The notes under the pieces are model-generated. The model had not been told where the DNA came from, searched no databases, and saw only the letters and a program-made list of their open reading frames with translations. Shown in pieces: positions 1-59,503 of a stretch of 59,503 bases of DNA. Position 1 is the first letter of the stretch. Each line of letters starts with the position of its first letter. The DNA is taken from contig CALWKK010000003.1 in assembly GCA_944381245.1 (NCBI GenBank), positions 1-59,503 on the forward strand, given 5' to 3'. This DNA is from an uncultured Clostridia bacterium. GTDB taxonomy: Bacteria; Bacillota; Clostridia; Christensenellales; UBA1242. The position numbers were made by a program, and so were the translations under genes.

Positions 1-876
1 GGAGTTTTTATTGCATTTTGTTTTTTTGTTGTTTCTTCAAATTATATTTGGAAAATTGATATTATCGGAAATAATGATGTAAAAACAAGTGAAAATGAAG
101 AAGATTTAAATGAAAATGGAATAAATTACCTTAATTCCTTGAATAAACATACGAACAATGAAATTGAAAAAATAATTTTAGATAATTTTGATGAAATTAG
201 CATGGTAAGTGTTATTCATAAAGGAACTAGTATAATAATTAATATAAAAGAAAAAGTAATAAATGATGAATATGAAAATTTAGACAATATTCAACCATTA
301 ATATCAAATCAAGACGGAGTGATAACAAAAATTGAATTAATACAAGGAACATTAATGGTTAAAGCTGGAGATATAATAAAAGCTGGAGATATATTAGTTG
401 CTCCTTATGTTATTGATTCTTCTGGGAATAAAATACCGATTAAACCAAAAGCAAATATTTTTGCTGATGTTTTCATTACTGGTCAATCATTTCATGAAAA
501 CGAAAAAGAAGTAACAATAAGAACAGGTAATGTTATTATAGAAAGAAAAATGAGTTTTCTAAATAAAGAATTTTTTTCAAAAAAAGAAGAAATATCGTTT
601 GTTTATTATGATTTAGTTATTTATGAGGAATATTTATCTGATGCAATTTTACCTATTAAATATGAGACTTTATATTATTATGAATTAGAAATAAAAAAAG
701 AAACTCAAGATTTTGAATTGGTCGAAAAAGAAAAGATTGAAGAAGCAAAAAATAATGCTATAGCAAGATTAAATAATACTGATGAAATTGTTTCAGAAAA
801 TTATGTTATAACAGAAAATGATAATAGAACAATTGTTGACTATATTATTACTGTAAATAGAAAAATTACTTTATAA
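1..876 (+). CDS. yqfD: Sporulation protein YqfD, 3' part
   Basis: The reading frame is open from base 1, so the gene starts upstream of the window and only the C-terminal 291 residues are present. The first residues are a hydrophobic stretch (about residues 2-15), followed by an extracytoplasmic-looking Glu/Asn/Lys-rich region. YqfD is a membrane protein of unknown mechanism that is expressed in sporulation and conserved in endospore formers. The assignment rests on the paired hydrophobic segment and soluble domain, and on position: yqfD lies upstream of ybeY and era in many Firmicutes. phoH, which usually lies between yqfD and ybeY, is absent. A TTG at 139 could be taken for a start, but the frame and the conserved membrane segment continue upstream of it. 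Confidence 0.75.
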   Translation, partial: GVFIAFCFFVVSSNYIWKIDIIGNNDVKTSENEEDLNENGINYLNSLNKHTNNEIEKIILDNFDEISMVSVIHKGTSIIINIKEKVINDEYENLDNIQPLISNQDGVITKIELIQGTLMVKAGDIIKAGDILVAPYVIDSSGNKIPIKPKANIFADVFITGQSFHENEKEVTIRTGNVIIERKMSFLNKEFFSKKEEISFVYYDLVIYEEYLSDAILPIKYETLYYYELEIKKETQDFELVEKEKIEEAKNNAIARLNNTDEIVSENYVITENDNRTIVDYIITVNRKITL

Positions 877-901
877 TATTTTAAAATTTTTATTTTTATG
901 A

Positions 902-907
902 TATAAT
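902..907 (+). promoter_or_regulatory. -10 box immediately upstream of ybeY
   Basis: TATAAT ends 7 nt before the ATG of ybeY. There is no purine-rich ribosome binding site between them, so transcription from this box would give a leaderless message. The -35 region (TTTTAA at 879-884) is weak. Confidence 0.45.
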
Positions 908-913
908 AATTTT

Positions 914-1375
914 ATGGTAAAAGTTAATTTTATTAAAGTCTTTTCATTTAGATATAAGAAAAAAATTAAAGAAATATTTTTATTAGCTATTAAGAAAAAA
1001 TTTGGAAATATAAAAAATAATTTTTATTTAAATATTAAATTTGTTTCAAAAAAAGAAATAAAAAATTTAAACAATAAATTTAGAAATATTAATAAAGAAA
1101 CAGATGTTTTATCTTTTCCTAATTTTGAAAAAAATGATTTAAATATAGTTATAAATGAAACAGATAATATATTTTTAGGTGATATAGCCATTTGTAAAAA
1201 TATAGCTATTTGTCAAGCAAAAAATTTCAAACATTCAGTTGAGCGAGAATTACTATTTTTAAGTACGCATGGTATTTTACATTTGTTGGGCTATGATCAC
1301 ATAGACAAACAAGAGGAAAAAGAAATGATGAGATTAACAGAAGAAATATTGTTTGAAGTTGGAGTAAAAAAATGA
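914..1375 (+). CDS. ybeY: Endoribonuclease YbeY (rRNA maturation)
   Basis: YbeY is a zinc-dependent single-strand endoribonuclease needed for 16S rRNA 3'-end maturation and ribosome quality control. The 153-residue protein has the normal family length and the diagnostic metal-binding motif HGxLHLxGYDH near residues 118-128 (three histidines). The upstream NKxFRNINKETDVLSFP segment also fits the family. The gene overlaps era by 4 nt (ATGA), implying translational coupling. The only usable start is the ATG at 914: the ATG at 898 runs into a stop at once. No Shine-Dalgarno precedes it. Confidence 0.95.
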   Translation: MVKVNFIKVFSFRYKKKIKEIFLLAIKKKFGNIKNNFYLNIKFVSKKEIKNLNNKFRNINKETDVLSFPNFEKNDLNIVINETDNIFLGDIAICKNIAICQAKNFKHSVERELLFLSTHGILHLLGYDHIDKQEEKEMMRLTEEILFEVGVKK

Positions 1376-2238
1376 AAGTTGGATATGTTGCTGTTATAGG
1401 TAAAACAAATGCTGGGAAAAGTACACTTATTAATAAATTATTGAATTATAAATTAAATATAGTTTCATCAAAAAAACAAACAACAAGAAATAATATATTG
1501 GGAATATTAACTGAAAATGATATTCAAATTATTTTTATTGATACACCAGGTATACATAAGAGTAAAAATCAATTAGATAGATATATGAATAAAAGCGTTA
1601 GGAGCGCAAGTGAAGGAGCCGATGTTATTGTTTATTTAATTGATGGCTCAAAAAAAATAGATGATGAAGAATTGAAAAATGTTATAAATTTATATAAAAA
1701 AAATAACAATTTAATATTAGTATTAAATAAAATAGACATGCTTACCAAAGAGAGTTTATATCAAATTTTGTATGAAATTAATAAAACAAAAATAAAAAAT
1801 GTAGTTCCTATTTCTTCTAAGAAAAAAATAAACTTAAACGAATTAAAATATATGATAATAGATTTTTTGCCAGAAAAAAATAGTTTAATATTTGATCAAG
1901 ACGAAATAACAGATAAATCAATAAAATTTTTATGTTCAGAAATAGTAAGAGAAAAAATTTTAAACTTCACTAATCAAGAAATTCCTCATGGAGTTAAATG
2001 TGAGGTTATTAATTATGATGAAAATAAAAAATTGGTAAATATTAGTATTGATATTATTTGTGAAAAAGAATCACATAAATCTATAATAATTGGAAAAAAT
2101 GGAATTTCTTTAAAAAGGATTGGCAGTAGTGCGCGAATAGAAATAGAAAAACTAGTAAATAAAAAAGTTATGTTAAATTTATTTGTTAAAGTTGAAAAAG
2201 ATTGGAGAAATAAACCAATTAAAGAAATTTTTGTATAA
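1372..2238 (+). CDS. era: GTPase Era
   Basis: Era is a GTP-binding protein that associates with the 3' end of 16S rRNA and helps assemble the 30S subunit. The 288-residue protein shows the P-loop GKTNAGKST (about residues 10-18), the DTPG G3 motif, NKID as G4, and a C-terminal KH domain containing IIGKNGISLKRIG. Length and order are standard. It overlaps ybeY by 4 nt and is the last gene of this short operon; ileS begins about 80 nt downstream with its own -10-like sequence. Confidence 0.97.
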   Translation: MKVGYVAVIGKTNAGKSTLINKLLNYKLNIVSSKKQTTRNNILGILTENDIQIIFIDTPGIHKSKNQLDRYMNKSVRSASEGADVIVYLIDGSKKIDDEELKNVINLYKKNNNLILVLNKIDMLTKESLYQILYEINKTKIKNVVPISSKKKINLNELKYMIIDFLPEKNSLIFDQDEITDKSIKFLCSEIVREKILNFTNQEIPHGVKCEVINYDENKKLVNISIDIICEKESHKSIIIGKNGISLKRIGSSARIEIEKLVNKKVMLNLFVKVEKDWRNKPIKEIFV

Positions 2239-2291
2239 TTTAATTGTTAAAATTATTTAATTGATTTTTAATAAAATTTGTGATAAATATA

Positions 2292-2297
2292 TATAAT
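2292..2297 (+). promoter_or_regulatory. -10 box upstream of ileS
   Basis: TATAAT lies 25 nt before the ileS start and upstream of its AGGAG ribosome binding site. No clear -35 is visible. The intergenic gap is too short for a T-box leader. Confidence 0.35.
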
Positions 2298-2321
2298 GAA
2301 TAAAATAAACAGGAGATAAGA

Positions 2322-5300
2322 ATGAAAAAAGAAAGTACGGTTCCAAACTTAGTAAAAAACGAAGAAGAAATATTAAAATTTTGGGAAAGCAACAAAATAT
2401 TTGAAAAATTAAAAAATAAAAACAAAAAAACAGGTAAATATTATGCCTTTTTAGATGGTCCTATAACAGCAAATAATGAAATGAAATTGCATCACTGTTG
2501 GAATAGATCGTTAAAAGATATAATGTTAAGATATAAAGCATTAAATGGTTTTGATGCCCACTATCAAAATGGTTTTGATGCTCAAGGATTATGGGTTGAA
2601 GTTGGAGTTGAAAAAGAACTTGGCTTAAAAGACAAAAGAGATATCATAAAATTTGGGATGGATAAATTTACAGAGACTTGCATTGAAAGAGTAAATAAGT
2701 ATGCAACAATTATAACTCAACAATCTAAAAGATTGGGACAATGGATGGATTGGGATAATTCTTATTTCACTAATTCTGATAAAAATATAACAACTATTTG
2801 GTATTTTTTAAAAAAATGTCATGAAAAAGGTTGGTTAATAGAAAAATATAGACCTATGCCTTGGTGTTCACACTGTGGAACTTCTTTATCTGAACATGAA
2901 CTTGCTGATAGTTATCAAGATATGGAACATAGAGCAGTTTTCTTTAAATTACCTATTATAGATTCAAATTTGGATATTTTAGTTTGGACAACAACTCCTT
3001 GGACTTTATCTTCAAATGTTGCTTTAGCAGTCAATCCAAATTTAGATTATTGTGTTTGTAAAGTAAAGTCTAGTGATAGGAAAATTATTGTTGGGAAGCA
3101 ATCTGTTAATGTACTCAAAAATGATTTAATAGAAATAGAAAAAGAAATAAAAGGACAAGAGTTAGTTGATAAGAAATATCAAACTTGTTTTGAAGAGTTA
3201 AGCCAACAAAATTTTGAACATAAAATTGTTGCTTGGGAAGATGTTGATTCTGTTGAAGGCTCTGGAGTTGTTCATATTGCACCAGGATGTGGAGCAGAAG
3301 ATTTTGAGTTAGGACAAAAATTAGGGTTGCCAAATATTTGTCCTGTTGATGAAAATGGAGTGTTTTATTCAGATTTCGGATTTTTAGCTAATAAAGAAGC
3401 AGATTCTGTATCAGATCTAGTTTTTAGTGAATTAGAAAAAAGAAATAAATTATATTACACTCATTTGTATAAACATAGATATCCTATTTGTTGGAGATGT
3501 AAAAAGCCTCTTATTTTCAGATTAACTAAAGAATGGTATATAAGTGCTGAAGAAATAAGACCAAAATTAATTGAAGCAATAAAAACAGTAAAATGGCAAC
3601 CAAGTTATTTGGAAAAAAGAATGTTAGATTGGTTGAATAATATGGGAGATTGGAATATATCTCGTAAAAGATTTTATGGACTACCTTTGCCATTTTATAA
3701 ATGTGAAGAATGTGGAAAATTGACAGTTGTTGGTAGTTTGGAAGATTTAAAAGAATATTCATCTTCAAAAGAAGTTGAAAGTATACCTCATCTTCATAGA
3801 CCATATATTGATAATATTATCATAACATGCCCTAAATGTGGGGCAAAAGTAAAAAGAGTTGCCGAAGTTGGTGACTGTTGGTTAGATGCAGGTATAACTC
3901 CTTTTAGCACAAAAAAATATTTTGAAGATAAAGAATTTTGGAATAAAAATTTTCCTGCTGAGTGTGTTATTGAAATGAAAGAACAAATAAGATTGTGGTT
4001 CTATTCATTATTATTTATGGCAGTTACATTAGAAAATAAAGCTCCATACAAAAAAGTCATTGGATTTGCTATGTTAGTTGCAGAAGATGGATCTAAATTT
4101 TCAAAATCTGGTCCAAATAATATTAACTTTAATGATTTAGTTAACAAGACTGGTGCAGATGTAATTAGGTATATATTTGCATCAAACAATATGTTAAATG
4201 ATACAAGGTTTGGATTTGGAATAACAGATGATGTAAAAAGAAAATTATTGGGATTTTGGAACGCATATGTCTTTTTCAATACTTATGCAAACATTGACAA
4301 TCCAGATATAGCTCATTATATACCAAATATTGAAGAATTAGATATAACAGATAAATGGTTGATTGAAGAATGTAATAAATTTATTGAAAATTCAACTGAA
4401 TATTATGAAACAAACAAATATTACTTGATAGTAAAAGATTTTGAAAACTTTATAGAAAATTTGACTAATTGGTATATTAGAGTAAATAGACGAAGATTTT
4501 GGAAATCTGATGACACTGAAGATAAGATGAATGCTTATTGGAGTTTGTACAATGCATTAAAAATCATAACTCAAGTTATGAGTCCTATCATTCCATTCTT
4601 ATCAGAATACATTTGGCAGAATATGATTAGAGATATAGAAAAAGAATCAGAAGAGAGTGTTTTTTTAGCAGGATTTCCTAATGTAAATGAAATTCGTTTT
4701 ACTAATTTAGATAATGAAACAAAATATGTTAGAGATATTATTGCAATTGCACAGAGATTAAGGAATGAAAATCAAATTAAGATAAAACAACCATTAAAAA
4801 CTATGTTTTTAAATGTAAGTGATGAAGTGTTTAATGCAGTTACTAAATTTGAAAATATTATTAAAGACGAATTAAATATAAAACAAATAGTTCGAGAGAA
4901 TGATAATACAAAATTTAATGAAGAATATTTAAGCGTTAATTTTAAGACAGCAGGGATAGTTTTAAAAGGAGATGTACAAAAATTAAAAAATGAGTTGCTT
5001 GAATTAACAAATGAAGAAATGAAAGATGTTGTTAATCAATATAAAAAAGGTAAAATTTCATTTAAGTCTTTTAATCAATTGGATAGTGAATTGTTTGTTT
5101 TGTGTTTTAAAGCAAAAGAAGAATATGTAATTTCAACTGAAAATGATATAACAGTTGTTTTAGATATTACTATTGATAAAGATTTAATGTTAGAGGGACT
5201 TCTAAGAGAGTTGATAAGGTCTATTCAAGTTTTAAGAAAAGAAGCAGGATTCAAAGTTGAAGATAGAATAATTGTTGGCTTAAAAAATTCAAGCGAATTA

Positions 5301-5456
5301 TTAAATGAAGTTATAAAAAAATATTTAGAAACAATTAAATCTGAAGTTTTAGCAATAGATATATATAAAGAAATTAATAATGCTATTTTTGAAAAAGAAA
5401 TAGAAATTTCCGAAGAAAAAATAGTTATACAATTAAAAAACAGTTGTGAGGAATAA
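2322..5456 (+). CDS. ileS: Isoleucine--tRNA ligase
   Basis: This 1044-residue class I aminoacyl-tRNA synthetase charges tRNA-Ile in the cytoplasm. The N-terminal signature DGPITANNEMKLHH corresponds to the HIGH region but lacks a literal HIGH. The KMSKS equivalent is KFSKS (near residue 590). Two zinc-type Cys pairs are visible (WCSHCG near residue 182 and CKKC-like pairs such as CEECG and CPKCG further on), followed by an editing insertion and a C-terminal anticodon-binding region. The start follows AGGAGATAAG with good spacing. The gene ends TAATG, overlapping the next gene by 1 nt. No T-box leader precedes it. The motif variants suggest a divergent IleRS subtype. Confidence 0.95.
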   Translation: MKKESTVPNLVKNEEEILKFWESNKIFEKLKNKNKKTGKYYAFLDGPITANNEMKLHHCWNRSLKDIMLRYKALNGFDAHYQNGFDAQGLWVEVGVEKELGLKDKRDIIKFGMDKFTETCIERVNKYATIITQQSKRLGQWMDWDNSYFTNSDKNITTIWYFLKKCHEKGWLIEKYRPMPWCSHCGTSLSEHELADSYQDMEHRAVFFKLPIIDSNLDILVWTTTPWTLSSNVALAVNPNLDYCVCKVKSSDRKIIVGKQSVNVLKNDLIEIEKEIKGQELVDKKYQTCFEELSQQNFEHKIVAWEDVDSVEGSGVVHIAPGCGAEDFELGQKLGLPNICPVDENGVFYSDFGFLANKEADSVSDLVFSELEKRNKLYYTHLYKHRYPICWRCKKPLIFRLTKEWYISAEEIRPKLIEAIKTVKWQPSYLEKRMLDWLNNMGDWNISRKRFYGLPLPFYKCEECGKLTVVGSLEDLKEYSSSKEVESIPHLHRPYIDNIIITCPKCGAKVKRVAEVGDCWLDAGITPFSTKKYFEDKEFWNKNFPAECVIEMKEQIRLWFYSLLFMAVTLENKAPYKKVIGFAMLVAEDGSKFSKSGPNNINFNDLVNKTGADVIRYIFASNNMLNDTRFGFGITDDVKRKLLGFWNAYVFFNTYANIDNPDIAHYIPNIEELDITDKWLIEECNKFIENSTEYYETNKYYLIVKDFENFIENLTNWYIRVNRRRFWKSDDTEDKMNAYWSLYNALKIITQVMSPIIPFLSEYIWQNMIRDIEKESEESVFLAGFPNVNEIRFTNLDNETKYVRDIIAIAQRLRNENQIKIKQPLKTMFLNVSDEVFNAVTKFENIIKDELNIKQIVRENDNTKFNEEYLSVNFKTAGIVLKGDVQKLKNELLELTNEEMKDVVNQYKKGKISFKSFNQLDSELFVLCFKAKEEYVISTENDITVVLDITIDKDLMLEGLLRELIRSIQVLRKEAGFKVEDRIIVGLKNSSELLNEVIKKYLETIKSEVLAIDIYKEINNAIFEKEIEISEEKIVIQLKNSCEE

Positions 5457-6331
5457 TGAAATATTGCACAAGTTGGGAAGATTATGAAATTATATCAACA
5501 GGGAATGGTGAGAAGCTTGAAAGATGGGGAAATATTAAACTTTTAAGACCTGATCCACAAGTTATTTGGCCTTCACAAACAGTTTTGGCAAATGCAAAAG
5601 ATTTAAATGCTAGATATATTCGCGAATCTACGGGTGGTGGACATTGGGAATATTTAAAAAAAACTCCCGAACAGTGGGAAATAAGATGGAAAAATCTAAA
5701 ATTTTTAATAAAACCTATGGGCTTTAAACACACTGGATTATTTCCAGAACAAGCTTATAATTGGGAAAAAATGATTGATTTGATAAAAAAATCTAATAGG
5801 GATATTAAAATATTAAATCTTTTTGCTTATACTGGAGGTGCAACAGTTGCATGCATAAGTGCTGGGGCAAGCGTTGTTCATGTTGATTCAAGCAAAGGAA
5901 TGGTTGAAAGAGCCAAACAAAATTTGAAGCTATCGGGACTTGAAAATAAAAATGTTAGATTTATTATTGATGATTGCAAAAAATTTATCGAAAGAGAAAT
6001 AAGACGAGGAAATAAATATGATGCAATAATAATGGACCCTCCTTCTTATGGAAGAGGTCCAAATGGTGAAATTTGGAAAATAGAAAATAATTTATTTGAA
6101 TTTGTTAATTTGTGTTTTAGACTTTTGAGTGATAATCCTTTGTTCGTTTTAATTAATTCTTATACAACAGGATTACAACCACAAGTTTTAAAAAATATTT
6201 TGTTATTAAATTTAAAGCAAACTAAATATTTAGAGAAAAGTGTTTGTGAAGCATATGAAATAGGATTGCCGACAAATGAAAATATAATTTTACCATGTGG
6301 GGCAAGTGGAATTTTGATATTTAAAGAGTAG
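5456..6331 (+). CDS. Class I SAM-dependent methyltransferase (RlmI/YccW-like)
   Basis: The 291-residue protein has the Rossmann methyltransferase motif I NLFAYTGGATVACISAGA, an acidic strand VHVDSS, and the catalytic-region motif MDPPSYGRGPNGE, as in the COG1092 family whose members methylate 23S rRNA cytosine-5. The N-terminal PUA domain of RlmI is not evident, so this is a shorter Firmicute-type member and the exact substrate is inferred. It starts 1 nt inside the ileS stop and is followed 3 nt later by a pseudouridine synthase, which supports an RNA-modification role. Confidence 0.85.
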   Translation: MKYCTSWEDYEIISTGNGEKLERWGNIKLLRPDPQVIWPSQTVLANAKDLNARYIRESTGGGHWEYLKKTPEQWEIRWKNLKFLIKPMGFKHTGLFPEQAYNWEKMIDLIKKSNRDIKILNLFAYTGGATVACISAGASVVHVDSSKGMVERAKQNLKLSGLENKNVRFIIDDCKKFIEREIRRGNKYDAIIMDPPSYGRGPNGEIWKIENNLFEFVNLCFRLLSDNPLFVLINSYTTGLQPQVLKNILLLNLKQTKYLEKSVCEAYEIGLPTNENIILPCGASGILIFKE

Positions 6332-6334
6332 AGT

Positions 6335-7102
6335 ATGAAAAATTTTGAATTAAATGTAATTTATGAAGATAATCATGTTATTGTTGTTATAAAGCCTGAA
6401 AATGTTCCTTCTCAAGAAGATGAAACAGGTGATTTTGATATGCTATCGGCAGTTAAAAAATTTTTAAAAGAAAAATATAATAAAATGGGTAATGCTTACG
6501 CTGGATTAATACATAGATTAGATCGACCAACAGGTGGAATTATGGTTTTTGCTAAAACTTCAAAAGCTTCGGCAAGATTATGTGAACAAATAAAAACTGG
6601 GATATTTAATAAAGAATATTTAACAGTTGTGGAAGGGCAATTAAATCAAAAAACTAAAAAGGTTATTAATTATTTAAAAAAAGATGAACAGAATAATATA
6701 GTAAAAGTTGTGCCTATGAGTGAAGTTGGAGCAAAAAAAGCTGAATTAATTTACGATGTTTTAGAAGTTTTAAATATAAAATTTCAAGAAAATAAAAATC
6801 AAACTAGAACTATTGATAATGAAAAAGAACAAAATAAAGGAATTCAAAAAAAGTTGTCTTTAGTTAAAATTAATCTTTTAACAGGAAGATCTCATCAAAT
6901 ACGAGTTCAAATGGCTAATTTAAAAACTCCAGTTTTTGGTGATGGTAAGTATGGTGCGAAATATACAAAAACAAAAGAACTGGCGTTATGGGCTTATAAA
7001 GTTGAATTTGTTCATCCAACAACTAAGCAAAAGATGAGTTTTAAAGTTTTACCTAACACAAATAAAATGCCTTGGAAATTTTTTAATTTGTCAAAAATAT
7101 AG
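6335..7102 (+). CDS. RluA/RluD-family pseudouridine synthase
   Basis: This protein isomerises uridine to pseudouridine in rRNA or tRNA. The catalytic motif HRLDRPTGG with its aspartate lies near residues 66-74, and the later GRSHQIRVQMA motif is also diagnostic. The 255-residue protein has no N-terminal S4 domain; it begins directly with the catalytic domain (VIYEDNHVIVVIKPENVPSQ). A lysine- and asparagine-rich insertion (about residues 150-185) separates the two core motifs. It lies 3 nt after the methyltransferase gene. The target nucleotide cannot be told from sequence. Confidence 0.9.
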   Translation: MKNFELNVIYEDNHVIVVIKPENVPSQEDETGDFDMLSAVKKFLKEKYNKMGNAYAGLIHRLDRPTGGIMVFAKTSKASARLCEQIKTGIFNKEYLTVVEGQLNQKTKKVINYLKKDEQNNIVKVVPMSEVGAKKAELIYDVLEVLNIKFQENKNQTRTIDNEKEQNKGIQKKLSLVKINLLTGRSHQIRVQMANLKTPVFGDGKYGAKYTKTKELALWAYKVEFVHPTTKQKMSFKVLPNTNKMPWKFFNLSKI

Positions 7103-7110
7103 GAGAATAT

Positions 7111-8871
7111 ATGATTAAAGAACGACAAGAAATTGCGGAATGTGATAAATGGGATTTAAATGATTATTTTAAAAATGACGATATTTTTAAAGAAGAATTC
7201 GAAGATTTAAAAAACGAAATTAATTCTTTAGAAATTTTTAAAGGTAAATTAAATAATCAAGAATTAATAATAAATTGTCTTTCATTGCAAGAAAATTTAA
7301 ACAAGAGATTAGAGAATTTATATGTTTATGCAAATTTAAAAACAAAAGAAGATTCAATAAATTCATTTTATCAAGAGCGATTAACTCAAGTTGAATCATT
7401 GTTGAGCAAATTTTCAGCTTCAACTTCATTTATTGATGTTGAAATGAAGAAAAACAAAAATGAACTTTTAATAAATTTACAAAATACGACTGATTATTCA
7501 AATTATTTTAAAAATATTTTAAGACAAAAGAAACATATTTTATCAGAAAAAGAAGAAAAAATTTTAGCATTAACTGGAGAAGTGATAAATGGATTTTCTA
7601 ATAATTTTTTCTTATTTGATAATGCTGACATTAAATTTCCAGATGTTCTTGATGCAAATGGAGAAAAGCATAATTTAAACCATTCAACTTATTTAGAATT
7701 AATGGAAAGTAATGATAGAAAATTAAGAGAAAATACTTTAAAAGCATTTAATGGCGAATATGGAAAATATAATAATTTTTTGGCATCTAATTATATTTCA
7801 AATATAAAAGCAGATTCTTTTTACGCGAAGGTGTCTAAGTATAAAAGTTGCATAGATAAAGCTTTATATTTGGAAGAAGTTGATAAAAATGTTTATAAAA
7901 AATTAATAGAATATGTAAATAAAAATTTAAAAGAATTCTATGGATATTTTGAATTAAAACGAAAATCTCAAGGATTTGAAAATTTTGCGATTTATGATCA
8001 ATATATTAAAGAAAAAAATATTAACAAAAAGTATACATTTGATGAAGCTATAGAAATAATAAAATCAGCAACAAAAGTTTTAGGCGAAGAATATATAAAT
8101 TTAATTGATAAAGCTGTTAAAGAAAGGTGGATTGATAAATATCCTAATAAAAATAAAGAAAATGGTGCTTTTTCTTGGGGCGCGTATAGAAAAAAACCTG
8201 TTTTATTAATGAATTTCATTGGTGATACTCACAGTTTGTTCACTTTAGCACATGAATTAGGACATAGTATTCACTCATATTATTCAAATCAAAATCAAAA
8301 ATATTGTCAAGCTGGATACACAATTTTTATTGCAGAAATTGCAAGTACAGTTAATGAAATGTTACTTATTAAATATTTATTGAATAAAACTGAAGATAGA
8401 AATGAAAAGATATTTTATATAGATTATTTTTTAAGCAATTTTAAAGCAACAATTTTAAGACAAACAATGTTTAGCGAATTTGAATATTTTGCGCATGATA
8501 CCTTTGAAAAAGGAGAGCCAATATCAGCAGAAGTATTAAATAACTTTTATTACAATTTAAATAAAAAATATTTTGGTGATGATGTTGTATTAATTGATGA
8601 AATCAAATTTGAATGGTCTAGAATACCTCATTTTTATAACGATTTTTATGTTTACAAATATGCAACAGGGATGATTAGCGCAATATATTTTGTTGATAAT
8701 ATAATACCTAATAATTATGTAAACTATATTAATTTGTTAAAATCTGGTAGCACAAAAGATCCAATATCTTTATTATTGGATGCAGGCGTTAATTTAAAAG
8801 ATAAAAAAACTTTTGATTATGCTTTTAATAAAGCAAAAACAATGATAGAATTATGGAATAGTTTGTTATAA
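7111..8871 (+). CDS. pepF: Oligoendopeptidase F (M3 family)
   Basis: A zinc metallopeptidase of the M3B family that cleaves short peptides in the cytoplasm. The 586-residue protein carries the HExxH zinc motif in AHELGHSIHS (near residue 380), and a downstream glutamate in EIASTVNEM provides the third ligand. Length and the conserved SEFEYFAH and EWSRIPHFYNDFYVYKYATG regions match the family. AGGAG lies before the start. It is the penultimate gene of a co-directional run from ileS to the U32 gene. Confidence 0.95.
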   Translation: MIKERQEIAECDKWDLNDYFKNDDIFKEEFEDLKNEINSLEIFKGKLNNQELIINCLSLQENLNKRLENLYVYANLKTKEDSINSFYQERLTQVESLLSKFSASTSFIDVEMKKNKNELLINLQNTTDYSNYFKNILRQKKHILSEKEEKILALTGEVINGFSNNFFLFDNADIKFPDVLDANGEKHNLNHSTYLELMESNDRKLRENTLKAFNGEYGKYNNFLASNYISNIKADSFYAKVSKYKSCIDKALYLEEVDKNVYKKLIEYVNKNLKEFYGYFELKRKSQGFENFAIYDQYIKEKNINKKYTFDEAIEIIKSATKVLGEEYINLIDKAVKERWIDKYPNKNKENGAFSWGAYRKKPVLLMNFIGDTHSLFTLAHELGHSIHSYYSNQNQKYCQAGYTIFIAEIASTVNEMLLIKYLLNKTEDRNEKIFYIDYFLSNFKATILRQTMFSEFEYFAHDTFEKGEPISAEVLNNFYYNLNKKYFGDDVVLIDEIKFEWSRIPHFYNDFYVYKYATGMISAIYFVDNIIPNNYVNYINLLKSGSTKDPISLLLDAGVNLKDKKTFDYAFNKAKTMIELWNSLL

Positions 8872-8885
8872 ACAAAGGAGAAAAT

Positions 8886-10088
8886 ATGGAACTTCTTGCT
8901 CCTGCAGGTAATATGGAAAAACTAAAAACAGCTTTATATTTCGGAGCTGATGCAGTTTATTTAGCTGGAAAAAAATTTGGTTTGAGAGCTTTCGCAGATA
9001 ATTTTAATGAAGAAGAATTAAAAGAGGCTGTTGAACTTGTTCATTCATACAATAGAAAGATTTATGTTACTGTTAATATAGTGGCACATAATAAAGATTT
9101 TGATGGTCTTGAAGTATATTTAAAATACTTAAAACAAATAGGAGTTGATGCTGTTATTGTTAGTGATTTAGGAATCATAAATTTAATAAAACAATCTATT
9201 CCTAATTTAGAGTTTCATATAAGCACACAAGCTAACGTTACTAATAAATACACAGCAAAATTTTTTGCTGATTTAGGAGCAAAAAGAATAGTTCTTGCAC
9301 GAGAGTTAAATATAGATGAAATAAAAGAAATAATAAATTATTTACCTAAAGAAGTTGAAATTGAATGTTTTATTCACGGAGCAATGTGCATTAGCTATTC
9401 AGGAAGGTGTTTACTTTCTAATTATTTAACTAAAAGAGATGGAAATAGGGGAGAATGTGTTCAGGCTTGTAGATGGGAATATACTATATGTGAGAAATCT
9501 CGAGTTGGGAACAAATATGAAATTAAAGAAGATGATCGAGGAACTTATATTTTAAACTCAAAAGATTTATGTTTAATTAATTATTTAGATAAATTGAATG
9601 AAATAGGTGTTAAAAGTTTAAAAATTGAAGGGCGTATGAAGTCTTTGTATTATGTTGCAAATATCGTTAATGCTTATAGAAGAGCTTTAGATTTAAATAC
9701 AAAGGGAGAGCAATTAACAAAAGAAATATGTAATGAAGTTTTTAAATCTAGCAATAGAGGATATACAACAGGATTTTATTTTAGCGATAAAGAAGAAAGA
9801 GAATGCCTTAACTCTTCAATGCCAACTCAAACACATGAATTTGTTGCAATTGTATTAGAAGATCAGCATGATGGACAAGTCAAAATCCAACAAAGAAATA
9901 GATTTAAGGTTGGTGATGAATTGGAAGTTTTGTCTCCTTACGACACTTTTAATAAAAAGTTTGTTGTCGAAGAAATAAAAAACATGAAGGATGAAATTAT
10001 TAATGATGCAAAAAACGTGCAAGAAATATTATTTTTAAAAACTGAAATAAAATTAAAAAAGGGTGATATATTAAGGATAAAATTATAA
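8886..10088 (+). CDS. Peptidase U32 family protein (TrhP/YrrO-like)
   Basis: The 400-residue protein begins MELLAPAGNMEKLKTA, the typical start of U32 proteins, and has the family signature ECFIHGAMCISYSGRCLLS followed by GECVQACRWEY with conserved cysteines. EGRMKSLYYVA further on is also conserved. Characterised relatives (TrhP) take part in prephenate-dependent 5-hydroxyuridine formation at tRNA position 34, while older annotation calls them collagenase-like peptidases. The tRNA role is inferred from the family. The start is preceded by AAAGGAG, 14 nt after pepF. Confidence 0.9.
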   Translation: MELLAPAGNMEKLKTALYFGADAVYLAGKKFGLRAFADNFNEEELKEAVELVHSYNRKIYVTVNIVAHNKDFDGLEVYLKYLKQIGVDAVIVSDLGIINLIKQSIPNLEFHISTQANVTNKYTAKFFADLGAKRIVLARELNIDEIKEIINYLPKEVEIECFIHGAMCISYSGRCLLSNYLTKRDGNRGECVQACRWEYTICEKSRVGNKYEIKEDDRGTYILNSKDLCLINYLDKLNEIGVKSLKIEGRMKSLYYVANIVNAYRRALDLNTKGEQLTKEICNEVFKSSNRGYTTGFYFSDKEERECLNSSMPTQTHEFVAIVLEDQHDGQVKIQQRNRFKVGDELEVLSPYDTFNKKFVVEEIKNMKDEIINDAKNVQEILFLKTEIKLKKGDILRIKL

Positions 10089-10094
10089 TTTCGC

Positions 10095-10122
10095 TTGACT
10101 AAAAAGAAAAATTGTGTATAAT
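10095..10122 (+). promoter_or_regulatory. SigA promoter of tRNA-Leu(AAG)
   Basis: TTGACT, a 16-bp spacer and TATAAT (10117-10122) lie 16 bp upstream of the mature tRNA 5' end. Confidence 0.8.
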
Positions 10123-10137
10123 GAAAAATGCACAAAT

Positions 10138-10222
10138 GCGGTCGTGGCGGAAATGGTAGACGCGCAAGACTAAGGATCTTGTGGGGCAACCTGTCCGGGT
10201 TCAAGTCCCGGCGTCCGCACCA
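10138..10222 (+). tRNA. tRNA-Leu(AAG)
   Basis: A class II cloverleaf with encoded CCA. The D-stem is GCG/CGC, and the anticodon stem CAAGA/TCTTG encloses loop CTAAGGA, which gives anticodon AAG. A long variable arm follows, then T-arm CCGGG-TTCAAGT-CCCGG. The acceptor stem GCGGTCG/CGTCCGC has a U-U opposition at the fifth pair, where related leucine tRNAs have a pair or U-G. Confidence 0.93.
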
Positions 10223-10303
10223 AAAAATAATATTTTAGTATTTTTTGATTAAAAATTTAATAATTAAATTATAAAAAAATTGTAATATTTAAAAAAATAA
10301 ATA

Positions 10304-10337
10304 AAATAAGGAAATTAAATAATTTCCTTATTTTTTT
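10304..10337 (+). terminator. Terminator, bidirectional (tRNA-Leu / HicB-like gene)
   Basis: A 13-bp perfect stem (AAATAAGGAAATT / AATTTCCTTATTT) with a 4-nt loop and T-tract. It lies between the tRNA and the convergent HicB-like gene and could serve both. Confidence 0.75.
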
Positions 10338-10373
10338 GTAAATAAAATTTAAACATTATAATTTTTTCTTTAT

Positions 10374-10643
10374 CTATTTAACAAAAGCATCAACAAGCAT
10401 AACAATTTTTGATTGATTTTGTTCTGCAATTTTTTCATATTTTGTTGGAATTAATGATTCTTCTTCTCCGTTTTTTGTAGCATAAGAACAATAAATTGAA
10501 ATAAATTCTTGTATAAATAAAAACGCTTCCTCGATTGTATCTCCATCAATTGAAATATTCAGATCTGGTGAATGTGCTAAGAATGTATTATCTTCATTTT
10601 TTATAAAAATAACTGGGAAAACATATTGACGCATATAAGACAT
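10374..10643 (-). CDS. HicB-like antitoxin-family protein, solitary
   Basis: The 89-residue protein has the HicB partial-RNase-H-like core: a start resembling YVFPVIFIKNEDNTFLAHSPDL, then the helix DGDTIEEAFLFIQEFI. In toxin-antitoxin loci HicB neutralises the HicA mRNA interferase, but no HicA-like gene flanks it here. No C-terminal DNA-binding helix-turn-helix is obvious. AAGGAG lies only 2 nt before the first ATG (10643), while the ATG three codons later (10634) has a more normal spacing, so the true start may be 10634. Solitary HicB-like proteins are common in Clostridia and their role is unknown. Confidence 0.7.
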   Translation of the reverse strand: MSYMRQYVFPVIFIKNEDNTFLAHSPDLNISIDGDTIEEAFLFIQEFISIYCSYATKNGEEESLIPTKYEKIAEQNQSKIVMLVDAFVK

Positions 10644-10720
10644 AACTCCTTAATTTTATTATATTTTATCATATTATTTATTATAATCAAAATAATTATG
10701 CAACATTCAATTTTATTTTA

Positions 10721-10749
10721 TTGACTTAAAAATATTAGTCTGTTATAAT
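10721..10749 (+). promoter_or_regulatory. SigA promoter of lysS
   Basis: TTGACT, a 17-bp spacer and TATAAT, with the AGGAG ribosome binding site of lysS downstream. The short leader excludes a T-box. Confidence 0.8.
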
Positions 10750-10773
10750 ACTTTGTAATATTTAGGAGAGAAA

Positions 10774-12258
10774 ATGGATTTAACAAAATTAAACGAAAAA
10801 ATATCAAAATTATCAACTGAAATTGAAATAAGAAAAGCTAAAATTGAATTTTTAAAAGAAAATAATATAATACCATTTGTTGAAAAATTTGAAAAAGACA
10901 CAAGTTTATTAGAAGCTAAAAATTTACCTGAAGGTTCAAAAGTTAAGGTTGCTGGTAGAATAATTTTTAGAAGAATTATGGGAAAATTTGGTTTTATGAA
11001 AATTCAAGATATTGAAGCATCTATTCAAGTTAGCGTTGGGAGAAATGAAATAGATGAAGAAGATTATGAATTTTATAAAAAATTAATTGATATAGGAGAT
11101 TTTGTTGGAATTATAGGCGAAATATACAAAACACAAACAGGGGAAGTAACCATAAGAGCTTTTAAAGTTGAGTTATTAAGTAAAGCTATAAGACCATTAC
11201 CTGAAAAGTTTCATGGACTAACTGATATAGAACAAAAATACAGACAAAGATATTTAGATTTAATTTCTAACGAAGAAAGCAGGAAAGTTATGCTCGGCAG
11301 AAGTAAAACAATATCTTTTATTAGGAATTTTCTTGAAAAAAATGGGTTTATTGAAGTAGAAACGCCAATATTGCAAAATGCCGTTTGTGGAGCAAGTGCA
11401 AAGCCGTTTTTTACGAAACATAATGCACTAAATAAAGTTCTAAACTTAAGAATAGCGCCAGAAATTGCATTAAAAGAAGTTATATGTGCTGGTTTTGATA
11501 AAGTATTTGAACTTGGTAAAGTTTTTAGAAATGAAGGAATGGATCAGCAACATCTTCAAGAATTTACAGTTTGCGAGTGGTATGCTTCATATTGGAATTT
11601 TGAAGATAACATAAAATTTTTTCAAAAGTTTATAAGAGAATTGCTTACAGAGGTTTTAGGAACTACAAAAATTGAATATGAAGGCCACACTTTAGATTTT
11701 GGACAAGAATGGCAAAGAATTAATTATACTGATAAGATGAGAGAAGTCTTAGGTTTTGATTTTTTAAATATAGAAAGTCGAGAAAATTTGATTAATGAAA
11801 TAATTAATAAAAATTTATTTTCAGAAGAAGACTTTAAAGATATAAAAACAGTTGGTGGAGTAATAGATTTTGTTTATAAAAGAAAAATTAGACCTGAGTT
11901 GATTCAACCAACAATATTATACAATTATCCTTCTTGTTTAGTTCCTTTGGCAAGAAGAAACGATAAAGACAATCGTGTTATTGATATGTTTCAAGTTTTA
12001 GCAATAGGAAGTGAACTTTGCAAAGCTTATTCAGAGTTAGTTGATCCTGTTATCCAAAGAAGCACATTTGAAGAACAAATGAAAGCAAAAAAAGCAGGTG
12101 ATGAAGAAGCTATGGATTTAGATGAAGATTTTCTACTTGCAATGGAACATGGAATGCCACCAATTAGTGGGCTTGGATTTGGAATTGATAGATTAATGGT
12201 TGTCATGTTTAATCAACCTTCTGTGAGAGATGTTGTATTATTTCCATTGATGAAATAA
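10774..12258 (+). CDS. lysS: Lysine--tRNA ligase (class II)
   Basis: This 494-residue class II synthetase charges tRNA-Lys. An N-terminal OB-fold anticodon-binding domain covers about residues 55-150. Motif 2 reads FRNEGMDQQHLQEFT (the family usually has HNPEFT), and motif 3 is GLGFGIDRLMVVMFN, followed by the conserved end SVRDVVLFPLMK. The segment GASAKPFFTKHNAL also matches LysRS. It has its own SigA promoter and a terminator shared with the convergent sigG gene. HLQ in place of HNP is a minor variant. Confidence 0.95.
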   Translation: MDLTKLNEKISKLSTEIEIRKAKIEFLKENNIIPFVEKFEKDTSLLEAKNLPEGSKVKVAGRIIFRRIMGKFGFMKIQDIEASIQVSVGRNEIDEEDYEFYKKLIDIGDFVGIIGEIYKTQTGEVTIRAFKVELLSKAIRPLPEKFHGLTDIEQKYRQRYLDLISNEESRKVMLGRSKTISFIRNFLEKNGFIEVETPILQNAVCGASAKPFFTKHNALNKVLNLRIAPEIALKEVICAGFDKVFELGKVFRNEGMDQQHLQEFTVCEWYASYWNFEDNIKFFQKFIRELLTEVLGTTKIEYEGHTLDFGQEWQRINYTDKMREVLGFDFLNIESRENLINEIINKNLFSEEDFKDIKTVGGVIDFVYKRKIRPELIQPTILYNYPSCLVPLARRNDKDNRVIDMFQVLAIGSELCKAYSELVDPVIQRSTFEEQMKAKKAGDEEAMDLDEDFLLAMEHGMPPISGLGFGIDRLMVVMFNQPSVRDVVLFPLMK

Positions 12259-12292
12259 AAAAATAAATTAGCTAAACTAATTTATTTTTTTT
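12257..12292 (+). terminator. Terminator between lysS and sigG
   Basis: An 11-bp stem (12261-12271 with 12277-12287) flanked by A- and T-tracts, usable in both directions. It overlaps the 3' end of sigG. Confidence 0.75.
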
Positions 12293-13050
12293 CTTATATT
12301 TTCTAAAGCATTTTTTTCTAATCGGCTTACTTGTGCCTGAGAAATTCCTATTTCTTCGCTAACTTCCATTTGTGTTTTACCTATATAATATCTCAACATT
12401 ATAATTTCTTTTTCCCTTTCAGATAAATTAAATAATGCGTCTTTTAATGCAAATTGTTCAATTAATGAGTCTGCATCGTTTTTTATATCAGCAACTTGAT
12501 CCATTATTCTTATATTTTCACCTTTGTTTGTATAAACTGGATCAGAAAGTGACACTGTGTCAGATATTGCATCTAAAGCCATTGTAACCAATTTAACATT
12601 TTCATTCATATCTTTAGCTATTTCGTCAATTGTTGGATCAGAACTTTGAATAGCTGTTAATTTTTCTCTTGATTGTAATGCTTTATATGCTATGTCTCTT
12701 AAACTTCTAGTAACTCTAACTGGAGTGTTATCTCTTAAAAATCTTCTAATTTCCCCAATTATCATTGGTACAGCATAAGTAGAAAATTTCACATTCAAAT
12801 CTAAATTAAAATTATCCATGGCTTTAATTAATCCAACACATCCAACTTGAAACATATCGTCAGCTTTACCTTTTTTTCCTCCAAATCTTTGAACAACGCT
12901 TAATACAAGTCTTAAATTTGCAATAATAAATTCATCTCTGGCAAAATCATCGCCATTTTTAACTCTTTTTAATAATTCTATTAAATCATTATTCTTAAGT
13001 TTAGGGAGTTGTGAAGTGTTAACTCCTGTTAATGCAACTATGTTAGACAT
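12277..13050 (-). CDS. sigG: RNA polymerase sporulation sigma factor SigG
   Basis: The 257-residue protein is a compact SigF/SigG-type sigma factor directing late forespore transcription. Region 2 contains NLRLVLSVVQRFGGKKGKADDMFQVGCVGLIKAMDNFN and KFSTYAVPMIIGEIRRFLRDN; region 4 has LSEREKEIIMLRYYIGKTQMEVSEEIGISQAQVSRLEK. The N-terminal motif TGVNTSQLPKLKN is characteristic of SigG rather than SigF. GAGG lies 6 nt before the start. Unlike the common spoIIGA-sigE-sigG arrangement, it stands alone, convergent with lysS. Confidence 0.92.
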   Translation of the reverse strand: MSNIVALTGVNTSQLPKLKNNDLIELLKRVKNGDDFARDEFIIANLRLVLSVVQRFGGKKGKADDMFQVGCVGLIKAMDNFNLDLNVKFSTYAVPMIIGEIRRFLRDNTPVRVTRSLRDIAYKALQSREKLTAIQSSDPTIDEIAKDMNENVKLVTMALDAISDTVSLSDPVYTNKGENIRIMDQVADIKNDADSLIEQFALKDALFNLSEREKEIIMLRYYIGKTQMEVSEEIGISQAQVSRLEKNALENIRKKIN

Positions 13051-13147
13051 TTAATACCTCAACTTTCTTAATCTTCAAGGTATTTTTTCCTAAATATTTT
13101 TTTTTATTCTAAAATATAAAAATTTATATAAAAAATATTAATTAATA

Positions 13148-13176
13148 TTGATTTTTTATTTTATTTATTGTAATAT
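13148..13176 (+). promoter_or_regulatory. SigA promoter placed for a leaderless transcript
   Basis: TTGATT, a 17-bp spacer and TAATAT, ending 7 nt before the ATG at 13183. No ribosome binding site is present. Confidence 0.6.
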
Positions 13177-13182
13177 AAAAAT

Positions 13183-13968
13183 ATGTTAAAAAAAGAATTT
13201 GGAAGTGGATGCTTAAAGAAAAATTATCATTTTAAAATAACTATGGCAAAACTAAAAAGCACAGATAAGTTTTTGTGTTCTAAAATAGTTAAAGTTGATG
13301 ATGCAACTGTTGAAAGAATTATAAAAAGCAAAAAATATTTAGTCAAAGGTATGATTATTGGGAAAGATAATGTTGAGAATTTATCTTTAAGTTTTGACGA
13401 GCAAAATGGTTTTAAATATAATGATGTTAATTTTTATGAAAATAAATCAACTGCAATTTTTGCTATAAAAAACATTCTCAATGGAAAAGAAATAGTCGAA
13501 ATGTGTATGGTTAAAACTTTTAGAATAAAAGATTCGATATCTGTTTCATTATATTATTTGCCAAATGGATCAGTTTTTAATAGTTGTTTAATTGCTAGAT
13601 ATTGTATGCATAAAACAAACGAACATAAAAACTCAGACGGAAAAGTTATTGAAAAAGGTGTTTGTCATATGCATAAAGCATCTGAAAAATATTTTGAATA
13701 TGCGTTTAAAAAATATAGAAAAAATGAAAAAGAATTTGTTACTAAGCTTCAATCTCCAGATGCAATTGAAAAGCCAAATATAAAAAGCGAGGAACAACTT
13801 GTTCAGGAAGCTATGAAAGAATTTAATATAAAATGTGGTAGAGAAATTGAGGCTTATTCAGAAGTTAAACAAAAGAAAAGATCTTACTGGATTAATGGTA
13901 AAGAATATAAAGGGCAGAGCGATAAAACAATAGTAGAAAACATGGGTGAAGCAATGGAACAATGTTAA
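13183..13968 (+). CDS. Hypothetical protein, unrecognised family
   Basis: I do not recognise this 261-residue protein. It is predicted soluble, lysine-rich, with no signal peptide or membrane segment. The middle has a Cys/His cluster (CMHK, then NEH, then CHMHK, roughly residues 144-166) that could bind metal. The N-terminal half alternates beta-like segments (YLVKGMIIGKDNVENLSLSF). The C-terminal part is charged and helix-like and ends SYWINGKEYKGQSD...MEQC. It is monocistronic: a promoter ends 7 nt before the ATG with no Shine-Dalgarno, and a strong terminator follows 2 nt after the stop. Codon use matches the neighbours, so it does not look recently acquired. Confidence 0.75.
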   Translation: MLKKEFGSGCLKKNYHFKITMAKLKSTDKFLCSKIVKVDDATVERIIKSKKYLVKGMIIGKDNVENLSLSFDEQNGFKYNDVNFYENKSTAIFAIKNILNGKEIVEMCMVKTFRIKDSISVSLYYLPNGSVFNSCLIARYCMHKTNEHKNSDGKVIEKGVCHMHKASEKYFEYAFKKYRKNEKEFVTKLQSPDAIEKPNIKSEEQLVQEAMKEFNIKCGREIEAYSEVKQKKRSYWINGKEYKGQSDKTIVENMGEAMEQC

Positions 13969-13970
13969 CA

Positions 13971-14002
13971 AAAAAAAACGTCAGATATTTGACGTTTTTT
14001 TT
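13971..14002 (+). terminator. Terminator after the hypothetical gene / tRNA trio
   Basis: Stem AACGTCA/TGACGTT with A- and T-tracts on either side. It is bidirectional, serving the gene at 13183 and the minus-strand tRNA cluster. Confidence 0.8.
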
Positions 14003-14076
14003 GGTGATCCCGACGGGATTCGAACCCATGATACCGCCGTGAAAGGGCGGTGTCTTAACCACTTGACCACGGGACC
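14002..14076 (-). tRNA. tRNA-Glu(TTC)
   Basis: A complete cloverleaf on the minus strand with encoded CCA. Anticodon loop CTTTCAC gives TTC; the acceptor is GGTCCCG/CGGGATC. It is the last of three tRNAs transcribed leftward. Confidence 0.95.
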
Positions 14077-14080
14077 ATAA

Positions 14081-14157
14081 TGGTAGCGACGGAAAGATTT
14101 GAACCTTCGACCTCACGGGTATGAACCGTGCGCTCTAGCCAACTGAGCTACGTCGCC
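14081..14157 (-). tRNA. tRNA-Met(CAT), elongator
   Basis: A minus-strand cloverleaf with CCA. Anticodon stem CACGG/CCGTG with loop TTCATAC gives CAT; the acceptor begins GGCGACG and the D-arm is GTAGCTCAGTTGG. The normal 1-72 pair and the similarity to Bacillus elongator Met tRNA separate it from the initiator. Confidence 0.92.
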
Positions 14158-14191
14158 ATAATTTTATTATTTTTTAAATAAAATTATATAA

Positions 14192-14268
<77 letters not shown>

Positions 14269-14279
14269 ACAACATTAAA

Positions 14280-14309
14280 ATAATAATATAAATGTTTATC
14301 ATTTGTCAA
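14280..14309 (-). promoter_or_regulatory. SigA promoter of the fMet-Met-Glu tRNA cluster
   Basis: On the minus strand, TTGACA (14304-14309), an 18-bp spacer and TATTAT lie 12 bp upstream of tRNA-fMet. Confidence 0.7.
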
Positions 14310-14393
14310 GTGTTTTATAAAAAAAAATTAAAATTTTTAATTTAACTTGTTAATTATTTCTTTTTATAGTAAAATCAAAAAATAAGAGGTGAT

Positions 14394-15386
14394 ATGAATC
14401 AATTAAGAGATATTTTAAATCAAATAGATAAATCTAATAAAATTGCATTATACACTCATTTTAATTGTGATTGTGATGGAGTGGGATCAATGCTTGCGCT
14501 TTATAATTTTTTAATTGATAGGGGTAAATCATGCGATATGTTTGTTGATGGTGAAATACCAACAAAATTTCAGTTTTTAAAAAATGTTGATAAAATAAAT
14601 ATGGTAAATAAAGATTTTACACAATCAAAAATTAATTTAAATAGTTACGATTTGTTAATTTCTTTAGATACTTCAAATTTAACAAGGTTAGGAATCTTTG
14701 AAGAAGATTTTAAAAACTTTAAAAATACTGTTAATATAGATCATCATGTTTCTAATTCACTTTATGGTAAATATAATTATATAAAGGCATATTCTTCATG
14801 TGGAGAAGTTTTGTTTGAAGTAATGAAAGAAATGAGCAAAAAATTATCACCAGAAGTTGCAACTTGTTTGTTTGCAGCAATTTCATCTGATACTAACAGA
14901 TTTTCAAATCCAAATATAACAAGCAAAACATTTATTTTTGCTGGCGAGTTAGTAAATTTTGGTGCAGATCACAATTTAGTAAATTTATGTTTGTTTAAGA
15001 ATAAGTCCAAAGAAGAATTAAATATAATTTCATTTATGACAAAAAAAATTAAATTTTACAAAGATATTTCATATGTTTATATTAGATTAAAAGATCTAAA
15101 AAAATTTAATGTTAAGTCAAGTGATGTTTCTAATTATATGTATTTAATTTCTAATATTGAAAATTCTAAAATTAATATCTTAATTAAAGAAAGAGGTAAT
15201 GGAGAATACAGATTTTCTTTAAGGTCAATTAACGGGTTTGATGTTAATAAAATTGCAAACAAATTTGGTGGAGGAGGGCATATTAATGCTTCTGCTTGTA
15301 GCGTGCATGGTAAACTAAAAAAAGTGTTAAAAAAAGTATTAATTGAATGTGAAGAAGAAATATATAAAAAGGTTAATAAATTATGA
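14394..15386 (+). CDS. nrnA: NrnA-type DHH oligoribonuclease/pAp phosphatase
   Basis: A DHH/DHHA1 phosphoesterase that degrades very short RNAs and dephosphorylates pAp. In the 330-residue protein the first metal motif is HFNCDCDGVGS, the DHH motif is NIDHHVSN, and the DHHA1 glycine-rich GGGGHINAS lies near the C-terminus. The start follows AGAGGTG. It overlaps truB by 4 nt. nrnA-truB is also the order at the end of the nusA-infB-rbfA region of many Firmicutes, but here the upstream genes are missing. Confidence 0.93.
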   Translation: MNQLRDILNQIDKSNKIALYTHFNCDCDGVGSMLALYNFLIDRGKSCDMFVDGEIPTKFQFLKNVDKINMVNKDFTQSKINLNSYDLLISLDTSNLTRLGIFEEDFKNFKNTVNIDHHVSNSLYGKYNYIKAYSSCGEVLFEVMKEMSKKLSPEVATCLFAAISSDTNRFSNPNITSKTFIFAGELVNFGADHNLVNLCLFKNKSKEELNIISFMTKKIKFYKDISYVYIRLKDLKKFNVKSSDVSNYMYLISNIENSKINILIKERGNGEYRFSLRSINGFDVNKIANKFGGGGHINASACSVHGKLKKVLKKVLIECEEEIYKKVNKL

Positions 15387-16330
15387 ATGGTATAATTAAT
15401 GTTTATAAAAATTATGGTGTGAGTTCAAATACTTTAGTTAATAAAGTCAAAAAAATTGTTGGGGCAGAAAAAGCAGGGCATTTAGGAACAATAGATGTTT
15501 TGGGAGAAGGTGTTTTGCCTATAACAATTGGAAAGGGAACTAAGCTATTTAATTATTTTTTAAATAAAGATAAAGTTTACAGAGCAATATTTATTTTTGG
15601 AATTGAAACAGATACATTAGATAGTGAAGGAAAAATAATTAATTATAAATACAAAAATATTTCCAAAGAAAATATTGAAAATGTCTTAAAAAAATTTATT
15701 GGACGAATTAAACAAACACCTCCTCAATTTTCTGCACTAAAAATTAATGGCAAGAAAGCTTATGAATTAGCAAGGCAAGGGAAAACAGCAAATCTTAAAG
15801 AAAGAGAAGTGAATATTTATGAATTTAAAATTTTAAAAATTGTTTCTGATATTGATAAGGTTGATTTAAAGAATAGATTTTATAAATTTAGAAACGATAA
15901 TGAGTTAAAAACCTTCGATATTGAAAAAATATTTGATAGTGAAATATATGAATTTGAAATAAATTGTTCATCAGGAACTTATATAAGAAGTTTATGTAAA
16001 GATTTAGCAAGTGCATTATCAACATATGGTACTATGTTAAAAATAGTACGCACTAGATGTGGAAATTTTAAAATAGAAGACTCATATTCGCTTGATGATT
16101 TAAAAAATGGTAAATACAATATAATAACTCCTTATCAAGCTGTTGATTTGCAAGAAATCCAAATTAATGATGGGCAAGCAAAAGATATTCTTGATGGTAA
16201 AAATATTAAATTGAAAAAAATTTATGACAAAAGTTTTAAACTTTGTTACAATAATATATTCTTAGGTATTGCTAACAATAGTAATGATGGAAATGTTAAA
16301 ATAGAGACATTAATGATGGTGGAAAAATGA
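15383..16330 (+). CDS. truB: tRNA pseudouridine(55) synthase TruB
   Basis: TruB forms pseudouridine 55 in the T-loop of tRNAs. The 315-residue protein has the catalytic motif as GHLGTIDVLGEGVLP, in which the aspartate is kept although the usual GTLDPLATG is changed. KQTPPQFSALKINGKKAYELAR and CSSGTYIRSLCKDL are the other conserved blocks. An insertion around residues 155-180 makes it slightly long. It overlaps nrnA by 4 nt and the next gene by 4 nt, so the three genes form one translational unit. Confidence 0.94.
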   Translation: MNGIINVYKNYGVSSNTLVNKVKKIVGAEKAGHLGTIDVLGEGVLPITIGKGTKLFNYFLNKDKVYRAIFIFGIETDTLDSEGKIINYKYKNISKENIENVLKKFIGRIKQTPPQFSALKINGKKAYELARQGKTANLKEREVNIYEFKILKIVSDIDKVDLKNRFYKFRNDNELKTFDIEKIFDSEIYEFEINCSSGTYIRSLCKDLASALSTYGTMLKIVRTRCGNFKIEDSYSLDDLKNGKYNIITPYQAVDLQEIQINDGQAKDILDGKNIKLKKIYDKSFKLCYNNIFLGIANNSNDGNVKIETLMMVEK

Positions 16331-17199
16331 TTAATAATATAAAATTTGGACCTTCTGGAAATGGAAATTTGTTTTATGAATTGGGGTATAAACATTCTTA
16401 TCAAGCTCCAAGTTGGTTGAGGCAATTAGGACTTAATGCATATGAATACTCTTTTGGTAGGGGATATACTATGAGTGAACAAACAGCAAAAAAATTGGGA
16501 GAGGAAGCTGAAATTAACAATGTATTGGTAAGTGTTCATGCTCCTTATTATATAAATTTTGCAAATGAAAGTGAAGAAATGGCAGAAAAATCTTATAATT
16601 ATATAATAAAAGGACTTGAAATTTTAAAAAATATGAAAGGCAAACATTTAGTGTTTCATATTGGTTCTCAGGGTAAATTAAATAGAAGTGATGCTATATT
16701 ATTAATAAAAAAAAGACTTAAATATTTATTAAAATTAATTTATGAAAAAGAATTAAATGATATGTATATTTGTCCTGAAACGATGGGAAAAACATTACAA
16801 ATTGGAACATATAAAGAAATTATAGATTTTTGTACTATGGATAAAATTCTTGTTCCAACATTTGATTTTGGCCATATTTATTCATTAAATTTAGGCAATT
16901 TTGGAAGTTATAATGATTATAAAGAAATTTTTTTATATGCAATAGAAAAGTTGGGTTTTGAAAGAATTGATAATTGTCACATACATTTTTCCAAAATTCA
17001 ATTTGGACAAAAAGGTGAAATAAGACATTTGGATTTTGATAATATAGATTTCGGTCCAAATTTTGAACCTTTGGCAAAAGTTTTAAGCGAATTGAATTTG
17101 CACCCAACTATAATTTGTGAGTCTCACAGTAAAATGGTTGAAGATTCTTTGGAAATGAAAAAAATTTATGAACAAATAAATAATTCTTTACAGAAATAA
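16327..17199 (+). CDS. Endonuclease IV-like TIM-barrel protein
   Basis: The 290-residue protein resembles AP endonuclease IV (Nfo), which uses three zinc ions to cleave at abasic sites. Metal-ligand motifs are visible in order: VHAPYYINFAN, HIGSQG, CPETMGK, TFDFGHIY, HIHFSK and ICESHS. Family members of this length in Clostridia are often annotated only as TIM-barrel proteins, so AP endonuclease activity is likely but inferred. It overlaps truB by 4 nt. Confidence 0.85.
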   Translation: MINNIKFGPSGNGNLFYELGYKHSYQAPSWLRQLGLNAYEYSFGRGYTMSEQTAKKLGEEAEINNVLVSVHAPYYINFANESEEMAEKSYNYIIKGLEILKNMKGKHLVFHIGSQGKLNRSDAILLIKKRLKYLLKLIYEKELNDMYICPETMGKTLQIGTYKEIIDFCTMDKILVPTFDFGHIYSLNLGNFGSYNDYKEIFLYAIEKLGFERIDNCHIHFSKIQFGQKGEIRHLDFDNIDFGPNFEPLAKVLSELNLHPTIICESHSKMVEDSLEMKKIYEQINNSLQK

Positions 17200-17215
17200 A
17201 TTTATGTGATATAAT
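17188..17215 (+). promoter_or_regulatory. SigA promoter of efp
   Basis: TTTACA, a 16-bp spacer and TATAAT with an upstream TG (extended -10). It gives a leader of about 58 nt. Confidence 0.6.
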
Positions 17216-17279
17216 GAAAAATAATATATTCAAATTTATAACGTTTTAAATTTGTTTAAAATTAAATTAAGGAGTTTTT

Positions 17280-17840
17280 ATGATAACAGCAGGTGATTTT
17301 AGAAAAGGTGTAACGTTTGAAATGGACGGCAATATATATTTGGTTGTTGATTTTTTGCATGTTAAACCAGGAAAAGGCTCTCCATTTGTTAGAGCTAAAA
17401 TAAAAAATATTGTAACCGGACAAGTCCAAGAAAGAACTTTTAACCCATCGGACAAATTCCAAGTTGCAGTTATTGAAAGAAAAGAAATGCAATATCTTTA
17501 TAATGAAGGTGAAATTTATTATTTTATGGATATGGAAACTTATGATCAAATACCATTAAATAAAAGTCAAGTTGAAGATGCATTAAATTTTATAACTGAA
17601 AATATGATGGCAAACATACAATTTTATAAAGGATCAGCTTTCTCAGTTGAACCTCCTAATTTTGTTGAATTAACAATAACAGATTGTGAACCAGGTATTC
17701 AGGGAGACACATCAAAAGCTGGTTATAAACCGGCAACTCTAGAAACAGGATACACATTAAATGTCCCACTTTTTGTTAATCAAGGAGATAGAATAAGAGT
17801 TGACACAAGAACAGGAACATATATGGAAAGATTAAAATAA
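17280..17840 (+). CDS. efp: Elongation factor P
   Basis: EF-P relieves ribosome stalling at polyproline stretches. The 186-residue protein has the three-domain EF-P layout, with the modification loop [14 protein letters not shown] near residues 28-41; its lysine is the residue post-translationally modified in many bacteria. The conserved end [16 protein letters not shown] is present. AAGGAG precedes the start. It lies directly upstream of spoIIIAA, a conserved Firmicute arrangement, but a strong terminator separates them. Confidence 0.97.
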
Positions 17841-17853
17841 TTATTTATAAAAC

Positions 17854-17894
17854 AAAATCTTGCGAAATAAAACAATTTTCGCAAGATTTTTTTT
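17854..17894 (+). terminator. Terminator after efp
   Basis: A long stem (AAAATCTTGCGAAA with TTTCGCAAGATTTT) followed by a T-tract. Confidence 0.9.
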
Positions 17895-17917
17895 AACTCA
17901 AAAAAATATTTTACTAT

Positions 17918-18880
17918 ATGAGTGAAAAAGAAAATATAAATTCTATTTTTATGAAAATATTACCTGAAAAAATTTTTAATGCAGCAATAAAAAATATTAA
18001 TTATAAACAGTTAAATGAATTAAGATTAAGAGCTGGAAAACCGATTGTTGTTATTTTAGGTAATCAGTATTATTTTGTTTCAGAAAAAGGTATAACCCAA
18101 AATATTGATGAATCGATAATTTGCACTCAATGTGACATTGATAATATAATTTTTAGGGCAAGTGAATGTTCAATATATGCAGTAAATGAACAAATTAAGC
18201 AAGGATTTATTACTATTAACTCTGGTATTAGAATTGGAATTGCAGGAACAGGAGTTTGTGAAGGGGAGCAAATTAAAACGATAAAAAATTTTACATCTTT
18301 AGTTATAAGAATTCCTCATAACATTAAGAATTGTAGTTTATTAGCTTTAAAATATTTATTTGAAAAAGGAGAATTTAAAAACACTTTAATTGTTTCACCA
18401 CCAGGTTCTGGTAAAACAACTTTTATAAGAGATTTTATTAATCAATTATCTGAAAGAAACATATCTTTAAATATTTTATTATTAGATGAAAGGGGAGAAA
18501 TTTCTCCATTTTGTGATGGCGAAAACAATTTAGTTGTAAGTAATTTTTGTGATGTTCTTTCATTTATAAATAAACCACAAGGATTTTTAATTGGAATAAG
18601 ATCATTATCTCCATCAATAATAGTGTGTGATGAAATAGGAGCTAATGATGATATTTTAGCTATCGAATATGCTGGATATTGTGGAGTTGGAGTTATGGCA
18701 ACAGCTCATGCCGGATCAATTAATGAACTTAAAAACAAACCTAACTTTAAATCTTTATTTGATAAAAAATTATTTAAAAGATTTATTGTTTTATCTTCAA
18801 GATTAGGTCCTGGAACATTTGAGGGAATATATGATGAAAATTTCGTTCCTATAAAATTAGCAGACATTGATTATAGTTGA
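17918..18880 (+). CDS. spoIIIAA: Stage III sporulation protein AA (ATPase)
   Basis: SpoIIIAA is the cytoplasmic secretion-type ATPase of the SpoIIIA-SpoIIQ channel that links mother cell and forespore. The 320-residue protein has Walker A PPGSGKTTFIRD (near residue 161), a Walker B-type LLLDERGEIS and the CDEIGANDD motif. It is the first gene of a complete AA-AH operon. The ATG at 17918 lacks a ribosome binding site: a TATTTT sequence ends 6 nt before it, so it may be leaderless, although a sporulation-specific promoter could not be identified. Confidence 0.95.
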   Translation: MSEKENINSIFMKILPEKIFNAAIKNINYKQLNELRLRAGKPIVVILGNQYYFVSEKGITQNIDESIICTQCDIDNIIFRASECSIYAVNEQIKQGFITINSGIRIGIAGTGVCEGEQIKTIKNFTSLVIRIPHNIKNCSLLALKYLFEKGEFKNTLIVSPPGSGKTTFIRDFINQLSERNISLNILLLDERGEISPFCDGENNLVVSNFCDVLSFINKPQGFLIGIRSLSPSIIVCDEIGANDDILAIEYAGYCGVGVMATAHAGSINELKNKPNFKSLFDKKLFKRFIVLSSRLGPGTFEGIYDENFVPIKLADIDYS

Positions 18881-18887
18881 GGTTGTT

Positions 18888-19385
18888 ATGAAAATTATAT
18901 TAATTTTAATTGTCGTTATTAGTATGACTTATATTGGATTTGGAATTTTACAATATTATATAAAAAGAAAAAAAATTTTTGAAGATATAATTTTGCTTTG
19001 CGAGAAATTGTGTGTTGAAATTAGTTTTTCTAAAAATACTTTATCTTCAATAATTTCTTCAAATGTAAATTTATTTTCGAAAGATTTTAAAAACATAATT
19101 AGCACTTATTTAAATTATTTAAAAAATAATAATGAAGTTTTAACCAAAGATTTTCTTTTTAAAAAAAACACGTTGTTAAATGACGATGAAAAAGAATTAA
19201 TATTAAATTTTTTTTACAACTTAGGAAGATTAGATGCTAGCAATCAAATTAGTCAAATTAATGATTATAAAAATAAATTTATAGAACTAAAACAAAAAAC
19301 AAACGAAGAAAATTCAAAATTCGGTTCTTTGTCTTTAAAGCTTTTAATATTAATGGGGTTATTAATTGGAATTATTTTAATTTAA
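18888..19385 (+). CDS. spoIIIAB: Stage III sporulation protein AB
   Basis: A membrane protein of the SpoIIIA channel with distant similarity to type II secretion GspF-like proteins. An N-terminal membrane helix (MKIILILIVVISMTYIGFGI) and a C-terminal one (LSLKLLILMGLLIGIILI) flank a helical cytoplasmic region with the conserved segment CEKLCVEISFS. The start is placed at the ATG at 18888, preceded by TGAGG with 5-nt spacing. An in-frame TTG upstream overlaps spoIIIAA and is less likely. Confidence 0.88.
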   Translation: MKIILILIVVISMTYIGFGILQYYIKRKKIFEDIILLCEKLCVEISFSKNTLSSIISSNVNLFSKDFKNIISTYLNYLKNNNEVLTKDFLFKKNTLLNDDEKELILNFFYNLGRLDASNQISQINDYKNKFIELKQKTNEENSKFGSLSLKLLILMGLLIGIILI

Positions 19386-19396
19386 AGGAGGATTTG

Positions 19397-19591
19397 ATGG
19401 GAGTTGAAATTATTTTTAAAATAGCCGCAGTTGGAATTATAACAGCTGTTGTTAATCAAGTTTTAAAACATTCTAATAAAGAAGAAATCGCAACTTTAAC
19501 AACGCTAGCAGGTCTTATCGTTGTTCTTTTAATGGTTTTAAATTTAATTAATACATTGTTTGATACAGTTAGAACAATGTTTAATCTTTGA
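19397..19591 (+). CDS. spoIIIAC: Stage III sporulation protein AC
   Basis: A small membrane protein of 64 residues with two hydrophobic helices (IIFKIAAVGIITAVVNQVL and IATLTTLAGLIVVLLMVLNLI), the normal SpoIIIAC size and pattern. The start is ATG 19397, 5 nt after AGGAGG. An overlapping TTG at 19394 is too close to that site. Confidence 0.93.
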   Translation: MGVEIIFKIAAVGIITAVVNQVLKHSNKEEIATLTTLAGLIVVLLMVLNLINTLFDTVRTMFNL

Positions 19592-19603
19592 TGGAGTTAT
19601 AAA

Positions 19604-19987
19604 TTGGATATTTTTAAAATAATTGGAGTTGGTGTTATAACTGCTATTACTGCATTAATAGTCCGACAAATAAAGCCGGAAGTTTCTATTATTATTACAA
19701 TAACAGGAGGCGTTTTAATACTATTAATGCTTGTTGAATCATTGACAAGTATATTTTCAGTTTTTAATCAAATTATTGAAAAAAGTGGTTTAGAATCGGG
19801 ATTATTTACAACTATTTTAAAAATAGTTGGGATTGGATATATAACAGAATTTTCCGCAAATCTTTGTAATGATGCTGGAGTTAGTTCGATTGCAGATAAA
19901 ATTCTTCTTGGAGGTAAGATTATTATACTTGCTTTAGCTTTACCAATAGTAACTAATATATTGAACATAATTTCGGAGTTATTATGA
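19604..19987 (+). CDS. spoIIIAD: Stage III sporulation protein AD
   Basis: A membrane component of the SpoIIIA complex of 127 residues with four hydrophobic segments. The first, IFKIIGVGVITAITALIVRQ, resembles the SpoIIIAC first helix, as expected for this pair. It uses a TTG start with GGAG 7 nt upstream. Its stop overlaps the spoIIIAE start by 4 nt (ATGA). Confidence 0.92.
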   Translation: MDIFKIIGVGVITAITALIVRQIKPEVSIIITITGGVLILLMLVESLTSIFSVFNQIIEKSGLESGLFTTILKIVGIGYITEFSANLCNDAGVSSIADKILLGGKIIILALALPIVTNILNIISELL

Positions 19988-21228
19988 TTAAAAGCAAAGA
20001 TATATTTTTAAAATTTAATAAAAATTCTATAATAAAACTAATATTAATTTTTGCAGTCATATTGATCGTTGTATTATATCAGTTTTATCCTATTAGTATT
20101 TTAGTTATAGCAGAAGAAAACAATGAAATTTCTGAAATTGAGATAGAATTAAATGATCAAATAGAAACTCAACTAAATAAACTTAATTTTGGAGATATTG
20201 AAAAAATATTAAATAATTTAGATAATTATGAATATGAAATTTTTGGAAACAATTCTTTTTCAGGGAAAATTCAAAATATAATATCAGGCAAATTTGCTGA
20301 TGGGCAAACTTCCATATTTAGCGCTATTATTAATTTAATATTCGATGATATTTTAAAATATATTCCGATACTCGCATCAATTATAATTATATCAATAATT
20401 TGTGGATTGATTTCTAATATAAGAAGCGAAACTAATTCAAAATCAGTTGGAGATATTATACATTTTGTTTGTTATGGAGTGATAATAGTTCTAGTAATGT
20501 CTGGAGTCACAAATTTGATAAAAGAATCTTCTGGAGCTATTCAATTAATAAAATCACAAATGGAAATTATTTTTCCAATATTGTTAACATTAATGACAGC
20601 AATAGGAAGCACAGCTTCTGTTTCAGTATATCAACCTGCTGTTGCATTTTTATCAAGCTTTATAACTCAAGTATTTACTTCTGTGTTAATGCCTATATTT
20701 ATTTTTATATTAGTTTTTACAATTGTTTCAAATTTAACATCAACAGTAAAGCTTGATAAATTTACTAAATTTTTTAGCTCAGCATATAAATGGATTCTTG
20801 GAGTTGTTTTTACAATATTTATGGCTTTTTTATCTATACAAGGAATAACTGCAAGTAGTTATGATGGTGTGTCAATAAGGACAGCAAAATATGCAATAAA
20901 ATCTTATATTCCATTATTAGGTGGATATTTATCAGAAGGATTTGATGTTATAATGGCTTCTAGCGTACTTATAAAAAATGCTGTTGGTGCAAGTGGATTA
21001 ATTTTAATGTTTGCAAGTATAGCTTCACCTATTATTCAAATAGCTGTATTTTCATTAATATTAAAATTAGCATCCGCAATATTGGAGCCTTTAACAGACA
21101 GTAGAATATCAGAATTTATATATACAACAGGTAAAACGTTAACGCTGTTAGTAACAATGATAATAGGAATAGCTTTTATGTATTTGATAACGGTTGGACT
21201 TATAATGTGTACAGCAAATTATTTATAA
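19984..21228 (+). CDS. spoIIIAE: Stage III sporulation protein AE
   Basis: A polytopic membrane protein of 414 residues and the largest membrane subunit of the SpoIIIA channel. An N-terminal hydrophobic segment (signal-like) is followed by an acidic extracytoplasmic region (about residues 35-110) and about eight membrane helices. The conserved segments QPAVAFLSSFITQVF and GISFLSIQGITASSYDGVS-like region (AFLSIQGITASSYDGVS) support the call. It is coupled to spoIIIAD by a 4-nt overlap. Confidence 0.93.
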   Translation: MIKSKDIFLKFNKNSIIKLILIFAVILIVVLYQFYPISILVIAEENNEISEIEIELNDQIETQLNKLNFGDIEKILNNLDNYEYEIFGNNSFSGKIQNIISGKFADGQTSIFSAIINLIFDDILKYIPILASIIIISIICGLISNIRSETNSKSVGDIIHFVCYGVIIVLVMSGVTNLIKESSGAIQLIKSQMEIIFPILLTLMTAIGSTASVSVYQPAVAFLSSFITQVFTSVLMPIFIFILVFTIVSNLTSTVKLDKFTKFFSSAYKWILGVVFTIFMAFLSIQGITASSYDGVSIRTAKYAIKSYIPLLGGYLSEGFDVIMASSVLIKNAVGASGLILMFASIASPIIQIAVFSLILKLASAILEPLTDSRISEFIYTTGKTLTLLVTMIIGIAFMYLITVGLIMCTANYL

Positions 21229-21236
21229 GGAGTTTT

Positions 21237-21722
21237 ATGTCAAACATATCAAGTTGGATTTTAGCAGTTGCAGGAATTTGTATTTTGGGAGTTTTAATAG
21301 ATTTAATAATGCCTAATGGACAAACTAAAAAATATATTAAAGGTGTATTTGCCTTTTTTGTTGTTTTAATCATTATTTCTCCTTTACCTAATTTACTAAA
21401 AAAAGAATTTTCAATTAATGATATATTTGAAGAAGATGCTATTATTATACAAGAAGATTTTATATTCCAAATAAACAGAGATAGATTAGAAACAATTGAA
21501 AATATGATAAAAGCAGATTTACATGAGCAAGGAATTGATAATGTTGGCATAATTATTAATGCAAATGTGTTTGTTGAAAAAATGAAAATAGAAACTGTTT
21601 TTGTCGATTTATCTGAGGTAGTAATTAATCAAGATTTAGAGCATATAGATATTAATGAACTTGTTTTGAAAAGCATTTTAAAATATGTTGTTATTGAGGA
21701 GAAAAATATAATTTTCAATTAA
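21237..21722 (+). CDS. spoIIIAF: Stage III sporulation protein AF
   Basis: A 161-residue protein with two N-terminal membrane helices (SSWILAVAGICILGVLIDLIM and IKGVFAFFVVLIIISPL) and a soluble C-terminal domain, the SpoIIIAF layout. The soluble domain is thought to adopt the ring-building fold shared with SpoIIIAG/AH. The start is ATG 21237, directly after AAGGAGTTTT. An upstream in-frame start inside spoIIIAE lacks a binding site. Confidence 0.9.
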   Translation: MSNISSWILAVAGICILGVLIDLIMPNGQTKKYIKGVFAFFVVLIIISPLPNLLKKEFSINDIFEEDAIIIQEDFIFQINRDRLETIENMIKADLHEQGIDNVGIIINANVFVEKMKIETVFVDLSEVVINQDLEHIDINELVLKSILKYVVIEEKNIIFN

Positions 21723-21723
21723 A

Positions 21724-22302
21724 ATGTTAAACAAGGATGACGTGGAGGAAAGGGTGGAAGAAAAAAAGCAAAAGAAAGGACTTTTTGAAAATCTAAAATT
21801 ATTTCAAAAACTAAAAAGCATAAAACATATTGAAATAATAATTGCTGTTATTTTCGGAGCTATAATACTTTTAATTTATCTTTCAACCTTAAATAAAAAT
21901 GATTCACAATTATCCTATCAAACAACCTCAGTTTCAGAATATGCAACAATGCTTGAAACAAAACTTGAAAAAGTTATCAAACAAATAGATGGAGTGGGAA
22001 ATGTTTCAGTTATGATAACTATAATAAGCGGACCAGAATATGTTTATGCAACTAATGATGAAGAAAAAATTAATGTAAATGAAGGAAATGGATCTACAAC
22101 AACATCGACTACGATAACAAAAGAACCGATAATAATTTCAAATGATATGGTTGTCATACAAGAAATTATGCCCAAAATAGGTGGAGTGGTTGTTGTTGCT
22201 GGAGGAGCAGAGGATACAAAAGTTAAACTTGAAATCATCAAAACGGTGCAAGCGTTATTAGATGTTCCTCAAGGAAATATTGAAGTTATAATTGGAAAAT
22301 AA
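21724..22302 (+). CDS. spoIIIAG: Stage III sporulation protein AG
   Basis: A ring-forming, single-pass membrane protein of the SpoIIIA-SpoIIQ channel. A charged N-terminus precedes one membrane helix (HIEIIIAVIFGAIILLIYL, about residues 37-56) and a ring-building domain with EKVIKQIDGVGNVSVMITI and GGVVVVAGGAEDTKVKLEI, both typical. A Thr/Ser-rich insertion (TTTSTTITK) forms the variable beta-insert. The start could be ATG 21724 or the in-frame GTG at 21754, which has GGAGG 5 nt upstream. Confidence 0.93.
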   Translation: MLNKDDVEERVEEKKQKKGLFENLKLFQKLKSIKHIEIIIAVIFGAIILLIYLSTLNKNDSQLSYQTTSVSEYATMLETKLEKVIKQIDGVGNVSVMITIISGPEYVYATNDEEKINVNEGNGSTTTSTTITKEPIIISNDMVVIQEIMPKIGGVVVVAGGAEDTKVKLEIIKTVQALLDVPQGNIEVIIGK

Positions 22303-22315
22303 AAGGAGATTAAAC

Positions 22316-22792
22316 ATGTTTAGTAAAAGAAAAAAAATAATAATTTTATCAGTTATGGTTGCTCTTTTAGTTGTCACTGGATATCTTAACATTGCATTAA
22401 ATAACAATGTTTCTCAACCCGTTTCAACAATTGCAAATTTAAATTTTTATGAATCTTATAGAGCAGATAGAGAAACTTCAAGAGAAAGTGCGATACTTTA
22501 TTATGAGGGTATTATAAATGATTCAACTAGTAGTCAAGAAGCAAAAGATATGGCAGAAGCAAGCAGGCAAGAATTAATTGACGCTCTCGAAAAAGAATTA
22601 ATAATTGAAGGATTAATTAGAGGAATAGGTTTCGAAGATGCTGTTTTAACAACAACAAGTGATAATATAAATGTAATAGTTAAAGCTAAAGCTGAAGAAA
22701 TAACTGAAGCCCAACTTGCTCAAATTTCTACTATCGTTCAAGAGCAAACTCAAAAGTCATTAGATAATATTAGAGTTATTTGTTCAGATTAA
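22316..22792 (+). CDS. spoIIIAH: Stage III sporulation protein AH
   Basis: SpoIIIAH spans the mother-cell membrane and pairs with SpoIIQ. The 158-residue protein has one N-terminal helix (KKIIILSVMVALLVVTGYLNIAL), then the conserved YRADRETSRESAILYYEGIINDSTSS region and the EKELIIEGLIRGIGFEDAVL ring-building domain. The start is ATG 22316 after AAGGAG. It is the last gene of the operon and is followed by a terminator. Confidence 0.95.
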   Translation: MFSKRKKIIILSVMVALLVVTGYLNIALNNNVSQPVSTIANLNFYESYRADRETSRESAILYYEGIINDSTSSQEAKDMAEASRQELIDALEKELIIEGLIRGIGFEDAVLTTTSDNINVIVKAKAEEITEAQLAQISTIVQEQTQKSLDNIRVICSD

Positions 22793-22824
22793 TAAAAGTT
22801 CCACTATTAGTGGACTTTTATTTT
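22793..22824 (+). terminator. Terminator of the spoIIIA operon
   Basis: Stem TAAAAGTtCCACTA / TAGTGGACTTTTA with T-tract, directly after the spoIIIAH stop codon. Confidence 0.85.
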
Positions 22825-22887
22825 AATAAATAACTATTGATTTATTTAGAAAACAATGATATAATAAAACACATTCGGAGGATATTA

Positions 22888-23613
22888 ATGATAAAAAATA
22901 AAAATATATTAGAAAAAGTAACAGATAGTGATTTAGCTTTATTAAAAAACAATCCAGAAGAATTTTGGAAGGATGTTGAAATTATTGGGCCAACAGCATT
23001 TGCATTTACAAATATAGAAGAATTAAACATTCCTGATAATGTGAGAGAAATACAAATAGGTGCATTTTATAATTGCAGTAAATTAAAAATATTAAAATTA
23101 CCAAAAAATCTTGAGATATTAGAAAAAAATACAATTTATAAATGTCCGATTGAAAATTTAGAAATACCAAAAAATGTTAATCTTGAATCTCGAGCAATCG
23201 AATCATGCAATTGTTTAAAATATATAAAATTTGAAAAAGGTTTTAAAAATTTAAAACCAATAGTATGTTTAAATTGTGAAAATTTAAAAACAATCGATTT
23301 ACCTGATTCAATAGAAAATATAGATAAATCAGCATTTCATCTTTGCAATGTAACTTCAGTTGTATTATCGGGAAAAATGAATACACAAATTAAAAATTTT
23401 ATAATAAAAAATAATATAAAAGATATAATAGTGTCTTCAGTTAAAGATATAGATAAAAATTTTAAAGATATTGAGTTTGATAATATACAAAAAATTAAAA
23501 ACAACAAATTAACTAACGTAAATCACGGATATCATATTATAAAAAATTTAATAAAAAGCGCAGTTGTTTCACAAAAAGAAAAAAATAGAAAAGAAATAAA
23601 TAATGAAAAATAA
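22888..23613 (+). CDS. Leucine-rich repeat (BspA-like, LRR_5) protein
   Basis: The 241-residue protein has imperfect BspA-type repeats of about 23 residues, for example ELNIPDNVREIQIGAFYNCSKL, LKLPKNLEILEKNTIYKC and TIDLPDSIENIDKSAFHLC. There is no signal peptide or membrane anchor, so it looks cytoplasmic, unlike surface BspA proteins. Its function is unknown; such repeats usually bind proteins. The start is ATG 22888, 6 nt after CGGAGG. It is monocistronic, converging with the collagen-like gene across a shared terminator. Confidence 0.85.
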   Translation: MIKNKNILEKVTDSDLALLKNNPEEFWKDVEIIGPTAFAFTNIEELNIPDNVREIQIGAFYNCSKLKILKLPKNLEILEKNTIYKCPIENLEIPKNVNLESRAIESCNCLKYIKFEKGFKNLKPIVCLNCENLKTIDLPDSIENIDKSAFHLCNVTSVVLSGKMNTQIKNFIIKNNIKDIIVSSVKDIDKNFKDIEFDNIQKIKNNKLTNVNHGYHIIKNLIKSAVVSQKEKNRKEINNEK

Positions 23614-23644
23614 AAAAAAGATATCACTTAGTGATATCTTTTTT

Positions 23645-23646
<2 letters not shown>
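23612..23646 (+). terminator. Bidirectional terminator
   Basis: A perfect 16-bp hairpin centred on GATATCAC-TTA-GTGATATC with A-tract and T-tract flanks, between two convergent genes. Confidence 0.9.
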
Positions 23647-24937
<1,291 letters not shown>

Positions 24938-24948
24938 TTACTATTTCC

Positions 24949-24975
24949 ATAATATGAATAAAAAAATTTTAATGT
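24949..24975 (-). promoter_or_regulatory. SigK-like promoter of the collagen-like gene
   Basis: Reading the minus strand, AC (24975-24974), a 17-bp spacer and CATATTAT (24956-24949) match the SigK pattern AC-N16/17-CATAnnnT. It lies about 27 bp upstream of the start codon, with AAGGAG in between. SigE has an overlapping -10 preference, so either mother-cell sigma factor is possible. Confidence 0.6.
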
Positions 24976-25106
24976 TAATTAATATTTATCATTGTATTTG
25001 ACAAAAAATTATATATTTTTGTTTGCTTTATTTTCATAAAATGATATTATATGCTAATATGTTTTTAAAAATTAATTTAATATTAAAGTAGTATTTTGGA
25101 GTTAAA

Positions 25107-26867
25107 ATGTTTAAAATTTTAAAATATACTAAAACAAAAGAATGGTTCTTTGTTTTTTTTAGTCTTATATTAATAATTGGTCAAGTTTATTTAGATTTGA
25201 CAATCCCAGACTATATGAATGAAATCACCATATTATTACAAACAAATGGTGGAGTTGATCAAATTTTGATCAATGGATTATTTATGTTGTTATGTGCGCT
25301 TGGAAGTGGTGTTTTGGCTGTTGCTGTTGGGTTTATTTCAGCAAAAATTGGAGCTGAATTTGCTAAAAGATTGCGCAATAATTTATATAATAAAGTTTCA
25401 ACTTTCTCAACTTTAGAAATGAATAAATTTAGTGTTGCTAGTTTAATAACAAGATCTACAAATGATGTTACTCAGGTTCAACAAATGGTAACAATGTCCA
25501 TTCAAATATTAATAAAGGTTCCTATAATGTTTGTTTGGGCTATTATTAAAATTGTTAATAAAAATTGGCAATGGTCTGTTGCAACAGCTGTTGCAGTTTC
25601 ATTATTGCTTTTAAGTGTTACAATAATTAGCATCTTGTGTGTACCAAAATTTAAAAAGTTGCAAAAACAAACAGATGAAATTAACAATATTACGCGTGAA
25701 AATTTGAATGGATTAAGGGTTATAAAGGCATTTAATGCTGAAGAATATGTTGAAAATAAATTTGATAAAACAAATAAAAATTTAACAAAAACAAATTTAT
25801 TTACTGGATATACATTATCTTTTATCAATCCTATTATACAATTAGTTATGAATGGATTATCTTTATCTATATATGTTATCGGTGCTTTTATTATTAATTC
25901 TGCAACTCAACTTAATAATAAAGTTTCATTATTTGGAGATATGATTGTGTTTTTTTCATACGCTATGCAAATAATTGCAGCATTTATGATGTTGATAATA
26001 TTGTTTATGATTTTACCTAGGGCGCAAGTTAGTTGCAAAAGAATAAATGAAGTATTAGCCACAAAATCATCAATAATTGATGGTATTGGTGTCAATCCTA
26101 AACAAAAAGGAACTATTATATTTGAAAATGTTTATTTTAAATATCAAGATGCTGAAGAACCTATTTTAAAAAATATTAACTTTGAAATAAATCAAGGTGA
26201 AGTCGTTGCAATAATTGGATCAACTGGAAGTGGAAAATCCACAGTTATAAATTTAATTCCAAGGTTATACGATACAACAAGTGGAAATGTATTAATTGAT
26301 GGTGAAAATGTTAAAAATTATAAGTTAAGTGAATTATACGATAGAATAGGATATGTTTCACAAAAATCTGTTATATTTTCAGGAACAGTTGAAAGCAATG
26401 TTTCTATGGGAACGAAAAATAATAAAAAGATATCACAAAGTGAAGTTGAAGAAGCTATTAATAATTCTCAATCACAAATTTTTGTTCAAAATATGAATGG
26501 TTCATATCAAGCTGAAATACATAGAGATGGAGCAAATATTAGTGGTGGACAAAAACAAAGATTATCTATTGCAAGGGCACTTGCTAGAAAACCTGAAATA
26601 TTAATTTTTGATGATTCTTTTTCTGCACTTGATTTTGAAACTGATAAAAAATTAAGACAAGTTTTATCTAAAGAGTTTAATGGTACAACATGTGTTATTG
26701 TGGCGCAAAGAATTGGTACTATTAAAAATTGTGATAAAATAATTGTTATGGACAATGGACAAATTGTTGGAATAGGTAAACATAAACAATTGTTAAAAAA
26801 TTGTAATGTATATCGTGAAATTGCTCTTTCTCAGCTTTCAAAGGAGGAATTGGGATATGATGCATAA
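25107..26867 (+). CDS. ABC exporter subunit 1 (permease + ATPase)
   Basis: A half-transporter of 586 residues: an N-terminal six-helix exporter domain (about residues 1-310) and a C-terminal ATPase. Walker A is GSTGSGKST and the signature is SGGQKQR. Walker B ends in LIFDDSFSALD, with aspartate where the catalytic glutamate normally sits. This is the pattern of the degenerate-site subunit of heterodimeric exporters such as BmrCD. It overlaps the partner gene by 11 nt. The substrate is unknown (a drug, lipid or peptide is possible). Confidence 0.93.
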   Translation: MFKILKYTKTKEWFFVFFSLILIIGQVYLDLTIPDYMNEITILLQTNGGVDQILINGLFMLLCALGSGVLAVAVGFISAKIGAEFAKRLRNNLYNKVSTFSTLEMNKFSVASLITRSTNDVTQVQQMVTMSIQILIKVPIMFVWAIIKIVNKNWQWSVATAVAVSLLLLSVTIISILCVPKFKKLQKQTDEINNITRENLNGLRVIKAFNAEEYVENKFDKTNKNLTKTNLFTGYTLSFINPIIQLVMNGLSLSIYVIGAFIINSATQLNNKVSLFGDMIVFFSYAMQIIAAFMMLIILFMILPRAQVSCKRINEVLATKSSIIDGIGVNPKQKGTIIFENVYFKYQDAEEPILKNINFEINQGEVVAIIGSTGSGKSTVINLIPRLYDTTSGNVLIDGENVKNYKLSELYDRIGYVSQKSVIFSGTVESNVSMGTKNNKKISQSEVEEAINNSQSQIFVQNMNGSYQAEIHRDGANISGGQKQRLSIARALARKPEILIFDDSFSALDFETDKKLRQVLSKEFNGTTCVIVAQRIGTIKNCDKIIVMDNGQIVGIGKHKQLLKNCNVYREIALSQLSKEELGYDA

Positions 26868-28644
26868 AAATATTCATATTAATAAAAAGGTTGATTTTAA
26901 AAATTTAAAAAAAGCTTTATTTAATTTGTTTGTTTATTGTAAAAAACATATATGGTTAATAATAATATCATTATTATTAGCAGTTATTGCTTCTATATTA
27001 TCAGTTTTAGGTCCAAATAAATTGAAAGAGTTAACAAACTTAATTTCAAATGGATTAACAACTCAAATAGATATTAAATTGGTTATAGAAATTACATTAA
27101 TTTTAATTATAATTTATTTATCTAGCAGTTTGTGCGTATTATTTCAAAATATTTTTATGACGAAAGTTTCACAAAGTGTTTCTAAAAATTTAAGAAATAA
27201 TATTAGTAAGAAAATAAATAAAGTTCCTTTTAAATACATTGATAAAAACTCACATGGAAATTTATTGAGTTGCGTTACAAATGATGTGGATACAATATCT
27301 CAAGGCTTAAATAATAGCGTTCCAACAATTGTTCATTCAATATCACTTTTAATTGCAAGTATGGTTATGATGTTTGTTTCAAATTGGATTTTGGCTTTTA
27401 CTGCAATTGCTTGTAGCTTATTAGGATTTATAATTATTGCTTTAGTTATGAAATACTCTCAAAAATATTTTGTTGCTCAACAAAATCAATTAGGAGAGGT
27501 TAATGGTCATATAGAAGAGATATATTCAGGACAGAATATTATAAAAATATATAATGCTACAGATGAACAAAAAGAAAAATTTTTTAAATTAAATAATGTA
27601 TTATATAAAAGTGCATGGAAGTCTCAATTTTTGAGTGGACTTATGGTACCTATTGTGTTATTTATTGGAAACTTTAGTTATGTTGCAATATGTGTTGTTG
27701 GAGCTATTTTATTTACAAATGGGCAAACTGATATTGGAACGATTGTCGCTTTTATAATGTATGCAAGAATGTTCACAAATCCATTGACTCAACTTGCCCA
27801 ATCTTTTGCTTATTTACAGTCTACGGCAGCTTCAAGTGAAAGAGTTTTTAAATTTTTGGGAACAAAAGAAATATCTGATGAAACAAAAATAAACAAATAT
27901 TTGGATCCTAATACTATTAAAGGTAATGTAAAATTTGATAATGTTTGTTTTGGTTATGATAAAGATAAAATAATAATAGATAATTTGTCTTGTCATGTTA
28001 AAGCAGGTCAAAAAGTTGCGATTGTAGGGCCAACTGGAGCAGGGAAAACAACTATTGTTAATTTGCTTATGAGATTTTATGAAATTAATGATGGTAAAAT
28101 TTCTATTGATGGGGTAGATACAAAATCTATAACTCGAAAAAATTTACATGAGTTATTTGGAATGGTTCTTCAAGACACATGGCTTTTCAAGGGAACGTTA
28201 AGAGAAAATTTAATTTTTAATAATGAAAATGTTTCTGTTGAAGAATTAGATAAAGTTTGTAGTGAATGTGGATTAAATTATTTTGTTAAAACTTTGCCCA
28301 AAGGTTATGAAACAATATTAGACGAAAATACTAATGTTTCAATAGGACAAAAACAACTTATAACAATAGCGCGCGCAATGATTCAAAATAGTCCTATGAT
28401 TATTTTAGATGAAGCAACAAGCAATGTTGATACTCGAACAGAAATTTTAATTCAAAATTCTATGGATAAACTTTCAAAAAATAGAACATCATTTGTTATT
28501 GCTCACAGACTTTCAACAATAAAAAATGCTGATTTAATTTTATTTATAAATGAAGGCAAAATTGTCGAAAAAGGAAAGCATAAAGATTTACTTAAAAAAA
28601 ATGGAGTATATGCAAAACTTTATAACAGTCAATTTGAAAATTAA
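26857..28644 (+). CDS. ABC exporter subunit 2 (permease + ATPase)
   Basis: The partner half-transporter, about 595 residues from the ATG at 26857, which follows AAGGAGGAATTGGGAT. It has six membrane helices, Walker A GPTGAGKTT, a Walker B with the canonical glutamate (ILDEATSNVD) and an H-loop IAHRLST. Its signature is degenerate (SIGQKQL instead of SGGQ). Together with subunit 1 this predicts one canonical and one degenerate ATP site, as in heterodimeric exporters. Upstream in-frame codons back to 26806 lie inside subunit 1 and lack a binding site. Confidence 0.93.
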   Translation: MMHKNIHINKKVDFKNLKKALFNLFVYCKKHIWLIIISLLLAVIASILSVLGPNKLKELTNLISNGLTTQIDIKLVIEITLILIIIYLSSSLCVLFQNIFMTKVSQSVSKNLRNNISKKINKVPFKYIDKNSHGNLLSCVTNDVDTISQGLNNSVPTIVHSISLLIASMVMMFVSNWILAFTAIACSLLGFIIIALVMKYSQKYFVAQQNQLGEVNGHIEEIYSGQNIIKIYNATDEQKEKFFKLNNVLYKSAWKSQFLSGLMVPIVLFIGNFSYVAICVVGAILFTNGQTDIGTIVAFIMYARMFTNPLTQLAQSFAYLQSTAASSERVFKFLGTKEISDETKINKYLDPNTIKGNVKFDNVCFGYDKDKIIIDNLSCHVKAGQKVAIVGPTGAGKTTIVNLLMRFYEINDGKISIDGVDTKSITRKNLHELFGMVLQDTWLFKGTLRENLIFNNENVSVEELDKVCSECGLNYFVKTLPKGYETILDENTNVSIGQKQLITIARAMIQNSPMIILDEATSNVDTRTEILIQNSMDKLSKNRTSFVIAHRLSTIKNADLILFINEGKIVEKGKHKDLLKKNGVYAKLYNSQFEN

Positions 28645-28655
28645 ATAAAAAATGC

Positions 28656-28684
28656 TTGCAAATATTTTTTTAATATGTTATACT
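28656..28684 (+). promoter_or_regulatory. SigA promoter placed for a leaderless ylxM transcript
   Basis: TTGCAA, a 17-bp spacer and TATACT, ending 7 nt before the GTG at 28691. There is no ribosome binding site. Confidence 0.7.
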
Positions 28685-28690
28685 CGTAAA

Positions 28691-28957
28691 GTGAAAAAGC
28701 TTTACAATGATGAAATTGAAAAAACAATATATTTTATTGATTTATTAAATTTGTATGGGAAATTATTAAGTCATAAACAAGAAAAAGTAATGAGAGATTA
28801 TTTTGAAAATGATTTAACAATAACTGAAATAGGTGAAAATAATAATATTTCAAGGCAAGCTGTTTATGATGCGATAACCAAAGGACAAAATAAATTATTA
28901 GAATATGAAAAAAAAGTTGGTGCATATTCTGAAATAAAAAAATTAAAAGGAAAATAA
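28691..28957 (+). CDS. ylxM: YlxM, SRP-associated HTH protein
   Basis: A small helix-turn-helix protein found next to ffh in Firmicutes that modulates the signal recognition particle. It contains YGKLLSHKQEKVMRDYFENDL and the HTH segment ITEIGENNNISRQAVYDAI, the family signature. The start is taken as GTG 28691, because an ATG at 28652 would place the promoter's -35 and -10 elements inside the coding region and add residues not seen in the family. This gives 88 residues. ffh begins immediately after the stop codon. Confidence 0.88.
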   Translation: MKKLYNDEIEKTIYFIDLLNLYGKLLSHKQEKVMRDYFENDLTITEIGENNNISRQAVYDAITKGQNKLLEYEKKVGAYSEIKKLKGK

Positions 28958-30268
28958 ATGGCTATATTTGAAAATTTGACTGAAAAAATTAATCATGCTT
29001 TTAATAAAATAGTAAATAGAGGTAAATTAACTTCTTTGGAGATAAAAGATGCTATGAGAGAAGTCAAATTAGCATTATTGGAAGCTGATGTTAATTATAT
29101 GGTTGTAAAAAAATTTATTGCACAGGTTTCAGAAAAAGCTTTGGGAGATGAAGTTTTAAAAAGTTTAACTCCAGCTCAACAAGTAATAAAGATTGTTAAA
29201 GATGAATTAGTTGAATTGATGGGAGGTGCTAATCAAAAATTACAAACAAGTTCGACACCACCAACAATAATAATGATGTGTGGATTGCAAGGTGCCGGTA
29301 AAACAACAATGTGTGGAAAACTTGCGACTTATTTAAAAAAAAGTGGTAAAAAAATTTTATTAGTAGCTTGCGATATATATAGACCAGCAGCTATTGAACA
29401 ATTAAAAGTTTTAAGTAAACAAGCAGGAGTTGCAATTTTTGAAAAGGGAAAATCAAATCCAGTCAATATAGCTAAAGAATCGGTTGAATATGCAAAAAAG
29501 CAAGGATACGATACTGTTATTATAGACACAGCAGGTAGGCTTCATATTGATGAAGAATTAATGAAAGAATTACAAGAAATTAAGAAAAGTGTTAAACCTA
29601 ATGAAATATTGTTAACAGTTGATTCAATGATAGGGCAAGATTCAGTGACAATTGCCGAGGAATTTAATAATCAATTAGATATAACGGGTGTTGTCTTAAC
29701 AAAATTAGATGGAGATACTAGAGGAGGAGCGGCTTTATCAATAAAAGAAATAACAGGTAAGCCAATAAAATTTTCAGGAATAGGTGAGAAGTTAGGAGAT
29801 TTAGAGCCTTTTTATCCTGATAGGATTGCAAATAGAATATTAGGTATGGGAGATGTCCTAACTTTAATAGAAAAAGCTCAAGAAGCAATAACTGAAGAGC
29901 AAGCAAAAGAAATGGAAAAAAAGTTTCGTCAGAATAAATTTGATTTTGAAGATTATTTGGTTCAGATGGAAAACTTAAAGAAGATGGGTAATATTAATGA
30001 TATTATAAGCATGATACCGGGATTAAAATCAAAGATAAAAAATATTCCACAAGTTGATGAAAAACAATTGTTAAAACAAAAGGCGATTATTCAATCAATG
30101 ACGCCTTATGAAAGAAAAAATCCTGAAGTTATAAAATCAAGTCAGCGTAAAAGAATTGCGCAAGGAAGTGGGACAGGTATTCAAGACGTGAATCAATTAT
30201 TAAAACAAATGGAAAAAAGCAAGGAAATGATGAAACAAATAAAAAATAAAAAAGGATTTGGTTTTTAA
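28958..30268 (+). CDS. ffh: Signal recognition particle protein Ffh
   Basis: Ffh binds the SRP RNA and signal sequences to target membrane proteins. In the 436-residue protein an N-domain four-helix bundle precedes the GTPase G-domain (GLQGAGKTTMCGKLA near residue 108, DTAGR, TKLDGD). The C-terminal M-domain contains SSQRKRIAQGSGTGIQDVNQLL. The protein ends MMKQIKNKKGFGF. Its ATG follows directly on the ylxM stop. Confidence 0.97.
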   Translation: MAIFENLTEKINHAFNKIVNRGKLTSLEIKDAMREVKLALLEADVNYMVVKKFIAQVSEKALGDEVLKSLTPAQQVIKIVKDELVELMGGANQKLQTSSTPPTIIMMCGLQGAGKTTMCGKLATYLKKSGKKILLVACDIYRPAAIEQLKVLSKQAGVAIFEKGKSNPVNIAKESVEYAKKQGYDTVIIDTAGRLHIDEELMKELQEIKKSVKPNEILLTVDSMIGQDSVTIAEEFNNQLDITGVVLTKLDGDTRGGAALSIKEITGKPIKFSGIGEKLGDLEPFYPDRIANRILGMGDVLTLIEKAQEAITEEQAKEMEKKFRQNKFDFEDYLVQMENLKKMGNINDIISMIPGLKSKIKNIPQVDEKQLLKQKAIIQSMTPYERKNPEVIKSSQRKRIAQGSGTGIQDVNQLLKQMEKSKEMMKQIKNKKGFGF

Positions 30269-30323
30269 AAGGTATTACATTCTGAAAAGAATTTAATATA
30301 AATATAAAGATAGGAGGAATAAG

Positions 30324-30575
30324 ATGGCAGTAAAAATAAGATTAACAAGATTAGGAGATAAAAAATCACCTTTTTATAGAGTTATAGTTGCAGATTCAAG
30401 ATCTCCAAGAGATGGTAAATTTATTGATATTATCGGAACATACAATCCACTTGTTGACCCTGCTGAAATCAAAATTGATGCTGAAAAAGCAAAAAAATGG
30501 ATTTCTAATGGTGCTCAACCAACAGAAACTGCAAAAGTTTTACTTATTAAATCTGGTATAATTGATAAAAAATAA
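30324..30575 (+). CDS. rpsP: 30S ribosomal protein bS16
   Basis: An 83-residue bS16 with the invariant start [31 protein letters not shown] (split here only for description) and the conserved IGTYNPL segment. AGGAGG precedes the ATG. It follows ffh, as in the canonical ylxM-ffh-rpsP-khpA-rimM-trmD-rplS operon. Confidence 0.98.
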
Positions 30576-30593
30576 TAAAGCAAAGGAGTTAAT

Positions 30594-30830
30594 ATGAAAG
30601 AATTAATTGAATTTATTGTTAAATCATTATGTGATAAGCCAGATGAAGTTGTTGTAACATCAGAAAAAGATGGAAACTCAGAAATAATAAAAATTTTTGT
30701 TGAAAAAAATGATATGGGAAAAGTTATTGGTCGGAATGGAAAAATTGCTTCTAGCATAAGGACAATTGCTAAATCACTATCAAATAAAAAACAAAAAAAA
30801 ATAATTAAAAAGAAAAAAGAAAAAATATGA
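30594..30830 (+). CDS. khpA: KH-domain RNA-binding protein KhpA
   Basis: A single KH domain protein of 78 residues. The GxxG loop is IGRNGKIASSIR, and the C-terminus is a lysine tail (KKQKKIIKKKKEK). KhpA, usually with KhpB, binds RNAs and affects cell elongation and sRNA function. AAGGAG precedes the start; the gene overlaps rimM by 4 nt. Confidence 0.93.
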   Translation: MKELIEFIVKSLCDKPDEVVVTSEKDGNSEIIKIFVEKNDMGKVIGRNGKIASSIRTIAKSLSNKKQKKIIKKKKEKI

Positions 30831-31315
30831 TTGAAATAGGTAAAATAGTCAAACCTCAAAGAATAAAAGGAGAAATTAAAATAATATTAAATTGTAATAC
30901 TGATAGAATTAATAATATTGAACAAATCATAATTTCTGGGGAAAAATTCAATATTGAAGAAAAAAGAATTATTGATAATAATTTCATAATAAAATTAAAA
31001 GATATTAATTCTAGAAATGATGCAGAAAAACTTAGAAATTTAAGTGTCTTTGCATTAAGAGAAGAATTAAAATGTTTGGAAGAAAATGAATATTATTATG
31101 ATGATTTAATTGGATTAAAAGTATATAATGAAAATAATGAAGAAATAGGTATTATTGAAGATATAGATCAATTTGGATCAGCGGATATTATATATATAAG
31201 AGAAAGAAATATATTATTTTCTGTGCCTTTTATTGATACAATATTTAAAAGTATTTCTGAAAATAGTGTTATTGTTTTTCAAGAAGAATATGATAACTTT
31301 AAAATAAACGACTGA
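30827..31315 (+). CDS. rimM: Ribosome maturation factor RimM
   Basis: RimM assists assembly of the 30S head by binding uS19. The 162-residue protein has an N-terminal beta-barrel (IGKIVKPQRIKGEIKI) and a C-terminal PRC-barrel domain (YYYDDLIGLKVYNENNEEIG, FSVPFIDTIFKSI). It overlaps khpA by 4 nt and is followed by a terminator. trmD and rplS, which normally follow, are absent here. Confidence 0.92.
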   Translation: MIEIGKIVKPQRIKGEIKIILNCNTDRINNIEQIIISGEKFNIEEKRIIDNNFIIKLKDINSRNDAEKLRNLSVFALREELKCLEENEYYYDDLIGLKVYNENNEEIGIIEDIDQFGSADIIYIRERNILFSVPFIDTIFKSISENSVIVFQEEYDNFKIND

Positions 31316-31328
31316 TGTCGTTTTTTTT
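31306..31328 (+). terminator. Terminator after rimM
   Basis: Stem AAACGAC/GTCGTTT with a T-tract, overlapping the rimM stop codon. Confidence 0.85.
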
Positions 31329-31397
31329 ATTTATTTTTATAAAAAGATTGATATAAAAAAAAATATATGATAAACTCAAACATGGGAGGATATTGAT

Positions 31398-32855
31398 TTG
31401 AGCTTTTGCAAATTTTCATCACAAACTATAATTAATAATAAAACTGAAATAGATAATATTTTTATAAATGATTATCTTCCTTATGCAACTGATAATGCAG
31501 TTAAAGTTTATCTTTATGGCTTATATAAATGCTATAATTCAAGTTCATATGATAATAATATTGAATCCTTTTCTAAAATTTTACAATTAACAGAAGAAGA
31601 AATTATGAATTGTTTTAAATATTGGGAAAGTGAAGGACTAATACAAATATTAAATACAATTCCTGTTGAAATTAAATATCTTCCTTTAAAAAATATTATC
31701 AATAATACGAAAAAGTTTAAATTGTCAAAGTACGGAGATTTTTCAGCGAAAGCGCAAGAAATTATTGAAGGGAGAATGATAAGTCCAAATGAATATAACG
31801 AATATTTTGATACAATAGAAACTTTTCATATTGAACCAGAAGCATTTTTAATGATAATGAAATATTGTGTTAACACTAAAGGGGTTAATATAGGATATCC
31901 ATATATAGTAACTGTTGCAAAAAATTGGGCATATGATAATGTAAGAACAGTTGCTGAAGTTGAAGAAAGATTAATTTCTTATGAAAAAATTTCAGAAGAT
32001 TTAAAATTAATCATGAAAGCATTGGCAATAAAAAAAATTCCAACAATTGAGCAAAAAGAAATGTTTATAAAATGGACTAAAGAGCTTGATTTTAAAACTA
32101 ATGTTATTTTAAATATTATAAAAATAAATAAAAAACCATCCTATAATTTAAATTTTGAACAATTAGATTCTCTTATTTTAAAATATTATGAAATGAAACT
32201 TTTTACTATAAATGATATTGAAGAATATGAAAAAAATAAGATAAATTTATATAATTTAGCAAAAAAAGTTACAAAAGAATTGGGTCTATATTATGAAAGC
32301 CTTGACAGTATTGTTGAAAAATATATTACGAAATGGATAAATATGGGCTTTGAGGAAAATGCTATTATTAAAATTGCTCAATATTGTTTTTTAAATTCAA
32401 TTAGAAAATTTGAAGGAATGAATTCAATTGTGCAAAAATTCTATAAATTAGGATTATTAACTTTAATTAGTTTAGAAAAATATATTAATCAAATTTTAGA
32501 AGAAGAAGAAAAATTGAAAGATATATTATCAATAATTGATAGCAACAAAGTTATAACATCATTTGATAGAGAATTTTATAAAAATTGGAAATATAATTGG
32601 AATATGTCAAATGATTTAATAAAATATGCTGCAAGCTTATCTGTTGATAAGATTCAGCCTGTTAAATATATGAATGGAATTTTAGCTAAGTGGCATGAAC
32701 AAGGAATTATAAATATTGATCAAGCTTCAAATGTGTTAAAAAACAATAACAATATTAAAGAAGAAGATGATAATAAAAAACAATATATATCAAGAACATA
32801 TACAAAAGAAAATTTAAACGCATTATTTGATAGTTTAGAAGAAGTTGAAATTTAG
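31398..32855 (+). CDS. DnaD-domain (DnaB/DnaD-like) replication protein
   Basis: DnaB/DnaD proteins load the replicative helicase in Firmicutes. The 485-residue protein has an N-terminal winged-helix-like region followed by tandem DnaD C-terminal-type domains with repeated motifs such as YIVTVAKNWAYDNVRTVAEVEE and KYMNGILAKWHEQGIINIDQA (the YxxxILxxW signature). It uses a TTG start at 31398, 7 nt after GGGAGGA. Immediately downstream lies a DnaI-like ATPase, so the pair probably forms a helicase-loading module. Confidence 0.88.
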   Translation: MSFCKFSSQTIINNKTEIDNIFINDYLPYATDNAVKVYLYGLYKCYNSSSYDNNIESFSKILQLTEEEIMNCFKYWESEGLIQILNTIPVEIKYLPLKNIINNTKKFKLSKYGDFSAKAQEIIEGRMISPNEYNEYFDTIETFHIEPEAFLMIMKYCVNTKGVNIGYPYIVTVAKNWAYDNVRTVAEVEERLISYEKISEDLKLIMKALAIKKIPTIEQKEMFIKWTKELDFKTNVILNIIKINKKPSYNLNFEQLDSLILKYYEMKLFTINDIEEYEKNKINLYNLAKKVTKELGLYYESLDSIVEKYITKWINMGFEENAIIKIAQYCFLNSIRKFEGMNSIVQKFYKLGLLTLISLEKYINQILEEEEKLKDILSIIDSNKVITSFDREFYKNWKYNWNMSNDLIKYAASLSVDKIQPVKYMNGILAKWHEQGIINIDQASNVLKNNNNIKEEDDNKKQYISRTYTKENLNALFDSLEEVEI

Positions 32856-32872
32856 GATAATTTGGTATAAAT

Positions 32873-33784
32873 ATGAATTACGATATAAAAAGAAAAATTA
32901 ATAAAATATTAAATAATAGAAGAATAAGAGCAATTGCTGTTGCAGAACAAAATTTAAAAATTGCTAGGTCTTTTGATATATATAGATTAATAGAAAAAAA
33001 AGAAGCAGAATTAAAAATTAAATTAGCTAATATTTTAGTTGAAAGCCCCAAGGTTGATATAACAAAAATTAATGCTGAATTAAAAAAATTAAATGAAATA
33101 AAAATAAAATTTTTAAAAAAAATTGGCTTAACTTTAAATGATATAGAACCAAACTATGTTTGTAAATTATGTAATGATACGGGTAAAGATAATTGTAAAT
33201 GTATTAATAAAATAAAAAGTGAAATTTTACAAGAAAGTTTAGGCATAAAATTAACAGAAGATAGTTTTGAAAAAGCAAAATATATAAATAAAGACTTGGA
33301 TAATGCATTAAAATTTATGGCAAAATGGTGTGAAAATTATCCAAATATAAATAAAAAAACTATTTTTATTTCTGGTGGAACTGGTGTTGGTAAAACATTC
33401 TTATCAAATTGCGTTGTAAATTCTCTTGTTTCTAATAATATATTTGTTTATTATGTTACAGCATTTAAATTAAATCAAATTTTTCAAGATAAATATTACT
33501 TAAAAAATATTTATGATGATAATTTTAACACTTTAATTGATTGCGATGTTTTAATTATTGATGACTTGGGAACAGAGCAATTGATAAAAAATGTTACAAT
33601 TAATTATCTTTATTTGATTTTAAATGAGAGAAATATTAATGAGAAAGCAACAATAATAAATTCTAATTTAGATGCAGATAATATGATAGACAGATATGGA
33701 GAAAGAATTTTTTCAAGAATTTTTGATAAAAAACAAGGGGTTGCGTTTAAGTTACTAGGTGATGACGTTAGATTAAAAAAATAA
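32873..33784 (+). CDS. DnaI/DnaC-like helicase-loader ATPase
   Basis: The 303-residue protein has an N-terminal coiled/helical part, a zinc ribbon (CKLCNDTGKDNCKC, about residues 95-108) as in DnaI, and an AAA+ domain. Walker A is GGTGVGKTFLSN, Walker B is VLIIDDLGTE, and an arginine-finger-like segment is ERIFSRIF. DnaI loads DnaC-type helicase at oriC with DnaB and DnaD. It lies 17 nt downstream of the DnaD-domain gene. Confidence 0.9.
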   Translation: MNYDIKRKINKILNNRRIRAIAVAEQNLKIARSFDIYRLIEKKEAELKIKLANILVESPKVDITKINAELKKLNEIKIKFLKKIGLTLNDIEPNYVCKLCNDTGKDNCKCINKIKSEILQESLGIKLTEDSFEKAKYINKDLDNALKFMAKWCENYPNINKKTIFISGGTGVGKTFLSNCVVNSLVSNNIFVYYVTAFKLNQIFQDKYYLKNIYDDNFNTLIDCDVLIIDDLGTEQLIKNVTINYLYLILNERNINEKATIINSNLDADNMIDRYGERIFSRIFDKKQGVAFKLLGDDVRLKK

Positions 33785-33812
33785 ATATAAAGAAATAAAA
33801 TTGGAGGGTTGT

Positions 33813-34733
33813 ATGATTTATGATGTTATAATAGTTGGTTCTGGGCCAGCAGGATTAACAGCAAGTATATATTCGAGAAGAGCTGGTAAAAGTGTTTTAA
33901 TAATAGAAAGAATGGTTCCAGGAGGACAGGTTTCGATAACTTCTATTGTTGAAAATTATCCTGGTATAAAAAAAACAGATGGCGCAACATTGGGATCAAT
34001 GATGTATGAACACGCAAATTCATTAGGTGTTGATTTTATTTTTTCTGAAGTGTTAAAATTTAAATTAAACGACAAAATAAAGAAAATTATAACGCATGAT
34101 GGAACATTTGAGGGAAAAAGTATCATATTATGTTTAGGAGCATCAGCAAAACAACTTAATTTAGAAAATGAAAAATTATTAACAGGTCATGGAGTTAGTT
34201 ATTGTGCAACATGCGATGGAAGTTTGTTTAAAGATAAGGTTGTAGCTGTTGTAGGAGGAGGAAATACATCTTTAGAAGATGCTTTGTATTTGTCTTCTTT
34301 AGCTCAGAAAGTTTATTTAATACATCGAAGAGATATATTTAAGGGAGATAATATTCTTGTTCAACAGGTTAAAGATAAACAAGATAAGGTCGAAATATTA
34401 TATAATTCTAAGATTATTAAATTAAATGGAGAAAAAAATCTTTCTTCAATAATAATAGAAGATTGTTTAACAAAAGAAAAACAACAAATTAATTGCGATG
34501 GATTGTTCGTTGCTATTGGAAGAAAGCCTGACACAGAAATTTTGGATAACATTGATTTAGATGAAAATGGTTATATAATTACGAATGAAAAAATGGAAAC
34601 TAATATTGAAGGTGTTTATGCTGCAGGAGATGTTAGGAAAAAACAAGTAAGACAAATTGTAACTGCTTGTAGTGACGGAGCTATAGCATCTGTTAACACT
34701 AACGAATATTTAATTAAAAATTTTGGGAGTTAA
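33813..34733 (+). CDS. trxB: Thioredoxin-disulfide reductase
   Basis: A flavoprotein that reduces thioredoxin with NADPH. The 306-residue protein has the FAD-binding GSGPAGLTASIY motif at the N-terminus, the redox-active CATC motif in SYCATCDGSLFKD (near residue 133), the NADPH-binding GGGNTSLEDA, and the second FAD motif GVYAAGDVRKKQVRQI. The start is ATG 33813 after GGAGGG. An in-frame upstream codon at 33801 would overlap the ribosome binding site. Confidence 0.96.
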   Translation: MIYDVIIVGSGPAGLTASIYSRRAGKSVLIIERMVPGGQVSITSIVENYPGIKKTDGATLGSMMYEHANSLGVDFIFSEVLKFKLNDKIKKIITHDGTFEGKSIILCLGASAKQLNLENEKLLTGHGVSYCATCDGSLFKDKVVAVVGGGNTSLEDALYLSSLAQKVYLIHRRDIFKGDNILVQQVKDKQDKVEILYNSKIIKLNGEKNLSSIIIEDCLTKEKQQINCDGLFVAIGRKPDTEILDNIDLDENGYIITNEKMETNIEGVYAAGDVRKKQVRQIVTACSDGAIASVNTNEYLIKNFGS

Positions 34734-36038
34734 ATGTTTAGGAAATTGTTTGGAACTGATGGTATTAGAGGTGAATGGGGAAATGATATTAACCCAGAAT
34801 TAGCATACGAATTAGGTAAAGCAATTTCTATATTATTCAATATTGATAACGATAATACAAATATAATAATTGGAAAAGATCCCAGGATATCAAGTGATAT
34901 TTTGGAATGTGCATTAATATCAGGAATAACTGCAATGGGAAGTAATGTTGTCAAATTAGGAGTTGTACCAACAGCAGTTGTTCCTTTTTCAATTAATGAG
35001 TATAAGGCAACTGCAGGCGTTATGATAACTGCTTCACATAACGAATCTAAATATAATGGATTTAAAATTTTTAATGGAAATGGGTTTAGAATATCAAAAG
35101 AACAAGAATCGCGTATTGAATACATTATTTCAAATAACTGTGATTATGTAATTAATAGATATAGCAAACTTGGTAAAATTAAAAATGGAATTAAATTTAA
35201 AAACAAATATATTAATTGTATAAAAAAAGAATTAGGTGAATTAAAAAATTTGAAAATTTTAGTAGACTGTGCTAATGGTTCTGCATGTAGTGTTGTCAAA
35301 AAAATATTTAACAAAAATTTTAGTTATATTTTTGATAATCCAAATGGATTAAATATAAATGAATACTGTGGTGCAAATCATATTGATAATCTTTGTAAAT
35401 ATATAAAAGATACAAATTATTATGATTTAGGTTTGGCTTATGATGGAGATGCAGACAGAGTTATATTTGTCGATAAATTTGGAGAAATTATACCCAGCGA
35501 ATATATAATATATAATTTATTAAAATTTTATAAATATAATTCTTTAGTAACAACAAAAATGTCAAATTCTGCATTAATTAATCAACTAGAAAAAGAAAAT
35601 ATTTTAACAAAAATAGTCGAAGTGGGGGAGAGTGCGATTATAACAGGATTATTAGAAAATAATGGTTACTTAGGGGTTGAAAATAATGGACATTATTTGT
35701 TTTTAAATAAAGGAAAAAGTAGCGATGGAATCTTATCTAGTATATTAATACTAAATATGTTAATTTGTATAAATAATTTTAAGACTCCCTTTAAGAATTA
35801 TTACAAAAGAGAAATTAATATATATTTAAATAATAAAGATAATATTTTATCTAATCAAAATTTGAAAAATAAAATAGAATTATGTGAAAGTTTATTAAAT
35901 GAAAATGGAAGAATATTAATTAGGCCTAGTGGTACTGAAAAAGCTTTAAGAGTATTAATAGAAGGAAATAATCAATTAATCATAAAAGAAATTGAAGATG
36001 TTTTAATAAAAGAAATTGAAAAATATAAAAATATATAG
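34734..36038 (+). CDS. glmM: Phosphoglucosamine mutase
   Basis: GlmM converts glucosamine-6-phosphate to glucosamine-1-phosphate for peptidoglycan precursors. The 434-residue protein has KLFGTDGIRGEWG at the N-terminus, the catalytic phosphoserine loop MITASHNESKYNG, the metal loop GDADRVIF, the sugar-binding GVENNGHYL, where the family usually has GGExSGH, and the phosphate-binding RPSGTEKALRV. It starts immediately after the trxB stop. The length is slightly below the usual 445-450 residues. Confidence 0.93.
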   Translation: MFRKLFGTDGIRGEWGNDINPELAYELGKAISILFNIDNDNTNIIIGKDPRISSDILECALISGITAMGSNVVKLGVVPTAVVPFSINEYKATAGVMITASHNESKYNGFKIFNGNGFRISKEQESRIEYIISNNCDYVINRYSKLGKIKNGIKFKNKYINCIKKELGELKNLKILVDCANGSACSVVKKIFNKNFSYIFDNPNGLNINEYCGANHIDNLCKYIKDTNYYDLGLAYDGDADRVIFVDKFGEIIPSEYIIYNLLKFYKYNSLVTTKMSNSALINQLEKENILTKIVEVGESAIITGLLENNGYLGVENNGHYLFLNKGKSSDGILSSILILNMLICINNFKTPFKNYYKREINIYLNNKDNILSNQNLKNKIELCESLLNENGRILIRPSGTEKALRVLIEGNNQLIIKEIEDVLIKEIEKYKNI

Positions 36039-36068
36039 TGTGCTATGCTAAATACTACACTATATATT
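36030..36068 (+). terminator. Inverted repeat at the glmM stop codon, possible terminator
   Basis: Perfect 12-bp arms (AATATATAGTGT / ACACTATATATT) with a 15-nt loop, overlapping the glmM stop. No uninterrupted T-tract follows immediately, so terminator function is uncertain. Confidence 0.45.
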
Positions 36069-36165
36069 GTATTATTAATTTTTTATAAATATTAATAATA
36101 TATAAAATATAATTATTTGTTATTTTCTTGTTATATAGTTAATTTAATAAAAATATAAATATAAT

Positions 36166-36846
36166 ATGTTTTTAGTTTTAAAAAGAAAAATTTTAATCAT
36201 ATCTTTATGCATTCTAATATTACTTGTAAGTGTTATATCTGTAACGGCAGTTAAGGTGTCGTCAACGCCAAAAGCTAATTATACAATAGTCATCGATGCA
36301 GGACACGGTGGAATTGATCCGGGATGCGAAGGAAATTTAGAAAATAGTAATGAAAGAATTTTAAATTTAGAATACGCTAAAACATTAAAATCATATTTAA
36401 CTTTATATGGATTTCATGTTGTAATGACAAGAATAAATACAGATGGTTTATATTCAGCTTTAGCAACAAATAAGAAAAAAGATGATATGCAAAAAAGAAA
36501 AGAAATAATTGAAAAATCAAACGCAGATTTGGTTATAAGTATACATATGAATTCATATTCATTAAAGTCTGTTAGGGGGGCACAGGCGTTTTATAATCCT
36601 GAAAATGAAATTTCAAAAAATCTTGCTAATTCAATACAAGAACAATTTTTAAAAGATTTACCAAAAGCGAAAAAGACTTCAAGTGTTGGGGATTATTATA
36701 TTTTAAATTGTACAAATATCCCAGCTGTAATAATTGAATGTGGTTTTTTAAGTAATTACGAAGAAGAAAAACTGTTGCTATCATCAGAATATAAGGATAA
36801 AGTTTGTTATTCAATTTTATGTGGGGTTTTAAAATATTTAAATTAA
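36166..36846 (+). CDS. cwlD: N-acetylmuramoyl-L-alanine amidase CwlD
   Basis: An Amidase_3-family zinc amidase. An N-terminal membrane signal (about residues 6-29) precedes the catalytic domain with VIDAGHGGIDPGCEG (zinc histidine), a second zinc site in ISIHMNSY, and the catalytic glutamate in VIIECGFLSN. At 226 residues with no binding repeats it matches CwlD, which begins muramic-lactam formation in spore cortex. A TATAAA ends 7 nt before the ATG and there is no ribosome binding site, so it may be leaderless. Confidence 0.9.
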   Translation: MFLVLKRKILIISLCILILLVSVISVTAVKVSSTPKANYTIVIDAGHGGIDPGCEGNLENSNERILNLEYAKTLKSYLTLYGFHVVMTRINTDGLYSALATNKKKDDMQKRKEIIEKSNADLVISIHMNSYSLKSVRGAQAFYNPENEISKNLANSIQEQFLKDLPKAKKTSSVGDYYILNCTNIPAVIIECGFLSNYEEEKLLLSSEYKDKVCYSILCGVLKYLN

Positions 36847-36916
36847 AATTGTTTTAATTTTATAAATTTTATGATATAACTATAAAGCAAATTTATAAAC
36901 AAATAAAGGAGAAACG

Positions 36917-37159
36917 ATGGATAAAAATAATGAAGAAATGGTAAGGAACACATGTGATAATCAAAATAAACAAATGAAATATAGTAAAGAAACAACAATA
37001 GGCGAAGTGTTAAACGACAGTCCAGAAAACAAAGCTATTTTGGAAGGATTCGGCTTACATTGCTTTGGTTGTCCAATGAGTCAAATGGAAACATTGGAAG
37101 AAGCAAGTATTAATCATGATATAGATTTAGATTATATGCTAGAAAAATTAAACAAATAG
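36917..37159 (+). CDS. DUF1858 domain protein (redox-disulfide type)
   Basis: An 80-residue protein with a disordered N-terminus and a DUF1858 domain: TTIGEVLNDSPENKAILEGFGLHCFGCPMSQMETLEEAS. The Cx2C pair (CFGC) suggests a redox or metal-related role; relatives occur near hybrid-cluster proteins, but none is adjacent here. AAAGGAG precedes the start and a strong terminator follows, so it is monocistronic. Function unknown. Confidence 0.85.
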   Translation: MDKNNEEMVRNTCDNQNKQMKYSKETTIGEVLNDSPENKAILEGFGLHCFGCPMSQMETLEEASINHDIDLDYMLEKLNK

Positions 37160-37192
37160 AAAGGATGATGTCAATGACATTATCCTTTTTTT
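37159..37192 (+). terminator. Terminator after the DUF1858 gene
   Basis: Stem AAAGGATgATGTCA / TGACATtATCCTTT with a T-tract. Confidence 0.85.
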
Positions 37193-37207
37193 AGTATTAA
37201 TTAACTT

Positions 37208-37296
37208 TGGCGGAAAGGGCGGGATTTGAACCCGCGGTGGCTTTCAACCACACCGGTTTTCGAGACCAGCACATTCGACCTCTCTGACACCTTTCC
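37208..37296 (-). tRNA. tRNA-Ser(CGA)
   Basis: A minus-strand class II cloverleaf with encoded CCA. Acceptor GGAAAGG, anticodon stem CTGGT/ACCGG with loop CTCGAAA (anticodon CGA), a long variable arm and T-arm GCGGGTTCAAATCCCGC. Confidence 0.95.
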
Positions 37297-37370
37297 TTAT
37301 ACAATTTATATTATATATTTTTTTATTATATTAATCAAGTATTTTAAATTCAATATTCTTTTATATCATA

Positions 37371-37399
37371 TTGCATTTTTTTCTGTTATATAATATAAT
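37371..37399 (+). promoter_or_regulatory. SigA promoter of the OLE RNA
   Basis: TTGCAT, a 17-bp spacer and TATAAT (37394-37399), with a second overlapping TATAAT at 37389. The predicted start is about 37406, where the RNA's 5' closing stem begins. Confidence 0.8.
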
Positions 37400-37405
37400 A
37401 TTAAT

Positions 37406-38018
37406 GGAGACGCAGTATTCTAGTCAAATAGATTTACCCGGAAGACGTTAAAGGCGTTAAATGGCATATCTGTGAAGTTTCTGGTGTTGGCTTTGGTTGC
37501 CCAAACTGGGGCTTATGCTGGAAGTTAAGAATTATGGGAGTGTTATAATGGCATATAATATCAACCCATTTTTCGTGGAGACCTAAACTTGGTGAATTTA
37601 TTGAAATTTACTATTTAGGTAGAACCTGCATTGCGGTAAAAAAAATTGCTGTGTGCAGTGTAGCCAGCCTTGAGTGAAACTGTTGGGATAAAACTAATAT
37701 TATATTTGAAATGGCCAACAAATTTAATATGTTAAAGTTTTTGAAATTCATTTTGCAAAATAGGATAAGGGTAAAAATCATTTGTTTGAGAAATTCTCTA
37801 GACTGTTCACTTTTGTAGTGTTTTGTTTCGGGGATTATAGTGTGGTCTTAGTGGCGATTCGGTGATGTCTGTTTAGTAAATGGAAACAGCTTGTTCGGCG
37901 ACGACAAGTTAAACAGCGGGAAATCCAACCGAACCTATGCTGCAAGGTTTACTCGAAGCATTGTCTCTAATTAAAGAAGAAGAGTATTATCATTACATAT
38001 ATATCTCTTCTTTTTTAT
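37406..38018 (+). ncRNA. ole: OLE RNA (ornate, large, extremophilic RNA)
   Basis: A roughly 610-nt region with no convincing reading frame but clearly higher GC and many local inverted repeats, bounded by a strong promoter and a terminator. Its 5' end GGAGAC (37406-37411) can pair with GTCTCT (37963-37968), closing the molecule. OLE RNA is a membrane-associated noncoding RNA of about this size, encoded just upstream of the membrane protein OapA and often near argR, recN or isoprenoid genes. Here a protein read as OapA begins 38 nt after the terminator and argR comes next. In alkaliphilic bacilli the OLE complex has been linked to alcohol, cold and magnesium stress. The call rests mainly on size, boundaries and partner; I could not align it to the Rfam model. 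Confidence 0.85.
37973..38018 (+). terminator. Terminator of the OLE RNA
   Basis: A 12-bp stem (37973-37984 with 38005-38016; one G-U) ending in a T-tract, 4 nt after the closing stem of the RNA. Confidence 0.75.
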
Positions 38019-38047
38019 TTGTGATAAATTAAAAAAAATGCTATAAA
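38019..38047 (+). promoter_or_regulatory. Promoter of oapA
   Basis: TTGTGA, a 17-bp spacer and TATAAA, ending 8 nt before the ATG of oapA. No ribosome binding site lies between, so the message would have little or no leader. The -35 abuts the OLE terminator T-tract. Confidence 0.5.
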
Positions 38048-38055
38048 TATATATT

Positions 38056-38724
38056 ATGAAAGATAATGAAAAAGAAAACGAAATTTATTCTTCTTTAGAA
38101 GAATCTAATCTTGAAAATTTAAATTTAAAAAAAAATGATTTAAAGAAAAATGATTTAAAAAATATAACAAACAAAGCAACAAAAAAGAAAACTCAAAAAT
38201 GGTGGATTTGGCCAATTAAAATTTTAGTTATAACTTTGTTTTTATCTCTTTCATTCAGTGTTTTAAGTGAGTTGTTATTAACTAATGTTGGAATCATAGT
38301 TTCAATATTTATTATTTTGTTTTTATTAATTATAGGTATAATTACTGATATGATAGGGGTTGCGACAACAGCTTGTCAAATTGAACCTTTTGCAGCAATG
38401 AGATCAAGAAAAGTCAAAGGAGCAAAGTTTGCAATGATTTTAGTTAAAAATGCAGAAAAAGTTTCAAGTATTTGTAATGATGTTGTAGGTGATATTTGTG
38501 GTATTTTATCTGGAGCAGCTGGTGCGTCTATAACTTTAAAATTTATTTCGGAAAATATGGGAGATTCTGTAAAAATTTTAATTGCTGGTGCAGTTAGTGC
38601 GCTTATTGCTGGCTTAACAATTTTTGGTAAAGCAATATGCAAAAAATATGCAATAGATAATTGTACTAAAATTGTTTTAGGTGTTGGAAAATGTTTCAGT
38701 ATATTTAACAAAAAGGATAAATAA
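38056..38724 (+). CDS. oapA: OLE-associated membrane protein OapA
   Basis: The 222-residue protein has a charged N-terminal extension (residues 1-48) with the repeat LKKND-LKKND, two membrane helices (about 53-74 and 78-103), a basic loop with EPFAAMRSRKVKGAKFAM, then the motif NDVVGDICG, whose D142 and D146 form the DxxxD motif important in OapA. Two further hydrophobic segments follow (about 147-163 and 172-192). OapA binds OLE RNA and anchors it at the membrane; the protein has remote similarity to CorC/CNNM-type magnesium transporters. The gene is directly downstream of the OLE RNA and followed by its own terminator. Confidence 0.88.
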   Translation: MKDNEKENEIYSSLEESNLENLNLKKNDLKKNDLKNITNKATKKKTQKWWIWPIKILVITLFLSLSFSVLSELLLTNVGIIVSIFIILFLLIIGIITDMIGVATTACQIEPFAAMRSRKVKGAKFAMILVKNAEKVSSICNDVVGDICGILSGAAGASITLKFISENMGDSVKILIAGAVSALIAGLTIFGKAICKKYAIDNCTKIVLGVGKCFSIFNKKDK

Positions 38725-38750
38725 AAATTTATTTATTATCTTATTATATA

Positions 38751-38780
38751 AAAATCTACTAAACAGAGTAGATTTTTTTT
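38751..38780 (+). terminator. Terminator after oapA
   Basis: A 10-bp stem AAAATCTACT/AGTAGATTTT with a 6-nt loop and T-tract. Confidence 0.9.
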
Positions 38781-38856
38781 ATAAAAAAATTTTTTAAGTA
38801 TAATTATAATTTATTTATGAATTTTAATAATTTTTTAATATTTTTATAAAAAATAG

Positions 38857-38874
38857 CATGAATAAATATGCAAA
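38857..38874 (+). promoter_or_regulatory. Probable ARG box (ArgR operator)
   Basis: CATGAATAAATATGCAAA closely matches the Bacillus-type ARG box (CATGAATAAAAATKCAAK). It lies just upstream of the argR -35 element. Similar palindromic sequences overlap the promoter (38881-38900) and lie in the leader (about 38929-38963), suggesting autoregulation. Confidence 0.65.
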
Positions 38875-38880
38875 AAACAC

Positions 38881-38909
38881 TTGCATAATTATAAATTATA
38901 TTGTATAAT
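38881..38909 (+). promoter_or_regulatory. SigA promoter of argR
   Basis: TTGCAT, a 17-bp spacer and TATAAT. The start would be about 38916, giving a leader of about 105 nt that contains ARG-box-like AT-rich palindromes. Together with the oapA terminator and the ARG box this accounts for the 38725-39020 gap. Confidence 0.8.
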
Positions 38910-39020
38910 CATTAAAAATTAAAAAAAAATTATGAATTTTTATAAATTTATAATTATTCAAAACAAAAAAAATACCCTAAAATAAAGGGAAATAGCGATA
39001 TTTAATAAGGAAGGAATAAA

Positions 39021-39479
39021 ATGGCTCGTTCTGTTAGACAATCTAAAATTTTAGAATTAATATCAACTAAAGAGATAGAAACTCAAGATGAATTGGTTGA
39101 ATGTTTGCGTAATTCAAATTTTGAAATAACGCAAGCAACTATATCTAGAGATATTAAAGAGTTGGGATTAATAAAAATTTTAAGCGCCGAAACAGGTAAA
39201 TATAAATATTCTATTGTAGATTCTGGAGAGCAAGCCGTTTCAAATAAATACATATCAATTTTTAAAGAAGCTGTAATATCAATTAAATCAGCTCAGAATT
39301 TAGTTGTTTTAAAAACAATAAAATCAATGGCCAATTCTATATGTTCTTTAATAGATAAATTAAATTTAGATTCAGTATTAGGCGCTGTTGCAGGTGATGA
39401 CACAATAATGATAATATTACCAACAAATGATCAAGCTAATAAAGTGGCCCATACAATTGAAGATTTAATAAGAAAATAA
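39021..39479 (+). CDS. argR: Arginine repressor ArgR/AhrC
   Basis: An arginine-dependent transcription factor of 152 residues. The N-terminal winged helix includes RQSKILELISTKEIETQDELVECL and ITQATISRDIKELGLIKI, the DNA-binding signature. The C-terminal oligomerisation and arginine-binding domain contains GAVAGDDTIMIIL with the conserved GDD. GGAAGGAA precedes the start. It stands alone between its own promoter and terminator, downstream of oapA. Confidence 0.95.
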   Translation: MARSVRQSKILELISTKEIETQDELVECLRNSNFEITQATISRDIKELGLIKILSAETGKYKYSIVDSGEQAVSNKYISIFKEAVISIKSAQNLVVLKTIKSMANSICSLIDKLNLDSVLGAVAGDDTIMIILPTNDQANKVAHTIEDLIRK

Positions 39480-39505
39480 ACACGAATTATTTCGTGTTTT
39501 ATTAT
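39478..39505 (+). terminator. Terminator after argR
   Basis: Stem AAACACGAA/TTCGTGTTT with a T-rich tail. Confidence 0.85.
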
Positions 39506-39540
39506 TGTATATTTCTTAAATATTATATTACCAATTATAG

Positions 39541-40572
39541 TTATCTTAATTTTACTTTGGTTGAAGCTTTTCTTCTAATATCTTCATCTATTGCAGCATA
39601 ATGTTTTTTTGTTGTGTTAACGTCTTTATGACCAAGAACATCTGCAACAATATAAATATCTTGTGTTTCTCTATATAACGAAGTGCCGTATGTGCTTCTC
39701 AATTTATGTGGCGATATTTTCTTTAATGGTGTTACAACTTGACTATATTTTTTTACTAAATTTTCAACAGCTCTTGGAGTTATTCTTTTCCTTTGTAATG
39801 ATAGAAAAAGGGCATTATCATCTTTTTCTTTAGTTTCTATATTTTCTCTTATCTCTAAATATTTTATTAATGCCTGCTTAACTTCATCAGAGAAATATAA
39901 AACAACTTCATTGCCTCCTTTTCTGGTTACTTTAAAACTATTATCTTCTAAATTAATATCCTTAATATTTAATCCAACACATTCACTTATTCTTATCCCA
40001 GTCCCAAGAAATAGTGTTAACATAGCAATATCTCTTTCCTTAGTTAAAATATTATATTTAATTTCTCGATTCGTTAATTTTTCTGGGAATTCGACTTCAT
40101 CTAATAAATTAGCAACTTCATCTGGCTCTAATCTTATAATTTCTTTTTCATGTATTTTAGGAGTTGTTATTTTACTTAATATATTTGCATTGATTAAATC
40201 TGAGTTATATAGATATTTAAATAAGCTCCTTATAGCTGATAATTTTCTTGCTTTACCTTTTTCTTTATTTATATGAATTTTACCGTCTTTTTCAAAAAAT
40301 GATAAATAACTTAAAAATCTTTCAATATCTTTAGATATTAAATTATTAATAATATTAAGATCAATATTTTTTTCAGAAATTTTATTGTTTTCTGACAAAT
40401 AATTAAAAAACAATTTTAAATCAAATAAATAATTTAATCTTGTTAAACTTGATGTGGTGTTTTCTATTGATATTATAAAATCATTTACGAAGGAGGGGAA
40501 ATGTTTTAATTCCTCTTTGATTTTTTTTTGATTTATTAAATCTCTTTCTGAGTGATAGCTCGATTTTCCCAT
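39541..40572 (-). CDS. Tyrosine recombinase (XerS-like)
   Basis: The 343-residue protein has an N-terminal SAM-like core-binding domain (residues about 20-140) and a C-terminal catalytic domain. The catalytic set is visible: first arginine in GTGIRISECVGLNI, lysine in the KGGNEVVLYF beta-hairpin, HKLRSTYGTSLY, LGHKDVNTTKKHY with the nucleophilic tyrosine. Its length and layout resemble XerS, the single-recombinase chromosome dimer resolvase, more than XerC/XerD (about 300 residues). No phage genes are nearby. A TTGACA-N18-TAATAT promoter ends 6 nt before the ATG with no Shine-Dalgarno, so the message is probably leaderless. A mobile integrase remains possible. Confidence 0.85.
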   Translation of the reverse strand: MGKSSYHSERDLINQKKIKEELKHFPSFVNDFIISIENTTSSLTRLNYLFDLKLFFNYLSENNKISEKNIDLNIINNLISKDIERFLSYLSFFEKDGKIHINKEKGKARKLSAIRSLFKYLYNSDLINANILSKITTPKIHEKEIIRLEPDEVANLLDEVEFPEKLTNREIKYNILTKERDIAMLTLFLGTGIRISECVGLNIKDINLEDNSFKVTRKGGNEVVLYFSDEVKQALIKYLEIRENIETKEKDDNALFLSLQRKRITPRAVENLVKKYSQVVTPLKKISPHKLRSTYGTSLYRETQDIYIVADVLGHKDVNTTKKHYAAIDEDIRRKASTKVKLR

Positions 40573-40577
40573 AAAAT

Positions 40578-40607
40578 ATATTATCTACATTATCCAATTT
40601 ATGTCAA
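40578..40607 (-). promoter_or_regulatory. SigA promoter of the recombinase gene, leaderless geometry
   Basis: On the minus strand TTGACA (40607-40602), an 18-bp spacer and TAATAT (40583-40578) end 6 nt before the start codon. Confidence 0.7.
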
Positions 40608-40653
40608 TCTTTTTTTATTTAAATTAATAATTAAAGCTTTAAAATACAATATT

Positions 40654-40681
40654 TTGTGTATATTATTTTTATAATACACAA
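40654..40681 (+). repeat. 28-bp dif-like palindrome
   Basis: TTGTGTAT and ATACACAA are perfect 8-bp outer arms of a 28-bp element; read as 11-6-11 the arms match at most positions around centre ATTTTT. It lies between the recombinase gene and serS. The size and place suit a Xer recombination site, but a transcription-factor operator is also possible. Confidence 0.4.
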
Positions 40682-40719
40682 TTTTATTATAAAAATTCTA
40701 AAAAAAATATTATAAAAAC

Positions 40720-40748
40720 TTGCATAAGATATATAATTGTTTTATAAT
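40720..40748 (+). promoter_or_regulatory. SigA promoter of serS
   Basis: TTGCAT, a 17-bp spacer and TATAAT (40743-40748), followed by AAGGAG and the serS ATG. The leader is too short for a T-box. Confidence 0.8.
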
Positions 40749-40772
40749 TCATTTAGTAAAGGAGTTTAATAA

Positions 40773-42065
40773 ATGATTTCATTAGATTTAATAAAAAATA
40801 ATCCAGAAAAGGTTGTTACAGCATTAAAAAAAAGAGCAATTGAATTTGATTTGTCTAAATTTTATGATTTAGATAAAAAAAGAAAAGAATTATTATATCA
40901 AGCAGATGAATTAAAAAAAATAAGGAATGAAGAAAGCTCAAAGGTCCCGCAGTTAAAAAAACAAGGAATAGACTGCTCAGAAATAATAAATAATATGAAA
41001 GAAATTGGTGATAAAATTTCACAACTAGATAAAGAAATTGAAATTATAGAAAAAAATATTTTTGACTTGATTTCTCCTTTACCAAATTTGGTTGATGAAG
41101 ATATTGTTGCAGGAGGGAAAGAAGCTAATACCGAAATAAGAAAGTTTGGTGAAAAACCGAATTTTAATTTTACTCCTTTATCACATATAGATTTATGTAA
41201 GATTAATAATTTTATTGATTATGAACGTGGTGCAAAAATATCAGGAAATGGAAGTTGGATTTACACGGGAGAAGGTGCAGAGTTGGAATGGGCTTTATTA
41301 AATTTTTTTATTTCAGAACATTTGGCAGATGGTTATAATTTTATATTACCTCCACATATGTTAGGGTATGAATGTGGATTTGTTGCTGGACAATTTCCAA
41401 AATTTGATGATGAAGTTTATTGGTTAGATGAAAAATCGCAAACTAGCAAATTCTTATTACCAACAGCAGAAACACCACTTGCGAATATTTATAGGAATGA
41501 AATCCTTTCTGAAGAAATTTTGCCAATAAAAATGTTTGCTTACACACCTTGCTATAGAAGAGAGGCAGGAAGTTATAGATCAGAAGAAAGGGGAATGATT
41601 AGAGGACATCAATTTAACAAAGTTGAAATGTTTCAAATAACAAAACCAGAAGATTCTGATAAGGCTTTTGAAGAATTAGTTAATAAAGCAGAAAATTTAG
41701 TCAAAAAATTAGGATTGCATTTTAGAACAACGAAACTTGCGGCACAAGATGTTAGCGCAACAATGGCAAGAACTTATGATGTTGAAATTTGGATTCCAAG
41801 TATGGAAATTTATAAAGAAATTAGCTCAGCTTCAAATGCAAGAGATTATCAAGCAAGAAGGGGAAACATAAAATATAGAGATAGTAAAACCAAAAAAGCT
41901 GAATATGTTAATACTTTAAATGCTTCAGGATTAGCAACAAGTAGGTTATTCCCAGCATTATTAGAACAATATCAAAATGAAGATGGAACAATAAATGTTC
42001 CTGAAGTTTTACAACCATTTATGAGAGGTAAAACTATAATAGGTAAAGGTAAAAATGTCAGATAA
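40773..42065 (+). CDS. serS: Serine--tRNA ligase
   Basis: A class II synthetase of 430 residues. The N-terminal coiled-coil tRNA-binding arm covers about residues 27-105. Motif 2 reads CYRREAGSYRSEERGMIRGHQFNKVEMF in sections, and motif 3 includes NASGLATSRLFPALLEQYQ. Typical MISLDLIKNNPEKV start after AAGGAG. Its last 11 nt overlap the following gene. Confidence 0.96.
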   Translation: MISLDLIKNNPEKVVTALKKRAIEFDLSKFYDLDKKRKELLYQADELKKIRNEESSKVPQLKKQGIDCSEIINNMKEIGDKISQLDKEIEIIEKNIFDLISPLPNLVDEDIVAGGKEANTEIRKFGEKPNFNFTPLSHIDLCKINNFIDYERGAKISGNGSWIYTGEGAELEWALLNFFISEHLADGYNFILPPHMLGYECGFVAGQFPKFDDEVYWLDEKSQTSKFLLPTAETPLANIYRNEILSEEILPIKMFAYTPCYRREAGSYRSEERGMIRGHQFNKVEMFQITKPEDSDKAFEELVNKAENLVKKLGLHFRTTKLAAQDVSATMARTYDVEIWIPSMEIYKEISSASNARDYQARRGNIKYRDSKTKKAEYVNTLNASGLATSRLFPALLEQYQNEDGTINVPEVLQPFMRGKTIIGKGKNVR

Positions 42066-43083
42066 ACATAAAGTATTTGATAAAGAAATTATAAAAGATT
42101 TTGCTGAAGATGTTAATAATGATATGGTCCGAAGAGCATATTATTATGTTAATGAAAGCATAGACCAAGCAATTCAAAAAATTTCATTAAATAATATATA
42201 TATTAAAGAGCAAAATATTGAATTAATTCCAGTTGGAGATTTAATGACAAATACTTTTACCAACGTGTCAGAAATAGATTTATTATTAACAATTCGATCA
42301 GCGCAACTAGAATTAAATTCAATTAAAAAATTTGATAATAAGTTTTTATCTTACATTAATAAATTTAAAAGAGCATGGAAAATAAATAAAAATAATAAAA
42401 AAAAGAATAAATTAAAAAATAAATTATTTAATTTCAAAAAAAACAAAAATATTATAACAAAGCAAACTTTATATCAAAAAAAAAAAAAACTTTATAATAT
42501 TTTTGATATTAAAAATAATTTATTTGAAGAAATGACCAATTATTTTACAAATCTTACAATACTTTACAACGAAGATAATAAAATTTCAATTCTATCAAAA
42601 GATGAAATAGGGTATAAGGTCAATATTTATCCTGTTTTTAAACATGAAAATTATTTAAGAATATTTAATAAAAATGATTACAAATATAAAGAAATAAAGA
42701 TTAAAGAAGCCCTTCAAAATATAAAAAATAAAGCAAATGAAATTTATAATATTAATAAATTAATAATTGATGATGAATTTATTTTCAATAAAATTATAAA
42801 GATTTTTAAAAATTTATATTTTAATATAAAACATGAAAATAATTTTATATTTGTTGAAAGTTTAATATATTCTTGCCCGACATCATTATTTAAAATTGAA
42901 AAAAATGATGAAAATAATTACATTTATAATATTTTTATTAAAGTATTAAATTATATAAATTCAATTAATTTGTCTAAAATAAAATCAATATATAATGATG
43001 AGAAGACAATATATCAACAAGATGAAATTTCATTATACAATATCAACAGTTTTATAAAACTCTTAAGTGAAATGATTTTATAA
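42055..43083 (+). CDS. Nucleotidyltransferase-fold-like protein, function unknown
   Basis: The 342-residue protein is not clearly recognised. Near residues 58-80 it reads LIPVGDLMTNTFTNVSEIDLLLTI, which resembles the GS...D-x-D core of OAS1/CD-NTase or polymerase-beta-type nucleotidyltransferases, but GS is GD and the metal aspartates are only partly kept. A later YKVNIYPVF resembles the strand that carries the third carboxylate in that fold, here with Asn. A very basic linker (KNNKKKNKLKNK..., about residues 110-150) interrupts it. It overlaps serS by 11 nt, suggesting coupled expression. It may be a catalytically degraded nucleotidyltransferase; this is inference. Confidence 0.65.
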   Translation: MSDKHKVFDKEIIKDFAEDVNNDMVRRAYYYVNESIDQAIQKISLNNIYIKEQNIELIPVGDLMTNTFTNVSEIDLLLTIRSAQLELNSIKKFDNKFLSYINKFKRAWKINKNNKKKNKLKNKLFNFKKNKNIITKQTLYQKKKKLYNIFDIKNNLFEEMTNYFTNLTILYNEDNKISILSKDEIGYKVNIYPVFKHENYLRIFNKNDYKYKEIKIKEALQNIKNKANEIYNINKLIIDDEFIFNKIIKIFKNLYFNIKHENNFIFVESLIYSCPTSLFKIEKNDENNYIYNIFIKVLNYINSINLSKIKSIYNDEKTIYQQDEISLYNINSFIKLLSEMIL

Positions 43084-43085
43084 TT

Positions 43086-43173
43086 TGGTGCGGAAGACAG
43101 GATTTGAACCTGCAATGAAATAAATTTCGCTAGAATCTGAATCTAGTGCGTTTACCTATTTCGCCACTTCCGC
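43086..43173 (-). tRNA. tRNA-Leu(CAG)
   Basis: A minus-strand class II cloverleaf with encoded CCA. Acceptor GCGGAAG/CTTCCGC, anticodon stem CTAGA/TCTAG with loop TTCAGAT (CAG), a long variable arm and T-arm GCAGGTTCAAATCCTGT. It lies 2 nt after the convergent gene at 42055 and downstream of rplI. Confidence 0.94.
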
Positions 43174-43187
43174 TTATTATATTTTTA

Positions 43188-43631
43188 TTATTCTTTTTCT
43201 ACAAATAATTTAAATGTTGCTGAAATTTCAGGATAAACTTTAACATTTATTTTATATTCTCCAACTGTTTTAATAGGTGAGGAGAGAATAATCTTTTTTT
43301 TATCAATTATAATTCCTTCTTTTTTTAGAGCTTCAGCTAATTCTAATGAAGTTATTGAGCCAAAAATCTTTCCATTTTCCCCACATTTAATTTTTAAATA
43401 TATTGTTTTATTATTTATCTCTTTTGCTATATTTTTAGCATTTAAAATTTCGTTATTTTTATGAAAATTTTTAGCTTCAAGCTTTTGCTTGCTTTCGTTT
43501 AATGTTGATTTGGAAACCTCTTTTGCTAATCCTTGTTTTAATAAATAATTTCTTGCATATCCATCTGAAACATTAACAATTTGATCTTTTTTACCACTTC
43601 CTTTAACATCTTTTAATAAAATAACTTGCAT
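43188..43631 (-). CDS. rplI: 50S ribosomal protein bL9
   Basis: A 147-residue bL9. The N-terminal domain [19 protein letters not shown] and [16 protein letters not shown] is the family signature, followed by a long connecting helix and a C-terminal domain ([16 protein letters not shown]). The start is ATG 43631, with AAGGAG 9 nt upstream; a TTG two codons earlier is too close to that site. It lies away from its usual rpsF-ssb-rpsR or dnaB-linked neighbours. Confidence 0.95.
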
Positions 43632-43757
43632 TAACAATTTCTCCTTATCATTATATTTTAATTATATTTCTTCTAAAAGTCAACTATATTAATTCAATAA
43701 CTATTTTAGAATATTTAAATTTTAGTTGGGAAAAATAAAATAGGAGAGTTTAATTTT

Positions 43758-44141
43758 ATGGATATTAGATGTAGGAAAACGACTTGTCATTATAATAATA
43801 ATTATACTTGTTGTGCTAAAGAAATTAATATAAATAATAACATTTTATGCAAAACATTTAAAGTTTCTAACTCTTTAACAAATAATGATAAAAACAATTC
43901 AGACTTACTTAAAATAATTAATAATGCTTTTAATAATGAAAAAACTCCAAAGAAACAAGATTCATCAAAAAAAATGTTTAAAAAACCTGTAAAAATTGCA
44001 CCAGTTAGGAGCAGAAAAAAAATTTCGATTACATGTAAATCTGGTTGCTTATTTAATTGTGATGGAATTTGTAAGGCAAATGGAATAACTATTAATGATA
44101 TTCATGATAAGCCCATATGTATGGGGTATTTGCCAAGATAA
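43758..44141 (+). CDS. Cys-rich protein with two DUF1540-like motifs
   Basis: The 127-residue protein has an N-terminal Cys cluster IRCRKTTCHYNNNYTCCAKEI and a C-terminal one CKSGCLFNCDGICKANGITI...ICMGYLP, both resembling the DUF1540 pattern C-x4-C-x6-C-x-A-x2-I. The linker is Asn/Lys-rich and disordered. The clusters may bind zinc or another metal; no function is known. AGGAG precedes the start. It is monocistronic and converges with the guanylate-kinase-like gene. Confidence 0.75.
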   Translation: MDIRCRKTTCHYNNNYTCCAKEININNNILCKTFKVSNSLTNNDKNNSDLLKIINNAFNNEKTPKKQDSSKKMFKKPVKIAPVRSRKKISITCKSGCLFNCDGICKANGITINDIHDKPICMGYLPR

Positions 44142-44148
44142 ACTTAAT

Positions 44149-44196
44149 TATATATAATTATTCGTAAAAGACACATTTTACGAATAATTATATATA
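44149..44196 (+). terminator. Perfect 21-bp hairpin between convergent genes
   Basis: The left arm 44149-44169 and right arm 44176-44196 are perfectly complementary with a 6-nt loop (GACACA). The stem contains TTCGTAAAA/TTTTACGAA. There is no long T-tract, but the position between convergent genes suggests a bidirectional terminator. Confidence 0.55.
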
Positions 44197-44211
44197 TATT
44201 ATTACAAATTT

Positions 44212-44243
44212 TAATAAAAAAACTAAATTTTTTATTTAGTTTT
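44212..44243 (-). terminator. Terminator of the guanylate-kinase-like gene
   Basis: Stem AAAACTAAAT/ATTTAGTTTT followed on the minus strand by a T-rich stretch. It overlaps the end of the gene. Confidence 0.7.
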
Positions 44244-44778
44244 CTTTTTTATTTATTAAATTTTCAATTATAGATAATGTTTTATCTAAATTATCATTTT
44301 GAATAATTAAATTATAATTTGGTCTATGAGCAGATTCAAAATCAAATCTCTCCATTCTTTTTTCTATATTTTTTTCACCTCTTAATTTTAATCGTTTAAT
44401 TAATTCAGTTTTAGGAACATCTAAAAAAATAGATAAAATTTTAACTTTATTTCCTAAACGTTCAACCATATTTTTTTGACCTAAAACACCAATATCCTTT
44501 ATAAAGTTTTTACCATTTAGTAAATCATTAATAGAATCATTTAAAATACCATAATAATTACCATGAATTTCTTCATATTCAAACAATTCATTATTGTTTA
44601 TTTTATCTTCAAATTCTTCTCTTGTTAAATAAATATATGGAGATTTTAATTCATCTCTATTTTCTTTTGGCCTAGAAGTGCAAGATTTTAAATAATATAA
44701 ATTACTGTTTCTTTCTATTAATTTATCGATAACCGTGTTTTTACCAGCTCCTGAACAACCGGATAATAATATTAACAT
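44236..44778 (-). CDS. Guanylate-kinase-like nucleotide kinase
   Basis: The 180-residue protein starts MLILLSGCSGAGKNTVIDKL, a P-loop with GKNT where guanylate kinases have GKST. TSRPKENRDE corresponds to the GMP-binding TTRxPRxGE, and FEYEEIHGNYYGI matches the conserved YxxVHGNxYGT block. LKLRGEKNIEKRMERFDFE aligns with the lid region. It is probably a guanylate kinase or a divergent paralogue. The start is ATG 44778 after AAAGGAG; codons further upstream lie in the promoter. Confidence 0.8.
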   Translation of the reverse strand: MLILLSGCSGAGKNTVIDKLIERNSNLYYLKSCTSRPKENRDELKSPYIYLTREEFEDKINNNELFEYEEIHGNYYGILNDSINDLLNGKNFIKDIGVLGQKNMVERLGNKVKILSIFLDVPKTELIKRLKLRGEKNIEKRMERFDFESAHRPNYNLIIQNDNLDKTLSIIENLINKKEN

Positions 44779-44800
44779 AAAAAAACTCCTTTCTTTGTAT

Positions 44801-44830
44801 ATATTAATATACATGTAAGGAGTTTGTCAA
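44801..44830 (-). promoter_or_regulatory. SigA promoter of the guanylate-kinase-like gene
   Basis: On the minus strand TTGACA (44830-44825), an 18-bp spacer and TAATAT (44806-44801), inside a palindromic TATATTAATATA. The kinase gene is therefore probably transcribed separately from the upstream carboxypeptidase gene. Confidence 0.6.
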
Positions 44831-44837
44831 TGTTTTT

Positions 44838-46004
44838 TTACCAATTAGAAATAATTTCATTTAAACTATCTTTGTATGATATAGCATCAATATTTCTTGC
44901 AGTGACTAAATCAATTTTTTTAACGACAACACCGTTTTTACTTATTATTATTGTTCCAGTTTTTGAGTTCGATTTTAAAGGAGCTTTAATTTTATCATCA
45001 ACATTTATAGATATTTCATAATCTATTTTGCTACCTTTTTTGTTTATAACATAATAATTTTCTTTTGCATATAAGTCGCATTTTTTATCTTTACTTTTTA
45101 AGATTTCAACATTTGTTATAGGTGTTTTTGTTGATATTAATTGAGTTTTTTCAAAATTAACAAATCCATAATTTAAAAGTTTCGACGTTTCATTAAATCT
45201 TTCAGTTGCTGTTTTTGCACCTAAAACAACACCAATTAATCTCATATCTCCTCTCATTGCACTTGCTGATAAACAATAACCAGCTTCATCGGTTGACCCT
45301 GTTTTCCCAGCATCACAGCCTTTAAAATATCTTATTAATTTATTAGTATTAACAATATCAGTTTTTCTTCCTGATTCATGCACTAATTCATCCATCCATA
45401 TTGTGCTATAATTAAAATATAATTTATTTTTTAATACTTCTTTTGTTAATTTTGCAACATCTCTTGCCGTTGAATATTGTCCAGGTTCTGGTAAGCCACT
45501 TGCATTAACATAAATTGTATTATTTAATCCCAGCTCTTTAGCTTTATCATTCATTTTCTTAACAAAAACATCTTCAGTTCCAGATATTTTTTCAGCTAAA
45601 GCAACGCTCGCATCATTCGCAGAAGCAACTATAACGCTCTTTAACATATCTTCAACAGTATATTTAGAATATGGATCTATAAAAACTTGGCTACCCCCCA
45701 TTGATGATGCATTTTCTGATGTATATATTTCATCTTCTAACTTTAAATTACCTTTTTCTATTTCATCTAAAGTTATATAAATTGTCATTAATTTAACAAT
45801 ACTTGCTATTGGATATTTTGTGTCAGCATTATTTTCATATAAAACTTCATTCGTGTCAAAATCAATCAATATTGATGCTTTTGAATTAATGTTTAAATCA
45901 TCCTTATTATTTGTTTCAGCATAAACATTTTGCATAAATCCACTATATATAGTTGATATTATAAGCATAACACAACAAAATAAGCTAAAATAAAATTTTT
46001 TCAT
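44838..46004 (-). CDS. D-alanyl-D-alanine carboxypeptidase (DacF-type)
   Basis: A class A low-molecular-weight penicillin-binding protein that trims peptidoglycan stem peptides. The 388-residue precursor has a signal peptide (about residues 1-29, MKKFYFSLFCCVMLIISTIY). The active-site set is SxxK in ASIVKLMT, SxN in VASANDAS and KTG in AGKTGSTDEAG. A C-terminal beta-rich domain follows. The sporulation neighbours (spoIVB, spoIIM-like) suggest the DacF role in cortex formation, though a vegetative DacA role is possible. Confidence 0.92.
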   Translation of the reverse strand: MKKFYFSLFCCVMLIISTIYSGFMQNVYAETNNKDDLNINSKASILIDFDTNEVLYENNADTKYPIASIVKLMTIYITLDEIEKGNLKLEDEIYTSENASSMGGSQVFIDPYSKYTVEDMLKSVIVASANDASVALAEKISGTEDVFVKKMNDKAKELGLNNTIYVNASGLPEPGQYSTARDVAKLTKEVLKNKLYFNYSTIWMDELVHESGRKTDIVNTNKLIRYFKGCDAGKTGSTDEAGYCLSASAMRGDMRLIGVVLGAKTATERFNETSKLLNYGFVNFEKTQLISTKTPITNVEILKSKDKKCDLYAKENYYVINKKGSKIDYEISINVDDKIKAPLKSNSKTGTIIISKNGVVVKKIDLVTARNIDAISYKDSLNEIISNW

Positions 46005-46058
46005 AGTATATTCTCCTTTAAATAATATTAGTTTGAGAATTACTAGGAAAATTATTCA

Positions 46059-46676
46059 TTAAATAATTAGTATTATATTACTAGAAAACAAATACAGCAA
46101 TAATGTTTCTATTCCATTTAATAATAATAATAACAAGAATGTTAAAAGCAAAATTTTATAAGACTTACATTTTGTTCCATATTTTTTCCTTATATAAGCA
46201 GTTTTAAAAGCATAAGAACAGTATAAAGATAAAATAATTAAACTTAAAATTTGACAAGGAATAATTATTAATAAACATGATAAAATTCCACCCAGACCAT
46301 TTAAAACGATAATAAGCGTACAATTTAAACTTAATAAATATCCCCTGTAAGTTAATAGTATCAAATTTATTGGAGTTAAGTAAATACAAAAAGTAGAAAA
46401 AGAAATAATGATTAATATTATACTAGAAGATAACAATCTCGAAAAAAATAAATCTTGCGATCCAAGCTCTCCTGATAAATATTGGCTTAACGAAAAATCA
46501 TTAAAAGAAATTAAAGATGCGCCATTTAAATATTTTATTCCAGTAAAAATTCCTGTTAAAATTCCTATTAAACAAAATAATATTATAAATAAAGTTAATT
46601 TTTTATGTTCTCTAACATTATCAAAAAACTTGTATTTTACAATTCCAATTTTTCTTGAAATATTTATATTTTTCAT
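46059..46676 (-). CDS. spoIIM: Stage II sporulation protein M-like membrane protein
   Basis: The 205-residue protein has five hydrophobic segments and an N-terminal cytoplasmic stretch (VREHKKLTLFIILFCLIGILTG), the layout of SpoIIM, which forms the SpoIID-M-P engulfment complex with two peptidoglycan enzymes. The conserved middle part resembles LTYRGYLLSLNCTLIIVLNGLGGILSC, typical of SpoIIM/DUF95 proteins. It lies between spoIVB and the carboxypeptidase gene. The call is by topology and context. Confidence 0.65.
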   Translation of the reverse strand: MKNINISRKIGIVKYKFFDNVREHKKLTLFIILFCLIGILTGIFTGIKYLNGASLISFNDFSLSQYLSGELGSQDLFFSRLLSSSIILIIISFSTFCIYLTPINLILLTYRGYLLSLNCTLIIVLNGLGGILSCLLIIIPCQILSLIILSLYCSYAFKTAYIRKKYGTKCKSYKILLLTFLLLLLLNGIETLLLYLFSSNIILII

Positions 46677-46720
46677 GTTTTATTATATTCTTATTTTCGA
46701 CAAAAAATTACCTTTTTTAA

Positions 46721-47944
46721 TTATGCAGCAATCATCCAATCAATATAAATTCCATAACCTTTTGTTGGATCAGAAACAAAGACATGTGTTACAGCGCCAA
46801 TAACTTTATCATTTTGCATAATTGGACTTCCACTCATTCCTTGTATTATACCACCAGTTAATTTTAAAAGTCTTTTGTCAGTTACCCTAAAAACAAAACT
46901 TTTTTCACTTGAAGTTGGTTGATAATTCGTTTTTATAATCTCTATTTCATATTCTTCGCTAACTCCACTAATTGAACTTATTAATGTTGCTTTTCCTGGT
47001 TTAATTGTTAAACGACTTGCAACATCTGCAATCTTGTTAGGATCAATTATTTTATCTTTATTAAAAATTGTTCCATAAACTCCAAATCTTGTGTTTCGAT
47101 CAATTTCACCTTTTTGATTTTTTCCTTGCATGAATACTCCTTTAATTTCTCCTGGCATTCCCACTTCACCTTTGTTTAATCCAACAACACTACATGAAAA
47201 AATTTTTCCCCCTTTTGCTGGGACAACAACACCTGTTTCATAATCTGTTATGGGATGTCCAAGAGCTCCAAATTCCATTGTTTCAGCATCAACAAATGTT
47301 ATTGTGCCAACTCCAGCTGCATCATTTCTTACCCATAATCCTATTTTATATTCACCTTCTTCATTTTTCAATGGTTTAAGCTTTATTGTTTCTTCTTTTC
47401 CTTTTCTTAAAAGATTTATAGTTAATTCTTCTCCGTTATAATTTTCGGAATTAATTATTGTTTTTATATCATCTATTTCTGAAACTTTAATGCCATTAAC
47501 TTTTGTTATTATATCACCAATTTTTAATTTTGAATCAACAAAATTTGATTTTAACCCTTCTTCTGTATTAATCGAATTACTTCCTAAAACAATTAATCCA
47601 TCAACATCTATTGTTAATCCGATTGGACTTCCACCCAAATAAACTTGTTTATCCTCAATTATATTAGCTTTTATTGTTTTTATTGGTATAAATCCAAATA
47701 ATTTAAATATTAAATTTTTTATGCTAAATTTTTCTCCGCCTACATTAACACTTTCTTCAACAATTTCAGCTGTAATGTTTTTACCAAATATTTTATCAGA
47801 ATTAATGTTTTTGATATCATTATAGCTAATAGGAACTTCATTTGGCAAACTTAAAACATTAATGAACTCAGCATTAAAATATATTAACAAAATTGATAAA
47901 GAAGCAATTCCTAAAAATATTATGTAATTTAACCTTTTTTTCAT
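46721..47944 (-). CDS. spoIVB: SpoIVB peptidase (S55)
   Basis: A forespore serine peptidase that triggers pro-SigK processing by cleaving SpoIVFA. The 407-residue protein has an N-terminal membrane helix, a PDZ domain (about residues 105-195; VDSKLKIGDIITKVNGIKV) and the S55 domain with catalytic histidine in GALGHPITDYETG and serine in GMSGSPIMQNDKVIGAVTH. It lies directly downstream of recN, the standard recN-spoIVB order. A small hairpin (47951-47974) sits between the two genes. Confidence 0.95.
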   Translation of the reverse strand: MKKRLNYIIFLGIASLSILLIYFNAEFINVLSLPNEVPISYNDIKNINSDKIFGKNITAEIVEESVNVGGEKFSIKNLIFKLFGFIPIKTIKANIIEDKQVYLGGSPIGLTIDVDGLIVLGSNSINTEEGLKSNFVDSKLKIGDIITKVNGIKVSEIDDIKTIINSENYNGEELTINLLRKGKEETIKLKPLKNEEGEYKIGLWVRNDAAGVGTITFVDAETMEFGALGHPITDYETGVVVPAKGGKIFSCSVVGLNKGEVGMPGEIKGVFMQGKNQKGEIDRNTRFGVYGTIFNKDKIIDPNKIADVASRLTIKPGKATLISSISGVSEEYEIEIIKTNYQPTSSEKSFVFRVTDKRLLKLTGGIIQGMSGSPIMQNDKVIGAVTHVFVSDPTKGYGIYIDWMIAA

Positions 47945-47988
47945 TTTTCCCCACGCAACGATATTAGTTTGCGTAGAATTTAAATTGA

Positions 47989-49692
47989 TTATTCTAATAA
48001 CATTTTATAATTTTTATTATTCTCTAACAATTCTTTTGTCATTGCAAATTTTTTATCATCGACATTCCCGTAGGTTAAAATTGCAAGACGTTCTATTATT
48101 TCATCATTTTGTAAAGATTTTATTGATGTTTCAGTTCTATTATTTAAACTATATTTTTCAACAAAATAGAAATAATCACCCATAGAAACGACTTGAGACA
48201 AGTGAGAGATACATAATATCTGATAATTTTTTGCTAATTTTGCAATTTTTTTGGAAACTTCAATAGCTATGTTTCCACTTATTCCTGAATCAATTTCATC
48301 AAAAATTATTGTATGTGAAAAATTATTATCTGCAACAATATTTTTATATACAAGCATAAAACGATTCATTTCCCCACCAGAAATTGTTTTTGACAGAGGT
48401 TTTAATTCTTCACCTAAATTTGCAGAAAACAAAAATTCGACATCTTCATATGAATTTATATCATAATAATCTAATTCTTCTAAAGAACTAACTTTTTTAT
48501 TAAATTTAACTTTAAATTTAGAATTTGTCATTCCTAATTCTCTTAATCCATTTTCAATTCTTTCTTCCAATTCTAAGGCAATTTTTTGTCTTGCTTGACT
48601 TAAATTTTCATATTTTTTTTTCAATTCAATCATTAAAAGTGACTTTTGTTTAAAATACGATTGCATTAATTCGTCAGCATTTTCTAATTTTTCAAGCTCA
48701 ACTTTAGAATTTTGTAAAAATTCATTAATTGAATTTAAATTTTTACCGTATTTTCGTTTTAAATTGTCAATCAAATCTTTTCTTTCTATTAACTTGTTTA
48801 TATCTTGTTCTTTGTAATCAAAATCACCTAAAACTTTATTTATTTCTGATATATTATCTTCAACATTTAACAAACTTTCTTGAAAAATTTTTAATATATT
48901 AGTTATTCTATTATCATACGATTCTATATTTATTAAATTTGATATAGCTTTTCTTAATAAATTTAATGAACCAATATCTTCATTTTCTAACAAATTTATA
49001 ACTTCATTTAAAGAATTTACAATTTTTTCCGAATTAGCTATTTTAGTTAATTTATTATCTAATTCTTCATCTTCTTTTTCTTTAATATTTGCAATTTCAA
49101 TTTCATTAATTTGATATTTAAGTAAATCTATTTGTCTTTCTCTGTTATCTTTTGATCCACCTATATCTTTTAATTTTTGGTTTATTACATTTATCGTTGA
49201 AGCGATTTCTTCAATTTCTAATTTAATTTTACTAATATCTTGTGATTTATATTCATCTAAAATATTTAAATGATTTTTTTGTTTTAGAAGTGACACACTT
49301 TCATTTTGTCCGTATATATTAACTAAACTATCACCTATTGCTTTTAGCATAGATATTGATATTAATTCTCCATTTGCTCTAGCTTCTCCTTTGCCATTTT
49401 GATAATACGTACGTTGCAAAACCACATCATCATAACATTCTATATCAAAGTTTTTTAAAATTTTTTTTGTATTTTCAGAAATTGAAGAATAATATAGTGA
49501 AACTTTCATAAATTCTTCACCACTTCTTATTAAATTCTTGTCAGCTTTATCTCCTAAAACAAAATTTAATGAATCAAATATTATACTTTTACCTGCTCCT
49601 GTTTCGCCAAGTATAACATTAAAACCTTCATTAAATTTAATTTCTAATGATTTTATTAAAGCAACATTATTTATCTTTAGTGTTTCAAGCAT
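47989..49692 (-). CDS. recN: DNA repair protein RecN
   Basis: An SMC-like ATPase that acts early in double-strand break repair. In the 567-residue protein Walker A is GETGAGKSIIFDSLNFVLG near the N-terminus, two long coiled-coil segments cover about residues 155-360, and the signature and Walker B are LSKTISGGEMNRFMLVYKNI and TIIFDEIDSGISG. AGAGG precedes the start. In Firmicutes recN usually follows argR; here argR is about 8.5 kb away, beside the OLE locus. Confidence 0.95.
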   Translation of the reverse strand: MLETLKINNVALIKSLEIKFNEGFNVILGETGAGKSIIFDSLNFVLGDKADKNLIRSGEEFMKVSLYYSSISENTKKILKNFDIECYDDVVLQRTYYQNGKGEARANGELISISMLKAIGDSLVNIYGQNESVSLLKQKNHLNILDEYKSQDISKIKLEIEEIASTINVINQKLKDIGGSKDNRERQIDLLKYQINEIEIANIKEKEDEELDNKLTKIANSEKIVNSLNEVINLLENEDIGSLNLLRKAISNLINIESYDNRITNILKIFQESLLNVEDNISEINKVLGDFDYKEQDINKLIERKDLIDNLKRKYGKNLNSINEFLQNSKVELEKLENADELMQSYFKQKSLLMIELKKKYENLSQARQKIALELEERIENGLRELGMTNSKFKVKFNKKVSSLEELDYYDINSYEDVEFLFSANLGEELKPLSKTISGGEMNRFMLVYKNIVADNNFSHTIIFDEIDSGISGNIAIEVSKKIAKLAKNYQILCISHLSQVVSMGDYFYFVEKYSLNNRTETSIKSLQNDEIIERLAILTYGNVDDKKFAMTKELLENNKNYKMLLE

Positions 49693-49706
49693 TAATTTAA
49701 CCTCTT

Positions 49707-51350
49707 TTAAACATAATTATCTGGCAAGTCATTTTCAAACAGTATTATATCATTTTTTCTTGCAATTTCTTTTATTTTTAATTTTGCTTCTATTATTGAA
49801 GATACTGCTATTATATTATTTGTATTAAAATTTTCAGATATTAAACCGTTATATATCTGTTCATAATTTGTGTTATTTACAATAATAACATAATCTGCAA
49901 CTTTTGCAAGATTTTTCCCAAAATTATAATTTTCTTCGTTTTCTTTATTTCCTAATTCAACTAATCCAGGTGTTACAATAATTTTTTTGCCACCTTTAAA
50001 TAGTTTAATAACTTCAAGTGCTGATTTATATCCATCAACATTTGAATTGTAAGAATCATCTAATATCGTTAATCCATTTTCTTTTTTTAATTCTAGTCTG
50101 TGATTAATAGGTTCAAGTTTTGCTATTCCAAGTTTAATTTCTTCTAAAGTTAAACCTAATTTATATGACAGTGCAGAACATAACAATATGTTTTGCAAAT
50201 TATGCTTACCTAATAATTTTGTTTTACATTCAACTTCATTTTTGTCTATAACTAAAATAAACTCTATACCTCTGTTTGTTATTTTTATATTTTTTGCATA
50301 CGCATAAGCTTTATCATCTTTATCAATTTTTATAAATATTTTATTAATTGTGCACTTTTCATATAATTCTTTGCATTTTTCATTTTCTCCATTAAAAACA
50401 GCTAATCCATTTTCTTTTGGCAACGAAAGAATTAATTCATTTTTTGTTTTGACTATATTTTCTAATGTTCCAAAAGTTGCAAGATGTTGATTACCAATTG
50501 AAGTTAATATACCATATTGTGGTTTTACTATATCACATAGATATTTTATATCACCAATTTGTTTTGCTCCCATTTCTGTTATTAAAACATTGTGACTTGG
50601 CTTTAAATAATCCAATATAACTTTAGTAATACCCATAGGGGTATTATAACTATGTGGAGATACACAAACATTAAATTTTTTCGATAAGATTGTGTTTAAA
50701 ATATATTTTGTACTAGTTTTTCCATAACTTCCTGTAATGGCAATTTTAATTAAATTATTGAATTTTTTTAATTTTTTTCTAGCAAAAAATATATATCTTA
50801 ATGAGTTTAAATTTTCAAATGGAACTAAAATACCATGTGCAATCGGAACAGTTATAGGTAATAATAATGGCGTTATAGCTATACTTGAAAATCTCACAAA
50901 AGGTATAAATTCAGTCGTAACATAAATCAAAATGAAAGTTAATCCTGCCATAATTAATCCTAACATTATGCATAATCGGGTCATTCTATGAGTTTGAACT
51001 AATGGTGTTTTTTTAGGAGCATTGTACATATTAACTATAAATACTATCATAAAAATTAAGTAAAAAATTAAACCTAAATAAGCCAAATAGGACTGTTCGC
51101 TAATATATGAATCAAATAAAGCTACTGTCACCAACATACATATTAAACTCATTAAACTTAACATTGCTATTCTTAAAATATACTTTGCGTGCGTGTCTTT
51201 TAACCAAATTTTATATCCTTGAATTTTATAACCTGATAATTGTAACATGTGTAAAAATTTATATCCACAAAAACAAAGCATTACTCCATTTATAATTGAT
51301 AATGCTATTGATATATATAAATTAGGATTTTCAGGATCAAAAAAATACAT
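49707..51350 (-). CDS. Membrane-anchored Mur ligase (MurF-like)
   Basis: The 547-residue protein has an N-terminal membrane domain (about five or six helices, residues 8-185) fused to a Mur ligase. The ligase has the ATP-binding motif ITGSYGKTSTKYIL, TEMGAKQIGDIKYLC, GKHNLQNILLCSAL and DDSYNSNVDGYKSAL, the MurF pattern for adding D-Ala-D-Ala to the UDP-MurNAc-tripeptide. Some Clostridia carry such membrane-fused forms. The ending LFENDLPDNY differs from standard MurF, so the true substrate is uncertain. It lies 15 nt upstream of recN. Confidence 0.85.
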   Translation of the reverse strand: MYFFDPENPNLYISIALSIINGVMLCFCGYKFLHMLQLSGYKIQGYKIWLKDTHAKYILRIAMLSLMSLICMLVTVALFDSYISEQSYLAYLGLIFYLIFMIVFIVNMYNAPKKTPLVQTHRMTRLCIMLGLIMAGLTFILIYVTTEFIPFVRFSSIAITPLLLPITVPIAHGILVPFENLNSLRYIFFARKKLKKFNNLIKIAITGSYGKTSTKYILNTILSKKFNVCVSPHSYNTPMGITKVILDYLKPSHNVLITEMGAKQIGDIKYLCDIVKPQYGILTSIGNQHLATFGTLENIVKTKNELILSLPKENGLAVFNGENEKCKELYEKCTINKIFIKIDKDDKAYAYAKNIKITNRGIEFILVIDKNEVECKTKLLGKHNLQNILLCSALSYKLGLTLEEIKLGIAKLEPINHRLELKKENGLTILDDSYNSNVDGYKSALEVIKLFKGGKKIIVTPGLVELGNKENEENYNFGKNLAKVADYVIIVNNTNYEQIYNGLISENFNTNNIIAVSSIIEAKLKIKEIARKNDIILFENDLPDNYV

Positions 51351-51410
51351 AAATTTTCCTTTTAATATTAAAATTAGTATACAATAAATAATTTTTTTTT
51401 AAAAGTAATT

Positions 51411-52160
51411 TTACAAATTTAAAAAATACATTATATTAGTTAATACTTCTTGCATATTAAAAATATAGTTGAAATGTCCACCGTTTTTTATAACAATTAA
51501 TTTGCTATTTTTTATATATTTATTTAATTTTTTCCCCATATATAAAGGAGTATCTTTATCTAATTTACCAAATATTATTAATGTTTCAACTTGAATAGTT
51601 TTACAGATATTAGATAAATCTTCATTTATTATATTTCTAAATGTATATTTTAACTTATCATCTAATTCCTTATAATCTTTTGAGCCTAGGTTTTCTGCTT
51701 TTTTTATTTTTAATCTTTTGTAAATTTTATATTTTAATATTTTATATTTAGTTACAACAGAAAATTTTGGTTTTATACCAGCTGAAGATAGTAAGATTAA
51801 CTTGTTTATTTTTAATTTAGTTTGACACAATTTAATTGCTACTCTGCCACCAAATGAATGCCCTATAACAATTATTGAATTAATTTTTATTCCTTCTTTT
51901 TGTAATATTTTTTTTGCATTTAAAATAATTTTTTCTGTTAAATTACTATAATCATCTAAATTCCAAGATTCTTTGGGTTTCTCGCTCTGTCCAAATGGTG
52001 GAAAATCAATATATAAGTATGTAAAATCTCCAATAATATTTTTTCCTAATTCTTCCATTAATGATATATTTGCACCCCAGCCATGCAATAAAACAATTAA
52101 GTTTTTCCCATTTCCAAATAATTTGTAATTTACTTTAGTTTTTTTATAATAGGTTTTCAT
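51411..52160 (-). CDS. Alpha/beta hydrolase
   Basis: The 249-residue protein has the alpha/beta hydrolase fold with oxyanion segment LLHGWGANI, nucleophile elbow GHSFGGR (Ser), acid in FGKLDKDTP and catalytic histidine in NGGHFNYIF. There is a basic cap region (KYKIYKRLKIKK). The substrate cannot be predicted. It lies between recA and the Mur ligase gene, but the recA terminator separates it from recA. Confidence 0.88.
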   Translation of the reverse strand: MKTYYKKTKVNYKLFGNGKNLIVLLHGWGANISLMEELGKNIIGDFTYLYIDFPPFGQSEKPKESWNLDDYSNLTEKIILNAKKILQKEGIKINSIIVIGHSFGGRVAIKLCQTKLKINKLILLSSAGIKPKFSVVTKYKILKYKIYKRLKIKKAENLGSKDYKELDDKLKYTFRNIINEDLSNICKTIQVETLIIFGKLDKDTPLYMGKKLNKYIKNSKLIVIKNGGHFNYIFNMQEVLTNIMYFLNL

Positions 52161-52174
52161 ATTAATTAAAATAT

Positions 52175-52201
52175 GAAAAAAAGCACAATTTTTGTGCTTT
52201 T
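52175..52201 (-). terminator. Terminator of recA
   Basis: Stem AAAAGCACAA/TTGTGCTTTT followed on the minus strand by a T-tract, 1 nt after the recA stop. Confidence 0.85.
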
Positions 52202-52202
52202 G

Positions 52203-53210
52203 TTAATTTAGCGATAAAACTTCTCTTAATTTTTCTTCTATTTCTTTATAAATTTCTTGATTAGTTATCAAATAATTTTTTGCACTTTCACGACCTTGTG
52301 CGATTTTATTTCCTTGATAGGAATACCATGATCCTGTTTTTTGAATAATATCATTTTCAACAGCTAAATCTAGGACATTTCCTTCTTTTGATATACCTTT
52401 ACCAAAAACAATTTCAAAATCAGCAACTTTAAAAGGTGGCGCAAGTTTATTTTTAACAACTTTAACTCTTGTTTTGCTTGCATAAACTTGATTCGATGAA
52501 TCTTTTAAAGATTCAATTTTTCTAACATCTAATCTTAGACTAGCATAAAATTTTAGTGCTTTACCCCCAGTTGTTGTTTCTGGTGTCCCACCAAAACCCA
52601 TTGTATTTAATTTTTCTCTTAATTGATTAATAAAAATTATACAAGTATTACTTTTACTCGTCATTGCTGTTATTTTTCTTAATGCTTGACTCATTAATCT
52701 TGCCTGTAAACCCATATGACTGTCTCCCATTTCGCCATTTATCTCAGCCTTAGGTGTTAATGCGGCAACAGAATCTATTACAATTAAATCAACTGCCCCA
52801 CTTTTTACTAATTCTTCACAGATTTCTAAGGCTTGTTCTCCATTATCTGGTTGAGAAACATATAATTCAGATATATTAACTCCTAATTTTTCAGCATAAA
52901 TTGGATCTAAAGCATGTTCTGCATCAATAAAAGCTGCTATCCCTCCAGCTTTTTGACATTCTGCAAGTATATGCAAAGACACCGTTGTTTTACCTGATGA
53001 TTCAGGACCAAATATTTCAATAATTCTTCCCTTTGGGACCCCTCCAATTCCTAATGCTAAATCTAATGAAAGACAACCTGTTGGAATAACTTCAACTTTT
53101 TGTATTGGAGCTTCACCCAGCTTCATTATTGCACCTTTCCCAAATTGCTTTTCAATTTGACTAATTGCTAAATCTAAATTAGATATTTTATCTGTTGTTT
53201 TTTCTGCCAT
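52203..53210 (-). CDS. recA: Recombinase RecA
   Basis: The 335-residue protein has Walker [11 protein letters not shown], the L1/L2 DNA-binding regions ([20 protein letters not shown] and [15 protein letters not shown]), and Walker [17 protein letters not shown] precedes the ATG. The N-terminal [17 protein letters not shown] is typical. It is the last gene of the ftsK-rimO-pgsA-cinA-recA run. Confidence 0.98.
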
Positions 53211-53235
53211 ATTAAACTCCTTTTTTTAGTATATA

Positions 53236-53946
53236 TTATTTAACTAAATTTTTAAAATTATTTTGACGTATTTTTTTTATAAAATAAAACATTGCGGCTT
53301 TTGATGCTAACTCTATAACTTCATTTCTATTTCCTTCAAATTTATTTTTATAAACATCAATACTATGTTTATTTCCCACTGCAATGTAAATTTCACCAGA
53401 AACTAAATTGTTTGTATCATCTATATTACCAGATGTAACTATAACATGATCGCAATCTCTAAATTTGAATATTTCTTCTGCGATATCATAACACATTTTT
53501 ATTTCATTTACAATCCTATCATTTTTTATATAATCTTTAATACAAATATTTTCTACCATACAATTTTTTTCAACTGGAACTTTTGTCTCAATAATGCATT
53601 TACTATAATCTTTACTTGCTTTTGCAAGTAAACTAATTATATTTCCACCAGTAACGCATTCAATAATTATAATTTTTATATTATTAATTTTTGATAATTC
53701 AATTAAAGTTTCTTCAATTGTCATATCACTTTCAGCATAAACATAAGGTGAAATTATTTCAAATATTTTTTTTGACACATCATAAAAATTATTATTAGTT
53801 TGAGATGCCTTCAATTTAATTTCACTCAATAAATTAAATTCATTTATCTCTATATATACACCATGACTATCATTAAAAAGATCTTCTAATAATATTAATA
53901 AATCATTTCTAGTTATTCCAAAGCACTTAAAAATACATTCTTTCAT
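53236..53946 (-). CDS. CinA-like protein lacking the N-terminal MoCF domain
   Basis: The 236-residue protein corresponds to the middle and C-terminal parts of CinA, about 410 residues in Bacillus. The start resembles the CinA segment after the MoCF domain (KCFGITRNDLLILLEDL). The PncC-like amidase domain follows, with IIIECVTGGNIISLLA aligning to the ESxTGG catalytic motif; the serine position is cysteine here. VIVTSGNIDDTNNLVSGEIYIAVG aligns with SGIAGPGG...GTVYIA, also changed. The gene overlaps pgsA by 1 nt. The place between pgsA and recA is canonical for cinA. Activity is doubtful. Confidence 0.75.
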   Translation of the reverse strand: MKECIFKCFGITRNDLLILLEDLFNDSHGVYIEINEFNLLSEIKLKASQTNNNFYDVSKKIFEIISPYVYAESDMTIEETLIELSKINNIKIIIIECVTGGNIISLLAKASKDYSKCIIETKVPVEKNCMVENICIKDYIKNDRIVNEIKMCYDIAEEIFKFRDCDHVIVTSGNIDDTNNLVSGEIYIAVGNKHSIDVYKNKFEGNRNEVIELASKAAMFYFIKKIRQNNFKNLVK

Positions 53947-54542
53947 TATTTTCCTTCGTTTGATTTTAATATTTTCCTATTTTTTACAACATAATTAATT
54001 CCTGAAACAATAGTCAATAATGTTGCCATTCCTATCAAAATCCAATTAATTATTTCAAAAATAAAAAGAGCTTGTCCATCTAAAATATTAGTAGTATAAA
54101 AATATGACAACAAAAACAAGAATGGTAAAGAAATGTCTTGTACTATTGTTTTAATCTTGCCAAACCAATCGGCTGCCATAACATAATTTTTTGTTGCTGC
54201 TATTTGTCTGAATGCACTTATTATCAATTCTCTGCCAATTATAATTATTGCTATAAAGAAGCCATATGGAACTGGTATTGTTTGATCGCAAACAACTAAT
54301 AATAATGCGCTTGTAGTTAATAATTTATCTGCTATAGGATCTAAAAATTTTCCTAAATCTGTTATTAAATTATTTTTTCTTGCAATATATCCGTCTAACA
54401 TATCCGTTATTGACGCAAAAATAAATATTATTAATGCGACAATTTTTCCAATAGAATTTGGTAAAAAACTTGCGAAATAAAAAAATATCATAAATGGAAT
54501 TAGTATTATTCTTATTATTGAAATTTTATTTGGTAAATTCAT
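53946..54542 (-). CDS. pgsA: CDP-diacylglycerol--glycerol-3-phosphate phosphatidyltransferase
   Basis: PgsA makes phosphatidylglycerophosphate at the membrane. The 198-residue protein begins MNLPNKISIIRIILIPFM and has the CDP-alcohol phosphotransferase signature in DMLDGYIARKNN...DLGKFLDPIADK (DGxxAR...GxxxDxxxD). Six hydrophobic segments are seen. The start is ATG 54542 after AAGGAG; earlier in-frame codons overlap rimO. Confidence 0.95.
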   Translation of the reverse strand: MNLPNKISIIRIILIPFMIFFYFASFLPNSIGKIVALIIFIFASITDMLDGYIARKNNLITDLGKFLDPIADKLLTTSALLLVVCDQTIPVPYGFFIAIIIIGRELIISAFRQIAATKNYVMAADWFGKIKTIVQDISLPFLFLLSYFYTTNILDGQALFIFEIINWILIGMATLLTIVSGINYVVKNRKILKSNEGK

Positions 54543-54564
54543 TTTTTCTCCTTTATGTATAATT

Positions 54565-55878
54565 CTAGTTTTCATCTAATTGCCCAATGTAACAAAAATC
54601 TTTGAAATCTATTAACCTAACATTGTATATATACCCTATATTAATTTTGTTGTCAAACATTATTTCAACATAAAAATCGATATCAGGAGACATATTTTTT
54701 GTTCTTCCAATAAAACAATTTTTCTCTGCATTATAAGAATCAATAACAACTTTTTCTTTTGTTCCTATTTTATTTATATTTTTTTCATGAGCAATGTCGT
54801 ATTGAATTTTTTGAATCTTTTTTAATCTTAGTTTTTTTATAAATTCTGGGATTTGTTTTTTCATATAAAAAGCTTTTGTTGATTCTTCTCTTGAATAAGC
54901 AAAAAATCCAACGTTATCTAATTTATACTCTTTTAAAAATCTACATAATTTATTAAATTGTTTTCTTGTTTCTCCTGGAAATCCTATTATAAAAGTTGAT
55001 CTAATAGTAATTTCTGGGTAATTTAATTTAATTTTTTTTATAAGATTTAGACAATCATCTTCAGAAGTTCTTCTATTCATAGCTTTTAAAATTTTATTGT
55101 CTATATGTTGAAGAGGTATGTCTAAATACTTGCACATTTTTTCATTATTTTTAATAAATTCTAACAATTCATCCGATACCAATTCTGGATAACAATAATG
55201 TAGTCTAATCCATTTTAAATTGTTTATTTTTGTTAAATTTTCTAATAGCTCTACTATTTTATATTCGTTATATAAGTCAAAACCATATCTTGTTACATCT
55301 TGCGCAACAACAATTAATTCTTTTGCACCTGAATCCACCAGTTGTTTTGCTCTATTTACAACATCTTGTATTGTTATTGATTTATATCTACCTCTAATTC
55401 TAGGTATTGTGCAATAAGCGCAAGCATTATTACAGCCGTCTGCAATCTTTAAATAAGCAAAATGTTTTGATCCTGTTATCATTTGTCTATTTTCATAATT
55501 ATATTTTATTTCATTTCCATAAAGTCGTCCTAAAATTTGTACTATATTTTTATTTTCTTGTATTGGCACAAATTCATCAACTTCTGGTAAATATTTTTTT
55601 AATTCATCGATATATCTTTGACATAAACAACCAGTTACAATAATTTTTTCAATTTTACCTTGTTTTTTTAGCTCAATCATTTCTATAATGTTATTTATAG
55701 ATTCTTGTCTACTTGATAATATAAATGCACAAGTATTTATCAATACAATATTTGCACTATCAATATCTGTTATTTCCAATCCAAAGGAAGAAATATTATA
55801 TATCATTTCTTCTAAATCTACTTTATTCTTATCGCATCCCAAAGATATAAATGCTATTTTCTTTTGTTTTATTTCCAT
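54565..55878 (-). CDS. rimO: Ribosomal protein S12 methylthiotransferase RimO
   Basis: A radical SAM enzyme that methylthiolates the conserved aspartate of S12. The 437-residue protein has an N-terminal UPF0004 domain with SLGCDKNKVDLEEM, the radical SAM cluster motif CNNACAYCTIPRIRGRYKS and a C-terminal TRAM domain. The GCxKNxVDxE form separates RimO from MiaB. It overlaps ftsK by 1 nt and precedes pgsA, the usual order. Confidence 0.93.
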   Translation of the reverse strand: MEIKQKKIAFISLGCDKNKVDLEEMIYNISSFGLEITDIDSANIVLINTCAFILSSRQESINNIIEMIELKKQGKIEKIIVTGCLCQRYIDELKKYLPEVDEFVPIQENKNIVQILGRLYGNEIKYNYENRQMITGSKHFAYLKIADGCNNACAYCTIPRIRGRYKSITIQDVVNRAKQLVDSGAKELIVVAQDVTRYGFDLYNEYKIVELLENLTKINNLKWIRLHYCYPELVSDELLEFIKNNEKMCKYLDIPLQHIDNKILKAMNRRTSEDDCLNLIKKIKLNYPEITIRSTFIIGFPGETRKQFNKLCRFLKEYKLDNVGFFAYSREESTKAFYMKKQIPEFIKKLRLKKIQKIQYDIAHEKNINKIGTKEKVVIDSYNAEKNCFIGRTKNMSPDIDFYVEIMFDNKINIGYIYNVRLIDFKDFCYIGQLDEN

Positions 55879-58640
55879 TAATCAATTTCTCCGAATATTT
55901 CTTTAAATTCTTCCATTGTTAAAAATACTTGCCTTTGTTTTGATCCTTCAGCAGGTCCAACATATCCTTTTTGTTCCATTTCATCAACTAAGTTAGCTGC
56001 TCTAGAAAACCCTATTCTAAATCTTCTTTGTAACATTGTTATTGAAGCTTGTCCATTTTCTATAAATAATTTTAATGCGTAAGGTAAAAGTTCATCACTT
56101 TGTTCTGGGTTATGCCCAAATGGATTGCCTGCATATCCTTTTGGACTTGTAACAACTTCTTTTGCAACATCTAAATCAAAATCATAATTATTGTTTTCTT
56201 TTATAAAATTTACAACATTCTCAACTTCTTTACCATCAATATAACAACCTTGAATTCTTGTTGGCTCTGCTTGATCACTTGGCGCATATAACATATCACC
56301 TTTACCTAACAATTTTTCTGCTCCAGCCGAATCTAATATGGTTTTTGAATCTACATAACTAGTAACTGCAAAAGCTATTCTTGATGGAAAATTTGCTTTA
56401 ATTGTTCCAGTTATAACATTAACAGATGGTCTTTGTGTTGCTAATATTAAATGTATTCCAGCTGCTCTGGCTTTTTGAGCTAAACGCATAATTTTTTCTT
56501 CAATATCTTTTTTGGCAAGCATCATAAGATCGGCCAACTCATCAATTATTATAACTATTAATGGCAATTTTTCTGATTCACCAGATAACACATCTTGTGT
56601 GTTATTATATTCATCTAAATTTCTTGCCTTCTTTTCTTGAAAAATACTAAACCTTCTTTCCATTTCATTTATTGCCCATGTTAATGCATTAACGGCCTTG
56701 TCTGTTTCAGTTATAACATTTGGCAACATCAAATGTGGTAATCCATTATACATTGAAAATTCAACTCTTTTAGGATCAATTAAGATTAATTTAATATCTT
56801 CTGGCGATGCTTTATACAACATTGAAATTATAATAGTATTCAAACAAACACTTTTTCCTGACCCAGTTGCTCCTGCAATTAATAAATGTGGCATTTTTGC
56901 TAAATTGCAAATTCTAATTTCTCCACTTATTTCCTTGCCTAAAGCAAATGATAAAGGGCTTTTTGCATCTTGAAATTCTTTGCTCATCAAAATCTCTTTA
57001 ATACCTATTGTTGAAATTTTATCGTTTGGTACTTCTATTCCAACAGCACTTCTTCCAGGAATTGGAGCTTCTATTCTTATATCTCCATTTGAAGCTAAGT
57101 TAAGAGCTATATCGTCTTGGTGTGATAATATCTTTTTTATAGGAACTCCAACTGGCATTTCTAATTCATATCTAGTAACTGAAGGACCAACTACTATTCG
57201 AATTACTTTTGCATTTATATTGAATGTTTCAAGCGCATTTTCTAAAATTACTGCTTTTTTCTGAACACTTTCTTGTAATTCAATATCATTATTGATTATA
57301 TCGTTTAATAAATCAAAAGTTGGATAGATATATTTTTTATTTTTATTTATTTTTTTATGGTCAACTGCTGGTTTAAGTTTCTCAGCACTGATGTTAATAT
57401 TTGGTTCATCTTTCAACATTTTTTCAATTATATCACCAGCTACCGCTTTACTTTCAGCATTATTAAAATTACTTTCTTCCTCAAAATCAACAAAATTAGA
57501 TGAATTAGAAATATTATTATTATCTGAATCATAATTTTTATTTGCATTATCTATATTTATATTGCTATCATTTTTTTGCAAATCCTCTATATGTTCTTTA
57601 TTTTGATCAATATTTGTTTGTGTAGAAAGTATATATTTTTGACTATTTTTTAAAGACTCTATATTTTGCTGTATTTCATCATAAAAAGATTCTTCACTAA
57701 TTTTTTTATTATTAGTTTTATTATTAAATATAGCCATTTCTGTTAACTTGGGTGGGGTTAATAGATATTCTTTTTTTGTCAATTCATTTCTTTCAAATCT
57801 TTCCCTTAATGTTGGTTCTTTTTTTATATTATCGGATTGTTCTATTATACCATTTTTATACAATCCTAACTTTTGTTTTGCTGTTATATTTTTATTATTT
57901 TCTTCTTGCTCTTCTATTTTTGCATCTAATGTTATCTTAGGTTTTTCATTTTTTTGTTTGTTACCTTTTTCTTTTTTTGATTCGCTTACAAATATTTCTC
58001 CATCTTTTCCAATTAAATTTCCTTCTTTATCAATTATCCATTTATCAGATATATTTGTTTTTATTTTATTTTCAATTTTTTCTTGATTCTTTTTTTCAAG
58101 CAATATTTCTTTTTGTTTTTGAATTCTAATTGGCATATTTTCTTTTGCTTTTCTTTTTACATATAATAAATAATCAATTATTAAACAAACAAATATAACA
58201 AGCAAAATTGCAAATATGGCATAAACTCCAGCCGATCCTAAAGAAAATTTTACTGGTGAAATAATTATACCTATGATAATACCACCAGGCGTTAGCTGTT
58301 TTGTATAATTATATCCTAAAAATTCAAAAAATCCACCATTAAAATCTCCCACTACAATATTTTGTATTATTGCTAAAATTGATAAAATAGCACACACAAT
58401 ATAAGCTAAATATCTAATTGGAAGATAATATCTCCTTTTATTTATTAATGCTAATCCAACAAAAAAAATTGTAATAAACAATGGATAAGCAAAAAGCCCA
58501 AATGTTCCTAATAAAAAATATTTTAATGGTTTAATTAAAGAAGTAAACAATATTAAAAACACAAAGGAACATAAAATTAAAATTGATATTCCAATCCACA
58601 TTTTTATTTTTTTTATTTTTTGGTAAGTCAAATTTTTCAT
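55878..58640 (-). CDS. ftsK: DNA translocase FtsK/SpoIIIE
   Basis: The 920-residue protein has four N-terminal membrane helices (residues about 10-160), a long low-complexity Asn/Lys/Glu linker (about 185-450), the RecA-like motor with AGATGSGKSVCLN and LIVIIDELADLMM, and a C-terminal winged-helix gamma domain (ASITMLQRRFRIGFSRAANLVDEME). It moves chromosomal DNA through the septum in division and into the forespore. The start is taken as ATG 58640: an extended -10 TGGTATAAT ends 10 nt upstream with no Shine-Dalgarno, so the leader is about 3 nt. An upstream ATG at 58661 would include the promoter. Confidence 0.94.
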   Translation of the reverse strand: MKNLTYQKIKKIKMWIGISILILCSFVFLILFTSLIKPLKYFLLGTFGLFAYPLFITIFFVGLALINKRRYYLPIRYLAYIVCAILSILAIIQNIVVGDFNGGFFEFLGYNYTKQLTPGGIIIGIIISPVKFSLGSAGVYAIFAILLVIFVCLIIDYLLYVKRKAKENMPIRIQKQKEILLEKKNQEKIENKIKTNISDKWIIDKEGNLIGKDGEIFVSESKKEKGNKQKNEKPKITLDAKIEEQEENNKNITAKQKLGLYKNGIIEQSDNIKKEPTLRERFERNELTKKEYLLTPPKLTEMAIFNNKTNNKKISEESFYDEIQQNIESLKNSQKYILSTQTNIDQNKEHIEDLQKNDSNINIDNANKNYDSDNNNISNSSNFVDFEEESNFNNAESKAVAGDIIEKMLKDEPNINISAEKLKPAVDHKKINKNKKYIYPTFDLLNDIINNDIELQESVQKKAVILENALETFNINAKVIRIVVGPSVTRYELEMPVGVPIKKILSHQDDIALNLASNGDIRIEAPIPGRSAVGIEVPNDKISTIGIKEILMSKEFQDAKSPLSFALGKEISGEIRICNLAKMPHLLIAGATGSGKSVCLNTIIISMLYKASPEDIKLILIDPKRVEFSMYNGLPHLMLPNVITETDKAVNALTWAINEMERRFSIFQEKKARNLDEYNNTQDVLSGESEKLPLIVIIIDELADLMMLAKKDIEEKIMRLAQKARAAGIHLILATQRPSVNVITGTIKANFPSRIAFAVTSYVDSKTILDSAGAEKLLGKGDMLYAPSDQAEPTRIQGCYIDGKEVENVVNFIKENNNYDFDLDVAKEVVTSPKGYAGNPFGHNPEQSDELLPYALKLFIENGQASITMLQRRFRIGFSRAANLVDEMEQKGYVGPAEGSKQRQVFLTMEEFKEIFGEID

Positions 58641-58649
58641 ATTAGTGTG

Positions 58650-58655
58650 ATTATA
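58650..58655 (-). promoter_or_regulatory. Extended -10 promoter of ftsK
   Basis: TGGTATAAT on the minus strand, ending 10 nt before the ATG; the -35 is weak. Confidence 0.5.
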
Positions 58656-58750
58656 CCACAAAATAAATAAAGATAAAATAGATATTTTATAATTTTATGT
58701 TTTTTTTAAAAAAAATGTATATTATTTTTTTTTCTACATAATATATTAAT

Positions 58751-58834
58751 GTAAAGAAAATCTCCTTAATCTTGGAAAGATTTCTTTACCTGAACAACAC
58801 CGTGCGTATCAATTGCACGGTGTTTGTTTTATTT
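58751..58834 (+). ncRNA. Candidate small RNA with anti-Shine-Dalgarno loop
   Basis: TAATAT at 58739-58744 ends 7 nt before GTAAAG, the first base pairs of a 12-bp hairpin (58751-58763 with 58779-58790, one bulged A). Its apical part carries CUCCUUAA, complementary to AAGGAG-type ribosome binding sites. A second hairpin (ACACCGTGC/GCACGGTGT) with a T-rich tail forms a plus-strand terminator. No ORF is present. The RNA would be about 84 nt. No known family is recognised, and the -35 is weak. Confidence 0.5.
58795..58834 (+). terminator. Terminator of the candidate small RNA
   Basis: Stem AACACCGTGC/GCACGGTGTT with a T-rich tail on the plus strand. On the minus strand no T-tract follows, so it is not an obvious terminator for the transketolase gene. 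Confidence 0.75.
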
Positions 58835-59503
58835 TAAAATTTTTAAAATTTCCTTTTTTATATTAACAACTGAAAAACCATATTTCTTATATAATTCAAT
58901 TCCTTTGCCACTTTTACCAAATTTATTAATGTTAATTATTTTTCCATTCTCCCCGATATATTTATACCAGATATTATCTGAAGAGGCTTCAATAGCAACT
59001 CTAACTTTAACATTTTTTAATAAAACAGAATTTTTGTATTGTTCAGATTGATTTTCAAACATCTCTATACATGGAAAAGAAACAACAGCAACCTTTATTC
59101 CCATTTTATTTAATTCTCTTTTTGTGCTCATTGCTAATTCAACTTCACTACCAGTTGCATAAATGACAACTTCTATTTTTCCGCTATCCTTTTGTAATAT
59201 ATAACCACCTTTTTCAGCTAATTCTACACTACTATTTTGAATAGGTAAATCTTGTTTTGATAAAATAAAACAAGTTGGACATTGACTGTTCAAAGCTATG
59301 TTATACGATGCTATTAATTCATTAATATCACAAGGCCTACATACGTTTATATCGGGAATTTGTCTTAAAGTGCCCAGTTGTTCTATAGGTTGATGAGTCT
59401 CACCATCTTCTCCAACTATAATTGAATCGTGAGTAAAAAAATACATTATTGGTTGCTTCATGATAGCACTCATTCTTAAAGCTGGTAATAAGTAGTTTGA
59501 AAA
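58829..59503 (-). CDS. tkt: Transketolase, C-terminal part
   Basis: The reading frame is open to the right edge, so the gene continues beyond the window; 224 C-terminal residues are present. FSNYLLPALRMSAIM and FFTHDSIIVGEDGETHQPIEQL are the pyrimidine-binding domain signatures of transketolase, followed by the C-terminal domain (VIYATGSEVELAM). Transketolase moves two-carbon units in the pentose phosphate pathway with thiamine diphosphate. Confidence 0.95.
   Translation of the reverse strand, partial: FSNYLLPALRMSAIMKQPIMYFFTHDSIIVGEDGETHQPIEQLGTLRQIPDINVCRPCDINELIASYNIALNSQCPTCFILSKQDLPIQNSSVELAEKGGYILQKDSGKIEVVIYATGSEVELAMSTKRELNKMGIKVAVVSFPCIEMFENQSEQYKNSVLLKNVKVRVAIEASSDNIWYKYIGENGKIININKFGKSGKGIELYKKYGFSVVNIKKEILKILK

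Follow-up and report, generated by a model that had tools for sequence, protein, structure and literature searches.

Does the small genome of an uncultured Clostridia bacterium carry an OLE RNA that works with its protein partner OapA, and what do the relatives of this organism reveal about the parts of that partnership? The question is raised by a locus within a 59,503-nucleotide stretch of DNA, called the window below. OLE RNAs, which act at the cell membrane together with a partner protein, are among the largest conserved bacterial RNAs to which no biochemical function has been assigned. The original prediction for this locus, made from the letters of the sequence, proposed an OLE-type RNA with a strong promoter, pairing ends, a terminator and no open reading frame (ORF), lying directly upstream of an OapA-type gene in a spore-forming host. 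It further proposed that the host has a functional OLE complex, and that this RNA, GC-richer than its surroundings, is a useful example for covariation analysis.

Results

A full-length OLE RNA with its own predicted promoter

A scan of the whole window against Rfam yields seven matches, of which six are tRNAs and one is an OLE RNA (RF01071). The OLE match runs from end to end of the 616-position model and, at 345.4 bits, exceeds by far the gathering score of 50 for this family (Table 1), such that the locus is indeed of the OLE type. It is the single OLE match in the whole genome, and OLE RNAs are also present in all four of the other same-genus genomes searched.

The features expected at the two ends of the RNA are likewise present. 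Two TATAAT hexamers share one base (37389-37394 and 37394-37399), and a TTGCAT sequence beginning at 37371 sits 17 nucleotides upstream of the second. This promoter is missing from the list produced by our consensus scan because its -35 element matches TTGACA at only three of six positions. The three same-genus loci aligned in this region (L033, L035 and L036) carry TATAAT at the same position. Given that the promoter ends at 37399, transcription is predicted to start near 37406, which is the first base of the P1 5′ arm. No plus-strand ORF of 50 or more amino acids lies wholly within 37394-38055, where the one ORF is a 56-amino-acid frame on the minus strand. Beyond the RNA, the minimum-energy fold forms a terminator-like hairpin by pairing nucleotides 37972-37984 with 38005-38017; it is missing from the terminator scan list because that scan demands G-C pairs. 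The GC content of the two 300-nucleotide bins covering the RNA is 0.34-0.38, versus 0.17-0.30 in eight flanking bins, and the RNA folds more favorably than its shuffled versions (z -5.1; 0 of 20 shuffles as good).

Table 1. Positions of the OLE RNA, its helices and its neighboring genes in the window, and of the mini-OLE RNAs of genus g4.
Feature	Position	Strand	Basis or remark
Promoter TTGCAT, 17 nt, TATAAT (second of two)	37371..37399	+	Read from letters
OLE RNA, RF01071, full length (model 1-616)	37391..37983	+	345.4 bits, E 7.5e-98
P1 5′ arm GGAGAC	37406..37411	+	Pairs with 37963-37968
P2 5′ arm (CAGU + palindromic CUAG)	37413..37423	+	Pairs with 37798-37805
P3/P3.1 5′ arm, 14 bp, interdomain linker	37425..37439	+	Pairs with 37769-37784
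Domain 1 (P4 to P9)	37440..37768	+	Rfam structure line; helices 5-15 of count
P9-tip GGCC palindrome, published dimer kissing loop B3	37713..37716	+	PMC12286853
Domain 2, 3′ part (P10 onward)	37785..37968	+	Rfam structure line; helices 16-24 of count
GGCGAC loop, P13 region, published OapB site	37897..37902	+	Rfam alignment, letters checked
P1 3′ arm GUCUCU	37963..37968	+	Pairs with 37406-37411
Terminator-like hairpin, 13 bp, T-rich 3′ arm	37972..38017	+	Minimum-energy fold
oapA, 222 aa, four long predicted helices	38056..38724	+	DxxxD, AlphaFold2, Foldseek
OapA basic loop FAAMRSRKVKGAK	38389..38427	+	Between second and third long helices (AlphaFold2)
OapA DxxxD motif (DVVGD, residues 142-146)	38479..38493	+	D142, G145, D146 invariant
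argR, arginine repressor, next gene after oapA	39021..39479	+	Pfam, NCBIfam
Mini-OLE of genus g4, domain 2 alone	L073:1540-1793, L074:3115-3362	+	Loci read

Covariation and comparison with known OLE RNAs

To evaluate the secondary structure, 22 OLE RNAs from the same family were aligned with MAFFT on sequence alone, and pairs were counted for the Rfam structure together with three helices that we took from the sequence itself (P1, P2 and P3, the names P2 and P3/P3.1 being assigned in this analysis). Overall, 83.8% of 3,716 cells are paired, and in 110 of 177 pairs both partners have changed, as the expected value of this RNA for covariation analysis implied. When partners are slid by one to three columns, only 40-45% of cells remain paired, and shuffled controls are also far lower. 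The proposed pairing of the RNA ends is well founded: P1, whose columns are unpaired in the Rfam OLE model, is paired in 100% of cells, and four of its six pairs are doubly changed. P2, in or near which a published OapA site lies (PMC12265935), is also 100% paired in the 22 sequences.

Pairing is less complete in some regions. In P3, 13 of 14 pairs are doubly changed in at least one sequence, with 74.9% of cells paired in the MAFFT alignment, and the weakest helices of domain 1 are found in P9 (helix 14, 41.4%; helix 15, 49.1%). These low values in P3 and P9 may in part reflect misalignment of a fast-changing arm. The P9 tip is nevertheless self-complementary in 21 of the 22 RNAs (GGCC in 18, GCGC in 3), and the arm is absent from the remaining one. 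Kretsch et al. have described this loop as a kissing contact between RNA molecules, with switches from one palindrome to another (PMC12286853). In the window RNA itself, 128 of the 149 Rfam pairs are standard and 21 are non-canonical.

The window RNA follows the same model end to end as the full-length OLE RNAs represented by RF01071, such as those of H. halodurans and C. acetobutylicum, the latter studied by cryo-EM. It shares with them an oapA gene directly downstream, an OapB gene, the P13 loop and the P9 palindrome, and differs from them in a P7 loop six nucleotides shorter than the model, in a host where OapC is not found above cut-off and in a genome of only 0.94 Mb. Two variants have been described by Fernando and Breaker in 2024, namely variant 1 (TANB77), with a shorter P7-P9 region and a P13 end that is often missing, and variant 2 (RF39), in which P7 and P8 are absent (PMC11332333). 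Both variants likewise occur in reduced genomes known only from metagenomes. Because the window RNA retains P7, P8, P9 and the P13 loop, it is unlike variant 1 and is not variant 2, an assignment that we considered and rejected on finding both the P7 and P8 arms in the Rfam alignment.

The host and its protein partners

The host genome assembly spans 0.94 Mb and is 90% complete. The organism is, as proposed, a spore-former by gene content: SpoIVB is encoded in the window above its NCBIfam cut-off and SpoIVA elsewhere in the genome (E 8.1e-114), whereas SpoIIIAA and SigG, both in the window, score slightly under theirs. The eight named relatives recovered via OapA are uncultured Clostridia or Christensenella, and one of these, Christensenella sp. 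UBA1242, is placed by NCBI in Christensenellales.

Several other genes in the window were observed. A run of ORFs at 17918-22792 (+) reads like a spoIIIA operon, with the first scoring 247 bits to SpoIIIAA (cut-off 281) and the others named by eye. A 425-amino-acid collagen-like protein of GPTGPT repeats, which we take to resemble a spore-surface protein, is encoded at 23645-24922 (-). A small DUF1858/hybrid-cluster-protein-associated redox disulfide protein is encoded at 36917-37159 (+), just upstream of a tRNA-Ser gene and ole.

The start codon of the gene downstream of the RNA lies 72 nucleotides beyond the end of the Rfam match on the same strand, and its product justifies the OapA-type label. 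It carries the DxxxD motif that marks OapA proteins (PMC11332333), and residues invariant among 20 aligned OapAs include D98, D142, G145, D146, K192 and K196. An AlphaFold2 model (mean pLDDT 78.8) consists of four long helices, and its five high-probability Foldseek matches are all CNNM/CorC magnesium transporters, the best being 7m1t (E 4e-3, probability 1.00; none at E ≤0.001). The protein scores 17.2 bits against the Pfam CNNM model, under the cut-off of 28.4. Thus, OapA resembles the CNNM membrane domain of MpfA, CorC and CorB. MpfA also has CBS and CorC domains, whereas the 222-amino-acid OapA has no Pfam match to a CBS or CorC_HlyC domain.

A candidate OapB gene (L045:4914-5192, minus strand) lies between map and infA, both of which are above their NCBIfam cut-offs. 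Its product matches PDB entry 7k9b, ‘OLE-associated protein B’ (E 1.9e-5), with no match above cut-off to a Pfam or NCBIfam model that would name it. No L7Ae-like OapC was found above cut-off in the 90% complete host genome, where one sub-threshold match (E 0.08) falls in a frame that is ThiF-like by eye. OapB and OapC are carried by about 60% and 45% of OLE species, respectively (PMC11332333), and OapC is essential in H. halodurans (PMC9723947). Searches of the host genome for MpfA found PF03471 absent and no PF01595 match above cut-off. A 2025 review lists ArgR, whose gene follows oapA, as a partner of OLE on the basis of its authors' unpublished work (PMC12265935). The host may have a functional OLE complex, as originally proposed.

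OLE, OapA and MpfA across the family

A single draw of 247 genomes from the family was searched for OLE, OapA and MpfA (PF03471). OLE RNA is present in 84 genomes, representing 15 of 42 genera, and all 84 also encode OapA. MpfA is found in none of these 84 genomes, versus 59 of the 163 that lack OLE (Fisher p 4e-13, counting genomes as independent with no correction for relatedness). Five genera (g7, g9, g12, g59 and g64) include both genomes with OLE and genomes with MpfA, never with both together, and so the exclusion does not stem from one split. An anticorrelation of OLE and MpfA has already been published for Bacillota (PMC11332333), and our survey repeats it at close range.

OapA is also encoded by 75 genomes in which OLE was not detected, 14 of which have MpfA. 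Before counting, we dropped seven OapA matches that were weak (E 2e-8 to 7e-6); MpfA-positive genomes account for six of them, and G146 for the other. A simple link between OLE and sporulation within the family was rejected because SpoIVA occurs nearly everywhere (in 234 of 247 genomes overall, and in 158 of the 163 without OLE). We also observed that the usual gene order is reversed in G095, where ole follows oapA in the same orientation (L078:3209-3794 and 4225-4851, both minus strand).

A predicted mini-OLE RNA consisting of domain 2

Both genomes sampled from genus g4 (G007 and G071) contain one OLE match of only 217-218 nucleotides, in which most of the model is skipped. Reading of the loci reveals predicted RNAs of about 250 nucleotides that begin with the canonical 5′ end GGUGCAGUAUCCUAG, followed by a 7-bp stem with a four-base loop, the sequence GGAAAAC and the rest of domain 2. 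The loop that caps this P3 stem is ACCC in one genome and GUAA in the other. P4 to P9 are missing, and P1, P2 and everything from P10 onward are retained. This mini-OLE is not a contig-edge effect, as evident by the more than 1,500 nucleotides of sequence upstream in each locus. Other short matches were set aside on such grounds: G202 (5′ cut) and G054 (3′ cut) are truncated by contig edges, the G003 match ends 78 nucleotides from the end of a 3,850-nucleotide contig, and G967 (from contig base 170) and G762 (from base 6) of the class sample are likely edges.

The two mini-OLE RNAs are 71% identical in their domain 2 segment and keep the blocks that are conserved in full OLE RNAs. Their consensus fold, derived from these two sequences only, has 64 pairs, 14 of them doubly changed, and a 10-bp terminal helix. 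Compared with shuffled sequences, one folds with z -3.0 (1 of 200 as good) and the other with z -1.6 (13 of 200 as good). The G007 RNA is preceded by TTGATT-17-TATAAT. The OapA proteins of both genomes keep the basic loop; oapA is convergent to the mini-OLE in G007 and lies on another contig in G071. SpoIVA is absent from both genomes, which are 90% and 76% complete, with a joint probability of chance absence of about 2%.

In the OapA tree, the g4 proteins nest with that of G095 and then that of G009 (support 100/100 and 97/95), both of which have full-length OLE RNAs. It is therefore most likely that the mini-OLE arose by deletion of domain 1 from a full OLE. We presume that the lost domain includes the dimer loops, the k-turn, the bS21 site and the P4a OapA site. 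A DNA pattern for the mini-OLE, applied to 164 loci, matches both mini loci (four loci, two per genome) and nothing else; it had 0 matches in 396 genomes of the order, a set that holds neither G007 nor G071 and thus no positive control. In a class-wide search of 391 genomes, of which 151 have OLE, there is no further mini form among the matches listed. Because all of P4 to P9 is gone, the g4 RNA has lost more than variant 1 or 2 as described (PMC11332333), and it would be a new OLE variant.

Published OapA sites lie near P2 and P4a, and P3, typically 12 bp long, has been proposed to span the membrane, for which about 14 bp would be needed (PMC12265935). In the mini-OLE, P2 is kept, P4a is lost and P3 has about 7 bp. 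If the mini-OLE is functional, P2 together with domain 2 would be enough for OapA to be held, and the g4 lineage would not need a P3 that spans the membrane.

OapA proteins without detectable OLE RNA

The family search for OLE was strictly filtered and scored only a small number of candidates in each genome, and the possibility of missed RNAs was therefore addressed in two ways. In a scan of 12 neighborhoods at E values up to 1, no hidden OLE was found beside OapA genes of OLE-less genomes, nor at the OapA locus of G071 or the second OapA copy of G086. A below-threshold L20 leader was seen downstream of g59-type OapA genes (L112:2688-2814, L119:2644-2765 and L122:2637-2759), whose gene neighborhood is unlike that of ole-oapA.

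The second approach was to compare the proteins, which were read from 46 of the 75 OLE-less genomes with OapA. The D..GD residues are kept in all of them. The basic loop, scored as the pattern M-x-[AS]-[KR]-[KR], is present in 46 of 50 OLE-linked rows, which span the family and the order and include one gene twice, versus 1 of 45 OLE-less rows. It is present in none of seven second OapA copies from OLE genomes. One OLE-less case cut by a contig edge (G252, L154) was counted apart, and its loop is intact. The count leaves out L001, L013 and L079 (repeats of kept rows), L035 (partial) and L002-L009 (named copies, several score-identical to kept rows). OLE-less OapA loci with DxxxD and a missing or eroded loop are L111-L120, L123-L153 and L161-L164. 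The simplest reading of this distribution is that the basic loop would contact the RNA and does not persist in its absence.

On the OapA tree, taken as unrooted and with labels merged, the OLE-linked and OLE-less states change five times (four to six in bootstraps), of which two changes are forced by strongly supported branches. One loss is clear: three OapAs from OLE-less genomes of genus g27 nest next to that of G030, which is OLE-linked (100/99), and their loop is half-eroded. The g59-type OapAs (24 rows including second copies) form one long-branched clade, which may be an ancient paralog without any past association with OLE, and so their missing loop need not represent a loss. OLE-positive g59 genomes have a further OapA copy (L122, L155-L160), which lacks the basic loop and clusters with the OLE-less OapAs. 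An OLE relative too divergent for Rfam could still reside elsewhere in the OLE-less genomes. Among the papers listed by our literature searches, which covered mostly open-access main texts, there is no report of OapA without OLE or of OLE without domain 1.

Discussion

The window RNA is an ordinary full-length OLE RNA in a small genome, of a kind that is already known. We think it quite probable that this RNA is made from its own promoter, is held by OapA at the membrane and replaces the CBS/CorC domains of MpfA in metal transport. Under this mechanism, the RNA would be transcribed from the promoter upstream of oapA, its ends would pair to form P1, and P3 would join two domains, the first carrying a palindromic P9 loop that would pair two RNAs and the second the OapB site. 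OapA, as a four-helix membrane protein related to CNNM/CorC, would hold the RNA at the membrane through its basic loop. The RNA would then serve OapA as the CBS and CorC domains serve MpfA, by sensing or gating the transport of divalent metals, and would tie this transport to stress responses. The present analysis shows the identity of the RNA, its covarying structure, its gene partners, its lack of co-occurrence with MpfA in 247 family genomes and the near-complete absence of the basic loop from the OapAs examined where OLE is not found. We infer dimer formation, membrane location, metal transport by OapA and the stress function from published work in other species, and contact between the basic loop and the RNA is likewise a predicted element.

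Other explanations for the locus must be weighed against this mechanism. As the RNA lies so close to the start of oapA and has the same orientation, it could be a long 5′ leader that controls oapA in cis, rather than a free RNA in a membrane complex. This seems very unlikely, given that a terminator-like hairpin lies between the RNA and oapA, and that the RNA gene is downstream of oapA in G095, convergent to it in G007 and on another contig in G071. It is also very unlikely that the RNA is a relic, which can still be recognized but has lost its function as the genome shrinks. Among the matches listed for the class sample, its score falls close to the bottom, OapC was not found above cut-off, and the 21 broken Rfam pairs are in line with decay. 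However, compensatory changes run through the 22 relatives, the promoter and the terminal helix are intact, as are OapA and its basic loop, and every other same-genus genome searched retains OLE. We give almost no credence to a different large RNA family that resembles OLE (ROOL, GOLLD or an unnamed one), because the OLE model is matched over its full length so far above its gathering score, and no other large-RNA family is matched at gathering thresholds at this locus or elsewhere in the window. The free, OapA-held RNA thus remains our preferred reading.

For the family as a whole, we lean towards a joint reading in which genus g4 has a natural OLE RNA of domain 2 only, OapA and domain 2 would form the working core, and domain 1 would be an added regulatory part. 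The spanning of the membrane by a P3 dimer would then not be general. In the same reading, OapA lives without detectable OLE in at least two other lineages, where its basic loop is missing or eroded, which suggests that it has a job of its own. If so, this would oppose a suggestion in the literature, according to which neither OLE nor OapA may ever be present without the other.

A survey published in 2024 already found 2,822 OLE RNAs in Bacillota (PMC11332333), and therefore one more full-length copy changes little. The significance lies in the family, which amounts to a natural dissection: among relatives with genomes of about 1 Mb, some have the whole OLE RNA and some only half of it, others have OapA but no detectable OLE, and still others have MpfA instead. 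Domain 2 is not resolved in cryo-EM studies (PMC12265935), and an OLE RNA of 250 nucleotides would be easier than one of 600 for structural work on this domain. Three ideas also become directly testable in this family, namely that OapA holds the RNA with its basic loop, that domain 2 is the core half of the RNA, and that the RNA stands in for the regulatory domains of MpfA.
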